A DNA stretch of 64,000 nt from Micropterix aruncella (Eukaryota > Arthropoda > Insecta > Lepidoptera > Micropterigidae). Within the stretch, counting starts at the first letter, position 1; each line of letters opens with the position of its first letter. A program made the position numbers and the translations under genes. The notes below the pieces were generated by a model, which was given only the letters and a program-made list of their open reading frames with translations, was not told the origin of the DNA and did no database searches. Shown piece by piece: positions 1 through 64,000 of the stretch. The stretch lies in NCBI GenBank assembly GCA_944548615.1, contig OX155967.1:590201-654200 (forward strand). The letters run 5' to 3'.

Positions 1-1404
1 ATAGAGAAGCAAATATGCCTCTAGACTAATTTAAGGTACAATTCGGTGGGATACAGTCGACTGCAGATTGCTACGCAGGCGTTAACCGTGTGGCCATTTT
101 CCATCAGTTAAGGTGGTGGACGGCTGCTGCTGCGTCGAAAATTACTCATAATTGAGGCCGGTCAAAGACAGGACATTACGCTGGAGCATTTTGCAATTCT
201 TAAAGTTGACCTTATTACAAATGAAACTGTACATAAAAAAAAATACCGCTGCAGTTAAAGCATAAATTAGCTCAGGCGGATTTGCGAAACTCGAATGTGA
301 TACACTCGCAGCTGCATTACGCGACGTTCATTCTTCGATACAATATCTTGAAATGCTTTGCGCAAGAGGCAGCAAAACTTTAGGTTTGAATTTGTAAAAC
401 CAGTAGAAACAGATACGGTGTACAAAAGTGATGTATTTTCGACATTATGATGTATAGACAAGAGATCTGGTTGGTGGGTGGGCGCTTTTAGATTCATGTA
501 TGCCAATCTTACAGCTTTGCAGGCGGAGATATATTGTATTAACCGCTCAAAATCCAGCCTTGATTTGATATTTGATTGGATTTGATTGGATTCTGGAAGT
601 CGATTTAATCTCTAAACAGTATAAATTCCTGAAAGCCTCGAATGCACAGCCTTCCGTCCAGATGTGAGTCACATCGCCTTGCTTGCTAATGCTTCGTTCA
701 CCGCAGATCGGGAAAGAGTTGTCATTCTGAATGAAGTAAAGATGTTCTTCGTGCCAGACCTTTTCTTGCTGGGACAAAGCTTGTATCTTGATGAAAGATA
801 CAAAACTTGATGCAAACCTTGTACCTTGATGAAAGCATTATCTTACTTAGTATAATAATATTTGGGTTTGTGAATATTAATCCTCCTTTAATACTACCAC
901 AGTATACCAGACAGCAGCTTCTGATGGATGGATGGATGGATGGATGGAAAAATGAAGTATGTGCGATGATATTTAAAGACCGATAGCATTTCAATATTCA
1001 AAGAGGACTTATTTATTTTCTTTGTCTTTCTTATTTTTCAGGTAACAGAAATAGCGCCAAATTTCAAGATCGCTTTAGATCGTTACAGGGAATGTAATAA
1101 AATAGTAGAGAGGATTCAATTTTAGAGCGCCATTGCTGTCGACCAGCCATCTACAAGCTTTACGGCTGAATATTTATCCATGGAAAACCTGAGTAAGCTA
1201 AATATGTACTATTAATATTGTAGAAGAAAAATACAAAATGAGTTGCCATGCTTGTTCCGCGTTTTATAAATATGTCATCACACATGTTGTTGATAAACAT
1301 CTGTCATATTATTATGATATACTTCAGAAGCACTTTTTAGGGAGTACGATGTTCTGGACACTATACAATTATATTTAACACGTAAATATATTAAACTTTA
1401 TTAA
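1..1404. other. no recognisable gene
   Basis: I see no recognisable gene here. Two short minus-strand frames (267-506 and 547-777) resemble nothing I can name with confidence. A GGAT/GATG microsatellite of about six units lies at 923-948. The rest is ordinary AT-rich sequence. Confidence 0.4.
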
Positions 1405-2937
1405 AAATAATATAAATAAAAATATAATATAATTATAATTTCATTTAACGAATGAAAGAGTAATACAGCTCTACAATCAAATGAAAGGTAGTCAGTTTCA
1501 TTTGACCACTCGGTGGCACTAGCAGATCGTCTGTCTGATCGTGCTTCATTTTCATATTTACGCACGAGTTCGAGGTGGGGCAGATACAACTGCAAGCAGA
1601 TATTTGTGCAAATAGTGAGTACTTGTGTTTGCATTTCGAAATTTAGGTAGTTTGTAGTTTTCAACGAATCAGAATGCTAAATTGACTTGAAAACCGGCCA
1701 CGCGGTCGCGTCATATAACCGTGATAAATAAATTTGAAACTTTTCTATTGCGCAATTTACGTACTTTTTGGCTATTTTCAGTGGTTCCGAAATCTTCCAG
1801 CTGTTAATTTCATAGCGATTGAGTTGGTTTTTTAATAAAATTTGGTTTTTAATGTTTAATAATCAAATTAGTAATAATCCAATTATTCAGTGAAGCGGCC
1901 ATAATGAGGGTAGGCCATTTTATGTCAAAATTCGCCGCGCAACAGCGGTTCCGCCGACTTTAGTCAGGATCGAATCGCTGAATCGTGAGAGTGAAATCGC
2001 TGAAAGTGACTCGCATTTCGATATTTTGAAAAAGTGTCAAACAGTTTTCTACAGCAATATCCCGCTATATTTTGTTAGGTGTAGAAATCTCTTAGTTCAT
2101 GTAATTTCGCTTATTTCTAGTATTTTCGAAATTATCCGCCAATTATCTATTTTGTTTTTTAAATTAAATCTATTACAAGAATATATTTGCTAGGGATATT
2201 GGTAGAAATAATGATACGTTTTCACTATAACTAAATTAGCTTTATCTCTTTCAAAATTAAGACTTTCTGTAAAATAAAAATATAATTTGTTATTAATTTA
2301 TAAAAAATAATTTAAATATAATATAATTATAATTTTATTTTTCGAGTCAAAGCACAATACAGCTCTACAATCAATTGAAAGTCAGTTTCATTTCACCACT
2401 CGATGGCACAAGCAGATCGTCCGCGTGATCGCGCTTTATTTTCATATTTCCGCACAAGTTCGAGCTGACAGTAGTAGGTAGTTTTTGAATTATTTTCCGG
2501 CGTTTCCTCTATTTTCGTTCATTTCCGTAGAAATGACTGAAGAGCCAGCGGCATCGTCGGCCCCCAGCATAGAAGACGTGGGGCAGATAAAAGTCCACGC
2601 TGATTTTTGTTCAAATAGTGAGTACTTGTGTTTGCATTTCGATATTTTGGTAGTGTGTAGTTTTCAACGAATCATTTCGCTAAATTGTCTTTAAAACCAG
2701 CAACGTGGCCGTGTCATATTAACGTGATAAATAAATGTGAAACTTTTCTGTTGCTCAATTTACGTAATTTCTGCCTGTTTTTAGTGGATCCGAAATCTTC
2801 CAGCTGTTAATTTCATACAGATTGAGTTGGTTTTTTTAATAAAATTTGGTTTACAATGAGTTATAATCCAATTAGTAATATAATTCTACAGTGAAGCGAC
2901 CATAGTGAGGGTAGGCCATTTTATGTCAAAATTCGAC
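1405..2937. repeat. tandem duplication of a promoter/exon-1 segment
   Basis: Two direct copies (about 1405-1934 and 2304-2937) share long near-identical runs: the TACAGCTCTACAATCAA block, the AGCAGATCGTC block, a splice-donor-like AATAGTGAGTACTTG, and a conserved tail GAGGGTAGGCCATTTTATG. Roughly 370 bp of unrelated sequence separates them. The second copy carries an ATG-initiated exon, while the first copy lacks most of that coding stretch and keeps only its last part before the donor. This suggests duplication of the 5' end of a gene, with the first copy decayed or never coding. Confidence 0.8.
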
Positions 2938-3655
2938 GGACATTAGTGCTTTCGCGTTTTATTTTCCTTTTTACACGTCCGAGCTTCAAATAGTTTTTTC
3001 ATCATATTCCGGCCTTTCGCCTTTTGTGTTTTCGTGTTTTATTTTCCTATACACTCGTGATATGAGCAGCTTATAGTTTTTCGGGAAGAATTCTTTCTGG
3101 GAATGGCGGACTCGGCAACAACGGTTCCGCCGCCATGTGGGCGAGCGCAATTGAGCGCATCATCATCGACGTGTATTTTGCTGGACCGCAGCCGGCAATG
3201 GTATTACAATTTGTGATATCCCTTAGGACTCGTGATGTCGCTTGCTTTCATTTTAATTTTGTTCATAGAGAAGCTATTGTCTGTATAATATGACTTCACC
3301 TCACTTTACCATTTGTTTGGGTGGAAATCTGGCAGACTCGCTATAGTGCATTTATTGCATAGCACACATACACACAATGAACATGTGTTCATCTACATCA
3401 GCAATGTCAACCAGTGCTTGTTGGCATAGTGAGACGGTGGACTGTGTTGTCCCTCAGTCTCTCCGCACACCTTATATCCTTAAAACTTACTAGGGTTCGA
3501 CGGTGGTAGTCGACAACTCTAAAGTAATAACTGCTTATATTGAGTATCATCCATAGACCCATGTCTTAACAGCTTCAAAGTTTCTCACCAATGTGGCTCT
3601 TAGTAGATCTTCGAATTTGCTTGGCTTTATTTTCCTTGATACTTCAATAATTTTG

Positions 3656-4124
3656 TTCAAACGCTTTAAGATACCTATGTGCGATTGTGAGAAGTCTGTA
3701 TTTTGCCCTGGTCGAATCTACTATAGCTCATGGAATTACAACCTACGGCAACACATTTAAAACTTATATATTGTGCATCACATCTCTACAAAACCGTATT
3801 TTAAAAATTATAGTTCCAAACAGGATTCGAAATAAATTCAGAAACGACCAGATATGACTTTTCAATTATTGTGACATATTACCAGCTGATGTATTATTTA
3901 TTTATAGATTGACAGTTCAATATTTCGATACTGACGAGTTCCGAATTTATGTCCAACATAAACACAGCACTAGACAGATACAAAATGAACGGCTACTCGT
4001 CCCTCCTTTTCGCAACCTTTATGGCAAAAGAAGATTGAATTGCCTAATTCCTCATTTATTCAAAAAAAATCCTCTAAATTTAAAAACTTATAAAAAAAAA
4101 TACAACAAAAACAAAAAAATGAAT
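3656..4124 (+). pseudogene. C-terminal scrap of a non-LTR reverse transcriptase
   Basis: One frame reads VRSLYFALVESTIAHGITTY and continues to an in-frame stop near 3857. An adjacent frame then carries on with LLVPPFRNLYGKRRLN. The motif of an aliphatic residue, then YFALVES, then a GI..YG run is the thumb/C-terminal segment typical of Jockey-superfamily reverse transcriptases (compare YYALCQSILSYGIIGWGG in the element at 36967). The catalytic core is absent and the frame is broken, so it is a relic. It sits in the left inverted arm and is duplicated in the right arm. Confidence 0.6.
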
Positions 4125-4814
4125 TAAAAATTGTTAGCTTTAAAATAAGTGAAAGTGAAACTCACGTGTAAATGATACGAATTAAATTCATATTTTATTT
4201 TATTAGAATTAAGTGCGTTCATCTTTTCATGTAAACATTATCAAGGGTGTGGCTTTCTGTGCCGACTAATCCTTACTAATGTAGCAGACAATGCAGCAAA
4301 TATATTATAATATGGTCAAATTGGCCACTAAAGTTGCACTGAAAGTTACCCTATCATAATCTCCAGCAGGAAATCCTTAGGCTTGGCTGGATTTTACACA
4401 AAGCTGTATTTAAAAAAATGGTTATTAAATTTAAAAAAAATAAAAATATTTCTACATTTGATGAATAGTAGTCCGTAATTAATTAAGTAAGACCAGCAAA
4501 TTCAACGCAAGGGTCATTTTAAAAAGTCTTTTTGTTTGTTTATACTTATGATTACGATCCACATTTATATACTTTGTAACATGAAAGTTTTTTTTTGAAA
4601 GTACTATAGTACTTCATATGCTTTGAAACATGAAAGTATTTTTTTCAGTCTGCTAAACTTCAGAATCCATATTATTGTTATTATTATTTATTCTAGACAT
4701 GAGTGAAGAGAAATATGAGTGCTTGTAGCATGTGATGAGTATGTATAAGTATCTTGTTATTGCATTCGATCGACAGAATTGAAATGCTGTTAATTTTATA
4801 CCAATGAAAAATGG

Positions 4815-4888
4815 TGAACGAGCCGGGAATCGAACCCGGAACCTTACAATGTAAGATCAGGCAACCTAACCACTATGCCACCGGGCTA
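4815..4888 (-). other. tRNA-like sequence (pseudo-tRNA or SINE head)
   Basis: On the minus strand this 74-nt unit has an A-box-like TGGCATAGTGG and a perfect B-box GGTTCGATTCC in a CCGGG/CCCGG T-arm, followed by CGTTCACC. A D-arm (GGCA/TGCC) and a 5-bp anticodon stem can be drawn. The 5' and 3' acceptor strands do not pair, so it is probably a pseudo-tRNA or tRNA-derived SINE head rather than a working gene. It lies in the PP5-like intron. Confidence 0.6.
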
Positions 4889-5329
4889 TTTCTTATTAGT
4901 ACAAGGAAAAAAATCCTAGGTTATTACTTATTGTCCCTATTTCGCCAATCAATATATTATATTAACTTATTAATTGTTTTCCAGATAAGCAATATCAGGA
5001 AGCGGCTGACCTTTACACTAAGGCGATCGAGTTAAACCCACTTAATGCTGTCTGTTATGGGAACCAAAGTTTTTCATCGCATATATTGGAGAACTATGGG
5101 GATGAGCAGGTCATCAAACTGGATAAATATTATTGGAAGGCTCACTACAGGCGTGCAGTCGCCTACATGGCCCTCGGCAAATTCAAAGAGGCTCAGAAGG
5201 ATCTAAAGCGGGTGGGTGACACTTGTTCTTATTATTTATTTGGATTTTAGTTGGGTGTAAAAGCAATGAATTGTGACCTTTACTGTTTCTTACGTACACT
5301 TTTGCAATTGCATTCTTTTGCCGAACTTT

Positions 5330-5866
5330 CAGGGATAAGGATGTATCGTTTATGAGATAATTTGCGACACCAGCTTACATCTAAAGTAAAATAACAATAT
5401 TTATTAAAACAAAGATTTTCAGCCGATAGAAACAATTTAACCATATAAATAAAATACAAACGAAGCTGCCATGGAATCCACTGACCGGAGTGGGCTTATC
5501 ATAATACTATTATTACCCTTCTGCGGGCGAGCGGTGGACTCCGGAATAACGACCGGCTGCGGTAGGTTTAGGACAGCTGTCTTGCCACATGGGAGCGTTT
5601 AGCTTACCACCTATTCTCTGAAGATACCAAGATTCTGTTTATTTTTCTGAAGATACTAAGATTTTTAAAGAGGTGAAGTAGAGATTTGGCTGGCAGGCCA
5701 CGAGCGTCAACTTCCACCGCGTGAAGGTGAACAGTGAAGCCGTGCTGGGTGATAGCATTTATGAGATCATAGTATTTATTTAATGTGTACTCCTGGTCTT
5801 TTGGGATATTTGATTCCCATGTGACAGTTAATTCTACAATAATTGCTATTTTCCGAGATGGTGAGT
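5330..5866. other. spacer of the inverted duplication
   Basis: This is unique sequence between the two arms. The left half shows no gene. The right half carries the minus-strand protein fragment described in the next entry. Confidence 0.7.
5604..5866 (-). pseudogene. VELTVxWE-type fragment, probably retroelement-derived nuclease-like domain
   Basis: The minus-strand frame includes RKIAIIVELTVTWESNIPKD, then a region ending HLHAVEVDARGLPAKSLLHL. The pairing of VELTV-W-E with a later VEVxxRGxxAKS recurs in C-terminal segments of invertebrate retroelement-like proteins and looks like a PD-(D/E)XK-style nuclease fold. The frame runs on into arm sequence on its upstream side without a start. A fragment is certain; the exact family is inferred from memory. 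Confidence 0.45.
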
Positions 5867-5984
5867 AAAGTTCGGCAAAAGAATGCAATTGCAAAAGTGT
5901 ACGTAAGAAACAGTAAAGGTCACAATTCATTGCCTTTACACCCAACTAAAATCCAAATAAATAATAAGAACAAGTGTCACCCAC

Positions 5985-6211
5985 CCGCTTTAGATCCTTC
6001 TGAGCCTCTTTGAATTTGCCGAGGGCCATGTAGGCGACTGCACGCCTGTAGCGAGCCTTCCAATAATATTTATCCAGTTTGATGACCTGCTCATCCCCAT
6101 AGTTCTCCAATATATGCGATGAAAAACTTTGGTTCCCATAACAGACAGCATTAAGTGGGTTTAACTCGATCGCCTTAGTGTAAAGGTCAGCCGCTTCCTG
6201 ATATTGCTTAT
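5985..6211 (-). pseudogene. inverted copy of the PP5-like TPR exon
   Basis: This is the exact reverse-complement counterpart of the exon at 4985-5211, with acceptor, open frame and donor all retained. No partner exon 1 exists on this side because the inverted duplication ends before it, so it cannot be expressed as a PP5 N terminus. It shares the internal shortening of the left copy, so the damage predates the duplication. Confidence 0.75.
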
Positions 6212-6307
6212 CTGGAAAACAATTAATAAGTTAATATAATATATTGATTGGCGAAATAGGGACAATAAGTAATAACCTAGGATTTTTTTCCTTGTACTAA
6301 TAAGAAA

Positions 6308-6381
6308 TAGCCCGGTGGCATAGTGGTTAGGTTGCCTGATCTTACATTGTAAGGTTCCGGGTTCGATTCCCGGCTCGTTCA
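6308..6381 (+). other. tRNA-like sequence, inverted copy
   Basis: This is the inverted-arm copy of the minus-strand tRNA-like unit at 4815-4888, with the same A-box and B-box. The two copies share the same non-pairing acceptor strands, so the defect is older than the duplication. Confidence 0.6.
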
Positions 6382-7071
6382 CCATTTTTCATTGGTATAA
6401 AATTAACAGCATTTCAATTCTGTCGATCGAATGCAATAACAAGATACTTATACATACTCATCACATGCTACAAGCACTCATATTTCTCTTCACTCATGTC
6501 TAGAATAAATAATAATAACAATAATATGGATTCTGAAGTTTAGCAGACTGAAAAAAATACTTTCATGTTTCAAAGCATATGAAGTACTATAGTACTTTCA
6601 AAAAAAAACTTTCATGTTACAAAGTATATAAATGTGGATCGTAATCATAAGTATAAACAAACAAAAAGACTTTTTAAAATGACCCTTGCGTTGAATTTGC
6701 TGGTCTTACTTAATTAATTACGGACTACTATTCATCAAATGTAGAAATATTTTTATTTTTTTTAAATTTAATAACCATTTTTTTAAATACAACTTTGTGT
6801 AAAATCCAGCCAAGCCTAAGGATTTCCTGCTGGAGATTATGATAGGGTAACTTTCAGTGCAACTTTAGTGGCCAATTTGACCATATTATAATATATTTGC
6901 TGCATTGTCTGCTACATTAGTAAGGATTAGTCGGCACAGAAAGCCACACCCTTGATAATGTTTACATGAAAAGATGAACGCACTTAATTCTAATAAAATA
7001 AAATATGAATTTAATTCGTATCATTTACACGTGTGTTTCACTTTCACTTATTTTAAAGCTAACAATTTTAA

Positions 7072-7541
7072 ATTCATTTTTTTGTTTTTGTTGTATTTTT
7101 TTTATAAGTTTTTAAATTTAGAGGATTTTTTTTGAATAAATGAGGAATTAGGCAATTCAATCTTCTTTTGCCATAAAGGTTGCGAAAAGGAGGGACGAGT
7201 AGCCGTTCATTTTGTATCTGTCTAGTGCTGTGTTTATGTTGGACATAAATTCGGAACTCGTCAGTATCGAAATATTGAACTGTCAATCTATAAATAAATA
7301 ATACATCAGCTGGTAATATGTCACAATAATTGAAAAGTCATATCTGGTCGTTTCTGAATTTATTTCGAATCCTGTTTGGAACTATAATTTTTAAAATACG
7401 GTTTTGTAGAGATGTGATGCACAATATATAAGTTTTAAATGTGTTGCCGTAGGTTGTAATTCCATGAGCTATAGTAGATTCGACCAGGGCAAAATACAGA
7501 CTTCTCACAATCGCACATAGGTATCTTAAAGCGTTTGAACA
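7072..7541 (-). pseudogene. inverted copy of reverse-transcriptase scrap
   Basis: This is the reverse-complement counterpart of the fragment at 3656-4124, including the LLVPPFRNLYGKRRLN frame. It differs only by short indels in A-rich runs. Confidence 0.6.
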
Positions 7542-7664
7542 AAATTATTGAAGTATCAAGGAAAATAAAGCCAAGCAAATTCGAAGATCTACTAAGAGCC
7601 ACATTGGTGAGAAACTTTGAAGCTGTTAAGACATGGGTCTATGGATGATACTCAATATAAGCAG

Positions 7665-8862
7665 TGGACGAAACCTGCTTCAGGGGCGACGAACTCGTCG
7701 AATCGAACGCAGGGTCCAGGACCTTAATCGCGGAAGCCAAAGCTGCCGCGTACGACGCGGTGTGGTAGTAGACTGTATGTGGTTAATGTTTAATTTTACT
7801 CACGTCGTCAGCTGCTCCATAGGGTTTTCTTGGCGTATACACAGCTCTCGGCAGGCTGTCTGGATTTAGTCGTTCCCGAAGAATAATTCCACAGAACTTA
7901 GGAAGGAACGGTTCAGTAAATATAGAGAATGTTATTAATGCGGTTTTTATTTTCAGCAAGTCCTCTTTACACGACACAATTCACCATTCGCCGCGATTGC
8001 AACTCGCGAGTTGCAATTACTATGCAAATGTGCAATTATTATGCACATCCGACGCGTCCTAAACTATGAGGGCGATATCTTTCAATCTACGCGCCGATTC
8101 GGCAACTGACATCTGCCGGAGTCAAAGATTCTTTTGAGACTGACTGGCCTAATTTCAAAATGGACGTCAAAGCTTTCAAATAAGCTCATCTTGTTGATTG
8201 GTCAGAGATTCGTACGTCCCCTTTTGCGAGTGCCAGTTACTCGCCTATTGGCTATTTAAATCAACAAACCGCACCCCCTAATGGCGGCATCCGTACGTCT
8301 CGTTTTGAGTCTTATTTACATTCGCCCTTAATTACTCTACTTAAGTCTAATTAGTGATCGAGAGTCACGTGCGACACACATTTGATCGTTATTACATTAT
8401 TTCGCCCGCGACTCTCACGCCATTTTACCTATTTTAATATTATTTATGATTTACATATATGAAACTTTACTGTAACTTAACTATAAAGAAGTTAGTCGTT
8501 TTCCTAGATTGCTGCATTCGAGAGTATTGTTATTGTAAATGATGTTGATATTTATACTTGACTTTATTTCACAATTATCATAAGATTATTTTTTATATCC
8601 GTATTTAGCCGTTTGACGTCCATTAGATTTACGACTGTGCGACTCCCTCGCTTGGCCGTTTTTTTCTCGGCCGCTCGCATACCCTCGTCTTCCACTTAAA
8701 ATGTCCTTTGTGAAAGATATGAAAAGAAACCTTACACTTCCTGGCCAGCTCCGCTCGCTGTCGTAAATCTAAATGAAGTGCTCTTGTACCGTGTGGGGTC
8801 CCACATATTTTTAGTGCGTAATTTCTTAAACTTATTCCCTCAAAAATAAAGAAAATCGTCCA
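7665..8862 (-). repeat. 3' LTR of the BEL/Pao element
   Basis: This is near-identical to the repeat at 14647-15846. It starts TG and ends CA on the plus strand. Visible differences include TTTTATTTTCAGCAAG here against TTTTTTTTAGAGCAAG in the other copy, and a 4-bp indel near 8788. Confidence 0.97.
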
Positions 8863-8874
8863 CACCCCTCCATT
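8863..8874 (-). other. polypurine tract
   Basis: On the minus strand AATGGAGGGGTG abuts the 3' LTR directly. This is the position and composition expected for the plus-strand priming site of an LTR element. Confidence 0.75.
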
Positions 8875-8974
8875 TGGCATAAAATATTTACAACTCTTAT
8901 GCCAAATCGCTAATTACGAATTTATTTTTCTATTTTTATTTAGTCTAATTACTAACTATTTACTACCTACTTGT

Positions 8975-11599
8975 TTATTGTTTCTCCGCCACCGGCAGCT
9001 TCACTAATTTACCGATTGTTCTGCGGTAGATCTTCCCGCCCGCTCGGACATCGACAATCCTGACGTCACCTCGCTTGTCGGGGTATATTTTTTCCACCCT
9101 TGCCCTGGTCCATTTTCCCCTTTCCATAGACGGGTCGAGTAAAAGTACCAGGTCGCCGACCTCAAGTGGCGGCTGTGGTACTTTCCATTTTGGCCTTTGA
9201 ACCATCGTAGGCAGTATTTCTCGCTTCCATCTATTCCAAAATGCATCCGCCAAGGCTTGAGTTTGCACCCACTGCTTCCTGCTATGTAACTCTTGAGTAG
9301 TATAATCGCCCATTGCAGAACTACCACCTGAGTGCCCTAACAATAAGTGGTTCGGCGTAAGAACCACGTCATCGCGACTGTCTAGCGTGATATGCGACAA
9401 CGGGCGTCGATTAAGAATCGCTTCTACTTCTGCTAATAAAGTCCGCAAGACGTCCTCTGGGGGGGCCCTCTCTTTCAAAACGGCCTGCAAGGCCCTCTTG
9501 GTTGACTTAATCATAGCCTCCCAGGATCCTCCAAAGTTAGGTGCGCCTGGTGGATTAAATCTCCAATCGATCTGATCGTTTGTTAGTCGTTGTCGAATTT
9601 CATCGTTGCTTATTTCGGCGACTGTTTTCTTCAACTCCGCACTCGCACCCTGAAAATTAGTACCCCTGTCTGACCAAAAAACCCGCGGTTTACCTCTTCT
9701 CGCTATAAATCTCCTTAAAGCCTGTATAGTCGCGTTCGTGGAGAGATCTCCTGCTAGCTCTATATGGGAAGCTCGGCTGCTCATACAGGTAAACATTACC
9801 CCATAACGTTTTTCTATTTTTCTTCTCACCGTCACGAATACCGGCCCAAAAAAATCAACGCCTACTACCGCGAAACACCTGTCCTGAGACTGTAAGCGTT
9901 CTCGCGGCAGTTGACCCATCAGCGCGCTCATCGGTTTGGATTTCCGAATAGCACACGGAACGCACTGATAAATGAGTTTTTTTATGGAGTTTCTCGGGCA
10001 CACAATCCAAAATCTTTCCCTCAGAGTCGCTAAAACTAATTCTACCCCTCCATGGGCACTCTTTTCGTGCGTTCGTAGAATTAATAAACGCGTATAGTAA
10101 TCTCTGCCGTCTAAAATCATAGGATTCCTCGTATCGTGTGGAACGGAATCTGCATTTTCAATTCGCCCGCTTATTCGCAGTACGCCCTTCTGGTCGACGT
10201 ACAGGTTGACGGTCCATAATCTACTGTCCTTGGGCACGGCCTTCTCACTCTTTATCAGGTCTATTTCCCGGCTGAAACTGCGTCGTTGTGATTCTTTCAC
10301 GAGTGCAATTTCCGCTTGAGCTATGTCGCCGGCGCTAAGGTGGCTTTCAGCCGTCTCACGCCTGCATAGCTGAATAAATTTTTTTACGTATCCCATAGCA
10401 CGCACGATTCTACGATGCTGTGAAAACCGTTCTACCTCTAATACGCTTGTCATCTTTTGATGGAGTGCAAAAACGGCCACCGGTTTAAATTCTAACATGC
10501 CCTTTTCTTTTTCGGTCGGAGCTAGCGGAATTTCTGCGGGCCATTTATCGCGCGATTCGCGCAAAAAATTAGGGCCTTTTAGCCACCGACCCTCCGAGGT
10601 AAGATCTACCGCTGTTGTCACTCTCGTCCCGTCATCAGCGGGATTACTTTTCCCCGACAACCAGCGCCATTCTTTTGGCGATGACAGGTCATCCAAAGCC
10701 CCTAAACGGTTACTAACAAACTGCTGATGATCGACGCTCTTTGACCTGAGCCACCAAATAACATTAGTTGAATCAGTCCACAAGACCTTAACGTGTATTT
10801 CCGCCGTTTGTTCCTTAATAATTTTATTTGCGAGTTGAGCCCCTAGCAGCGCTGCAGTAAGCTCCATTCGCGGTATCGTCTGGCCTTTTAAAGGCCCCAC
10901 TCGCGTTTTACTAGCTAAAAAGGACACTAAAATACCTTGGCCTTCTCTTTCTACACGCAAATAAGCGACAGCACACATTGCTTTCGCCGACGCATCGCAG
11001 AAAACGTGCAATTCTCTACGCTCACCTGCATTTCGGGTCGTACCTAAGTATCGAGGAAGTCTCACACCTCGCGCCATATCTAGTACTTTGAGCCAGTCCC
11101 TCCAGCTCTCAAATATCTCTGGAGTGACGGCTTGATCCCAACCTATACTGCTGGCCCATACGTTCTGCATAAGAACTTTAGCTCTTATCGTTACAGGACT
11201 CAGCAGACCTAGTGGGTCCCAGACCGACATCACTACGCGTAACGCCTCCCTCTTGGTCGGCCTCCTTTTACCTGTTTTCAGCTCTATATCTAACTTCTCC
11301 ATGCACAGACCGAATCCTAGCTCGTCTGACATAGGTATCCACTCTAGACCTAGTAAACGCTGCGCGCGCAGCTCTCCTTTCTCTAGCCCTATAGCTTTTG
11401 TATTCTTTTCTTCTTGCCGTATATCGCTTAATGCCTCATTTTCGTTCGAACTCCAACCCGTAAGATTAAAGTTCCCCTGTTTATGTATCCAAACTATGTC
11501 GTTGATTAGCTTACGCGCTTCCGTCACGGTTTCCGCCCCGAACAATAAATCGTCAACAAAAAGTTTTCGATTATTCCTCTCACAGCTCGCGGGAACCGA
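8975..11599 (-). CDS. pol, downstream part (RT palm end, RNase H, integrase)
   Basis: Open for 875 codons in the same frame as the upstream gag-pro-RT frame, separated from it only by a TGA at 11600-11602. It opens with the reverse-transcriptase catalytic FVDD box. RNase H/Pao-peptidase-region motifs follow: FCDASAKAMCAVAYL, IPRMELTAALLGAQLANK, LWTDSTNVIWWL. The integrase follows: an H/C zinc-binding segment (HGGVELVLATLRERFWI, then CVPC), catalytic VVGVDFFGPV, FWSDRGTNFQG, and an E in GGSWEAMIKSTK. The C-terminal domain has LTPNHLLLGH and VGDLVLLLDPSMERGKW, typical of Pao/BEL pol. The product would act in the element's particle: copying RNA, degrading template, joining cDNA. No start codon is expected because the frame is a continuation of the polyprotein. 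Confidence 0.93.
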   Translation of the reverse strand, partial: SVPASCERNNRKLFVDDLLFGAETVTEARKLINDIVWIHKQGNFNLTGWSSNENEALSDIRQEEKNTKAIGLEKGELRAQRLLGLEWIPMSDELGFGLCMEKLDIELKTGKRRPTKREALRVVMSVWDPLGLLSPVTIRAKVLMQNVWASSIGWDQAVTPEIFESWRDWLKVLDMARGVRLPRYLGTTRNAGERRELHVFCDASAKAMCAVAYLRVEREGQGILVSFLASKTRVGPLKGQTIPRMELTAALLGAQLANKIIKEQTAEIHVKVLWTDSTNVIWWLRSKSVDHQQFVSNRLGALDDLSSPKEWRWLSGKSNPADDGTRVTTAVDLTSEGRWLKGPNFLRESRDKWPAEIPLAPTEKEKGMLEFKPVAVFALHQKMTSVLEVERFSQHRRIVRAMGYVKKFIQLCRRETAESHLSAGDIAQAEIALVKESQRRSFSREIDLIKSEKAVPKDSRLWTVNLYVDQKGVLRISGRIENADSVPHDTRNPMILDGRDYYTRLLILRTHEKSAHGGVELVLATLRERFWIVCPRNSIKKLIYQCVPCAIRKSKPMSALMGQLPRERLQSQDRCFAVVGVDFFGPVFVTVRRKIEKRYGVMFTCMSSRASHIELAGDLSTNATIQALRRFIARRGKPRVFWSDRGTNFQGASAELKKTVAEISNDEIRQRLTNDQIDWRFNPPGAPNFGGSWEAMIKSTKRALQAVLKERAPPEDVLRTLLAEVEAILNRRPLSHITLDSRDDVVLTPNHLLLGHSGGSSAMGDYTTQELHSRKQWVQTQALADAFWNRWKREILPTMVQRPKWKVPQPPLEVGDLVLLLDPSMERGKWTRARVEKIYPDKRGDVRIVDVRAGGKIYRRTIGKLVKLPVAEKQ

Positions 11600-14500
11600 T
11601 CAGCGAAATCTCTCAGCATTTTTTATGCGCACAAATTCCGCGGTGCACGGCGATGTCCTGGCACCGAAAATTAAACTATTCATTTTTAGGACCTTTGGCT
11701 CTATATCCCTGCGATTTCCCCTCCACAGAAATAACTGAGAGTACTGGTCCTTTTCCATTATCCTGATGCGCAGAAACATATCGGCAATGTCTGCTGTAAA
11801 ACCTACGGCGTACTCGCGAAATCTACATAAAACTCCCACTATACTATTTGACAGGTCCGGTCCAGATAATAGCTGAGAGTTTAAAGACACTCCCTTCACA
11901 CACGCTGCTGCGTCATGCACTACCCTGAGTTTGCCCGGTTTGGCAGGATGTACCACCCCTAAGTGCGGTAAAAACCAAATATCTTTCCTACCGGCTAAAC
12001 TCTCTGGTCGCACTTCTTGTGCATAGCCCTGTTTTACATAGTGGTCCATTTTCAGACAATAAGCCTTGGCATATTCGGGGTCTGCGTCCATCTTACGCTC
12101 GACCGACCTAAGCCGAGCGAGCGCCATTGGCCTACTGTCTGGCATACTCCTTTCATCCTCTCGCCACAATAAACCTGCAGACCAAATGCCGTCGGCTACC
12201 GAGGTAGTGTTTTCCAGCAACTCCGTTGCCCTCCGCCACTCGGCGGGTTCTCGTTGCTTTCCCGGCCACTCCTGCTCGAGTTTTATATTTTCCTGTAATA
12301 ATTTTTGCAGTGACGCGTCACTGACCTGCTCGCTGATACAAAAGTTATGCTGGTGCCCGGCGTGACTCTCGGCCGGCCCAGTGCTTATAGGTACCCACCC
12401 AAGCCGTGTTTGTGCCATTGACATATTTTCGTTAATCCGCGTGACGCGTCTCGTGACAATTAAATTACCGCAATCGGCACCTATTAATAATTGAGGCGTT
12501 ACGTCCTCCATTTTACTCGAAACGTACGTCGCTTCCGTTACGCGCCGTGTGCCGTACCCTGCAAAACATTTTAGCGTAGGCAGATTCAAATCTACCACGC
12601 TATATGCTTGTATTTCATAGGTTTTATCGCTTGAAATACCTTTTACTTGAAACGATACCGTTTCCGCGTCGTGATTAGAAACCTTCATACCTCTTACACC
12701 TGATACTTCTAAGGGTCGTGTCACACCTCTTATGCCTAGTTCTATCGCCACGGCTTTATCTAACAACGATACGGTCGATCCGCTGTCTAAAAGAGCGTGT
12801 ACTTGTTTTTTACCCTTCGGACCCGTTATTTGGACCGGCACTATCTGTAATAAAACTCGGTTCGGCGAGACGGTATTTGTTGTGACGCCGACTTCCGTCA
12901 TGGCCACGCTTTCACTTTCCCTTTCAGTACTTTCTCGCCCGGGCGCGAGGGGTGACAATAAAAAGTGAAACTTATTTTTTGGGTAACGCTTATAGGCCAA
13001 ACAGCTGTTTCGTTTATGCGACGGACTGAGACATTTATAGCAGACACCTAAACTTTTGACTGCCGTCCACCGAGCTTCTAGAGACATATCTTTTAATTTT
13101 TCACACTTGCTAAGGTAGTGACCTTCTTTGCAATGGGGACACTGGCCAGATGGTTTGCCGTGCGTATTTAGCACGAAATTCCTCTTCTGGCTATTTTTAT
13201 ACCTCCTGTCACGGGGCAACTCCTGCATTCTTTTCGCTGGTTCTCCAGCGCCAAACCCCGCATCTTGGGCTCCAACCGCTAGTTCTTCTAACCACACTGA
13301 AAAATACACTATGACAGGCTCTGAGCTATTTTTATTAGTCCTATTTTTATCTCCTAGCCATAAGGTGGTTAAGTTTTTTGGCAATTTCGACACCAAAGTC
13401 TCTAACAGTTCCGGGTTATACAGATGCTCGGTTTTATTTACTGAGCGAACCGTCGCTACTAGATTTTTAACTTGACATGCAAATCTCAATAATTCTTGCG
13501 GATCCATATTTTCTTTTAACTCCCTTATCCTCCTAACCTCCGCTAACGTGTGTTGGATTATTTGATTTGGATTACCAAAAAGTAGCTCTAATGTCTTCAT
13601 TATATTTTTTACATTTAATGGCGACATCAACAGACCTGAAACACATTCGCGTGCGCGCCCTTTTAACGCTGTCTGTAGACGTAGAAGATTTTGAGAATCA
13701 TTTAATTTCATTAAGTCGGTGGATTGTTCAAAAATCGATTTAAACGCGATAAAGTGCAAGCAATCGCCCGAAAATGTGGGCAACTCTCGATTATAATGAG
13801 GTTTAATTGCAGCAATCGAGAAAATACGACTAACCTGATTGATTAGCTTCTCACTCGCATCCTCTTGCGAGCTGGAATCTGCTGCCGTGTTCTGCTTGGC
13901 GCGCGCGGCGCCTTCCGACGCCTCTGCTGCCTCGTGAAGCGTCGCGTCCGCGGTCGCCCCGGCCGCATCCACGTCGCGGTCCCTCCGCGTCGCGTCGTTC
14001 TCGTGCTGTTCCCATCCGCATACCTCGCCGCTGTCCGATTTTGCGGCGGCCGCGAATTGAGCGGCAGCGCTCGCCAGCGCCCTTGCGCTCTCGCCGGCCG
14101 GCTCGGGCGCCGCGCCACCGCCTAAATCAGCGGCGGCGCTCGGCGCCCGTCGGCTCACCTCGCCCTCGCGTTCACCCATCCGCTGTTCCGCTCTGGCTGC
14201 TGGCGTGTGATAATTTGCCCACTGAGACGTTCTTTCTGTCGCATCCTCTTCTGCGGAGAGGTTTCTCGTTTCTCCCCAGGCGCTACCTCCTTCTGTGCTC
14301 CCGAAAGCCTCCGACACGACTTCCAGCATTCTAAGAGCATGCTGGCCGTCTGCTTCTAACATTTCCATTTCGGCTTCTAGATCCGCTTGTTTCTCTTGCC
14401 TTGCAGACGCAGTTATGGCAAGTTGGGCCTCCAATTTTTTCTTCTCTGCTTCTTCGGCAGCCTCCAGCTTTTTCTTCTCCGCGCTCAACTTGGCGCGTTG

Positions 14501-14605
14501 TCTCGTCACTCTTCGTACTTCATCCGAGGCTTCTCTTATTTCTTGCAGCCTCTCGCTTCGTCGGCTGCTTCCTGACGCAGCCCGAGAGCCTTGCGTAGAC
14601 GCCAT
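11600..14605 (-). CDS. gag-protease-RT polyprotein, upstream part
   Basis: It begins at an ATG 41 bp inside the 5' LTR boundary and runs 1001 codons. Residues about 15-100 form a charged K/E-rich coiled coil. About 105-260 is alanine-rich, low complexity. About 270-420 is the BEL gag core (LPTFSGDCLHFIAFKSIFEQ). Two zinc knuckles follow near 485 (CPHCKEGHYLSKC) and 520 (CYKCLSPSHKRNSC). The aspartic protease active site HALLDSGSTVSLLD lies near 605. Reverse transcriptase starts near 850 and reaches IFGARTSPCTAEFVR before ending at TGA. The stop falls mid-domain, just before the catalytic aspartates, so it is a lesion or a recoding site and not a natural terminus. Confidence 0.93.
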   Translation of the reverse strand: MASTQGSRAASGSSRRSERLQEIREASDEVRRVTRQRAKLSAEKKKLEAAEEAEKKKLEAQLAITASARQEKQADLEAEMEMLEADGQHALRMLEVVSEAFGSTEGGSAWGETRNLSAEEDATERTSQWANYHTPAARAEQRMGEREGEVSRRAPSAAADLGGGAAPEPAGESARALASAAAQFAAAAKSDSGEVCGWEQHENDATRRDRDVDAAGATADATLHEAAEASEGAARAKQNTAADSSSQEDASEKLINQVSRIFSIAAIKPHYNRELPTFSGDCLHFIAFKSIFEQSTDLMKLNDSQNLLRLQTALKGRARECVSGLLMSPLNVKNIMKTLELLFGNPNQIIQHTLAEVRRIRELKENMDPQELLRFACQVKNLVATVRSVNKTEHLYNPELLETLVSKLPKNLTTLWLGDKNRTNKNSSEPVIVYFSVWLEELAVGAQDAGFGAGEPAKRMQELPRDRRYKNSQKRNFVLNTHGKPSGQCPHCKEGHYLSKCEKLKDMSLEARWTAVKSLGVCYKCLSPSHKRNSCLAYKRYPKNKFHFLLSPLAPGRESTERESESVAMTEVGVTTNTVSPNRVLLQIVPVQITGPKGKKQVHALLDSGSTVSLLDKAVAIELGIRGVTRPLEVSGVRGMKVSNHDAETVSFQVKGISSDKTYEIQAYSVVDLNLPTLKCFAGYGTRRVTEATYVSSKMEDVTPQLLIGADCGNLIVTRRVTRINENMSMAQTRLGWVPISTGPAESHAGHQHNFCISEQVSDASLQKLLQENIKLEQEWPGKQREPAEWRRATELLENTTSVADGIWSAGLLWREDERSMPDSRPMALARLRSVERKMDADPEYAKAYCLKMDHYVKQGYAQEVRPESLAGRKDIWFLPHLGVVHPAKPGKLRVVHDAAACVKGVSLNSQLLSGPDLSNSIVGVLCRFREYAVGFTADIADMFLRIRIMEKDQYSQLFLWRGNRRDIEPKVLKMNSLIFGARTSPCTAEFVRIKNAERFR

Positions 14606-14624
14606 ATCCTTTTTTTCTTTTTAT

Positions 14625-14642
14625 TCGGCTCCGAAGAGACCA
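14625..14642 (-). other. putative primer-binding site
   Basis: Four bases inside the 5' LTR the minus strand reads TGGTCTCTTCGGAGCCGA. The TGG start and position fit a tRNA primer-binding site. I could not assign the tRNA with confidence. Confidence 0.5.
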
Positions 14643-14646
14643 CTCG

Positions 14647-15846
14647 TGGACGAAACCTGCTTCAGGGGCGACGAACTCGTCGAATCGAACGCAGGGTCCA
14701 GGACCTTAATCGCGGAAGCCAAAGCTGCCGCGTACGACGCGGTGTGGTAGTAGACTGTATGTGGTTAATGTTTAATTTTACTCACGTCGTCAGCTGCTCC
14801 ATAGGGTTTTCTTGGCGTATACACAGCTCTCGGCAGGCTGTCTGGATTTAGTCGTTCCCGAAGAATAATTCCACAGAACTTAGGAAGGAACGGTTCAGTA
14901 AATATAGAGAATGTTATTAATGCGGTTTTTTTTAGAGCAAGTCCTCTTTACACGACACAATTCACCATTCGCCGCGATTGCAACTCGCGAGTTGCAATTA
15001 CTATGCAAATGTGCAATTATTATGCACATCCGACGCGTCCTAAACTATGAGGGCGATATCTTTCAATCTACGCGCCGATTCGGCAACTGACATCTGCCGG
15101 AGTCAAAGATTCTTTTGAGACTGACTGGCCTAATTTCAAAATGGACGTCAAAGCTTTCAAATAAGCTCATCTTGTTGATTGGTCAGAGATTCGTACGTCC
15201 CCTTTTGCGAGTGCCAGTTACTCGCCTATTGGCTATTTAAATCAACAAACCGCACCCCCTAATGGCGGCATCCGTACGTCTCGTTTTGAGTCTTATTTAC
15301 ATTCGCCCTTAATTACTCTACTTAAGTCTAATTAGTGATCGAGAGTCACGTGCGACACACATTTGATCGTTATTACATTATTTCGCCCGCGACTCTCACG
15401 CCATTTTACCTATTTTAATATTATTTATGATTTACATATATGAAACTTTACTGTAACTTAACTATAAAGAAGTTAGTCGTTTTCCTAGATTGCTGCATTC
15501 GAGAGTATTGTTATTGTAAATGATGTTGATATTTATACTTGACTTTATTTCACAATTATCATAAGATTATTTTTTATATCCGTATTTAGCCGTTTGACGT
15601 GCATTAGATTTACGACTGTGCGACTCCCTCGCTTGGCCGTTTTTTTCTCGGCCGCTCGCATACCCTCGTCTTCCACTTAAAATGTCCTTTGTGAAAGATA
15701 TGAAAAGAAACCTTACACTTCCTGGCCAGCTCCGCTCGCTGTCGTAAATCTAAATGAAGTGCTCTTACGCTACCGTGTGGGGTCCCACATATTTTTAGTG
15801 CGTAATTTCTTAAACTTATTCCCTCAAAAATAAAGAAAATCGTCCA
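14647..15846 (-). repeat. 5' LTR of the BEL/Pao element
   Basis: A 1200-bp copy of the 7665-8862 repeat, upstream of gag in element orientation. It presumably contains the promoter and polyadenylation signals, none of which I can place precisely. Confidence 0.97.
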
Positions 15847-15851
15847 AGCAG

Positions 15852-16234
15852 TTATTACTTTAGAGTTGTCGACTACCACCGTCGAACCCTAGTAAGTTTT
15901 AAGGATATAAGGTGTGCGGAGAGACTGAGGGACAACACAGTCCACCGTCTCACTATGCCAACAAGCACTGGTTGACATTGCTGATGTAGATGAACACATG
16001 TTCATTGTGTGTATGTGTGCTATGCAATAAATGCACTATAGCGAGTCTGCCAGATTTCCACCCAAACAAATGGTAAAGTGAGGTGAAGTCATATTATACA
16101 GACAATAGCTTCTCTATGAACAAAATTAAAATGAAAGCAAGCGACATCACGAGTCCTAAGGGATATCACAAATTGTAATACCATTGCCGGCTGCGGTGCC
16201 GTCCAGCAAAATACACGTCGATGATGATGCGCTC
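15852..16234. repeat. right arm of inverted duplication, outer part
   Basis: It continues the reverse complement of 3153-3535 directly after the retrotransposon. It ends at GATGATGATGCGCTC, exactly where the next hAT-type terminus begins. Confidence 0.95.
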
Positions 16235-16672
16235 CAGTGGCGGCGCTAGACCACACTTGGACGTCGGCGAAATTAGGTTCGCGAGGCCTTTTTTATTTCC
16301 CAGTCAAAAAAAAAAAAGTTAGATTACATGAGCCGAATTATAGCAAAACTAATGTATGACTAAACGAGTTTTATTGCTAATCAAATGATGTTAAAAATTA
16401 CACAAGTAGAAATTAAAATGGACGAACTTTTCGGCTTTTGTCCTCACTGAACTTTTTCAGGATTATGTCATAGCTAATACTAGCCGCTATTTCAGCTTCA
16501 ATTGATAGAATTGATAACGCAGATAGTCTCTCTTGGGTCATCGTGCTTCTCAAGTAGGTCTTAATCAATTTTAACTTTGAGAAGCTTCTCTCAGCGGAAG
16601 CTTTTGCGAGGTCCCCTCAGGTGCGAGGCTATCGGCAGTCGCCGACGTCGCCGACGCCTAGCGCCGCCACTG
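16235..16672 (-). mobile_element. hAT-type element with CAGTGGCGGCGCTAG termini
   Basis: The ends are inverted repeats (CAGTGGCGGCGCTAG at left, CTAGCGCCGCCACTG at right) of hAT form. At 438 bp it is a deletion derivative retaining only the transposase C terminus. The flanking octamers (ATGCGCTC and TATACGAG) do not match. This fits its left edge being a rearrangement breakpoint shared with the inverted duplication. Confidence 0.85.
16413..16607 (-). pseudogene. hAT transposase C-terminal dimerisation domain remnant
   Basis: The minus-strand frame contains AERSFSKLKLIKTYLRSTM followed by TQERLSALSILSIEAEIA and a natural TAA stop. This is the conserved hAT C-terminal dimerisation region (ERxFSxLxxIKxxLRxxMxxERLxxLxxLxIE). 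The catalytic DDE part is missing. It identifies the enclosing element as hAT. Confidence 0.9.
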
Positions 16673-16729
16673 TATACGAGTATGTCATTAGTGAGTAGTA
16701 TATGTGTTATCGGGTGTCAAACTTGGCCT

Positions 16730-17236
16730 GCCACGAACAAAAATAACCAAAAACTTATAGTATGTCAACGAAACATGGAGCGAAGCATGCTAAACATAAG
16801 GCTACAGGACAGGTGGACGACCTCAAAAATAAGGAAAATAACAAAGGTGAACGATGTTTTAAACAAAATTAGAAAACTAAAATGGAACTGGACTGGTCAC
16901 ATCATGAGAACCAACAAAGAAAAATGGACGAAGGACGTAATGGAATGGTATCCTAGAAATGGGAAAAGACAAAAAGGACGTCCAATTAAAAGATGGGAAG
17001 ATGACTTACCGAAAGGAGGGAGAAGGTTGGCTTGGGACAGAGATGAATGGAAGAAAATGGAGGAGGCCTATGTCGAAGGATAACCTGACCAAAAAACTGG
17101 CTGCTGAAGAATAATATGATACCTTATTTAAAAATTAGATTAAAAAATTAATAAAATATATTGTTTTACCACATAAGGCAAAATTGTATAATACGGTCAG
17201 CGAATAAAGGCTTTTATTAATATTATTATTATTATA
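16730..17236 (+). mobile_element. 5'-truncated RTE-like retrotransposon tail
   Basis: The open frame to 17083 carries WTGHIMRTNKEKWTKDVMEW, then PRNGKRQKGRPIKRWEDDL and DRDEWKKMEEAYVEG. GHxxR...WT..V.EW.PR...GRP..RW.DD is the C-terminal tail of RTE-clade endonuclease/reverse-transcriptase proteins. After the stop, about 100 bp of AT-rich 3' UTR ends in an (ATT)n tract, as RTE elements often do. Everything upstream of this tail is missing. Confidence 0.8.
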
Positions 17237-17278
17237 TATGTTATCAGTATTTTATTAAAGTATATACGTTTCTTGTCG

Positions 17279-17666
17279 ACCCATAGCAGGGCCGGATTGA
17301 GAGGTCTGTAGGCCTTGGGGCAACAAAGGAGTGGAGGCCACCTATTATATTTGCCGCAAGTGGAGGCCCCCTTGTTGAGAAAGGAAGATAACGGTTGAAA
17401 CAAATTTTTACATTCCATTGTTTCTGATTGGAGTGAACAAATATAGATGAATCGTTTTTTAATATTTAAGAGCAAAGGTAAAACAGCGAAAGGTAAAACA
17501 GCTGAAAAAAAATATCAAAGGAAAAGTTGTTTACTAGTGTTTACTAGTTTACTCGTCGGAATTTGAAAGATTTTTTCCGAAGTCTATTTTCGGGGGCCCC
17601 TCTTTTGCGGAGGCCCCGGGGCTGTAGCCCCGAATGCCCTCCCCTAAATCCGGCCCTGACCCATAG
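17279..17666. repeat. 8-bp target-site duplication ACCCATAG
   Basis: ACCCATAG occurs at 17279-17286 and 17659-17666, directly abutting the termini of the small hAT element. Confidence 0.97.
17287..17658. mobile_element. non-autonomous hAT MITE
   Basis: This 372-bp element has inverted termini CAGGGCCGGATT and AATCCGGCCCTG and a perfect 8-bp target duplication. Internally it is rich in GGAGGCC/GGCCCC subterminal repeats, plausible transposase-binding sites. It encodes nothing. Confidence 0.95.
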
Positions 17667-17899
17667 TCAAAAGTGAGTTTATTAGGTTTTTATTTACTCC
17701 GTGACTAGTCATAGATTTTAATCCTGCAGCAAAAACACTATTGATATGGTTGAACAGTCAAGGAACAATGTAAGATAAAAGTTTATGTGCAAAACTTCTT
17801 CTCCTTTTTGGGATTAAGTGCTGTCTGTTTGCTGTTACTCGTGTAACTGTGTGGTGCTCTGAATACAAATGATGATTATCATGATCATAACATTGCTTT

Positions 17900-18095
17900 G
17901 CCAATGCATTGCTCTTTTATCACGTAACACCCGACTTCTTGCTGAGTTTAAACTTTTACTTTTTCCTTTCCTTTTGTCTGCTGATGTTTCTTTATTTTTG
18001 CTCAGACCTGCTTGCTCTGCAGCCGATGCATCCTTTTCGGGTGTGTCCGTCAATACAGTTGTTTTCATTATTCTGCGCCTGAAACCAACAGTTTT
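17900..18095 (-). pseudogene. possible pogo/Tigger transposase C-terminal scrap
   Basis: The minus frame includes TVLTDTPEKDASAAEQAG followed by lysine-rich KNKETSADKRKGKSKS. TDTPEK plus a basic tail recurs at the C terminus of Tigger/jerky-type transposases. No catalytic region is seen here; a better pogo-like fragment lies at 30560-30933. Low-complexity similarity is an alternative. Confidence 0.4.
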
Positions 18096-18659
18096 GCCAA
18101 AAGAATAAGTCAAAAGAATAGAATATATGCCAAAAGAATAAGATCGTCATGTGAAAAGGGATTTTTAAATGTTAGTGACAGCCAGAAAGAAGCTGTAGGC
18201 CGTAGGAAGATGACACGATATGTCTAAAAGATAAGACGGTGGAACGATGTGAGAATGCTAAAAATGAGCGAAATATAGTATATGCTTCTTTGAAATATGG
18301 TATATGTTTTCGGTTTTATGCTTAAGGTTTTACAAAACCAATCGCTCTCCAAGAGTCGTGTTGCAGGTCATTGACGAATATTCCACTATTGTTACGAGTA
18401 AATGAGAAAAATCCCTTGAACCAATGAACTCGTCTTATTGCATTTATTCCAGCGATACTTTGCATACAAATAAGCAATTAGATCTGGTGTATGGCGTACC
18501 ATTTATCAAGTACCTTTTGGTCTATACATGAGAAGACCGAAGCTGAATGAATAACATAAGGTCGTTTGTCACACTTAGTGGTATCATAGTGCGGAAGTCT
18601 ACTGTAGTTCACGCTATGTAAACAAGCACACGAATCTAATTTTTCCAGCTGTCACTTTT
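18096..18659. other. no recognisable feature
   Basis: AT-rich sequence without a gene or repeat that I can name. It may include the decayed left part of the Tc1 element that follows. Confidence 0.4.
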
Positions 18660-19387
18660 TTCGAAAAATGGCATGGTGCGGGCGAGATTGGAACAGAGAG
18701 TAAAGCACCCTATGAAAAAGATTTTTTGGGATTGCTTGTACTAGATCACTCGATCACTGGGATGATGAATTCGGACCAATACAAATATATTGACATCTTA
18801 TCAAACCATATGATACGGGAGATCGACAAGGTCTATCCTTCCAACGAGGGAATTTTTCAACAAGATTTCGCCCCATGCCATTCTTCGAAAAGAGTGAAAC
18901 AGTTTTTCACACAGAACCAAATTACTGTACTTGACCAAATTACTGTAATGGCCCAGAAACTCCCCCGATCTCAACCCCATCTAAAACCTCTGGGCCATTT
19001 GCAAAAAACGGCTCTCCAAGATGTTTGTACAACGAAAACCAAGATTATAAATAGGACAGAAACGAATTTACCGCGTGAAATTTGTAGCACCCGACGTTTC
19101 GGTGACGTTGCAGCCGCCGTTGTCCAGGGTAGACTCACAACGGCGGCTGCAATGTCACCGAAACGTCGGGTGCTACAAATTTCAAGCGGTAAATTCGTTT
19201 CTGTCTTATTTAAAATGTCAAACCACTGCGATAGTCTTCTATTTTATAGAAAACCAAGATGATCAGTGCAGTTATTCAAGTCTGGTTTCACGATGATTTG
19301 AAAGGAAGCTGTCAAAACCTGGTAAATTCCACGCGTACAGGAGTGAAAGGTGTTATTAACGCAAAAGGAGGACACATTCTATATTAA
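18660..19387 (+). pseudogene. Tc1-like transposase remnant, interrupted
   Basis: Part 1 contains GLLVLDHSITGMMNSDQYKY and GIFQQDFAPCHSSKRVKQFF. This is the Tc1 pattern with the second catalytic aspartate (QQD-APCH). A small duplication of AATTACTGTA and frame shifts follow, with degraded PRNSPDLNPI and NLWAICKKRL segments. Part 2 (19249-19387) resumes with KTKMISAVIQVWFHDDL and VKGVINAKGGHILY, the usual Tc1 C terminus, then a stop. A foldback element separates the parts. The N-terminal DNA-binding domain is missing. Confidence 0.88.
19046..19248. mobile_element. 203-bp foldback element
   Basis: It is inserted in the Tc1 pseudogene and flanked by a 12-bp direct repeat GAAAACCAAGAT (19034-19045 and 19249-19260). 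It contains two long inverted arms of about 68 bp around a 15-bp loop. Each arm carries the motif GACGTTTCGGTGAC or its complement. The variable-length, 12-bp duplication fits target-primed insertion better than a cut-and-paste transposase. Similar GACGTTTCGG-bearing termini occur in Penelope-like elements, but I cannot confirm membership. Confidence 0.85.
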
Positions 19388-19544
19388 AACTAACAATATG
19401 TAACTACCAGAACTGTTTTTGTATGTTCATGTCCAATAAAGCACTTTCCGAAGAAAAATACTCTTTGTTCCAATTAATTCGCACGGTACAATAGCTACGA
19501 GGAGTCACTAACTTAATGTTTCGCTATTTTTTATCGTCCATATA
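19388..19544. other. flank of Tc1 relic
   Basis: No gene. The stretch ACTCTTTGTTCCAATTAATT near 19460 resembles the outer end of a Tc1-like inverted terminus, but no partner terminus was found upstream. Confidence 0.3.
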
Positions 19545-20176
19545 TTTATTTTATTTTTTATTTATTTTAAACAACATGATTTACAGACGAATGGCTATGA
19601 TATTCGGTATACAGTACAATAAAACGTGCAGGAAAAACAAGTTCAACCCATAGCCGTTGGCTCATCGCATACCTAACTGAGCAAGAACGCCCGTATCTAG
19701 GGATGCTGATATTTGACTTAGCATATTGCGAGCTGACATGTATGACGTTCGGTTATATAATTATTATTAGTATAAAGTTCAAAACAATCATGCTTGCATA
19801 ATACAAATACACAAGCACAAGAGAACCCAACACCAATATAATATAGTAATACATAAATACAATAAATACATATTTAAAATAAATATACATACTATTATAC
19901 ACAAAATGTTCACAAATAAATTAAATAGAAATACATCTAGTCTTAAACCTCACATATACGTCTATTATATTTATAAATAAAAGAAACTCTAAGTGTTTGC
20001 TTTTTATTTATTAATTTTACCTAATCAATATGTAATGTAGCAATGAAAATAGATTTTGATAGTCACTATTAAATAAATAAAACATCTTCATGGTTTTTCC
20101 TCCTTTTAGGGGGTCACTCTTTGCTTTTGAGTTATCTTCTCTCAGCAGTATTCGTAGCCGGGTGATTTTTTTGGGC

Positions 20177-21185
20177 TCATGCAAGTGAGGGTCGTTTCGA
20201 GCTCGTCTTCTTCAGGTCCGCGTATAGTTGGGCTATCTCTGGAGTCCACCATGTGTGACGCCGTATTTTCGCAGGCTTGATGACAGGCAAAAGTTCGTCG
20301 CAGGTCGTGCAGATTGTGTCGGTGTATGATTTTAGGCAGATGTCTATATCGGTTCGTGCCATATTCTGGAGTAAATCCGCCGTGAAGCCATTAAGTCGTG
20401 TCTCAAGTGTCCTCGTTAATTTTGCGGTGTCCAGCGAGCCGGTATGGTATTTCCTGGATTTACGTGTGGTGAGTATGTGTGGAGTTAGGCGGGTTTCGAA
20501 GGTGATCGCTTCGTGGTCTGATGTGAGGCACAGATCCGGGCGGACCTCCCAGTTGGTTATTTTGTCGGAGAGTGATGACGATGAGATAGTGATGTCGATT
20601 ATGCTTTCCGAGACTTTGCCCCATCTGAGTGCTCTAAATGTCGGAGTAGTCCCACTGTTGGCTACCACCAGTTGGCTCGTCTCTAGGAAGTCTGCAAGTT
20701 CGCGTCCTCGCTGACAATTGTTTTTTCCGCCCCATAGAGCATGTTTTGAGTTGAAGTCGCCTCCTATTATAACCCTTTTAGAGTGGGAGCGCAGGATTTT
20801 TTCAAGCTTGGTAAGCGTTACTTCAATTGGTTCCGAGGGGGGGCAGTAGGCCGAAACTATGCTTAGTTGTTTTTGATTTTGGAGTGTCAGTAATGTATGG
20901 ACTATTGTGCAGCTTGAGGTGGTTTCGTCGAGTATTATGTTAGCGTTTAACCCGCATATTACGAGTGCTGCTTTATTGGGGTTTTCTCTGTTCCCGTCAG
21001 CGCTCTGAAGAATTTTCACTTGGGTTGTACTTGTGACCTGGCCTGTGGCACCTGTGTATGGTTCCTGGATCATGATAATATTGAAGGCATTGTTTAGTGA
21101 ATTCCTGATAATTTCTTCTGTTGCCGCTTTTGACCGCTGTCCGTTACACTGGAGAAATTTTAGCTCACTTTGAATGCCGTTGTTG
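20177..21185 (-). pseudogene. ORF2 AP-endonuclease domain (truncated)
   Basis: The frame opens just after the ORF1 stop with ELKFLQCNGQRSKAATEEII and runs into MIQEPYTG. Endonuclease motifs are IIMIQEPY (catalytic E), IIGGDFNSKHALWG (D-N) and LTSDHEAITFE (SDH). This domain nicks the target DNA to prime reverse transcription. The frame stops at 20177, while coding-like sequence in another frame continues to about 20095. No reverse-transcriptase motif follows, so the gene is a 3'-deleted remnant. No ATG precedes the first motif; the element may reinitiate from the overlapping ORF1 end. Confidence 0.85.
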
Positions 21186-21188
21186 CCC

Positions 21189-22547
21189 TTAGCAGTTGTA
21201 ATTTACCCGCTCTTTAGCTCTGGCTTCCATTTTGCTGCGCACAGGGCATGCGTCGTAAAGAGCATTGTGGGCGTTTTGCCCATCGGTGCAGTTGCCGCAT
21301 TTGGGTGGAGACACTCTGTTAGGGCAGTCGCGATATAGATGCTCGCAAGCACAATGAGAGCACTTTAGCTTCGCGTCGCAGAACTTTTTCGTGTGCCCGA
21401 AACCCAGGCAGTTGAAGCACTGTATCAGAGGTGACTCCTCGATCACAGCGATTCTCTGGTAACCTACGTTGACTTTGCCCGCATTAGTCAGCACATTCCA
21501 TGCCGCTGGAGTAGTCTCGTAGACAGCCGTACACTGCAGTGAGTTGCGGTGCCTCCTTCTGTAGCACTCTCTAATGAGCCCCTCCGCGACGTTCCCTAGT
21601 TTGGTGTTTTGGGAGCTGAGGGACTGCCTCAGGTCTTCTTCGGTGGACCCCTTAATGAGCCCGATGAAAGCAACCATGGGGTTTCTTACTTGCCCGTCTT
21701 TGACGCAGATAGCTTCTCCGCTTGCAGCTAGCGCGGTCTTAAATTTTTCCCTATCTTTCTCGCTCTGCAGCCCGACTACCACCTTTTGGTTGGCCCCTTT
21801 CCTGAACGCAGACATCCCTATACCTAGTGAGCGAACGTTCACCGACCTCTTTATCAGACTCTCCGCTTCTTCGCTTGTCTTGAGAGGGTCGTTGCTGCCC
21901 ACAATAATAGCGTGGCGCTCCTCTTCTCTTTTGGAGTTTGAAGCTGCTGAGGAAGCTGTATGAGAGGCAGCTGCCGAGGCGTAGGTCTTTCTATTCGTCT
22001 CAACTGCATCGGAGATCTCAGCCAATTTGGTTAGGAGAATGGCGTTATCCTTTGCTTGGGCTTCCAGTCCCCGCTTGTGCTCGTTCGTTAGATGGTTGAG
22101 AGAGCGGGACATATTCTCTATATTGGCCATTTGCGCGGTAAGTTTGTCTATCCCGAACGTCTGCCTCAGTGCTGACAGGTCTGGCGTTGGCGCTCCGAGT
22201 TTGGGTGCAGATATAGGGGTGGCTCCCTTAGCTAGAGCAGCTAGGTCTTTAAGGCACTCCAGAACGGTGCTTTTGATTTCTTTTTTCAGGTTGCCCGCTG
22301 ATTCGAGTGCTGCTTTGGCCGTTCGCAAGATCTCGTCTACTACTGTAGATGGTCTTAGCTTCGAAGGTGGAGCTGTTGGTGACTGGTCTCTGGACGAGGG
22401 GGCCGAAAAAGAACCAGATGGCCGGGGTAGACGGATTTTGGAGCCTTCGTTGGGCATAGTGCAGCTTTCCGTGATGCGAACGGGTGACTTGGTGCGTGTG
22501 TATGTCCAAAACTTGAAGTAGGGTAGAAGTTGAGTTTTTCTTAGCAA
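21189..22547 (-). CDS. ORF1 gag-like zinc-knuckle protein
   Basis: 452 codons are open. I prefer the internal ATG at 22457 (MPNEGSKIRLPRPSG), since the preceding 30 residues look like leader. A serine/proline-rich N terminus leads to a helical region and a central RNA-binding-like domain (HAIIVGSNDPLKTSEEAESL; AFIGLIKGSTEEDLRQSL). The C terminus has three CCHC-type knuckles: CFNCLGFGHTKKFC, CSHCACEHLYRDC and a CGNC-H-C. This is the nucleic-acid-binding ORF1 of R1/I-group elements, which packages element RNA. The frame is intact although ORF2 is not. Confidence 0.88.
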   Translation of the reverse strand: MLRKTQLLPYFKFWTYTRTKSPVRITESCTMPNEGSKIRLPRPSGSFSAPSSRDQSPTAPPSKLRPSTVVDEILRTAKAALESAGNLKKEIKSTVLECLKDLAALAKGATPISAPKLGAPTPDLSALRQTFGIDKLTAQMANIENMSRSLNHLTNEHKRGLEAQAKDNAILLTKLAEISDAVETNRKTYASAAASHTASSAASNSKREEERHAIIVGSNDPLKTSEEAESLIKRSVNVRSLGIGMSAFRKGANQKVVVGLQSEKDREKFKTALAASGEAICVKDGQVRNPMVAFIGLIKGSTEEDLRQSLSSQNTKLGNVAEGLIRECYRRRHRNSLQCTAVYETTPAAWNVLTNAGKVNVGYQRIAVIEESPLIQCFNCLGFGHTKKFCDAKLKCSHCACEHLYRDCPNRVSPPKCGNCTDGQNAHNALYDACPVRSKMEARAKERVNYNC

Positions 22548-22837
22548 CAGTCGATAGAGGACGCTGAGGCGATTTCAATGATACCCTGGTTGTGGCTATA
22601 CGCCGTCTGAGAGCCGCGGTAGATGCAAAAAACCAAAAAGAGGGTAGTTTTTAAAAAGTTTTTTGATGCCAAAGTATTCCTTGCTTTAAGTGAAGGCGGA
22701 TGGCAGAGGGGAGGTGAAATTTTGTTAGTTTCGCTCTAGCTCTTCTCCTTTAGGAGATACGAGGGTAGTTTTGATCTGATGACGTCAGATCAAAACCCAA
22801 GTCGTCTCAACGGATCCCCCGTCTCAACTATCCCCCG

Positions 22838-22873
22838 GAACCTACATTTCCACTGCCATGAAATGTAGGTTCT
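22838..22873. repeat. hairpin, 13-bp perfect stem
   Basis: GAACCTACATTTC, a loop of about ten bases, then GAAATGTAGGTTC. It lies just upstream of a B-box-like motif. Function unknown. Confidence 0.8.
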
Positions 22874-23026
22874 AGCATTTTCCTCGTTGTTTCCGGTTCG
22901 ATTCCTGAAGGACCAACCGCTGTAATTTTCCTTGTCCTGGGATGATCCCCAATCTCTAGGATTACCTGACAGTTTGTATACGTCGCACTGGCTTTTTCCG
23001 TTTTACCTAGTTGGGACATATTGTTT

Positions 23027-23101
23027 GCTGCAATATTGTTTGCTGCAATATTGTTTGCTGCAATATTGTTTGCTACAATATTGTTTTGCTGCAATGTTAT
23101 T
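23027..23101. repeat. 15-bp minisatellite
   Basis: About five tandem units of GTTTGCTGCAATATT, the last two slightly diverged. Confidence 0.95.
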
Positions 23102-23649
23102 GAAAAAGGCTACAATAAGCAGTGCCTTCAGGATATAAAATACAGGAAACGGATACGGAAATTACCGAAGATGAATAGTTACAAGAAACATGAAACAATT
23201 ATCAAGACAAAACATCTAAATTATACTAAATATTATGGACGGAGATAGATAGGCACAATTATAAGAAATATTTACCGCCCTCACGATCCTAGACCTTCTC
23301 ACTTTCCTTTGTCGGCTATAAGTTGCCAGTATACACTAGTCATGCTGATTTCCCTCCCGTCTTGCTGCAGCATTGGCTATGGTGGTTCACATTGCGCGAA
23401 GGCGTTATTTTATTTTAGTTCCGTTACTGAGTCTGGCAGTCGTTAAAAACTGCCCTTGGTCCGTAGAAAAACATTTCTTATCTCGACTTTAGATTATGCT
23501 AGTTAGCCGATTAAGATTAGTCGCTCTTGGCATTTTCAACTGTGCATTGAAAATGGTACATGGGACACTCAACAAGTTTTAAGAAAAAAATGTTTTTTCA
23601 ATTATGTATTGAAAAATGACGTACTCCGTTTTGTTTTTTTAATTGCTGT

Positions 23650-24065
23650 ATTCCTTCTCCTATAGAGCGGGGGTAGTTGTTCACCTTACTGCGACTGCTC
23701 TTGAAACGACCAATCGGCTACCCGATCTCGGGTGAACAGCAGGGCAAAGGACGCCGTGGTCCGCGATAGATTCGGTAGACACCGTATCACCGCTTCGTAA
23801 GGGAGAGGACCGCGCAAGCGACCTCGAACCAGTAACCAGTCGGAAGACTGGAGTAATCTGGTTAAAACTGGAGCGAGTGTCGGCCCGCTGGGTGACTTAC
23901 CTGGCTATCTTGCGGTAAGGCGTTGGCTTCTTACGGGCATGTGGCGGAACTTGACGGTGGACTGTTTTTATCCTAAGTCTTCTGCGTTCATCTCACGGAA
24001 TACAGAACGAACAATATCGTTGAAACTTCCTGAGGTGACGGGTTCGCCCGTTGTCGTCGACAGCT
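23650..24065 (+). repeat. old copy of the 0.7-kb GC-rich repeat family
   Basis: It matches, in reverse orientation, the start of the young copies at 28640-29323 and 35160-35863 over about 400 bp. Shared landmarks are CTCTATAGGAGA/GTAGTTGTTCACC-like, TCCGCGATAGATTCGGT, GGGAGAGGACCGCGCAAG and the end GGTTCGCCCGTTGTCGTCGAC. Numerous substitutions show it is older. By my orientation inference (constant end is 3'), this copy lies on the plus strand. Confidence 0.85.
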
Positions 24066-24649
24066 CTAAATACTTAGGAAACGTACTTTTTCAGACTCCG
24101 CCGTCTATTCACCGGAGTGCAAAGTCGTTTGGCAAACGCCGCACGATGCGCAATTCGCCCAGTATCGCCCGAGATGTTCCCTCAGATTGGAGCAAGCGAT
24201 CCCACCCGTCCACGTCTGGGCTTATAGTCGTGGCAGGGTTCACAGGATCGTATCCAGATTAGCCCCTCTCTATCGGATGGGAGTACAACCGCGAGGAGCC
24301 GACCCAAGTTAACAAGCAGGTCATCAGGCCCGAGCTGCACAGAGCGGATAGACACCGTTAGGACTATCATGTCGGTCAGAAAAGTCTTCGAGGACGGTTT
24401 TCGTAAAGTGCTCTGTGGCTTTTCTGGACAATCCGTATGCACAACTATCTTGTAAGAAATAGCGACCAAACCCATCTGCATATTGTAAAGTTACATTTAT
24501 CCAAATTGGACTGTGTTTTATGAGCTGAGCATGTCCAGCAGTAAAATGATTCAATGTCTGTTTAAAATGGCGTTGCGTCGACGCCGCGGCCGTCCGCCAC
24601 ACCCTTCGCACAGTGTGTTCCCGTTCGAGGTACACAAAATTATATTAGG
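24066..24649. other. unresolved stretch with a short minus-strand frame
   Basis: A minus-strand frame at 24324-24635 includes INVTLQYADGFGRYFLQDSC and LSRKATEHFTKTVLEDFSDR. It looks protein-like in composition, but I cannot name a family. It may be the eroded 5' flank of the retrotransposon that follows, or an exon scrap. Confidence 0.3.
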
Positions 24650-26641
24650 CAAATAATATGGCTTCTGTAGGTTTTGATAGCTTTAATTTAAGTAAGAATC
24701 ATCAGGACGATATTTTACTGCCAACTTATCACTAAAGGTTATCAGTAAAGGTATATATAAACTGCCATTTGTTATTACTGTTTTATCTGCTTTTACTTTA
24801 AAATATGGTGAATATGACTTATTATTCGGATGAAATTCCAATGTTTGTTGTAAATAGGGCAATAGATTACATTAAAAACCCCTTAACGCAGGCTATAAAT
24901 GCCTCTATAGAAAGTGCTGTTTTTCCCGAAGAGTTAAAATTATCAAAAGTGATTCCACTCTATAAAGCAGGCGCAAGAACTGAAACTGGAAATTTTAGAC
25001 CAATTGCAATTTTGTCTTCTTTCTCAAAAATCATAGAGACTATAATTAAAAATAGATTAATTGCGTTTTTTGATGCAAACAATATTCTTAGTGAAAGACA
25101 ATTTGGATATAGACGAAACAAGTCCACTACTAAAGCTATCGAGGATTTCATATCTTATATAAATGACAAACTAATGGACAAGTACTACACCTTAGGTATT
25201 TTTTGCGATTTGAGTAAGGCATTTGATTGCGTTAGGCATGATATTTTACTAAACAAACTAAATCATTATGGAGTCAGGGGAGACTGCTTAAAATGGTTTG
25301 ATTCATATTTAACAAATAGGACGCAAATCGTGGACATTACACACTGTCAAAATCAAAACATTACAAAACACTGTTCGATCCCTTTAACTAATAAACTTGG
25401 AGTCCCGCAGGGTTCCATTTTGGGCCCTATTCTATTTTTAGTATATGTAAATGATTTACCAATGTATTTCAACGATATAAATGTAACGATGTTTGCTGAC
25501 GACACTAGTTTAATTGTCGCCGGTAAAGATATGGAAGAATTATTGATTAACGTTAAAATTAATCTATTCAAACTAAATAGTTGGTTTGAGAGCAACAACC
25601 TCACACTAAATGCGTCTAAAAGTAACTTCATACATTTTACAAATCATCGAAATCGGAATAAAGGTTCGCCAATAATACTTTCAATAAATAACACTGCCAT
25701 TCCTCAAACTTATTATACTAGATTTTTAGGCGTTCATGTCGACGAACTTTTAAAATGGAACTTTCACTGTGAAAACCTCGAAAGTAGGTTAAGTCGGGCA
25801 TGTTATGCTTTAAGTATTGTAAGAAGGTCGTTGGATGAATTGCAAACAAGAAATGTTTATTTCAGCTATATTGAAGCTATCCTAAGTTATGCCATTACGA
25901 TCTGGGGAAATTGTTATGCTTGTCATAGGGAACCAATATTTATACTCCAAAAGAGAGCAGTGCGAATAATTGCAAAGGTGAAAAGGGAAGAGTCGTGTCG
26001 ACCCATTTTTAAAAGGCTAAGAATCCTCACCTTAACCTCACTATATCTCTTTAAGTTACTGACTGAGTTTTTTAAGAATAAAGAAACACATTATAAAAAG
26101 TTTTCAGATACACATACTAAAAATACGAGAAATAAATTAAACATTTTTATACCATGTATTAAACTAAACACAGCAAGGCAAGACACAAAATACTCCGGGC
26201 CATATTACTTTAACAGGCTACCGGAAAGGTTAAAAACTATTCAAGTGGAAAGCTTATTCAAAACGTTACTTAAAGAATTCTTATTAGACAAAGCTTTTTA
26301 CTCGATCGATGAGTTTGTTAATTTTAAATAATTTTTCAAATTTTTTGGCCATTTTTTTGACAATTTTAAGTAGCATTTTTTAATTATTCTGACTTTTTCT
26401 GATTTTAATTTCTTGATTATTTTTATCGATTATTTTAATTTGTGGTTTTAGTAAATAAATCTTAAAAATGATTTGGATGCCCTAAAAGCAATAATGAAGT
26501 AACTGTATGTACGTGGTGATAAATTTAAATATTGTAAAAACGGACTAATACACTGTAATTTAAATGTACCTAAATATTAAGTTTCTACAATCTGTTAAGA
26601 TTTTTTTTGGAAATAAATTGAAATTGAAAAAAAAAAAAAAA
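24650..26641 (+). mobile_element. 5'-truncated Jockey-superfamily retrotransposon with poly(A)
   Basis: It contains a single reverse-transcriptase frame, about 290 bp of AT-rich 3' UTR and a 16-17 nt A tail at about 26626-26641. No endonuclease is present, so it was 5'-truncated on insertion. The exact left boundary is not visible. Confidence 0.85.
24805..26331 (+). CDS. reverse transcriptase (Jockey/CR1/L2-like), 5'-truncated
   Basis: 508 codons are open and undamaged. Motifs in order: FRPIAILSSFSKIIETIIKN (fingers), FGYRRNKSTTKAIEDF, FCDLSKAFDCVRHD (motif A aspartate), LGVPQGSILGPILFLVYVND (motif B), MFADDTSLIV (catalytic DD), then thumb segment YFSYIEAILSYAITIWG and a C-terminal tail. The palm is complete, so the protein part that survives could fold, but without the endonuclease domain the copy is not autonomous. 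The ATG used is incidental. AT-rich codon use matches the surroundings, unlike the GC-rich Jockey element at 48290. Confidence 0.9.
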   Translation: MVNMTYYSDEIPMFVVNRAIDYIKNPLTQAINASIESAVFPEELKLSKVIPLYKAGARTETGNFRPIAILSSFSKIIETIIKNRLIAFFDANNILSERQFGYRRNKSTTKAIEDFISYINDKLMDKYYTLGIFCDLSKAFDCVRHDILLNKLNHYGVRGDCLKWFDSYLTNRTQIVDITHCQNQNITKHCSIPLTNKLGVPQGSILGPILFLVYVNDLPMYFNDINVTMFADDTSLIVAGKDMEELLINVKINLFKLNSWFESNNLTLNASKSNFIHFTNHRNRNKGSPIILSINNTAIPQTYYTRFLGVHVDELLKWNFHCENLESRLSRACYALSIVRRSLDELQTRNVYFSYIEAILSYAITIWGNCYACHREPIFILQKRAVRIIAKVKREESCRPIFKRLRILTLTSLYLFKLLTEFFKNKETHYKKFSDTHTKNTRNKLNIFIPCIKLNTARQDTKYSGPYYFNRLPERLKTIQVESLFKTLLKEFLLDKAFYSIDEFVNFK

Positions 26642-26669
26642 AATTATTAAAATCCTTTGTTTGTTGGCG

Positions 26670-26704
26670 TATAACATTATATTGATAATCAATATAATGT
26701 TATA
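26670..26704. repeat. AT-rich perfect palindrome, 17-bp arms
   Basis: TATAACATTATATTGAT, one A, then its exact complement. A partial second copy (TATTGATAGTCAATATAATG) follows within 30 bp. Confidence 0.9.
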
Positions 26705-26900
26705 TGACCTTATTGATAGTCAATATAATGTTTATATTAACATCAATAATCAGAGCAAGCCGTTGATTGATAAACCGATCTCCTGGCTTTGTCAAATCGC
26801 CGTGAAGTTATGGATTATTATGGCAATGTTGAAGCATGTCGGTGTAGCTAGTCGGGAGGTTCACAAACCTTAGTTTTTCTCTTACTAAAGATTCTTGAAT

Positions 26901-27629
26901 ACTGCATCTAGGGTTGCCAGGTGAGTCCCGAAAAAATACCGGACAATCTCAAACGGGGGGGGGGGGGGGGGGTATGCTAGGTCGCAAAAAAATATGGGTT
27001 TTTTATACTAATATTTTTTATTTATTAATCAACATCACATACATCGACTAAATTAGTAACAAAATATAATGCAGTCATAAAATTGTGGTCGCCAAGACTA
27101 TGCTAACTTTGCCAAAGTCTTTATTAAACAATGGTATGAATATTATAATCTACTACTTACTTAACAAAATAAAGGTAGGAACTTCAGAAAACAATAAAAC
27201 CACCTAAAACTAGATAGGTATGTTTAACAAAAATAATAGGAACATCCAATGAACAAATAATAAAGTTGAATGAACGTCGCGTAATCTAATTATCGACTAG
27301 GTAAACAAAACTCGAAAAATCAAAACAAAACACACCGGCCGCGCGCGGGTAGGGGAGTGGACGCAGGCAGCGAGTACGAGTGAACGAGACGGGTACAGTG
27401 GTGAAGTGAGAGCCCGCAGACGCAGATACAGACAGCGAGGCGAGGAGCGCGCGCGAGTTTTGCGTTTGAGGGATTTCATATGGCTACTTTCGTAGGCGCT
27501 TGTGACCAGTAGTACCGACTTTCCTCAAAATACCGGACATTGTTCTGTCCGGTATGACCATTTATTTTTTACCGGACAGGCCTCGAAAATACCGGACTGT
27601 ACGCTTAAATACCGGACATCTGGCAACCC
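26901..27629. repeat. 8-bp target-site duplication ACTGCATC
   Basis: ACTGCATC occurs at 26901-26908 and 27622-27629, immediately outside TAGGGTTGCCAG and CTGGCAACCCTA. Confidence 0.97.
26909..27621. mobile_element. non-autonomous hAT element, 713 bp
   Basis: It has inverted termini TAGGGTTGCCAG/CTGGCAACCCTA and an 8-bp target duplication. At least five subterminal TACCGGAC/GTCCGGTA motifs are present, mostly clustered within the right 100 bp and one near the left end, as expected for hAT transposase-binding sites. A run of about 19 G lies at 26957-26973. There is no coding capacity. Confidence 0.93.
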
Positions 27630-28639
27630 TAACTGCATCTCGGAAAGACGCTCCGAAATGGTTAAATTCGTAGAAAAAGACTTTCGCATTCGGATAGTTA
27701 AACCTTTTTAAAATGCTTACGAAATGCCGTGAGTCTTACGCGTAAGACGTCGTTTTGCCCGTAAGCGGTTGTAGGACGTCAGCTAAGTATTTTGACGAAG
27801 GATATGTGGCGCTGTCGATTTGGTTTGCAATCAGTCTCAATGGGGCATTGTCCTTACGGTTTTTAGGTAAGCCATTGTAATTTCTGGGGCTGCAAATCGA
27901 CAGTAAATATAGGTCAATCGCTGAGGCCTGTAAATGATGTAATACCACCGGAAATCCCGTGTATTTATAAAATCTTATACAACCCTAATTGTCGTAGCGC
28001 TTCTCTTATTGAAATAGCATGTATATTAAGAAATACCATTAAAAAATATTCTTGTCTAGCTAGATTGCGAAAATACTACACTGTGCGTCGCGTCGTTTCG
28101 GACAGAAATACCTCATCGTTATAGCTAACCTGAAAAGACATTTTTTAAACGCCACTAATCGTTTAGAATTACTTCAGTTTAGTTGACCTTTATCTCGGAG
28201 CTAGCTGGTTTGTCCTACTTATACCGCACATTGCACTCTACCGGTTCCCATACACTACATTACATTACATTTACGTCGTGTCCAATTGACGGCCAAATAC
28301 CTCTCTTGGACTTGTCAAAATATTTGTGTTAGGTGGTAAGTCTCATTACTACTCTAATGTACATAACATGCCTAGTTTATCAATAATTTAGCTATTAGAA
28401 AAAATATTGAAATAGCATGTATACGTCCCAACATACGTCCTTTTTACAAGCTTTTATTGACCTTGCAATGTTTGTCAGTATGTTTGTGTATATGTTTGTT
28501 TATAGGATTGTTTATATTAGGTAAAATCTTGCAAACAGGATTAGCACCACTTCCTCTTATCCTGTGTAGTCGAAATTTTACATGCTGGTGCAGTTCAGAC
28601 GACAATGCATTTATATTGTAAGCATGACCTGATTCGACA
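27622..28639. other. mostly unassigned; contains a Penelope-like scrap
   Basis: Apart from the reverse-transcriptase scrap at 27736-27960 I see only AT-rich sequence and a short TACACTACATTACATTACATT run near 28250. Confidence 0.4.
27736..27960 (-). pseudogene. Penelope-like element reverse-transcriptase fragment
   Basis: The minus frame contains YNGLPKNRKDNAPLRLIANQ and IDSATYPSSKYLADVLQPL then TGKTTSYA. The arrangement GLPK...K...PLRxI...ID(S)xTYxxSKYLAxxLxPLxGK is the fingers region of Penelope-like reverse transcriptases, which differs from LINE enzymes. Upstream coding is shifted out of frame, and no GIY-YIG endonuclease is seen. Confidence 0.8.
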
Positions 28640-29337
28640 TCTTGCGGTGTCGACTACAACGGGCGAGCCCGTCACCACAGGACGTTTTAACGATTAGTCG
28701 TTCTGTCGCCCTGCAGTGAACGTAGAAGACTTTGGACAGTAAAATTCTACGTCCAGCTACGTCACAACCCGTGAGAGTCCAACGCCTTACCGCGAGTTAG
28801 CCAGGAATAAACCCGGCGGGCTCGAGATACTCGCGCCCTCACTTCCAATTGTGACCAGATTTCTCCGGTCTCTCGATTGGTTCCGAGTTCGAGGTCGATT
28901 GCGCGGTCCTCTCCCTTGCGAAGCGGTGAAACGGTGTGCACCGAATCTATCGCGGACCAAGGCGTCCTTTGCCCGACTCTGAACCGGGATCGGATGGCCA
29001 GTGGTCATTTCAAGAGCAGTCGCCGTAAGGTAGACAACCGCCCCCGCTCTGTAGGAAACAATAGAGTTCCCAGACTCCCCCGACTGTTAGTCGGAGGGCA
29101 CAATCGATTGGCTTGCGCCGCACGGTGTGCAGACCGTCCAGGGGCGCCAGAGGTTTGATTCCCAGGGGAGACTGGTTGACCCAGTGTCCTACCCGGGATT
29201 CGCACCCCATGCGGGGAGGCCGTCGGATGGGTGTTGACCCGTGAGTGTGACCGACCCTGAACACATGGGTCATCGTGGCCACCTCATCATGGGCCCGTTA
29301 GCCCCCAGCCCCAGCCCACTAGCGACCTGATTCGACA
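28626..29337. repeat. 14-bp target-site duplication GACCTGATTCGACA
   Basis: Present at 28626-28639 and 29324-29337, bracketing the GC-rich repeat. The sequence on either side belongs to another repeat family also seen near 33736, which confirms an insertion. Confidence 0.92.
28640..29323 (-). mobile_element. 0.7-kb GC-rich repeat, young copy 1
   Basis: This 684-bp unit starts TCTTGCGGTGTCGAC and ends AGCCCCAGCCCACTAGC. It shares high identity with 35160-35863. Both copies begin at the same base but end at different points, so the constant side is probably the 3' end of a minus-strand retroelement and the other side its 5' truncation. No reverse transcriptase is visible. A conserved frame end TGSPVVVD recurs between diverged copies. 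Class unknown. Confidence 0.85.
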
Positions 29338-29470
29338 CCCAGGATTTACTCCCGATGAGGGGACTCCTCAACGGTCGACAGCACACACGAAATTTTGTAT
29401 ATGCAATCAATTATGACAGCCCGTTCTAACCGTATCTATGATATGGCTGCTGCACCCAGGGTTGGCTCAG
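29338..29470 (-). repeat. unit of a dispersed tandem repeat
   Basis: Reverse-complemented, this matches the units at 33515-33745: AAAATTTCGTG, then GACCGTTGAGGAGT and CCCTGGGTG. It lies directly outside the target duplication of the GC-rich repeat, so that repeat landed in one of these units. Confidence 0.75.
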
Positions 29471-30559
29471 GACAGAGCATTTTAATAAAAGCTTGTTTTT
29501 AAAAATGTGTTTTTACTATTAACTTATTACAACAAACAAGCTGCCCTCCCCGACAAGAGTTTTTTCTGAAGGGCAGACGGGCCAGACAGGCGAGTAGTAC
29601 CCTTAATAAGCTTTTTGGAATTAATTGTAAAACGAAGACAATACTTTGTCATAGATTTCTTCGCTGAAGTGCCTACTTTCACATTTTGAATTATTAGTTT
29701 TCCGGCACACCAACCAACGAGGAGGGAATGTGTGTGTGTGTGTGTATGTATTCCTCTACTATAGCGCCCAAACGCCTAATCCGATTGAGTTGAAATTTCG
29801 TATGCAGGCGTCATTTAGCCATGGCAAGTGTTGAAAAGATTGTGGTTGAATTCGGTCCACAATTCTTAAGTAAGTAAGTAAGAATTCATTTTCAAAAACC
29901 CGATCTGGGTGTAGAAATTACATATCTAATGATATTACTACAAATAAAATTACCTTTCCAATTACTCATAAAATTATAAAAAGTCAAAAAAACTAAATAT
30001 TGAAAAAATATACAAATTCAGAAATTCAATAACAAATATATAAAAACTAGAAAAAAAACAGAAATAATGAGTGAACATAGAGAATCAGCAATTCAATAAC
30101 AAAAATATATAAAAAAAATAGAAAAATAGAAAGCATCCAAAGAAGGTTCAACAGAAACTACATTAAATAAGGATAAAACTATCATTAAAAAATAATACGA
30201 ATACAATTATCAAAATATAATGTGTTTATACACACTTTGTGGTGCTCTGAAAAGAGGGAGTTTTATTACATTTACATTGTTTCCGCTTTTACAGTACATG
30301 TTTTTATAATACTCACCTGAAAAGAGAAACAACATTAAAGCTATTAACTCACAACAATCACTTGAAATATTTTAGACACGAAAAACTTAACCTCACTCTT
30401 CTGACGTTTCGCCAGACTACCCTCGTACACTTTGTTGGCTGTTTCATACATGTCACGAATGTCAATCAAATCACTGTATTCAAGTCATGGAGTGGAAAAT
30501 TTAAATGTAGTGCAATGAACTCCATTTATAAAAATATAAAAAGATCGAACGAAGATCTG
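29471..30559. other. no gene recognised
   Basis: Contains a short (GT)n at 29729-29746 and otherwise AT-rich sequence. Confidence 0.4.
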
Positions 30560-30933
30560 AAGGTAGTGGGCGCATGATAAATCGAAGTCAATGTCATCAA
30601 ATATGCTGGCATTATAAGAAAATATTCCCGGTTTTTTAAATCCTTTAATAATATTTAACGGTGTAATCGCTAGAGGCAAAGAAGTTAACACGATGGATGG
30701 AATGTCGTATATGGTCATTGTTTTACATGTGTTATTCCTCATCATGCATCTTGAGCGTTTGACAAATATTTTTTGAATGGTCCGTACACACTAACGTCAA
30801 GCGGCTGCAGTTTATGGGTGCAGTGTGGTGGGAAAGATAACATCACCACCCCGTTGTCTTTGGCCAAGTCTAATGTGTTTTGAGTATTTTTTTGTTTATT
30901 TAGTAAACCTTTTTCTTTTGAGCAATTGAGCAA
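30560..30933 (-). pseudogene. pogo/Tigger-like DDE transposase fragment
   Basis: The frame reads NTLDLAKDNGVVMLSFPPHC then THKLQPLDVSVYGPFKKYLS. After a frame shift the next frame reads KTMTIYDIPSIVLTSLPLAI then PLNIIKGFKKPGIFSYN. These are the adjacent conserved blocks downstream of the second catalytic aspartate in pogo-like transposases. The N-terminal DNA-binding domain and first aspartate are absent, and the reading frame is broken at about 30745. Confidence 0.85.
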
Positions 30934-32035
30934 TTTAATTAGCCTATATAGTCAATGTCGCTGCTACGATACTTTCGTGCTAAGTATCCTGCTACGATAC
31001 TTTAATATTGTGGAGTTTTCAATGACAAAGGAGCAGCTTTAGAGTTAGCTTGGAATGTTTGAATAATTAAACGGGCCTAAAACTTAGCTCATTTTTCTTT
31101 TATTGCGCTTTTAACACGCTTCATAGGAGTTGAATTCGTGCACTAATATATGGACAAATAATTAGATATAACAAAAAATATTCAGCACACAATTTAATAC
31201 ACATCTTCTTTTGTACACGCTGATATTTTTTTCAAAAACTTTTATTTTCCTAATCTTGACATCAAAATAAGTAGGATTTTCTCATATTTTTATATTGAAT
31301 ACTTTTTTTTTCACAAATCACTCAAAATGAATAATATTGAAACATTATGAAATAGAACCACTAAATGACAGAATAAAAAAAAATATACCCCCCTTTATTT
31401 CTGAGAACTTTTTAGTATAAAAAGCCGGGATTTAGGCATTATTTTAGAAATTTTGAATATTATGAAACTATTTATTTTTTAAAACTATTTTTTTAAAATT
31501 TTATTAGTCAAATTTGATTTTACAAGATGTGAAATAAAATTCGTGATGAATATTTTGTGTGATATTTATTATTCGATATATTAGTGCCCGAAATCAACTC
31601 CAAGAGTATTCGAAGAAAATGCCTATATTTGAGAGCCAATTAATTATTTAGTCAAAAATTCTAAACTAAAAGGTTTAAAAAATCTAAATAATACTCATAT
31701 TGCTGATTATATTACATACAATGTATTTTTTACTAATTAAAAAATGTTTATATCTCGTCAAACAACCTTTAAGAGTAAATTTTTGAAAACTGGGGCCTTA
31801 CGATATAAAGTTGTGTTTTTTTAACTGATAGAAGTTGCAGAGTGCCACAACAATTAAACAATATTAATAATAAAAAGCACGAGGTTATGTAAATGGGATA
31901 AACTGTTCTACATACGACTTAACCCTGTTTTTGGCAATCACTGTGTGTTTAGAAATACTGCAAAACATAGAAAATAATAAGTGCGCTTACAATTCTGAGT
32001 ACGAAGAGTATCCTTGACTTGTTTGTGCTCAATCA
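30934..32035. other. no feature seen
   Basis: Very AT-rich sequence with no gene, repeat end or open frame that I can support. Confidence 0.4.
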
Positions 32036-32394
32036 TTTATTTTATTTATTTATTGATTTCCATAATTCAAATTACAAGTTACAAAAAAAAAACCTTATCC
32101 TAGAACAAAATCATTTTACAATAAGTGTAAGTACATAGTATACCTAGCTTAAAGAGGAAATTCATCTCTTTGATATATTGGTTTACCACTTCAGTAGGTA
32201 TTAACCTGTTTTGAGGTGGTACTAATATCGTTAAATTATTTTGAGGCGGGAGGCAAGTCTTATATGGTACATGTTTTAAAAAAAAATTAAATAACAATAA
32301 TAAAATTATACTAAACTAAATTAAAAATGATGACAATCTACGTAGTTCTATAAAATAATATTTTATTTCTGTATATTAGATATATATATATATA
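32036..32394 (-). mobile_element. 3' end of a minus-strand non-LTR element
   Basis: The left edge is a T-rich ATTTATTTATTG tract, that is an (AATA)n tail on the minus strand. A short minus frame (LVPPQNRLIPTEVV) is shared in sequence with the plus-strand element end at 63780-63840 and with 44789-44996. Only the last few hundred bases of the element remain. Confidence 0.6.
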
Positions 32395-32621
32395 CTAGAT
32401 GACCCGGTGAACTTCGTACCACCTAAAATTGATTTGTTTGTGACTCTTGATTCTAAGCATTTATTGATTCTAATCAACCTTCCAAATCCAATTAATTGAA
32501 ATCTATAATATGGCAGAATCGTGTACGGTTTGAGTTTCGTTCGGTGATTAAATGATAGTCGTTTTATAATTAAAATAAATTCAATGTATTTAATTTACAT
32601 GATAAAATATTAATGCTTTTT

Positions 32622-32812
32622 CGACTTTTCCGACTTTTTTGCATTTTTCAACTTTCTTGACTTTTTCGACTTTTTTGACTTTTTCGACTATTTGGACTTT
32701 TCCGACTTTACGACTTTTTCGACTTTTTCTACGTTTTCGACTTTTTCGACTTTTTTGACTTTTTCGACTCTTTTGACTTTTTTGACTTTTTCGACTTTTC
32801 GACTTTTTGAAA
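32622..32812. repeat. TTTTTCGAC minisatellite
   Basis: About twenty units of a 9-bp motif TTTTTCGAC with TTTTTTGAC variants. It lies within the composite insertion and is strongly strand-asymmetric (pyrimidine-rich). Confidence 0.93.
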
Positions 32813-33514
32813 TTTTACACAATCGCACGGAATGAATAACAGTTATGGATGGTGCAGCTGTCAAACAATAGGATCGCCGCGAACGCCATCTATTGAAAGG
32901 GGCCCATTTCCCAAAAAACCAATTTCGATTTTTTCGATTTTCAGTTGTTTCTTTTAATTTTTCCTAAATATTTTTTTTGTAAACCACCAATCAAGGCAAA
33001 CACAACAAAAGAATAATCATTCAAATCGGTCGAGTCATTTTCGAGATCTTGCGAGACTAACGCTCGGCGATTCATTTTTATATATAAGAAGATATAAGAA
33101 GATAGATAGAATAAAACATTATGGAAAAAAGGCCGAGGGTGGTATACATGAAACTGCTGAAAGGACGCGCGAAAAAAAGTGTAAAGGACAGTAAGCGAAA
33201 AAATCAGGTCATGGAAGGAATTAAAAGTAGGTACCACTTGTATAACATGCCTTGAACACAACCGGTATGACGGCGACGTTTAGCCCCTCATATTTGTTCT
33301 TCGGAGGTGGACGATTCCATGCTTACGGTGAACACGGATTAAGTATAACGTGGGTGGTACGGTATAGCTACGACCATATTTCATATCAAAGAAAGCGTAT
33401 TTTTTCTCAAGAAAATTAGCCCCTAGATCTTCGTAATGCAAAGTTGCAGGTAATAAACAAAATGTTAACAAAAATAACCGAGTTAATTTTTTTTATAAGT
33501 GCAGCAGCCAGGTC

Positions 33515-33745
33515 ATGGCGAAACTTAGAACAGGCTATCATAATTAAATGCGTATACAAAATTTCGTGTCTGTGCTGTTGACCGTTGAGGAGTTCCCTTG
33601 TTGGAAGCCAACCCTGGGTGCCAAAGTCCTGTCTTGATGAAACTTAGATCGGGCTGTCATAATTGAATGCATATACAAAATTTCGTGACTGTACTGTTGA
33701 CCGCTAAGGAGTCCCCTCGTCGGGAGCCAATCCTGGGTATAGAGT
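33515..33745 (+). repeat. two tandem units of about 125 bp
   Basis: Each unit carries AAACTTAGA, CATAATT, ATATACAAAATTTCGTG, CTGTTGACCG and a GGAGT(T)CCC block ending TCCTGGGT or CCCTGGGT. A third, reverse-oriented unit is at 29338-29470. Confidence 0.85.
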
Positions 33746-34344
33746 CAGGGCATGCTTGCTATATAAAACGCATTGTCATCGGAGCTAAACCAACATGTAA
33801 ATTTTCAACTTCATATGATAATATTTGAGGAGTTCCCTCAATTCCTCATGGATCACATCATCAGAACAAAATTTTGATAAAGATGTGACCAATCTGGAAG
33901 TACATCCTTTCAAATAAAACGAATTTTCCAAACCAATTCATAAATGACGGATTTCTGAGGTAACAAACATTTATTAAAGAAAAATACGATCGAATTTATA
34001 ACATCCTCCTTTTTTTTAAGTCGGTTAAAAATAAATCGGCTGTGGTCTACGATCTATAGGACCTGACAGGAAATCGAAAAGAGCTTTATCATTTGAAGGG
34101 CATGTTCACAGCAGACTAAGATGTTAAAATTTCAAATCCACACCATAGCAAAGAAGAGGAAGAAATCAAGAATCACACTCATGAAAGCAAAAATGAGAAA
34201 TATTGTAGAACGGACTAACACGGATATCATAGCATATTGCAACGGATAAATAGGTCAATAATTTATCAAAAGAAATACAAACAAAATCAAATAATTTAAA
34301 ATGTGTCCATAAGGTAAACTTAGTAATATAAATCCACAACATGA

Positions 34345-34500
34345 CAACTCTACGGTTGTGGTAGAAAATTCCCACGCCCACACAATTTCTAACCTCTGCC
34401 TTAGAGCCGTCTGTAAATATGATGTCCAAGCCAGGGGACCGGGACGATATAAGGTCAGAAAATACTACATTGTTTAGGGTGGGGACTGCCCTACTGGTTT
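34345..34500 (-). pseudogene. RNase H N-terminal scrap of a non-LTR element
   Basis: The minus frame reads DLISSRSPGLDIIFTDGSKA then EVRNCVGVGIFYHN. IIFTDGSK...GVGI is the first catalytic-aspartate block of the RNase H domain attached to R1/I-group reverse transcriptases. Nothing else of that domain remains. Confidence 0.75.
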
Positions 34501-34589
34501 TTTCATCAAACTGTTTGAGGGATGATGTACGAAGTAGTAAGTCTGTCGGAGAAGGGAAGGTGAAAGTCTTACTACTGATCTCTCTACAC

Positions 34590-34857
34590 CGTAATCGATT
34601 TCCGGATCGTAATGGAATGCCGCTTGTTCCAGGTTGACAGGAACACTGCGACGGCGCAATCGGTCATGTTGATTTTGTCGTGATTGCTGGCGTTGTGAAT
34701 GTTGTGCACGAAATTGTTGCATTATCAATGTATTCGCTTGTCGTTCATTTTCAGTCGCTCTCAAACATAATTCGGACATGCCAATACCACTATTTTCATT
34801 ATCCGTCGCTCGCTGGTCATCAGTGCGCCTTGCACGTGAAGTAAGATCGCCGCGCAT
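34590..34857 (-). pseudogene. Helitron/PIF1-type N-terminal scrap
   Basis: The frame starts MRGDLTSRARRTDDQR, is rich in R, Q and E, and contains ATENERQANT and LEQAAFHYDPEIDY. The combination of arginine/glutamine-rich repeats and a terminal AAFxYDPxIDY is what I associate with the region before the Rep/helicase module in insect Helitron-like proteins. No Rep or helicase motif follows. Confidence 0.55.
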
Positions 34858-35147
34858 TTGACTGACTTCGACGACCTATGTTACCTATTCTCCTCGGCAT
34901 TATAATGAACACTGTAAAAAGACACGGAATTGTTTTCAGTCACTCAAATCTGTCGAACATTCCTTGAGAACTTAACAATATTGAAATCCTCAGACTAAGG
35001 CCAAATTTGTAGTTATGTATAAGCCTGCAAAGTCTATTTACCTTTATATAATGGCTGATCAAAGTGATTTTTTGCAAAATGCAATTAAATTCGCTTGAAA
35101 CAAATCTATTCTCCAATCCCACTACCTTTTTTAAAAGAAAAAACGAC

Positions 35148-35875
35148 GTTAAATGTAATCTTGCGGTGTCAACTACAACGGGCGAGCCCGTCACCACAGG
35201 ACGTTTTAACGATTAGTCGTTCTATCGCCCTGCAGTGAACGTAGAGACTTTGGACAGTACATTCTACGTCCAGCTACGTCAACAACCCGTGAGAGTCCAA
35301 CGCCTTACCGCGAGTTAGCCAGGAGTAAACCCGGCGGGCTCGAGATACTCGCGCCCTCACTTCCAATTGTGACCAGATTTCTCCGGTCTCTCGATTGGTA
35401 CCGAGTTCGAGGTCGCTTGCGCGGTCCTCTCCCTTATGAAGCGGTGAAACGGAGAGCACAACCGATTGGAGCAAACCCCGCACGGTGCGCAGACCGTACA
35501 ATCTTCGCGGACCAAGGCGTCCTTTGCCCGCCTCTTACCCGGGATCGGATGGCCAATGGTCAATTCCAGAGCAGTCGCCATAAGGTACGCAACCACCCCC
35601 GCTCTATAGGAAACAGTACAGTTCCCAGACTCCCCCGACTGTTAGTCGGAGAGCACAACCGATTGGAGCAAACCCCGCACGGTGCGCAGACCGTCCAGGG
35701 GCGCCAGAGGTTTGATTCCCAGGGGAGACCGGTTGACCCAGTGTCCTACCCAGGACTCGCACCCCATGCGAGGAGGCCGTCGGATGGGTGTTGACCCGTG
35801 AGTGTGACCGACCCTGGACACATGGGTCATCGTGGCCAACTCATCATGGGCCCGTTAGCCCCCGTTAAATGTAAT
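35148..35875. repeat. 12-bp target-site duplication GTTAAATGTAAT
   Basis: GTTAAATGTAAT occurs at 35148-35159 and 35864-35875, directly abutting the GC-rich repeat on each side. Confidence 0.95.
35160..35863 (-). mobile_element. 0.7-kb GC-rich repeat, young copy 2
   Basis: This 704-bp unit is very similar to 28640-29323 and begins at the same CTTGCGGTGTC. It ends at GTTAGCCCCC, so it lacks the last 17 bp of copy 1. It has an extra internal duplication: the stretch GAGAGCACAACCGATTGGAG occurs at about 35452 and again at about 35650, each followed by CACGGTGCGCAGACCGT. Copy 1 has this only once. Confidence 0.88.
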
Positions 35876-36966
35876 AACAATTTCACACAGTCCCGCGGAA
35901 TGAATTATGAATGGCGTAGCTGTCAAACAATAGAATCTATTGTTAGAAAATATAGAGAGCGCCATCTATTGAGAGAAATACGAAGTGGCCATCCCTGGAA
36001 GTACTAATTTCGATTTTTTCGTTTTTTTAGCTGTTCCTTTGGGTTTTTCCTAAATATTTTTTTTTGTAAACCACCCCTGAATCAAGCCAAACAAAATAAA
36101 AGAAACATAATTCAAATCGGTCGTGTCATTTCCGAGATCCTGCGAGACTAACGCACGGCGATTCATTTTTATATATAAGATATATATACACATAAAAATA
36201 TATAAACATATACATATAATATATACCAAATGTCAATATATATTATATAACGTATAAAATACTTTTATAAATAAATTTATACATGTAATATGATAATATA
36301 TAAAATAAAGTTATAATATATATAAGATGATCACACCCGAGTTTTCAACAATTTCTCGCAGTCTTCCCTAGATTTATTAAAAAGCCATGTTACAACCACT
36401 CTTCTAATCGTAAGTACGTCGTAAGGTACGTCGGTCGTTTGTACGTCCATTATTAGTTTATTGTAAAACCTCTGAGCTAGAAATATTTATTTATTTATTT
36501 ATTTAAAAATTAATTACTATAAAACATTGTTTTTGGTTATAAAAATAACAGGAACGGAGGCAAAACCTTCATCTTTTGCTTGTTTGATTCTATCACCCAA
36601 CTGGGACTAGCCCGTTCTAGGATGGACAGGACTGTAATTTTACAATAAATTATGTAAAAGTTTTATTAAAATGCTCATAAAACTAAATTGCTCTAAAATA
36701 TGGTCCTCAAACAAAAAAGAAACAATCAAATAGAATGAGACAATCAGAATTGACATAAAACTAAAGTAAAGCGTAAGATAAATCTATATTAAAAAAAAAT
36801 AAAAAAGTCAATAAGTAATATTTAATATATGTTAAGAAATATAAAAAAGAAATATATATACCTAGTCAAAAAAAAAAAAGTTGTACAATTTATTGTCAAA
36901 ACAATATATAACAACAAAATGAATTGGTAATTAGTTGAATGTTAAAATATAGTCAACATACATAGG

Positions 36967-39505
36967 AATTTATGCAAACGGTTAATAAAGAAAACCAAAG
37001 AAGACTACTACAAAAATAAAATTGCTGAAAATAGCAGTGATTCTAAGAAGGTTTGGCAGCTAATCAAGGAAGCAGCTAACATTTCCAATAACATGCACAC
37101 CATCGATAAGTTAGTCATTGAAAATCGAGTAGTCAATGCCCCAGAGAATATGCAAGAAATCGTAAATGCATTTAACACGCACTTTGCCAGTGTAGGTTCA
37201 AAACTGGCACACAAAATATTAGATCGAAAAAAAATCGGCCGTGAGGACAAAAACTTTACTGAAGGGATACCTACTACTGTGTTTTCCCTAACTCCAACAT
37301 CGCCAAATGAAGTTTCTAAAAGCATTAACTCATTAAAACAGTCTCGTTCCTCAGGTATGGATGGTCTAACTAGTGATATTTATAGAATTGGAAAGGATTA
37401 TTTAAGCTCACCGATATCATTTATAATAAATCTAAGTTTTAAACTAGGATTATTTCCAACAAGACTTAAATGCGCAAAAATCGTACCTGTTTTCAAGTGC
37501 GGCGATAAACTCGATGTAAATAATTATAGGCCCATTTCACTACTGTGTACTCTCTCTAAAATCATTGAGAAAGTTGTTAAAAATAGGCTAGTAGAATATC
37601 TGGATATCAATAGTCTTTTATCGTCCAACCAATATGGCTTTAGGCAGGAAATGGGTACGGCTGATGCTATTGCAGAGGCCACGAAAACCATAACAGCGCT
37701 TGTCGACAAGGGAGAGAAATGTCTTGCTATTTTTCTCGACTTATCCAAGGCGTTCGATACTGTATCTCACGATATCCTTTTAAAAAGACTACTGACCATA
37801 GGTGTAAAAGATCAAAATTTGAAATGGTTTGAAAGCTATATATCCGAAAGGACGCAAATCACTTCGATCGCTGATACTTCCAGCGACGTGAAAAGTCTCT
37901 CATACGGCGTGCCACAGGGAAGTGTTTTGGGGCCTATTTTATTCCTTATATACATAAATGACCTCTACAACCTGACGCCCAGTAAAGCTATATCATTTGC
38001 AGATGATACGGTAATCATCTTTAACGGCAGTAGCTGGCAGCATGTTTTCTCAAAGGCCAATAAAGAAATGGACATTGTTAAAGAGTGGCTGGACGACTCA
38101 CTACTCACACTTAATACCGAAAAAACTAAGTACTTAACTTTCAGCATAGATAAGAGAGGACAACCACCAGATGCCAATTCGATAACTATTCATCAATGCA
38201 TGAACCGTCAATGCAATTGTGAGCCATTAAAAAAAGTGCTGTCCTTAAAATACTTGGGCATAGTCGTAGATAATAAGCTGAGATGGGCTGATCATATAGA
38301 CTTATTGTCTTCAAGGATCAGACGTCTGGCATACATATTTAAAGATTTAAGGAATATTCTAGACCCCAAAACATTAAAAACTACCTATTACGCCTTGTGT
38401 CAAAGCATTTTGAGTTACGGGATCATTGGGTGGGGAGGTTGCTCCAAAACAATTATCCATCAAGTAGAGGTAGCACAGAAGCTGATAATTAAAATTATCA
38501 CCCGTAAACCATACAGATACCCGTCAGAAAAACTTTTTGAAGAGTTCAGTGTACTTGAAGTAAGGCAACTTTATTTAAAATTTTGTCTGGTTTTTATTCA
38601 ATTTCAAATTAAGAGAGCGCCCACACAACAAGCACACCGAACAAGGCGATCCGTGGCGGATATGTTAGACGTCCGTCGAACGAAAACATCTTTTGGTCAG
38701 AGGCATCTTATGAGTATAGGCCCCAGGATATACAACGAATTGGATGAGTCGATAAAATTCGTATACAGTAAAGACCAATTTAAAAAACGGTGTCACAGGT
38801 GGCTTCTGAATGAAGGTCGGGATATTAGCCACCAAATATTTGATATTCTTATGTAATTTAATTTAAATAAATTGAATTACTATTATTATTATTTTATTAA
38901 ATCGCTATTCTTGTTTTTCTCTTTTCTTAATTGAATTATATTGAAATATATATTTTAACTTGTAACATGGACATTTTATATATAATTGTATCCTCGGACT
39001 ATTTAAATATGATTCTTTAAATATTTATTGAGATATAATTTTTTCCTTTATTTCGATTTCGATTCATTAATAATATTTTTATATTTTATTGTATTTATTA
39101 CGACATTATATTATTATTATTCAGTTTAATTATTTCACCATTTACTGAATGTTATTTTTCCAGCACACTACAGCTACATTTACATCACACTACACTACAC
39201 TACAGTTACATCACACTACACTCAAATTACAATGTTTATTATTATTAGTTAATTTTTTATATTATTTGATACCTAGCATATCTTTTAAATTAAGTATTCT
39301 AAAGTATGCACAAGCCACTCTACTTGGTACGCTTGCCTTAGTACGGGCCTAGGCCTAGTTAGGCGGCGTTGATTTTAAAAAAATTGGTCTGCGGTGCTTT
39401 CTATTTTGCTATTATTTACATTTAAGCCTATATTGTTAAACTTACAATGTACTGCCATAAAAAAATGTGCTTTTCTTTAATAAATAAATAAATAAATAAA
39501 TAAAA
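36967..39505 (+). mobile_element. 5'-truncated Jockey-superfamily retrotransposon
   Basis: The second segmental copy reads straight through from the equivalent of 36966 to 39506 (at about 55742), so this block is an insertion. It carries one intact reverse-transcriptase frame and 650 bp of 3' UTR ending in (TAAA)n. A short ATACAT direct repeat flanks it. The copy is truncated in the linker before the reverse transcriptase; no endonuclease remains. Confidence 0.92.
36978..38856 (+). CDS. reverse transcriptase of the inserted element (family A)
   Basis: The frame is open from the truncation point; the first ATG (37093) is internal. Linker: EDYYKNKIAENSSDSKKVWQ. Palm motifs: NYRPISLLCTLSKIIEKVVK, IFLDLSKAFDTVSHDILL (motif A), SYGVPQGSVLGPILFLIYIN (motif B), ISFADDTVIIF (catalytic DD), SLKYLGIVVDNKLRW, and thumb YYALCQSILSYGIIGWGG. 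The C-terminal tail includes TSFGQRHLMSIGPRIYNELD. The domain looks undamaged. It is closely related to the minus-strand element at 41806-44740, which is broken. Confidence 0.92.
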
Positions 39506-39713
39506 TAAATACATACTATTTAAAAATATATTAATAACTTGTGCACCTAAGTTTTATTAAACTATAATTTCTAACATTTGATGTATGGTTAGTCTGTCAT
39601 GACTACCCTAAATGTCAAATTCATTTTTATTTCCAAATTGATCAGATTGTAAAATCTCGGCGTAATGAAAGAGTAATGTCTTTGTCCAAATGATGTTTTC
39701 ATCCTGGGTATAA

Positions 39714-40930
39714 TTAGCCTTTTTTTAAACTTGTCTTGTTGGTCTTCGGTTCTGAATTATTCCTAAATTTGAAATTTTGTCCAAAAAAAAGTTGCCTACA
39801 ATTAACGACTTTAGCTTCCACATAAAGTTCGTTGCTGGGATGGCGATATGGTCTGCGGAGAATAATTTTGAGTATAAATTTCTGCGCAACTTGCAATGGC
39901 TCTAGCAGGGTTTTACCACATCCACCCCCATCCAATTATGCCGTAAGTAATAAGCGATTCACATAAAGCATGATAAACAGTTTTTAGCGTTTTGAAATCC
40001 AGAATATTCCTCAGTTCTTTGAAAAGATATCCAAGAATTCGTACCTTTGTAGCCACGTAATGTATATGAGTGTCCCAACGTAGGAAGCAATCTAGAGTGA
40101 TGCCTAGGTATTTCCAAGATATTTCTCTTTGCAGAGGCTGACAGTTGCAAGACTCTACGCGATCGTGTTTGTGTACTACAATAGTTTTATTTTCAGTGGG
40201 TTGACCCCTAATATTTATACCAAATGACATGTATTTGGTTTTGCCAACATTAATCGTTAACATAAAGTTTCCTAGCCAATTAAATGTGTAATCCCAGTTT
40301 GAACCCTTGAATAGTATAACAGTGTCATCGGCATATGTGATGATTTTACCTACTGGTAACTGGCATAGCTCGTTTATGTAGACGAGGAATAAAATAGGTC
40401 CCAGAACACTGCCCTGTGGGACACCATACGTGAGATTCTGGCTTTCACTCTGGCGGCCCTGGATGGTGACACGTTGTACCCTGTTGGATAGATAACTATG
40501 AAACAATTTAAGACTTGTATAGTTTGCACAATAATATATTATGTGGAACGGAGTCAAAAGCCTTTGCGAGATCAAGGAAAACTCCTAGACACTTATCTCC
40601 TTTATCAACCGTTTCTACAATAAATTCTGTTAAGGCAGTTATAGCGTCTGTTGTGCTTAGACCTTCCCTAAAGCCGAACTGATTGAGAGTATTTTATTTT
40701 CAGTTAAAAAATTATAGTCTCGCCTTTGCAACTTTCTCGAAGATTTTGGAGATCGTGTTTAAAATATAGATAGGTCGACAATTATTGAGATCATGCTTAT
40801 CTCCCTCTTTATGCATTGGAATTACTTTTGCAATTTTTAATTTGTCTGGAAAGATTCCGCTTCTAAAACTCACATTAATAATAAAAGCAATATTACACGC
40901 TTCTAAAACTCACATTAATAACAAAGGCTG
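39714..40930 (-). pseudogene. decayed Jockey-superfamily reverse transcriptase, segmental copy 1
   Basis: Across several frames one can read FREGLSTTDAITALTEFIVE, then LTYGVPQGSVLGPILFLVYI, IITYADDTVILFKGSN, EISWKYLGITLDCFLRWDTH and VAQKFILKIILRRPYRHPSN. The catalytic YADD is present, but frame breaks occur near 39930, 40575 and 40700. Copy 2 (55980-57200) shares these breaks, so the decay predates the segmental duplication. Confidence 0.88.
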
Positions 40931-40987
40931 GCTGAGATAGGTTCCAGCTAGTTTAAATAAGCATGTCCCAACCCCGTCCCGTTAGGT

Positions 40988-41314
40988 AGGTACATGGACA
41001 CAGGTGACGAGATAACCCTTTTGTGTGAACTGGTGGTTACAATCCGCACAAAAAACCTTCGATTTGAGATGAACTGAATTTAGGTGTCTCGTTAAATCTC
41101 CTCGCAGTCCAAAGTGGCGATTACATTTCTTGCAAATAAAAGGCTTTAGCTTTCGGTGAATTGTATTAATATGCCTGATTAGATGTCCTTTTTGCGTGGA
41201 CGCATGGTTACATTCCGCACAAGTAAATGTTGTTTTCAGGTGAACTGAGTGTATGTGACTCGTTAAACTTGCTTTATATCTATAATGGCGATTGCATTTT
41301 TTACAAAGGAACAG
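40988..41314 (-). pseudogene. C2H2 zinc-finger array fragment, segmental copy 1
   Basis: The minus strand encodes about 108 residues without a stop. Three intact fingers are CKKCNRHYRYKASLTSHIHS-VH, CAECNHASTQKGHLIRHINT-IH and CKKCNRHFGLRGDLTRHLNS-VH, spaced C-x2-C-x12-H-x4-H. A fourth (CADCNHQFTQKGYL) has lost its first histidine. Linkers are LKTTFT and RKLKPFI-like. No start is visible, so it is an exon-sized fragment. C2H2 proteins bind DNA; whether this came from a host gene or was carried by an element cannot be seen. The second copy is at 57340-57664. Confidence 0.88.
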
Positions 41315-41624
41315 AACCGCAGTGGCGGGCAGAGAACCGACGCTCGTTACCGGTCGCGGCTGTGTTCACGTCGCGTAGGTATTTGTTTACTCGGCTAGCG
41401 CTGTGATAAACGCCTGAAAAAAGAAATTTCTAAACGACTCGAAATTAAAACCGCTCGTACTCACGAATCACTCTATGACTCCTCTCAAGATTAACGCTTC
41501 TCAGGTGCAAAGAGATTCCCTTTGATTTGGTTACACAGTTGATACAAATCTCTTCTGATACTCTTTCCTATAGCCAAAAGTTACGGAGCGTCAAATAGCA
41601 CGTACACTATATATGCAATAGGGA

Positions 41625-41810
<186 letters not shown>

Positions 41811-42104
41811 CATGTCTTTGTCCGTACGTCGTGTTCATTTTTTACTCTGGTTGTCTGCATCTATTTCTAGTCTCATGTCCGTGATCCCGAAGTTTAAAAG
41901 ACGCAGTCTTGTTATTCCTCTCGAAGTACATCAAGATCGGTCTTATGTATAGCTGTCGAATGTCTATTACGTTGAAGTCGGGAAACGGAGCGGTCTTCTT
42001 TTATAACCCTAATAAGGGCTTTTTGGGCCTTTATTGTCCAGTATAGGATTGATTAGGCCGCTCCACCCATCCTATTTCTCCGTATGTAAATATTGTTTGC
42101 CCTA

Positions 42105-42976
42105 GTGCGAATTGTTATGGTGTTTATTGCAGATGGCTGCCCTCTCTTATCTATACTGAATGCTAAATATTTCGTTTTATCAATGTTAAGCGTGAGTAAG
42201 GAGACATCAAGCCATTTCTTAATAGTATCCATATCTGCATTTGCCTTAGTAAATACACGCTGCCAGCTACTATCATTGAATATTACTACAGTGTCTTCTG
42301 CGAAGGAAATAGCTTTACTTGGTGTTAGATTGTAAAGATCATTTATATATATAAGGAATAATACAGGCCCCAAGACATTGCCCTGTGGAACGCCATATGA
42401 CAAACTTTTCGTTGCGCTGGAGTAGTCTCCAATTGAGGTGATTTGTGTCCGTCCGATTAAATAGCTTTCAAACCACTTATAAGGCGTTTCTCTTATTCCT
42501 ATTGCCATTAACCGATGTAAAAGAATATCATGGGCTACCGTATCGAACGCTTTTGATAAATCAAGACATTTTTCACCTTTGTCAACGAGCTCGACTATTG
42601 TTTTCGTTACTTCCGCAATGGCATCAGAAGTACTCACTTCTTGTCGGAATCCAAATTGTTTGTGGGACAAAAAGTTGTTATTATCCAGATAATCAACTAG
42701 CCTTTTCTTGACTACTTTTTCTATTATTTTTGAGAGAGTATTTAATATCGAGATCGATCGGTAATTATTGAGATCTGTTTTGTCACCGCTTTTAAATACA
42801 GGAACGACTTTTGCACATTTCAGGCACTCTGGAAATATACCTAGTTTAAAGCTTAAGTTTATTATGGACGTTATAGGTGAAGTCAAATGATTACTGGCAC
42901 GTTTATAGACTTCGCTGGTAAGGCCATCAATTCCTGAAGATGTAGATTGCTTAAGTGACGTAATGATTTTAGCCAC
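42105..42976 (-). pseudogene. family A reverse transcriptase, damaged
   Basis: Motifs: NYRSISILNTLSKIIEKVVK, motif A shortened to KCLDLSKAFDTVAHD (about four residues missing before it compared with the element at 36978), SYGVPQGNVLGPVLFLIYIN, and AISFAEDTVVIF where the expected FADD is FAED. Loss of a catalytic aspartate and the small deletion would inactivate the enzyme. The frame runs 70 bases on into family B sequence in a wrong frame. Confidence 0.9.
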
Positions 42977-42987
42977 CTCAATGGTCG

Positions 42988-43590
42988 TTATAGAAAAGAA
43001 ATTGAAGAAACTGAAGGCGTGGATCCGGTAGATGCCCTCCCATTACTTGCATAGTTTTCATGAAATATCTTTTTTGCCAGTAATTCGCCTACATTGGCAA
43101 AATGCGTGTTTATTATATTAGCCATTTCATATGGATTATCTGCGGATGTAATAACACGATTGTCTATATTTAACTTTCCAATTGTATGCTTAGAATTCGA
43201 GATACTAGCTGCTTCTTTTATAAGTTGCCACACCTTTTTTTTGTTATTGCTGTTCTCAGCAATTTTGGTTTTATAATAATCCTCTTTAGTCTTTTTTATC
43301 AAATGCTTGCATAAGTTCCTATACCTTAAGAAATTACCCTTTAAAACCAAGTCGTCAGGCTTATTTTTCGATACTAAATGCATTTTATCGCGTCGTCGGA
43401 TACAAAATAAAAGCCCATCAGTAATCCACGGTTTCAATTTTTTATGTTTATGTAATATTTTGTGATGCTGAGTACGAGTGTTATGTTTCGTCATTGTGGT
43501 GAGAGTTGTTATAAAAAAATCAGTAGCAACATCGACTTTAGTAGCACTATGGATTGGCGACCAGTCAACCTGTGCCAAATTATTGCACAA
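42988..43590 (-). pseudogene. endonuclease-RT linker of family A
   Basis: Contains KLKPWITDGLLFCIRRRDKM, LIKKTKEDYYKTKIAENSNN and KKKVWQLIKEAASISNSKHT. It is homologous to the linker that begins the element at 36978. Separated from the reverse transcriptase by a frame shift near 42985. Confidence 0.85.
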
Positions 43591-43729
43591 ACTATCAAAA
43601 TCTATGCTATGTTTTTTATTTCAATATTTTTGTTATGCGTTTCAGTTTTACATTCTGACAATTTTAGTAAAATCGGGTAGTGGTCAGTAATAGCAGTTTC
43701 AAATATGACAGCAGCGGATCTTTTTTTGT

Positions 43730-44365
43730 TCAACACATGAGATGATCGAGACAGTTAGCACCCCTAGTTGGTTTATTGATCAAAGGATATAAGCCATGTA
43801 AAGCCATTACATCCAGATAGTCGTGTACTTGGTTGTGTTTTTTTCCACACAATGAAATGTTGAGATCTCCACACCGTATCATTTCTTTGGAAGACACATC
43901 ATGGAGAAGGTTATCAAGTGTTTCTAGAAATAGCGAGATATTAGAAACTGATGGACTTCTATATATAGCAATAATATTAATTTCATTGTTTATATTCAAG
44001 AGTGAGCAGTTAGCTTTTTCTAGTTTTACTTCGGATGCTGAAATATTTTGAATACAGTGGTTTACGTAGACAATTATCCCATCATTTTGTGTGTAATTCA
44101 ATTTAGTATTGAATGAGGAAAAACCAGGAATATTCTTTTCTGAGAAAGATTTACCTATCCATGCTTCGGTGCATGCAACGATAATATCTAGGTCAATATT
44201 TAGATCTTGAATCATAAGAATTAGATTGTCATAATTGGAATTAATGCTTCTTATATTTAAGCATAACAATTTTAGGCTTCGTTTCTCTGTCATAATGTTC
44301 CTACACGTTATTACATCTGAAGTCACAGTGACCTGATCTGAATCAAGGAAATTATTAATGTCCAT
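43730..44365 (-). pseudogene. AP-endonuclease domain of family A
   Basis: Starts MDINNFLDSDQ. Motifs: LLCLNIRSINSNYDNL (N), ACTEAWIG (catalytic E), IIAIYRSP and RCGDLNISLCG (D-N). The frame stops at 43730, before the final SDH motif, whose surroundings continue in another frame. The true start is the ATG at 44365; 5' UTR-like AT-rich sequence precedes it. Confidence 0.85.
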
Positions 44366-44788
44366 ATTTAGCCTTAAGACAAGTGAGAGGCGTGCCTGAA
44401 AAGTGCATAATTATTGACCAGTTATGAAAAGCAAATAGGGAACAATTTTTAAAATCGAATAATATGCTTAAAATTTGGGTGCCAACAGTATTACATAATA
44501 TGAGTATACTATAGAGCTCGAGGACCTTAATTTGACTTTCCAACATGGTTCTAATTGATTCAGTATAAATATTAATTAAATAATGTAAAATAATTATCGC
44601 GATAAGTGGTCTGAAATATAATACAGTATCAGATATCCAAATATAAACTATAAATGCAACGCAAATTTCAAGATGAATTATAATCACTGAACAAATTAAA
44701 ATATCCATATAGAAAAATAAAATAAAAATAATCATAAAATAGAGAAAAATAATCCAATTTTACATATTAAGAATATATTTAACCACTT
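44366..44788. other. AT-rich 5' region of family A element
   Basis: No coding signal. Probably the 5' UTR of the minus-strand element, boundary near 44740 uncertain. Confidence 0.4.
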
Positions 44789-45289
44789 TGGTTTACCACT
44801 TCAGTAGGTACTAACCTATTTTGAGGTGGTACTAATATCGTTAAATTATTTTGAGGCGAGAGGGCAAGTCTTATATGGTACATGTTTTTTTAAAAAATAA
44901 ATAACATTAATAAAATTATATTAAACTAAATTAAAAATGATGACAATCTACGTAGTTCTATAAAATAAAATTTTATTTCTATATATTAGATATATATACA
45001 CATATAAATATATAAACATATACATAACTTATATAAATAAATTCATACATGTAATATGATAATATATAAAATAAAGTTATAATATATATAAGATGATCAC
45101 ACCCGAGTCCTCAACAATTTCTCGCAGTCTTCCCTAGATTTATTAAAAATCCATGTTACAACCACTCTTCTAATCGTAAGTACGTCGTAAGGTACGTCGG
45201 TCGTTTGTACGTCCATTATTAGTTTATTGTAAAACCTCTGAGCTAGAAATATTTATTTATTTATTTATTTAAGAATTAATTACTATTAA

Positions 45290-45350
45290 GACGCGGCCTG
45301 ACCGCAATAAATAATCAGAAACATCACAAAATAGTACAATTTTTGTCCGT
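45290..45350. repeat. left terminal inverted repeat of TTAA element
   Basis: Pairs with 55271-55317 with a few substitutions and an insertion of about ten bases. GC-rich first 17 bases, then AT-rich. Confidence 0.88.
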
Positions 45351-46023
45351 TTGGAATGCTACTGCGCGCAACGGGCAATCGCTGCGCGGCCGCAGGCCGG
45401 CGCCTGGGAGCTCGGGAAACATCATCATTTATAAAACGCATAGATAGGACCTTATGCACATACATATATTCGTCCCATAATTGCAGAACTAGCCTAACTC
45501 GATTTATTCAAATTTGTCAGGAGAGCACTTTTAAACTTTATTCTCCTTCTCTATTCTTCTATTTTCTTTTTATTTTTAATATGAATAATTCTTAAGTGTT
45601 GATTTTTTTATAGTTTGAATAGTTTATTAAAAGCTTTATTTTTATGAAATTTAATATGCAAAATGTTTATTTTAAATAGCATTTTGGGTAGTTAGGATAA
45701 TTCTGCTTTATTATAACTGATATCAGTACTATCTTATCTGTTGTTCTGCACAGAAATAGAAATGATTTTAGATGAAATTTTCAAATAACAGCTATCCTAC
45801 CTCATCATTCATTCTGCTTATAGAAAATTTATCTATTGAAAATATTTTTTTGTTGATTTCTCAGTTAGGATAATATCGAATTATGATAAATTATAAAAAA
45901 AATGCTATATAAAAAATATTATTGTTTAAAATATTACACATTCGAATTCTTAAATAATATTCTGTATTTAAATGATATATAAAACATTTACTAATAAAGA
46001 TAAAAGCCTAAATAGTATTTTTT

Positions 46024-47330
46024 TCATTCACTTTCATCGGTTTCGTTATGCGCTTCCAGAGATGTGGTATGTAGTCCTTCATAGAATGTATGATATTCAG
46101 CAGGAATTATCTTTTCCCGGCAAAGATACATCAAATCGGCTAGTTTGTCTTTTGATACCCGGTAAAGCCGTCATTTTTAATTGCTTCAATTGCGCATCTG
46201 TTAATTTCTGGATCGGCCTCCGACAACGTTCTACTGTGTTAACTTTGATAGCGTTATAGACATGTTCCAGATCATAGTTTATTTGTATTTTGTTTGGGTT
46301 TTCTGGATTTATCTTCAGCTGTTTTATTTTATTCCAGGATACTTTACATCCATTTTCATCTTTGTCCCAGTTTTTTATTGTGTTTTTTAACAAATCTTTC
46401 AAGTCAAAGATGTCTTTATTTCCCATTTCCTTTACTTATATATGCTTTTTTCTACAGGCAGTTCTAACAATGGAGTACCATTGGCTAGGCGTGAATACTG
46501 GAATTTTCCTTGCTGCTTTTACAATCACGCTATGGACTGAGTCACCCTCATTTTGTGTGTGTCCCTTTTCTAAAAACACATGACGTATCTTGCAGTTCAT
46601 TGTTGCTGCAAAAAACATAGTTTAGTTTAGTTTATCTGGGCTTTTTCCCGCACTTGGCCTCTTGATTGGGCCGCTGTGCGTGGCTCATGTTTTATTTATG
46701 TTACTCCAGCCAACCCAGGCTGTCCCAGAAGGTTAGCAGCCTGTTTGGGTTGCTACAGGCCTCCGGGACAGATGCTGGAGATTGTAGTATGCACAGAACA
46801 TATACAGGCAGTATATAATCCGGTTCCGGTTTTGTCCAGCGCAGTTATTCGAATAAAATGTGAATTGTGACACGCCTTCCGACACCTTTTGTCGGATGAA
46901 GGACAACACGCAGCTTCCGACTTCGCATGATCCTCTCAGGGCGATAGACTCATGCTACATATAACAGTAGCCTTATTGGGTAGCTCATATATCGTGAAGT
47001 TGTAGACAGGGTACTTTCGCTTGTAGTAAAGCTGAGACGCTTCTGATTTAGGGCATTGGAGTACTTGTTGTAAATCGTACACAGCTGCGCAGAAAGTTTT
47101 GTTTGTTTTTGCCCTTTCCTTGTCGGATTGTTTAATATTTCTGCTGATTTCTTTGTTTTTTATGTGACTTTTATACTGGGGCTTCATATTTGCTTTTTCA
47201 TCCGTGGTACTTGATTCATAATTTAAGCAGAAATCATATTGGTATTTTTTAGGGGTAAAGAACGAGTAGTTGAACTCCGTACAGAAAATTTTCCTGTACA
47301 TAGACATAGTTGACGGTTCTAATTGTTTTT
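46024..47330 (-). pseudogene. second gene of the TTAA element (HTQNEGD family), broken
   Basis: Block 1 (47330-46936): LEPSTMSMYRKIFCTEFNYS, FTPKKYQYDFCLNYESS, a K-rich stretch, and YPVYNFTIYELPNKATVICS. Block 2 (46618-46436): RHVFLEKGHTQNEGDSVHSV and IVKAARKIPVFTPSQWYSIV. Block 3 (46426-46024): FDLKDLLKNTIKNWDKDENG, VSWNKIKQLKINPENPNKIQ, and, after a frame shift, KLADLMYLCREKIIPAEYHT. I recognise the block order as a large uncharacterised family in insects and cnidarians. GHTQNEGDxxHS resembles the acidic third motif of an RNase-H-fold transposase. A 300-bp foreign stretch replaces the middle, including the expected FxxDNxxGQNKN region. Confidence 0.7.
46620..46935. other. foreign stretch inside the second TTAA-element gene
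   Basis: This GC-richer sequence begins AGTTTATCTGGGCTTTTTCC and does not continue the protein on either side. Probably an inserted repeat; I see no terminal repeat or target duplication. Confidence 0.5.
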
Positions 47331-48189
47331 GCTCACAATCTTGTATAAATAATTACCGTGCCTCTTTTTTGTTTGTTTAACGATCATCGAAAGGACAGTC
47401 ACTCCATTAGTGTCGCACTTGAATTACAGCGGTTTTTAAGGGGCACCTTCCTAGTATGGATATATTATGAGTTAAAAATATCACATAAGGTGACTATTAG
47501 TGCCAAAAGATTATCTTCTAGCCCGGGCATCAAAAAAGACTTGAAAAAGACTGTTAACACAATGTACAAGACAGTAGAAGGATCAGTAAAATAACAGCAA
47601 AAGAGTCAGTTTTTCTTTATTGTATACGTTAATATGACTCATTGAGGAGGAAATAACGGTATCCATTGCCTTAAACGCTTACACTTAATTTGTGATGCAT
47701 ATTTAAAAACAACAATATATAAAATCCGTAAACTAAGAATTTTAAGCAATATGAAGTCACACGAAATCACTGATCAATGAGAGCGTTTAAGTCCGGATAG
47801 GAAACCTCCAAAAACCGACCGGCGATACCGTAATTATAATATTATCTTTAATAATATCCTAATTTACATAAGTATGTCATAAGCATATACATAAAAAAAT
47901 ATGATGAATTAGATGAAAAACACCGTCCAGAAATCAGCTTGGCCATGCACCCCGCCCGAGTGGTATGTCGGTAGGTATATGGAAAAAATGTGAAAAAAGA
48001 ATGTTAAAAACAGAAAATATCGAAAATACATATTGCGGCGCCGGTTAAGATATTCGTAAGAATTTATAATGTGGTATCTCTCTGTGGCATGAAACGGGAT
48101 TTTCTTTAACCGACTATTCCGGGTAAAAGGCATGTTTGATAGAAATCCACAAGCCGTTGCTTCATCTTAGTTTCCCAAAAACTATTGCC
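47331..48189. other. no further coding recognised
   Basis: The upstream part of the second gene is expected here in minus orientation. Short plus- and minus-strand frames exist but none carries a motif that I recognise. Confidence 0.35.
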
Positions 48190-48263
48190 TATCGTAACAC
48201 TTTTTCGCCTAAAATTCACATACAACTATCGTAGCACTATTCACACATTCACATAGCACTATC

Positions 48264-49268
48264 ATGCACTATTCACATATCACTATTCACACGACAACGT
48301 CCGAAGAGGTCATCTCGGGTCTAGCCGCCCATGGCTTTGAGGCCACATACGTCAAAATGATCCACGGGGGGCGGCGACCCCTTTTTCATGTCGTCCTCCG
48401 GAAGACAGATCGCTGGCGCGAGGTGTTCCAGCTCCCGGACCTACACCACATAAAGGTCACAGTGGAGTCCTGGAGGGGACGAAAGGGCCCCAAACAGTGC
48501 CACCGATGCCAGCGATTCCGCCACAGCAGCCACAACTGTCACCGGCCGCAAGTCTGTGTCTGCTGCGGCGAGGAGCATGCAGCCAAAAACTGTCCGAGAC
48601 CAAAGACAGTCAAAGCAACATGCGGCAACTGCGGGGCGGATCACCCCGCAAACAACAGGAGGTGCCCTGCGTTCATGGCAGAAATCCGCCAGACAACGAG
48701 GCAGCAGCAAGGTGCTCCGCGAGCGGCGGCTGCTGCCCCTCAAGCAGAGCCGCGAACCGCTGCCCCGCGCGCCCCGCGCGCCCAGCGCTCCCAGACCGCC
48801 CCAGCCCCGGAACAGACTCAGTCTCCACGGGCTTCGCCGCGGAAACCGGCAAAACCACAGGCTATGCCTCAGCCTCCCCCCGCTCCACAGCTACAGAAAC
48901 AAAAACCGGTGGCGAGCCGGGAGGCTCCCCTTTCGTGGAGGCAGAAGCCGGCACCGTCGACCGCTTGTCAGCAGCCAGCTACTGCAAAGAAGTCAAATCG
49001 GCAGCGCTCGAAGTGGCCGACGAGAACGCCTCCACAGGAGACGAAGCTGGTCGAGAAGGCGACCCCCCCAACACACCGACCCCAGCCCCAACAGCCCAGC
49101 CAAGAGGCTGTAAACGTAACGGTGGCAGACCTGCTGTCGCTGGTAAGCGAGCTACTTGCCAACCCGGCGGAAGCAGGCTCCATCGTAGCGCGCACCCTAC
49201 AGCGCCTACTGGGGCCGTCGTCCGCCCTACAGTGCACAGCCATGCCTCCTGCATCGGCAGGCCACTAA
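48264..49268 (+). CDS. Jockey-clade ORF1 (gag-like), 5'-truncated
   Basis: The ATG at 48264 lies in the minisatellite, so the first nine or so residues are not element-derived. Element coding starts near 48291 (TSEEVISGLAAHGFEATYVK). A fragment of the pre-knuckle domain (GRRPLFHVVLRKTDRWREVF) is followed by three knuckles: CHRCQRFRHSSHNC, CVCCGEEHAAKNC and CGNCGADHPANNRRC. A long proline/alanine/glutamine-rich tail runs to the stop. This is the nucleic-acid-binding ORF1 of Jockey/X-element type. Base composition is far richer in GC than the surroundings. It overlaps the ORF2 frame, which is also open here. Confidence 0.9.
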   Translation: MHYSHITIHTTTSEEVISGLAAHGFEATYVKMIHGGRRPLFHVVLRKTDRWREVFQLPDLHHIKVTVESWRGRKGPKQCHRCQRFRHSSHNCHRPQVCVCCGEEHAAKNCPRPKTVKATCGNCGADHPANNRRCPAFMAEIRQTTRQQQGAPRAAAAAPQAEPRTAAPRAPRAQRSQTAPAPEQTQSPRASPRKPAKPQAMPQPPPAPQLQKQKPVASREAPLSWRQKPAPSTACQQPATAKKSNRQRSKWPTRTPPQETKLVEKATPPTHRPQPQQPSQEAVNVTVADLLSLVSELLANPAEAGSIVARTLQRLLGPSSALQCTAMPPASAGH

Positions 49269-52024
49269 GAATAGTGCATTGGAATGCGGATGGCATCAAA
49301 AGCAAGCTTCCGTCGGTGCGAGCCTTCCTGCAGGAACAGCAGGTCGACGTCCTCCTCGTATCGGAGACAAAGCTCCTGAAATTCGTCTCGGTGCGCATAC
49401 CCAACTACATCGCGTACCGGACGGACAACGTGACGACAGAAGGTCGCGCGTACAGGGGCACCGCCGTCTTCGTGAGGAGGACGATGCTCCACCAACAAAT
49501 CGACGTGCCGCAGCTAGACTCGCTGTACGCAACGGGAATTCAGCTAAGAGCAGGCGGAGTAGACTTGCGTATTTTTGCAGTCTACAAACCGCCCAGCAAC
49601 CGACTGGAGACTGGCGACATCGACAAACTCCTACACCCGACGATACCTACGATCGTAGCCGGCGACCTGAACAGCAAGCATCCGGCGTGGAACTCGACGC
49701 GCGCCAACGTCGATGGCGCGCAATTGCTTAACCACGCCGAGAAAAGAGGCTTCACGGTCGCCGGACCGGAACAACACACACGTGTTCCGAGCACGCCAAC
49801 CCACTCGTCAGAGGTACTCGATGTCGCCCTCCTGCACAACGTGACATTTCCCTACGTGCAGGAAGTCATTTATGAGCTACAGTCGGATCACCTGCCGGTT
49901 CTCTTAGAGCTACAAACCGACGTTGCTACAGCGAGTCACTATAGAGAGCGCCGCCGTATTGACTGGACACGTTACGAAAAGCTGCTTGGTAAGGCAATCC
50001 TAGACTATAAGACACCGGTCACCATCGGAGATATCGAGAGCCGGGTGTCCAACCTTCAGGAGGCCATCAAGACCGCGCTGGAAGCCAGCTCCTCGACGAT
50101 AGAGGCGAAAGCGACACGTCCCCGCCTCCCGCAACGACTGCGAGACAAGCTGCGGGAGAAGCGGCGCTTGCATCGCTTCTGGGCCGAAAATCGGTGTCCG
50201 GAAGCTAAGCGCCGCTTAAACAAAGCGAACGTTAGCTTGCAAGAGGAACTGCAGACGTACGCAGCCGAGTCGTGGGAGGAATTCCTCGACTCGATAGGCG
50301 ACGACATGCCATCTATATACAGGCTGAATCGTCGCCTGCTGAGTACGGCTGAACCAGCGCGGCCACTACTGGATTCGACCGGGAACCTCCACTATGTCGC
50401 CGACGACAGAGCGACTCTCTTCGCGGACCACCTGGAGAAGACCTTCGTCCCGCACGACATAGAAGACCAGGAGCACTCCAAGGTGGTCCACGAGCACCTA
50501 GCTGCGGAGGAGGAATCGCCACCGGAGCTTGGCAGAGAGATCCCGCCGATAACTCCGGCTGAGCTCCAGCGTCGAATCCAGCAACTCAAGCTGAAGAAGG
50601 CACCCGGCCCCGACGGCATCAGTAGCGGCGCGCTGAAGAGGCTTCCGCGTCGCCAGCTGCCGGCCCTCGCAGGGCTGCTAAACTCCTGCATCAGACTCGG
50701 TCATTTTCCAGAGAAGTGGAAGACGGCTAAGGTGATAATGCTGCCGAAACCTCACAAAGACCTGCGGCAACCGGGCAACTACCGCCCGATCTCGCTGCTG
50801 CCTACGCTCGCGAAGGTCTTCGAGCGATGCGTGCTGGCGCGACTAACGCCGCACCTCGCCCCGCGCAACGAGCAGTATGGATTCCGTACGGGCCACTCGA
50901 CTACCCTGCAACTCACGCGGGTAGTACATCGCCTGACGGAATCCTACAATAAGCACCAGCATACGGCAGCCGTCTTCCTGGACGTCGAAAAGGCGTTCGA
51001 CCGAGTCTGGCACGAGGGCCTCCGCTACAAGCTGGCGACACAGACCACGGCACCGCGCCTGCTCCGTAACGTGGTGGCTTCCTTCCTCTCCGGAAGAGGG
51101 TTCTTCGTCGCGGTGGAGGGCGAGCAGTCCACAATTCGTCCCATCGCGGCGGGAGTCCCGCAGGGAAGCTGCTTATCGCCGGCGCTATACGGTGTCTACA
51201 CAAATGACATACCGCTCAGCGCCGGCGCGGAGCTGGCGCTATTCGCGGATGACGCTATGTATATGGCAACTTCAATCAACATCAAGGTCGCGGCCAAGAA
51301 ACTGCAGCAGCAACTAGACCTTATGCCAGAATGGCTAAGGAAATGGCGGATTGTCGTTAACGCGGTTAAGTCCGAAGCGATCATCACCGGCTCACTCAAA
51401 GTTTACCCGGAGCCGGTGAAACTCGGCGGCACCCCGGTACCGTGGAAGAACACGGTCAAGTACCTCGGGGTGCATATCGACCGTCGCCTTAACTTTGCGC
51501 ACCACGCGAAAGCAACAATTGCCGCTTCGAAATCCGCCTTCTACGCGCTGCTGCCCGTTCTCCGTTCGGCCGCGATCCCGGCGAAGACACGTCTGCTGAT
51601 GCTGAAGATGTACGTGAGGACGAAACTCGCGTACGCGGCACCGGCCTGGTACCACCTCATCTCGGCATCGCAGCGGAGTAACATCCAGCGAGTGCTGAAC
51701 GTGGGGCTAAGAAAAGTGTCGGGAGCCCCTTGGTACGTCCGAAATGCGACTCTGGAACGCGATTTTAGCGAAACAGAGTCCGTGGAGGAACACGTAAAGC
51801 GCCTCGCGCGCGCTATGTACCGCAGGGCCGACACCTCGCCTCACGAGCACATCCGCCAGCTCGCTCCTCTGCACACCAGACCACCAGATGTCCGGAAGCC
51901 GTACCCGCGCAGTCTGCTTGATTAGCGGACCACCAGCGCGGGTATCGCAGCACAGCACCCTTGCCACAAAATATGTCATTACCAACTCCCGTCACAATCC
52001 TTCACGATAAGACTTGTTTTTAAG

Positions 52025-52060
<36 letters not shown>

Positions 52061-52231
52061 AGGTGCCTAAGCACATAACAATGAGTCTTGCCACAGGGCA
52101 CAAAGCCCTGTGACGCCATTCCAGAAAGCCGGGCCAATGGGCCCGGCTCACGTGAAACCCCACGAAAAGGCAAAATGCCTAGTGGAAGATGTCACGGGCC
52201 TCTAGCAAGGCCCGTCGACAGATATTTGATT
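48291..52231 (+). mobile_element. GC-rich Jockey-clade retrotransposon nested in the TTAA element
   Basis: Two overlapping frames (ORF1, ORF2) are followed by a 300-bp 3' UTR that contains an internal run of about 34 A (52025-52058), a structured GC-rich stretch (GCCGGGCCAATGGGCCCGGC), and a terminal GATATTTGATTTGATT. It is truncated at the 5' end inside ORF1. Its GC content contrasts sharply with its AT-rich host. Confidence 0.92.
49240..51925 (+). CDS. Jockey-clade ORF2 (endonuclease and reverse transcriptase)
   Basis: The frame is open from 48497, but conserved coding begins near 49240 with GRPLRIVHWNADGIKSKLPS. Endonuclease motifs: VLLVSETKLL, FAVYKPPS, IVAGDLNSKHPAWNS and LQSDHLPVLLELQ. 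Reverse transcriptase: KKAPGPDGISSGALK, NYRPISLLPTLAKVFERCVL, FLDVEKAFDRVWHEGL (motif A), AGVPQGSCLSPALYGVYTND (motif B), LALFADDAMYMA (catalytic DD), VKYLGVHIDRRLNFAHH and YVRTKLAYAAPAWYHL. All catalytic residues are present and no stop interrupts it, so the enzyme could be functional although the copy lacks its 5' end. No ATG lies in frame at the domain start; reinitiation from the ORF1 end (ATG at 49242, other frame) is possible. Confidence 0.94.
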
Positions 52232-52399
52232 TGATTCACATAGCACCATACACTATTCACATAGCACATAGCACTATTCACATAGCACATAGCAATACAC
52301 GTAACAGTATTCACATAGCACTATCATACACTATACACATATTATCATGCACTATTGATATTTTTTTATTGCTTATTTTGTGGAGATTTTTTTAAAACT

Positions 52400-54779
52400 C
52401 GGAATAATCTAAAACTCTTGGCTGGATGTTCTTAAATTGTGTCGGCGTATGCGGCGAATTATTTAGTGGTGCTAGCGGTGGTGATTGTGCTGATCGCATT
52501 GGTGATAGAAGTGGTAGCGGTGCCGCTGTTGGTATACTGAAACAGTTGCGTATCGGCATTCCACGCATATGCCTGGAGTCCAATATTTCTGAGAGAATAC
52601 TTTGCATATAAAAGTCGACATTTTTTTTTTCCATTTTTTCTGTCCAGATATCGTCCTCCCTTTCAATGTACTCTGTTTTCAAGTCTTGGCCTTGGCCACC
52701 CCATATTGCAAAAAGACATTTTTGTCTATTTGAGACTTGTATGTCATGAGACTTTTTTATCATATTTGTATATTTGAATTTTGTTTTCTTTAATCGCCTG
52801 TTCTATGCCTTTTTTAAATGCCATTACAGGACACTTAACCTCAACAATTGTATCCTCTCCGATAATTCCGTCCGGTGTTGCTCCAATAAATGCATACTTT
52901 CTGTCAACGAATAGCCCACAGGGTTCAATTATAATTTTTTCTTGCTGCTCTAACTGTTGCAGGGCTAATTTTTCGTTTTCTACACCGTGAGCAATAGATG
53001 CTACGTGCGAAATATTTTCAGAGTATAATACATTTTTTACTAGATTGCCACTACTCGTATTTTGGCGCTTTTTTATGATTTTCCGAAATTAGACGCAGTG
53101 ACCATATTTTTTCGTAGCTCCAACCATTCACTGCAGTCGCGTGAGTGGCAATCTAGTAAAATATTCATTATAGTTACTTCCATAGGACCTTGCACTCCAA
53201 CACCCGTCAGCTTATACATCAATTATCGGTATTCCATCTTTGACTCTTCCCTCAGCGATGGCAGCCTGGCGTTCACGCTCTGCAGCAGCATTCATTTCCT
53301 CTACAGCCGTCGTCTCCCACTCATCGAATACTTTATCTTGCGTTTTAGCAAAGAACCTTTCTGAAAATATAGGTGCATTCATAGATGACGATATCTCTTC
53401 AAATTGCGAATAGGCTATTCCTGAAGATACTATTCCTATTACAGCACCAACATTTGTCTCGACATTTTCAGTACATGCAGGATTGTCAGAGTTAATAAAA
53501 AAAACCAAGCCACACATGTCGCACTTAAATTTAAACTTTGATATTAATCCGATTCTCTTTTCTCCCACAAAACTCAGACATTGAATACCACAGTTAAAAA
53601 GACTGCTGTGTTTTGAAATATCTTTAAGCTTAGTAAAAAAGTACAATATATTTACGATTCCTCCTTCCGTCAACAGATGTGTAGTCATGTTCTTGTTCTG
53701 GTTCAATCCCGTAATATGTTTCACCAGCCGGATTTCTATAAAAAAGGATTTTCTGCTCGAGGAAATTATGAAAAAAAAACATAGAAAGACAAACTGACAG
53801 ATATGATAATTTAAAAATAACGTATACCACCATCCTGACGATAATAGTCAAGGAAAACATGTGCTAGGCAATTACAATAAACCATAGAATACAAGCAGCC
53901 GTCTTTTCGTCAGCCAGCCAAGCCATGATTCAAGTAAATATACGTAAATATATAAAAATATCCGCCAAGTACGGCACCACGTACGGTCTCAACAACTTGC
54001 CGGATTTCTGATTTGAAGTGGTGATCCAACTGGTTCCGATATTTTTGCGAAACAAAAATCACATCACATCACAATCATATTTGTCGTTATTTGCTCATAA
54101 ATACGCCATGGATTGACTAGGCACTTGTCTAGTATGTCCGGTAATACACATAATAGTTCATATCTTCGAAACTACTAAACCGATTTTGATGAATCTTACT
54201 AAATAGACTAAACATAATATGGTATCTCACAAAATGATTGATACTTACTCTCCGTGCACTAGTTCCGCTGAGGTACTCGGTTGGCCAATATCAGTATCAC
54301 TGACTTTGCGCTTCTTTGATCTAAGAGAAATATAAAATGGGTAAATGACAAAAATGCGGTATCATACAATAATTTATATGCAAGTTTTGCATTTACTAGC
54401 GCCAGTCAACCTTTAGTTCTCGGTGTAATGTAGACTATCTATAGCAAATTAAAGTGCAACTAGTCATTTTTTCAATTTAGTATATGCTGAGTAAATTCAC
54501 ATTGATTTTACAATACAATAATCAATAAAAATTGACTTCTTTATACCGTAAACTACACCACATAAATAACTTTAAACCTACCTTAGTACAGGCGAGGCCT
54601 AGTTAGGATGGCTTATTAACATAAATAATGTACTTATTGAAAATGTAATAAAGAATTTTGATTTCATATGATTATGATTTCATATCATGCTTTACTTACC
54701 CAAACGATCTATCATTTTTCTTAGGTCCATGTCGTTTTCTCACGAAGGATTTTTGACGTTTTTTAATTTTATTCCCCAT
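52400..54779 (-). pseudogene. Mutator-like transposase domain + YqaJ nuclease gene, multi-exon, broken
   Basis: Exon 1 (54700-54779): MGNKIKKRQKSFVRKRHGPK, basic, donor GTAAGT. Exon 2 (54249-54320): SKKRKVSDTDIGQPSTS after CTCTTAG, donor GTAAGT. Exon 3 begins at 53735 after TTTTATAG in matching phase with NPAGETYYGIEPEQEHDYTS. It continues with RIGLISKFKFKCDMCGLVFF, a region ending QFEEISSSMNAPIFSERFF, and DGIPIIDV, then a premature stop at 53212-53214, then ADGCW. The rest of the transposase core is deleted. The YqaJ-like part (52400-53150) has CSEWLELRKNMVTASNFGKI, EPCGLFVDRKYAFIGATPDG, IVEVKCPVMAFKKG and FYMQSILSEILDSRHMRGMP. In YqaJ/lambda-exonuclease folds, GATPDG..(I)EVKCP holds the metal-binding residues. 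One base is gained near 53660 and other breaks follow. Confidence 0.82.
53021..53177. repeat. inverted repeat inside the YqaJ region
   Basis: GTATAATACATTTTTTACTAGATTGCC at 53022-53049 (27 bases, given only as position and key run ACTAGATTGCC) pairs with 53147-53177. The second arm appears to be a mis-oriented copy of the first and sits at the deletion junction. Confidence 0.75.
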
Positions 54780-55270
54780 TATTTATTCTGATACAGCGTC
54801 ACTATTTACAATATATGCACTATTTAAAAGCCCAGGTGCACGTCAGCTTGCGATTTTATTTCCATTAAATACGCTGAATAGCGACCAGAATACGCTAATG
54901 CAGAGCGGCCGAGACGACCGTCCCATCCGAGCGTTGCTCGGTGTTTGAAGAGACGACGCGATGCGAGCACCTTATATAACGACAATTTTTGGTGTATTTC
55001 AAAATTTACAAACCAAATTAAAAAAGTGGCTTCAGATACGTTTAGAACTCCAGTCAGGCTATTTATTTCGTAAAAAAAAAAATGTTGTCGCCTTTAAAAA
55101 TTGGGAGAATTTCGATGTCAAAGTTTTTATAGAGGTATTATTTGTGCGTTTTTTTGTTGAAAAACTAGACTACTTTTCAAAATTCTTTTCATTTATAAGT
55201 CTTTTTAGTTTCTTTATCTATCTACAGTATTTTTTTCAGCGTTGTATTTTAACTTTGTCACGTCGCACTA
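54780..55270. other. 5' flank of the Mutator-like/YqaJ gene
   Basis: Probably holds the promoter. A GC-rich patch (GAGCGGCCGAGACGACCGTC) lies at 54905-54924. A 115-codon plus-strand frame at 54961-55308 is phenylalanine-rich and unrecognised, and runs into the terminal repeat, so I do not call it a gene. Confidence 0.35.
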
Positions 55271-55317
55271 GACGTTCAAAAATGGTACTATTTGGTGATT
55301 TGCGATAAGACCGCGCC
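55271..55317. repeat. right terminal inverted repeat of TTAA element
   Basis: Complement begins GGCGCGGTCTTATCGCAAAT, pairing with the left terminus. Confidence 0.88.
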
Positions 55318-55979
55318 TTAAACATTGTTTTTGCTTATAAAAATGGCAAAACCCTAACCTTTTGCTTATTTGATTCTGTCACCCAACTGGGACTAGCCCG
55401 TTCTAGGATGGACAGGACTCTAATTTTACAATAAATTATGTAGAAGTTTATTAAAATGCTCATAAACTAAATTGCTCTAAAATATGGTCCTCAAAAAAAA
55501 GAAACAATCAAATAGAGTGAGACAATCAGAATTGACATAAAACTAAAGTAAAGAGTAAGATAAATCTATAATAAAAAAAAGTCAATAAGTAATATTTAAT
55601 ATAATATGTTAAGAAATATAAAAATTAATATAAAATACCTAGTCAAAAAAAAAAAAGGTAGTACAATTCATTGTCAAAACAATATATATCACCAAAATGA
55701 ATTGGTAATTAGTTGAATGTTAAAATATAGTCAACATACATATATATATACTATTTAAAAATATATTAATAACTTGTGCACCTAACTTTTATTAAACTAT
55801 AATTTCTAACATTTGATGTATGGTTAGTCTGTCATGACTCGAGAACCATTCCTTTATTTTATTTTTGAATACCCTAAATGTCAAATTCATTTTTATTTCC
55901 ATATTGATCAGATTGTAAAATCTCGGCGTAATGAAAGAGTAATGTCTTTGCCCAAATGATGTTTTCATCCTAGGTATAA

Positions 55980-57200
55980 TTAGCCTTTTTTTAAAACTTG
56001 TCTTGTTGGTCTTCGGTTTTGAATTATTCCTAAATTTGAATTATTGTCCAAAAATAGCTTTAAAGAGGGAAGTTTTTGAAAAAAGTTGCCGACAATCAAG
56101 GACTTTAGCTTCCACATAAAGTTCGTTGCTGGGATGGCGATATGGTCTGCGGAGAATAATTTTGAGTATAAATTTCTGCGCAACTTGCAATGGCTCTAGC
56201 AGGGTTTTACCACATCCACCCCCATCCAATTATGCCGTAAGTAATAAGCGATTCACATAAAGCATGATAAACAGTTTTTAGCGTTTTGAAATCCAGAATA
56301 TTCCTCAGTTCTTTGAAAAGATATCCAAGAATTCGTACCTTTGTAGCCACGTAATGTATATGAGTGTCCCAACGTAGGAAGCAATCTAGAGTGATGCCTA
56401 GGTATTTCTAAGATATTTCTCTTTGCAGAGGCTGACAGTTGCAAGACTCTACGCGATCGTGTTTGTGTATTACAATAGTTTTATTTGCAGTGGGTTGACC
56501 CCTAATATTTATACCAAATGACATGTATTTGGTTTTGCCAGCGTTAACATAAAGTTTCCTGGCCAATTAAATGTGTTATCCCAGTTTGAACCCTTTAATA
56601 GTATAACAGTGTCATCGGCATATGTGATGATTTTACCTACTGGTAACTGGCATAGCTCGTTTATATAGACGAGGAATAAAATAGGTCCCAGAACACTGCC
56701 CTGTGGGACACCATACGTGAGATTCTGGCTTTCACTCTGGCGGCCCTGGATGGTGACACGTTGTACCCTGTTGGATAGATAACTATGAAACAATTTAAGA
56801 CTTGTATAGGTTGCACAATAATATATTATGTGGAACGGAGTCAAAAGCCTTTGCGAGATCAAGGAAAACTCCTAGACACTTATCTCCTTCATCAACCGTT
56901 TCTACAATAAATTCTGTTAAGGCAGTTATAGCGTCTGTTGTGCTTAGACCTTCCCTAAAGCCGAACTGATTGAGAGTATTTTATTTTCAGTTAAAAAATT
57001 ATAGTCTCGCCTTTGCAACTTTCTCGAAGATTTTGGAGATCGTGTTTAAAATATAGATAGGTCGATAATTATTGAGATCATGCTTATCTCCCTCTTTATG
57101 CATTGGAATTACTTTTGCAATTTTTAATTTGTCTGGAAAGATTCCGCTTCTAAAACTCACATTAATAATAAAAGCAATATTACACGCTTCTATAACTCAC
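55980..57200 (-). pseudogene. decayed Jockey-superfamily reverse transcriptase, segmental copy 2
   Basis: Near-identical to 39714-40930, with the same frame breaks plus a few of its own. One is a six-base-scale loss near 56545 that ends the YADD frame early. Catalytic IITYADDTVILLKG is present. A short extra stretch (57265-57335) absent from copy 1 lies just beyond its upstream end. Confidence 0.88.
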
Positions 57201-57339
57201 ATTAATAACAAAGGCTGGCTGAGATAGTTCCAGCTAGTTTAAATAAGCATGTCCCAACCCCGTCGTCCCCCCCGCTGACTAATTTTTAAGGTTGCCGATT
57301 ACTTTCTTAACTTCGTCTATATTTGTAGGCGTTAGGTAG

Positions 57340-57664
57340 GTACATGGACACAGGGGACGAGATAACCCATTTGTGTGAACGGGTGGTTACAATCCGCACA
57401 AAAAACCTTCGATTTGAGATGAACTGAATTTAGGTGTCTCGTTAAATCTCCTCGCAGTCCAAAGTGGCGATTACATTTCTTGCAAATAAAAGGCTTCAGC
57501 TTTCGGTGAATTGTATTAATATACCTGATTAGATGTCCTTTTTGCGTGGACGCATGGTTACATTCCGCACAAGTACATGTTGTTTTCAGGTGAACTGAGT
57601 TTATGTGACTCGTTAAACTTGCTTTATATCTATAATGGCGATTGCATTTTTTACAAAGGAACAG
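57340..57664 (-). pseudogene. C2H2 zinc-finger array fragment, segmental copy 2
   Basis: Same three intact fingers and degraded fourth finger as 40988-41314, with a handful of substitutions. The frame remains open, and cysteine and histidine ligands are conserved between copies. Confidence 0.87.
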
Positions 57665-57972
57665 AACCGCAGTGGCGGGCAGAGAACCGACGCTCGTTAC
57701 CGGTCGCGGCTGTGTGCACGTCGGGTAGGTATTTGTTTACTCGGCTAGCGCTGTGATAAACGCCTGAAAAAAGAAATTTCTAAACGACTCGAAATTAAAA
57801 CCGCTCGTACTCACGAATCACTCTATGACTCCTCTCAAGATTAACGCTTCTCAGGTGCGAAGAGATTCCCTTTGATTTGGTTACACAGTTGATACAAATC
57901 TCTTCTGATACTCTTTCCTATAGCCAAAAGTTACGGAGCGTCAAATAGCACGTACACTATATATGCAATAGG

Positions 57973-59510
<1,538 letters not shown>

Positions 59511-60480
59511 TCTATTAGGAAGGTACAATAAATAATCTTCTAGAAAGGTACAATAAATAATTCTCACAATGTAGAGCTTCCAGCCAATAATTTTTTACAA
59601 AAAAAAGGAACAAAAATAGTAATTATCAATAACAATAAAAGATGCTTAAACTGTATAGGTACACCTGAAATATAAATGAAATATAAAATCAGTCAAATAC
59701 AAATAAAATAATCAATAAAATATAAAACACTAAAAATCTTATAAACTAATAACAATAAGGAAACAATATAAATAACCCTTTATTAGGGGTACTCAAAAAA
59801 ACTATTTTTTTTCGTTGACTGGTTTCGGGGATTGGTTGCGTTTTGCTTACTGCTCTTTGAATATGAATTTTGTGCTATTTCAGTGATTTTATTTGTTAGG
59901 AGTCTATTGTGATTTGTTAAATTAGAATTCTGTGCCCTGATTTACAATGGATCAATTTTTACCAACTGAAGAATTTAATAAAATATGGTGCTTTATCATT
60001 TTTTGAAAAAAAAGAGACTGCAAAAACTGCCACAAAAGACATTTGACAATCTACACCATGAACACTCTAATTCAAACCTAGGAATCATTTACCGGTCAGT
60101 AAATGTGAACGGAACGATCTCTCTAGGGAAGGGACCAATGCCAAAATCGTCGATGACTTTAAAAACAAACTGTGCTTTGTCAATTGTGGCTGTAAAAATC
60201 CGTATGACTTCAGGGTCCTCGTTTTTGACCAATCGCCCCAGTATGATTTCATTACGGATTTCGGCAACAAATCGACCAAAATCTCAAGGTAATTATTTGG
60301 TCTCATCCTGCGGAGGCTTATCGTCGTTTTCCGGAGGCAATCGATGGAATCGGAGGGGTTTCCTCCGATTCCATCGATGACGATTCCGTATGATCACCCG
60401 CTCGACCTGAGGCCCCTTTCGATGTGCTCGACGCATATTCGGCGTCTAAATGAACCCACTTTGGAGGCCTAGTCGAAGCA
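59511..60480. other. unresolved; no gene named
   Basis: AT-rich to 59940, then a stretch with several competing frames on both strands (59985-60380 plus, 60085-60306 minus). A 19-bp complementary pair GGAATCGGAGG/CCTCCGATTCC near 60350 forms a hairpin. None of the frames carries a motif that I can name. Confidence 0.35.
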
Positions 60481-60499
60481 AATTCATATTCGTCTGGCA

Positions 60500-60772
60500 G
60501 GGTAGGGCCTGGCAAGCCTGGCACCAATGCAGCGAATGCCCGGTGAATGTCTGGGGACGCGTTGTCCGCAACGTATAACCCGATCTATACAGTTATTCGA
60601 GCCTTCGAGACGACATTCTAACTACACGCGCAATTCAATGCTTAACCGATTGCCACGTACGTATAAAGAGAAATTCACAGGGCTTGACATTTATAGTAGA
60701 AACAAAATTAGCGTCAAATCGGCTGTACGAACCGCCCTTGAAGCTACAGCGACAACTGCCAGTAATTATTGA
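60500..60772 (+). pseudogene. possible C-terminal end of a non-LTR ORF2
   Basis: Frame RCPQRITRSIQLFEPSRRHS, YTRNSMLNRLPRTYKEKFTG then DIYSRNKISVKSAVRTALEA and stop. The pattern of R-T..N(S)M..R(L)PR.YN followed by a basic helix resembles the last 60 residues of LINE proteins. Weak evidence. Confidence 0.35.
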
Positions 60773-61539
60773 TTTGTAATATGTATGTAGAAATATAATA
60801 TAACTTATATATGTATTCCCATTTATTTATTTTGAATTTATGTTGTATAAGTATGATTTATATGTTTGCGGTTAACTGTACAACTTTGGCGGTCATTTGA
60901 AATTTTTTGGTTGGTGGGGGGTGAGTCCTTGCCGCGTGGACTTGGACGATGAGCTCTCCCGGCAAAGTTACATTTTCGGCAAAGTTACATTCGCCATCTA
61001 CAAATGCATCGGGAGGACTGTCGTTTATTTCCGCGCGATATAGATCCTTTTTCTCTCAACTAATAAATATTTACGGAGTATTCTGCAAAATAGAGTGGTG
61101 GACATGTTGAATAAATCACCATTTGTAGTGATTAGTGCAAGCTCTGTCAATAAATTTTAAAACAGACTTGTTTCGAACATAAAAACTTGCTATCAGATCT
61201 TTATTATATATTTACAAGATCTTTCTTAATATTTACAAGATCTGACCTGGACGTATCAGCAAAGATGCCTGTCCAAAATAAATAATAATAATAATTGTAT
61301 GAAAAAAGACTTTAGGTAAAGCTGTAGATATTATTCTCCTCTATTCAAAAAGTTTGCAGATATATACCCTTTTCTATATCTATGTGCTGGAGACTGTCTG
61401 CTGCGATTTTTATAAAGCGAAAGAAACAACGCTCAGAGACAGATGGTAGTTTTTTATAACACACTAGAAGCATCCATATTGTGAAAAATGCCAACTCAAT
61501 TATGTACCTCATCCCCAAATCATTCTACTATGTCACGCC
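60773..61539. other. no feature recognised
   Basis: AT-rich with no motif-bearing frame. Confidence 0.4.
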
Positions 61540-61830
61540 AGCTTTATTTTTGTCATTATTCAAAACCCACATCAGACCAATGTTATAGTTTGGATTACAG
61601 ATCTGGAATCCTTACTTTGTGAAAGATAAGGATCTCCTCGATAAAGTTCAGTGCAGTGCGACGAAGATGCCAATAGGTTTTAAAATTTTGGGATACTCAG
61701 AAAGACTCCGGAAATTGCAACTGCCCACTTAAGGACCGTCGGATCAGGGGCAACCACACCGAGACGTATAAAATCCTTAACGGATGCTAGAATTGCCCCG
61801 ACTTGTCTTCAATCTTCATGCGGCACCACA
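61540..61830 (+). pseudogene. CR1/RTE-like reverse-transcriptase C-terminal scrap
   Basis: Reads FKTHIRPML, QIWNPYFVKDKDLLDKVQCS, ATKMPIGFKILGYSERLRKL, then after a frame shift RRIRGNHTETYKILN. The run WNPY..KD...(L)(D)KVQ..ATK, Y.ERL..L and RR.RG...ETYKI is the thumb/C-terminal region of CR1-like enzymes. Stops and shifts show decay. Confidence 0.75.
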
Positions 61831-62189
61831 TGCCGATGACTTGACGTCACGTGCGTTCGTTCAAATGTTGAGACAAAGAGCTCCCGAAAAGTATTATTTT
61901 TTTCATGTAAAATGGGATTTCCATTAGCTAAACTAAGATAGAAGTGCGCGTAATTAGCCTTTGATCAAACTAAGGAAAGAATCTACATCTGAGACAGCAC
62001 GGTAAGTCTTTTATGAAGAATTGAAATTAAACTCTTTTAAATCTCAAAAAATTAATAAAATCGAAACAGTTGTCGAACTGAATCGAAGAATTACCTACCC
62101 ACGAAAGTCGTCTCCATCAGTTAACCACGGAAATAGTAATATTTATAAATAAACTATTTGTTAAAAAAAATGAGTCTACCTGGAATTAT
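61831..62189. other. no feature recognised
   Basis: Short AT-rich stretch between two retroelement fragments. Confidence 0.4.
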
Positions 62190-63250
62190 TTGAGTCTACC
62201 TGGTTCCGAAGTTATTTGACAGGACGAACACAACTAGTGAAAATAAATGACACAACAAGTAACTGGATGAGTATTGACTACGGTGTTCCTCAAGGTAGTA
62301 CATTAGGACCAATACTATTTCTGGTATATATAGACGATCTTTGCAGACAGGAGATACCAGGTGTTATTGCATCTTTTGCCGACGATACGGTGCTTTTATT
62401 TGAGAGTAACACCTGGGAGTCCGTATTTGAAAAGGCAACAAAAGGACTTAAACAGATAACTGCCTGGTTAAATGATCATCTACTGACACTTAACATAGAC
62501 AAGACGAAATACATCACCTTTAGCATAGATAGGCGAAACCAACCTGGAATAGATAAACACCTACTATTACACGACTGTGACGGAAGAAACTACATGTGCT
62601 TACCGCTGGAACGTACGTCATGTATCAAATATTTAGGTATCCTAATAGACGGGTTCTCGCGCTGGCACAATCAAGTTGACCAGACTGCGTCACGACTTAG
62701 AAAACTAATATATGTACGTATTCAAAAAAATTCGAAACGTGCTTAGTCCATCTATCCTAAAAACGACCTACTACGCACTCGCACAGTCATTGATTACATA
62801 CGGGCAGATAGGATGGGGTGGAGCGGCTAAATCAATTCTTGACCCGGTAATAAAAGCTCAAAAAGCCCTCATTAGGGTTAAATAATAAAAAACCGCTCCG
62901 TTTCCCATCCGATCAATTATTCATAGACTTTAACGTAATGGACATCCGACAGTTATACATACCTAAAAGCGGTTTTAATGTAATTTCAGAGGAATTACAG
63001 GACTGCGATATCTAAACTTCAGGACCATGGACATGAGACTAGACATCGATACCGACAACCTGAGGTAAAAATGAACACGACATATGGACAACGACATTAT
63101 ACTTTTCTAGCTCCGCGACTATACAATAAACTGAGAATGGACGTACCGACGACCGACTTACCATACCCTACTTTTCGAAGAGTGATTATAAATTGGCTGC
63201 TAAATAAATCTAGGAAAGACTGCGAGGCATTATTAAAATCTTTTGAATGA
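62190..63250 (+). pseudogene. family B reverse transcriptase, broken
   Basis: Part 1 to 62746: SIDYGVPQGSTLGPILFLVY (motif B), SFADDTVLLFESN (catalytic DD), TSCIKYLGILIDGFSRWHNQ. A frame shift at about 62720 (an A run) is followed by LKTTYYALAQSLITYGQIGW in another frame, then stops near 62882. The tail [20 protein letters not shown] and RVIINWLLNKSRKDCEALL ends naturally at 63250. Motif A is missing by truncation. Confidence 0.85.
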
Positions 63251-63350
63251 ACATATTTCTATTTATATATATTATGCATATTTACGGCTATATTGTATTG
63301 TATTGTAGTACATTCTTAATTAACTTCTATATTATATAATAAAATGGCAT
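62190..63350 (+). mobile_element. 5'-truncated family B Jockey-superfamily retrotransposon
   Basis: The reverse transcriptase starts mid-palm and continues, with breaks, to a natural stop at 63248-63250. A short AT-rich 3' UTR follows. A 13-bp direct repeat ATTTGAGTCTACC (62188-62200), matching AAATGAGTCTACC 20 bp earlier, sits at the 5' junction. Confidence 0.8.
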
Positions 63351-63640
63351 TGCAAATTGTCATTTTCTTTGATAAATAGTTATCAAGGCACTTTTGCATA
63401 TGTACATATATACTCGTATTATCATAATAATATTTTTTTAATTTTTTTTATTATCATATTATATGTATGTACTTAATTATAATAATTTTTATTTATATAT
63501 ACTTTTAATATAAATTCATGTAAAGTTTATGCGATTATCGCATCTGATCTATGTATGTATTATATTAGATGTGAGAATATTTATATTAGAATATTTGAGC
63601 TAAAATACCTTCCGTTTAATTTGGTCTCTTCAAATATTTT
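63351..63640. other. AT-rich intergenic sequence
   Basis: No gene or repeat boundary seen. Confidence 0.4.
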
Positions 63641-63992
63641 AAATTTTAGAATAAAGTAACTACCTCCATCCCTGTAATTACTAAATGTAAATACCATTGC
63701 AATATGAAGTTTAAAAAATTAATAAAATAAAATAAAAACCTAAGAGCGGATATATCATGCTTTTTCGGCAGGCAATATACGATTTCTGTTGGTACCACCT
63801 CGATACAGGTTATTCCTAGTGAGGTGGTAAACCACAAACTATCATGTCTGAATCTCTTTCCGAGTTAGGAAGTAAATTGGAAAACTGTTTTAAATTGGAA
63901 AATTGGAAAATTGGAAAAATATTAGGCAAAGAGAATGTTTTTGTAATTAAATGTATTTTTATGGACTTAAATAAATAAAATAAAATAAATTA
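63641..63992 (+). mobile_element. 3' end of a non-LTR element with (AATA)n tail
   Basis: TTGGTACCACCTCGATACAG and GAGGTGGTAAACCAC at 63789-63833 match, on the plus strand, the minus-strand ends at 32179-32230 and 44789-44840. The block finishes in AAATAAATAAAATAAAATAA, a typical tail. The window ends 10 bases later. Confidence 0.6.
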
Positions 63993-64000
63993 CTGGAAAG

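What the first reader, a model, noticed from the sequence alone, without database searches (positions are those of the whole stretch)
45290..55317. TTAA-flanked 10-kb transposon combining a Mutator-like/YqaJ gene with an uncharacterised HTQNEGD-type gene
Seen directly: imperfect 50-bp terminal inverted repeats, TTAA on both sides, an empty site in the sister copy of the segment (near 36515), and two minus-strand gene relics. One relic joins a Mutator-like transposase region (SMNAPIFSE, DGIPIIDV-ADGCW) to a YqaJ-type nuclease with GATPDG and VEVKCP. The other belongs to a large unnamed family with CxxC-like and GHTQNEGDxxHS motifs. Known: TTAA targets occur in piggyBac and Kolobok; neither is expected to carry both proteins as far as I recall. 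Inference: the two proteins may be a paired transposase and end-processing nuclease of one element family. The second family is common in insect and cnidarian genomes without an assigned function, and this element would explain it as mobile.
Basis: partly seen in the sequence, partly recalled or inferred. Interest (0 to 1): 0.88.

Follow-up and report, generated by a model that had tools for sequence, protein, structure and literature searches.

The report
Kolobok transposon carrying a dead second transposon
The stretch is a damaged copy of a recently active insect jumping gene of the Kolobok kind that carries a broken piece of a different jumping gene as a passenger; the two genes do not look like partners.

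Summary
A 10,036-bp element (45286-55321, both TTAA included) has imperfect inverted ends, TTAA on both sides and an empty sister site. Of 39 other scored copies of its left end I fetched 20: all 20 have both ends in unrelated flanks, 18 of 20 with TTAA on both sides.

The pairing idea fails. The Mutator-like/YqaJ gene with TTAA and RR/YY termini matches the published KolobokE lineage (transposase with a lambda-exonuclease-like nuclease downstream). Two copies read in full have an open 869-aa frame. Five further copies with open frames were read at the far end: 5 of 5 have no DUF7869 match.

The HTQNEGD gene is DUF7869 (PF25273). Subfamily S1 is a single-gene transposon with other inverted ends and 4-bp duplications that are not TTAA. 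Its terminus recurs inside the window element, about 180 bp from the left TTAA. The same DUF7869 frame breaks recur in 19 of 20 copies: it was dead before the family spread, a nested passenger.

DUF7869 is very probably itself a transposase: its model has an RNase-H core with three conserved aspartates, and in bacteria the gene lies between inverted repeats. It is probably the Sola superfamily (recalled; no Sola sequence could be compared).

The parts
45286..55321 (.). KolobokE-type transposon copy including both TTAA
   Evidence: 20 of 20 fetched genome copies have the same two ends; 18 of 20 have TTAA on both sides
45290..45335 (+). left terminal inverted repeat, begins GA
55272..55317 (-). 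right terminal inverted repeat, begins GG on the minus strand
45471..45539 (+). terminus of a nested DUF7869 transposon, inside the Kolobok element
   Evidence: 80% identical over 60 alignment columns to the terminus of the single-gene DUF7869 element S1, in the matching orientation
46027..47373 (-). DUF7869 (HTQNEGD) transposase relic, N-terminal part lost, frames broken
   Evidence: tblastn with the S1 protein in four pieces; the same breaks in 19 of 20 copies
46619..46789 (.). about 170 bp of foreign DNA interrupting the DUF7869 relic, present at the same place in the other copies that carry the relic
48292..52233 (+). nested non-LTR retrotransposon with a 1194-codon open frame (endonuclease and reverse transcriptase)
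   Evidence: absent from this place in copy L023; Pfam RVT_1 E=2.5e-35. Borders approximate
52392..53863 (-). Kolobok transposase-YqaJ gene relic; about residues 232-604 of the intact 869-aa frame are deleted at 53143-53168
   Evidence: Pfam; alignment to L053; residue numbers
36520..36523 (+). empty target site in the sister segment (TAAA)

Best explanation
The stretch is a non-autonomous copy of a Kolobok DNA transposon of the KolobokE kind. The family's 869-aa protein, open in other copies, inserts at TTAA with its DDE transposase domain and carries a lambda-exonuclease-like (YqaJ) nuclease on its C-terminal side. The damaged copies were probably moved in trans by that protein. Before the family amplified, a DUF7869 transposon inserted about 180 bp from one Kolobok end, decayed there and was carried along as a dead passenger. 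DUF7869 is the RNase-H-fold transposase of separate elements with 4-bp duplications, most likely the Sola superfamily. Shown: ends, TTAA, copy structure, open Kolobok frames, shared lesions in DUF7869, independent single-gene DUF7869 elements, RNase-H core in a predicted model. Inferred: movement in trans, order of events, nesting as the origin of the DUF7869 piece, the name Sola.
For: TTAA and both ends in 20 of 20 fetched copies, TTAA on both sides in 18. Termini begin with RR (GA and GG). Open 869-aa frames in L052 and L053 with Mutator and YqaJ domains and with IDVYADG, a CCHC finger, DGDSATY, CRNH, ERFNS and PDG..VEVKCP. KolobokE described with these features (PMC9587614, passages). Five of five further copies with open frames have the same left end and no DUF7869 match. 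DUF7869 breaks at the same places in 19 of 20 copies, the window and L053 with L059. S1: 3.8 kb, 99.8% identical between two loci, one 927-aa frame, no Kolobok match, own ends, identical 4-bp repeats in 5 of 6 copies. S1 terminus inside the window element. None of 78 DUF7869 matches within 12 kb of any of 70 Kolobok matches.
Against: The upstream terminus of the nested element was not found, and no Kolobok copy without the DUF7869 remnant was found, so no bare site proves the nesting. The 4 bp outside the nested terminus (TATT) do not fit the A..T pattern of the S1 duplications. Co-occurrence covers only the scored matches out of more than 3000 candidates for each gene. Only one DUF7869 subfamily (S1) has its ends and duplications settled; for L060 the duplication is open. 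No phylogeny with known KolobokE or Sola sequences could be made.
Confidence: 0.88

Rival explanations
1. A true two-protein transposon: DUF7869 is an accessory or second transposase of this Kolobok lineage, now lost or broken in the copies read.
For: The DUF7869 relic lies inside the TTAA ends in 19 of 20 fetched copies, in the same orientation as the Kolobok gene. L053 with L059 has an open Kolobok frame and a longer DUF7869 relic.
Against: Five of five copies with open Kolobok frames lack any DUF7869 match. The same lesions are shared by the copies. S1 is a DUF7869 element with other ends and duplications and no Kolobok gene.
Confidence: 0.04
2. DUF7869 is a transposase superfamily of its own and not Sola.
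For: No paper in the library holds the word DUF7869. Pfam, NCBIfam and PDB sequence searches give no named transposase above threshold.
Against: Three aspartates, 4-bp duplications and occurrence in bacteria fit what I recall of Sola; the paper is not held.
Confidence: 0.2
3. The TTAA element is a piggyBac or a Mutator (MULE) element.
For: TTAA is shared with piggyBac; Pfam names the domain Mutator-like.
Against: RR/YY termini separate Kolobok from piggyBac (met). The 4-bp TTAA duplication does not fit the longer duplications that I recall for MULEs.
Confidence: 0.02

Closest known systems
KolobokE lineage of the Kolobok superfamily (PMC9587614; abstract and passages seen)
   Different: The family carries a dead DUF7869 piece near one end; the window copy has lost most of its catalytic core
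Sola superfamily (recalled; no sequence compared)
   Same: Three-aspartate transposase, 4-bp duplications, members in bacteria and animals
   Different: Not compared directly; the window holds only a broken piece
piggyBac
   Same: TTAA target
   Different: Termini are RR/YY here; the transposase is Mutator-like (PF20700) with a fused nuclease

Membership tests
Kolobok superfamily | TTAA target duplication | tested here: met
   18 of 20 fetched copies with TTAA on both sides; L021 and L025 have a changed right copy
Kolobok superfamily | 5'-RR and YY-3' termini | tested here: met
   GA and, on the other strand, GG next to TTAA
Kolobok superfamily | DDE transposase with C/DxxH between second D and E | tested here: met
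   IDVYADG 214, DGDSATY 313, CRNH 338, ERFNS 472 in the open 869-aa frame of L053; by motif, no structure made of this protein
[quoted passage not shown]
   YqaJ E=6.7e-15 at 609-759 after Mutator at 66-427 in L053; PDG 694, VEVKCP 704
KolobokE lineage | CCHC zinc finger downstream of the first D | tested here: met
   CVIC...H.C at 258
KolobokE lineage | clusters with known KolobokE transposases in a tree | not testable with these tools
   no named KolobokE sequence on hand
Sola superfamily (for DUF7869) | transposase with three aspartates | tested here: met
   D267, D344 and D385 invariant in 38 of 38 and on strand 1, after strand 4 and on helix 4 of the RNase-H core. E383 is also invariant in these 38, but the bacterial L003 protein lacks it and keeps the aspartate. 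That three aspartates define Sola is recalled
Sola superfamily (for DUF7869) | 4-bp target duplication | tested here: met
   5 of 6 S1 copies (read by eye); in bacteria 3 of 7 loci with inverted repeats (read by eye). Feature recalled
Sola superfamily (for DUF7869) | sequence similarity to Repbase Sola proteins | not testable with these tools
   Sola paper not held, no Sola sequence on hand
piggyBac | termini other than RR/YY | tested here: not met
   RR/YY found; PMC9587614 uses this to separate the two

The most novel reading that the evidence does not exclude
DUF7869 is a transposase superfamily with three aspartates of its own, distinct from Sola, whose function is not yet named in Pfam. 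It is shared between bacterial insertion sequences (Desulfobacterales, Thiomargarita, Legionellales) and a very large set of loci in this insect genome (3256 first-look candidates), and prefers 4-bp A..T sites in both.
Probability: 0.2. Interest if true: 0.5.

Novelty: new member of a known kind. Interest (0 to 1): 0.3.

Why it matters
It removes a false partnership. It also gives Pfam's 'domain of unknown function' DUF7869 a supported role as a transposase with three conserved aspartates, in insects and in bacterial insertion sequences. Insect 'uncharacterized proteins' with GHTQNEGD, and those with Mutator-like plus YqaJ domains, can then be read as likely transposon genes. The genome holds open and nearly identical copies of both kinds, so both can be tested for activity.

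Tried and rejected
Viral contig scans with the Mutator relic and with the DUF7869 alignment found no relatives. Alignment A2 was too variable to scan with. The bacterial L003 protein has no match in the plasmid and phage collections. No PDB sequence match to DUF7869. No paper holds both Kolobok and YqaJ, or DUF7869; KolobokE occurs in one held paper. The Sola paper is not held; passages of three other papers only name Sola or Kolobok or give no usable detail. L050 and L051, another Kolobok subfamily with open frames, are 99.9% identical over the whole 5.9 kb compared, so their ends could not be set by comparison, and two scans for inverted ends found nothing convincing. L060, a second DUF7869 subfamily with one 779-aa frame and no Kolobok match in 4.3 kb, has inverted ends scoring 27 against a shuffle maximum of 20.5, but its duplication was not settled; its Pfam score, 25.6 bits, is just under the cut-off of 26. 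Bacterial loci L009, L010 and L011 showed no inverted repeats above shuffles, and L005 lacks a flank. The 4-bp flanks disagree in 4 of the 7 bacterial loci with inverted repeats (L002, L003, L004, L008). L006 has only a 310-aa DUF7869 frame. Each of five bacterial genomes searched has a single match, so copy number gives no support for mobility there. The upstream terminus of the nested DUF7869 element was not found in L053 with L059 or in L054. Foldseek itself gave weak matches (best E=2.1e-4, TnsB, TM-score 0.22); the integrase and mariner matches come from the second aligner, and many of its rows have rmsd above 10.

Full report
What is there. TTAA lies at 45286-45289 and 55318-55321 and bounds a 10,028-bp element with imperfect inverted ends. 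The sister copy of the flanking segment is empty at 36520-36523 (TAAA), with homologous flanks on both sides. On the minus strand are a Mutator-like transposase piece (PF20700, E=9e-25), a YqaJ nuclease piece (PF09588, E=1.3e-8) and a DUF7869 relic (PF25273, E=0.0047 and below the cut-off on the broken piece). The read-through relic matches full-length DUF7869 proteins down to E=1.5e-83.

Copies. The window lies in a 1.08-Gb genome of 742 contigs. Most named relatives of the Kolobok protein are from Lepidoptera, so the host is probably a moth or butterfly (inference). The left 101 bp has 136 candidate places, of which 40 were scored, the window's own included; 39 of 40 are 100% identical. I fetched 20 of the 39 others. 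All 20 have both ends in unrelated flanks. All 20 have TTAA on the left; 18 of 20 have it on the right too, L021 has TTGA and L025 AAAA. They are 1,002 to 8,549 bp long, and their long stretches are mostly 97-99% identical to the window copy. Two deletion types recur: about 4.68 kb, lacking the YqaJ part; and about 5.47 kb, lacking the N-terminal part of the Kolobok gene but keeping about 620 bp of core that the window copy has lost. L028 is a 1-kb miniature.

The Kolobok protein. A search with a full-length relative gave 70 matches (67 of 3771 candidates scored); 60 of the 70 show no internal stop. L052 and L053 begin with the window's right end after TTAA and have an open frame of 869 aa. 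Their long aligned stretches are 93-99% identical to the window element. The frame holds IDVYADG, a CCHC finger, DGDSATY, CRNH, ERFNS, and PDG..VEVKCP of the nuclease (Pfam). [quoted passage not shown] These were tested here and met. A tree with known members could not be made. The window copy lacks about residues 232-604, which hold the finger, DGDSATY, CRNH and ERFNS.

No partnership. The far ends of five further copies (L054-L058), whose genes one search lists as open, carry the same left end, with TTAA in 4 of 5 (TTAT in L056). None has a DUF7869 match by tblastn. After the Kolobok part they have 290 bp shared with L053 and then the last 660 bp of the element, which includes the nested terminus. 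L053 with L059 has an open Kolobok frame and a longer, broken DUF7869 relic. In 19 of 20 fetched copies (not L028), in the window and in L053 with L059, the DUF7869 match breaks at the same places: at residues 669/671 of S1, and at 731/728 with an insert of about 170-176 bp. The gene was therefore broken in the founder of the amplified family.

DUF7869 on its own. The genome gives 78 scored DUF7869 matches from 3256 candidates; 54 of 78 show no internal stop. Subfamily S1 (L040, L041) is 3.8 kb, 99.8% identical between two loci, with one 927-aa frame and no Kolobok match. Its ends are CGTCATGTGAATGCAGAACTAGCCTA and CGCTATGCGAATGCAGAACTAGCCTA. Identical 4-bp repeats flank 5 of 6 copies (AATT, ACAT, and ATAT three times, read by eye); L041 has none. 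This terminus recurs at about 45471-45539 in the window, at the matching side of its DUF7869 relic: 80% over 60 columns, E=1.5e-6. None of the 78 matches is within 12 kb of any of the 70 Kolobok matches; that covers only scored matches. In L060, a second subfamily, one 779-aa frame and no Kolobok match were seen in 4.3 kb.

Order of events (inference). A DUF7869 element inserted near one end of a KolobokE element and decayed. The composite and its deletion forms were then amplified, presumably by the open Kolobok protein of other copies. The window copy inserted into one of two sister segments and holds a non-LTR retrotransposon (about 48292-52233) with a long open frame.

Verdict. A real and recently active transposon family of a known kind, carrying a dead passenger of another kind. 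The useful by-product is the evidence that DUF7869 is a transposase family.

Noticed in passing
48292-52233: Non-LTR retrotransposon with a 1194-codon open frame (endonuclease and reverse transcriptase) and an upstream frame with a weak PRE_C2HC match, followed by a poly-A run; apparently young.
   Followed up: partly
L028 (1,002 bp): A miniature copy joining 152 bp of the left end to 850 bp of the right end with TTAA on both sides: a likely starting point of a MITE.
   Followed up: no
30000-64000: Sister segments: repeats at about 32178-32394, 36162-36964 and 39505-42109 recur at 44788-45289 and 55345-59390 at 89-99% identity, broken up by insertions.
   Followed up: no
58153-58792: A 319-nt inverted repeat, 99% complementary, with 2 nt between the arms, within an AT-rich simple repeat.
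   Followed up: no
L001, L002, L003, L004, L006, L007, L008: Bacterial DUF7869 genes between 36-61 bp inverted repeats: insertion sequences that NCBIfam does not name (NCBIfam was asked for L001, L003 and L008 only).
   Followed up: partly
L052, from about position 4974 of the oriented stretch: An intact Kolobok copy is interrupted by reverse-transcriptase-like sequence of a retrotransposon (read by eye).
   Followed up: no
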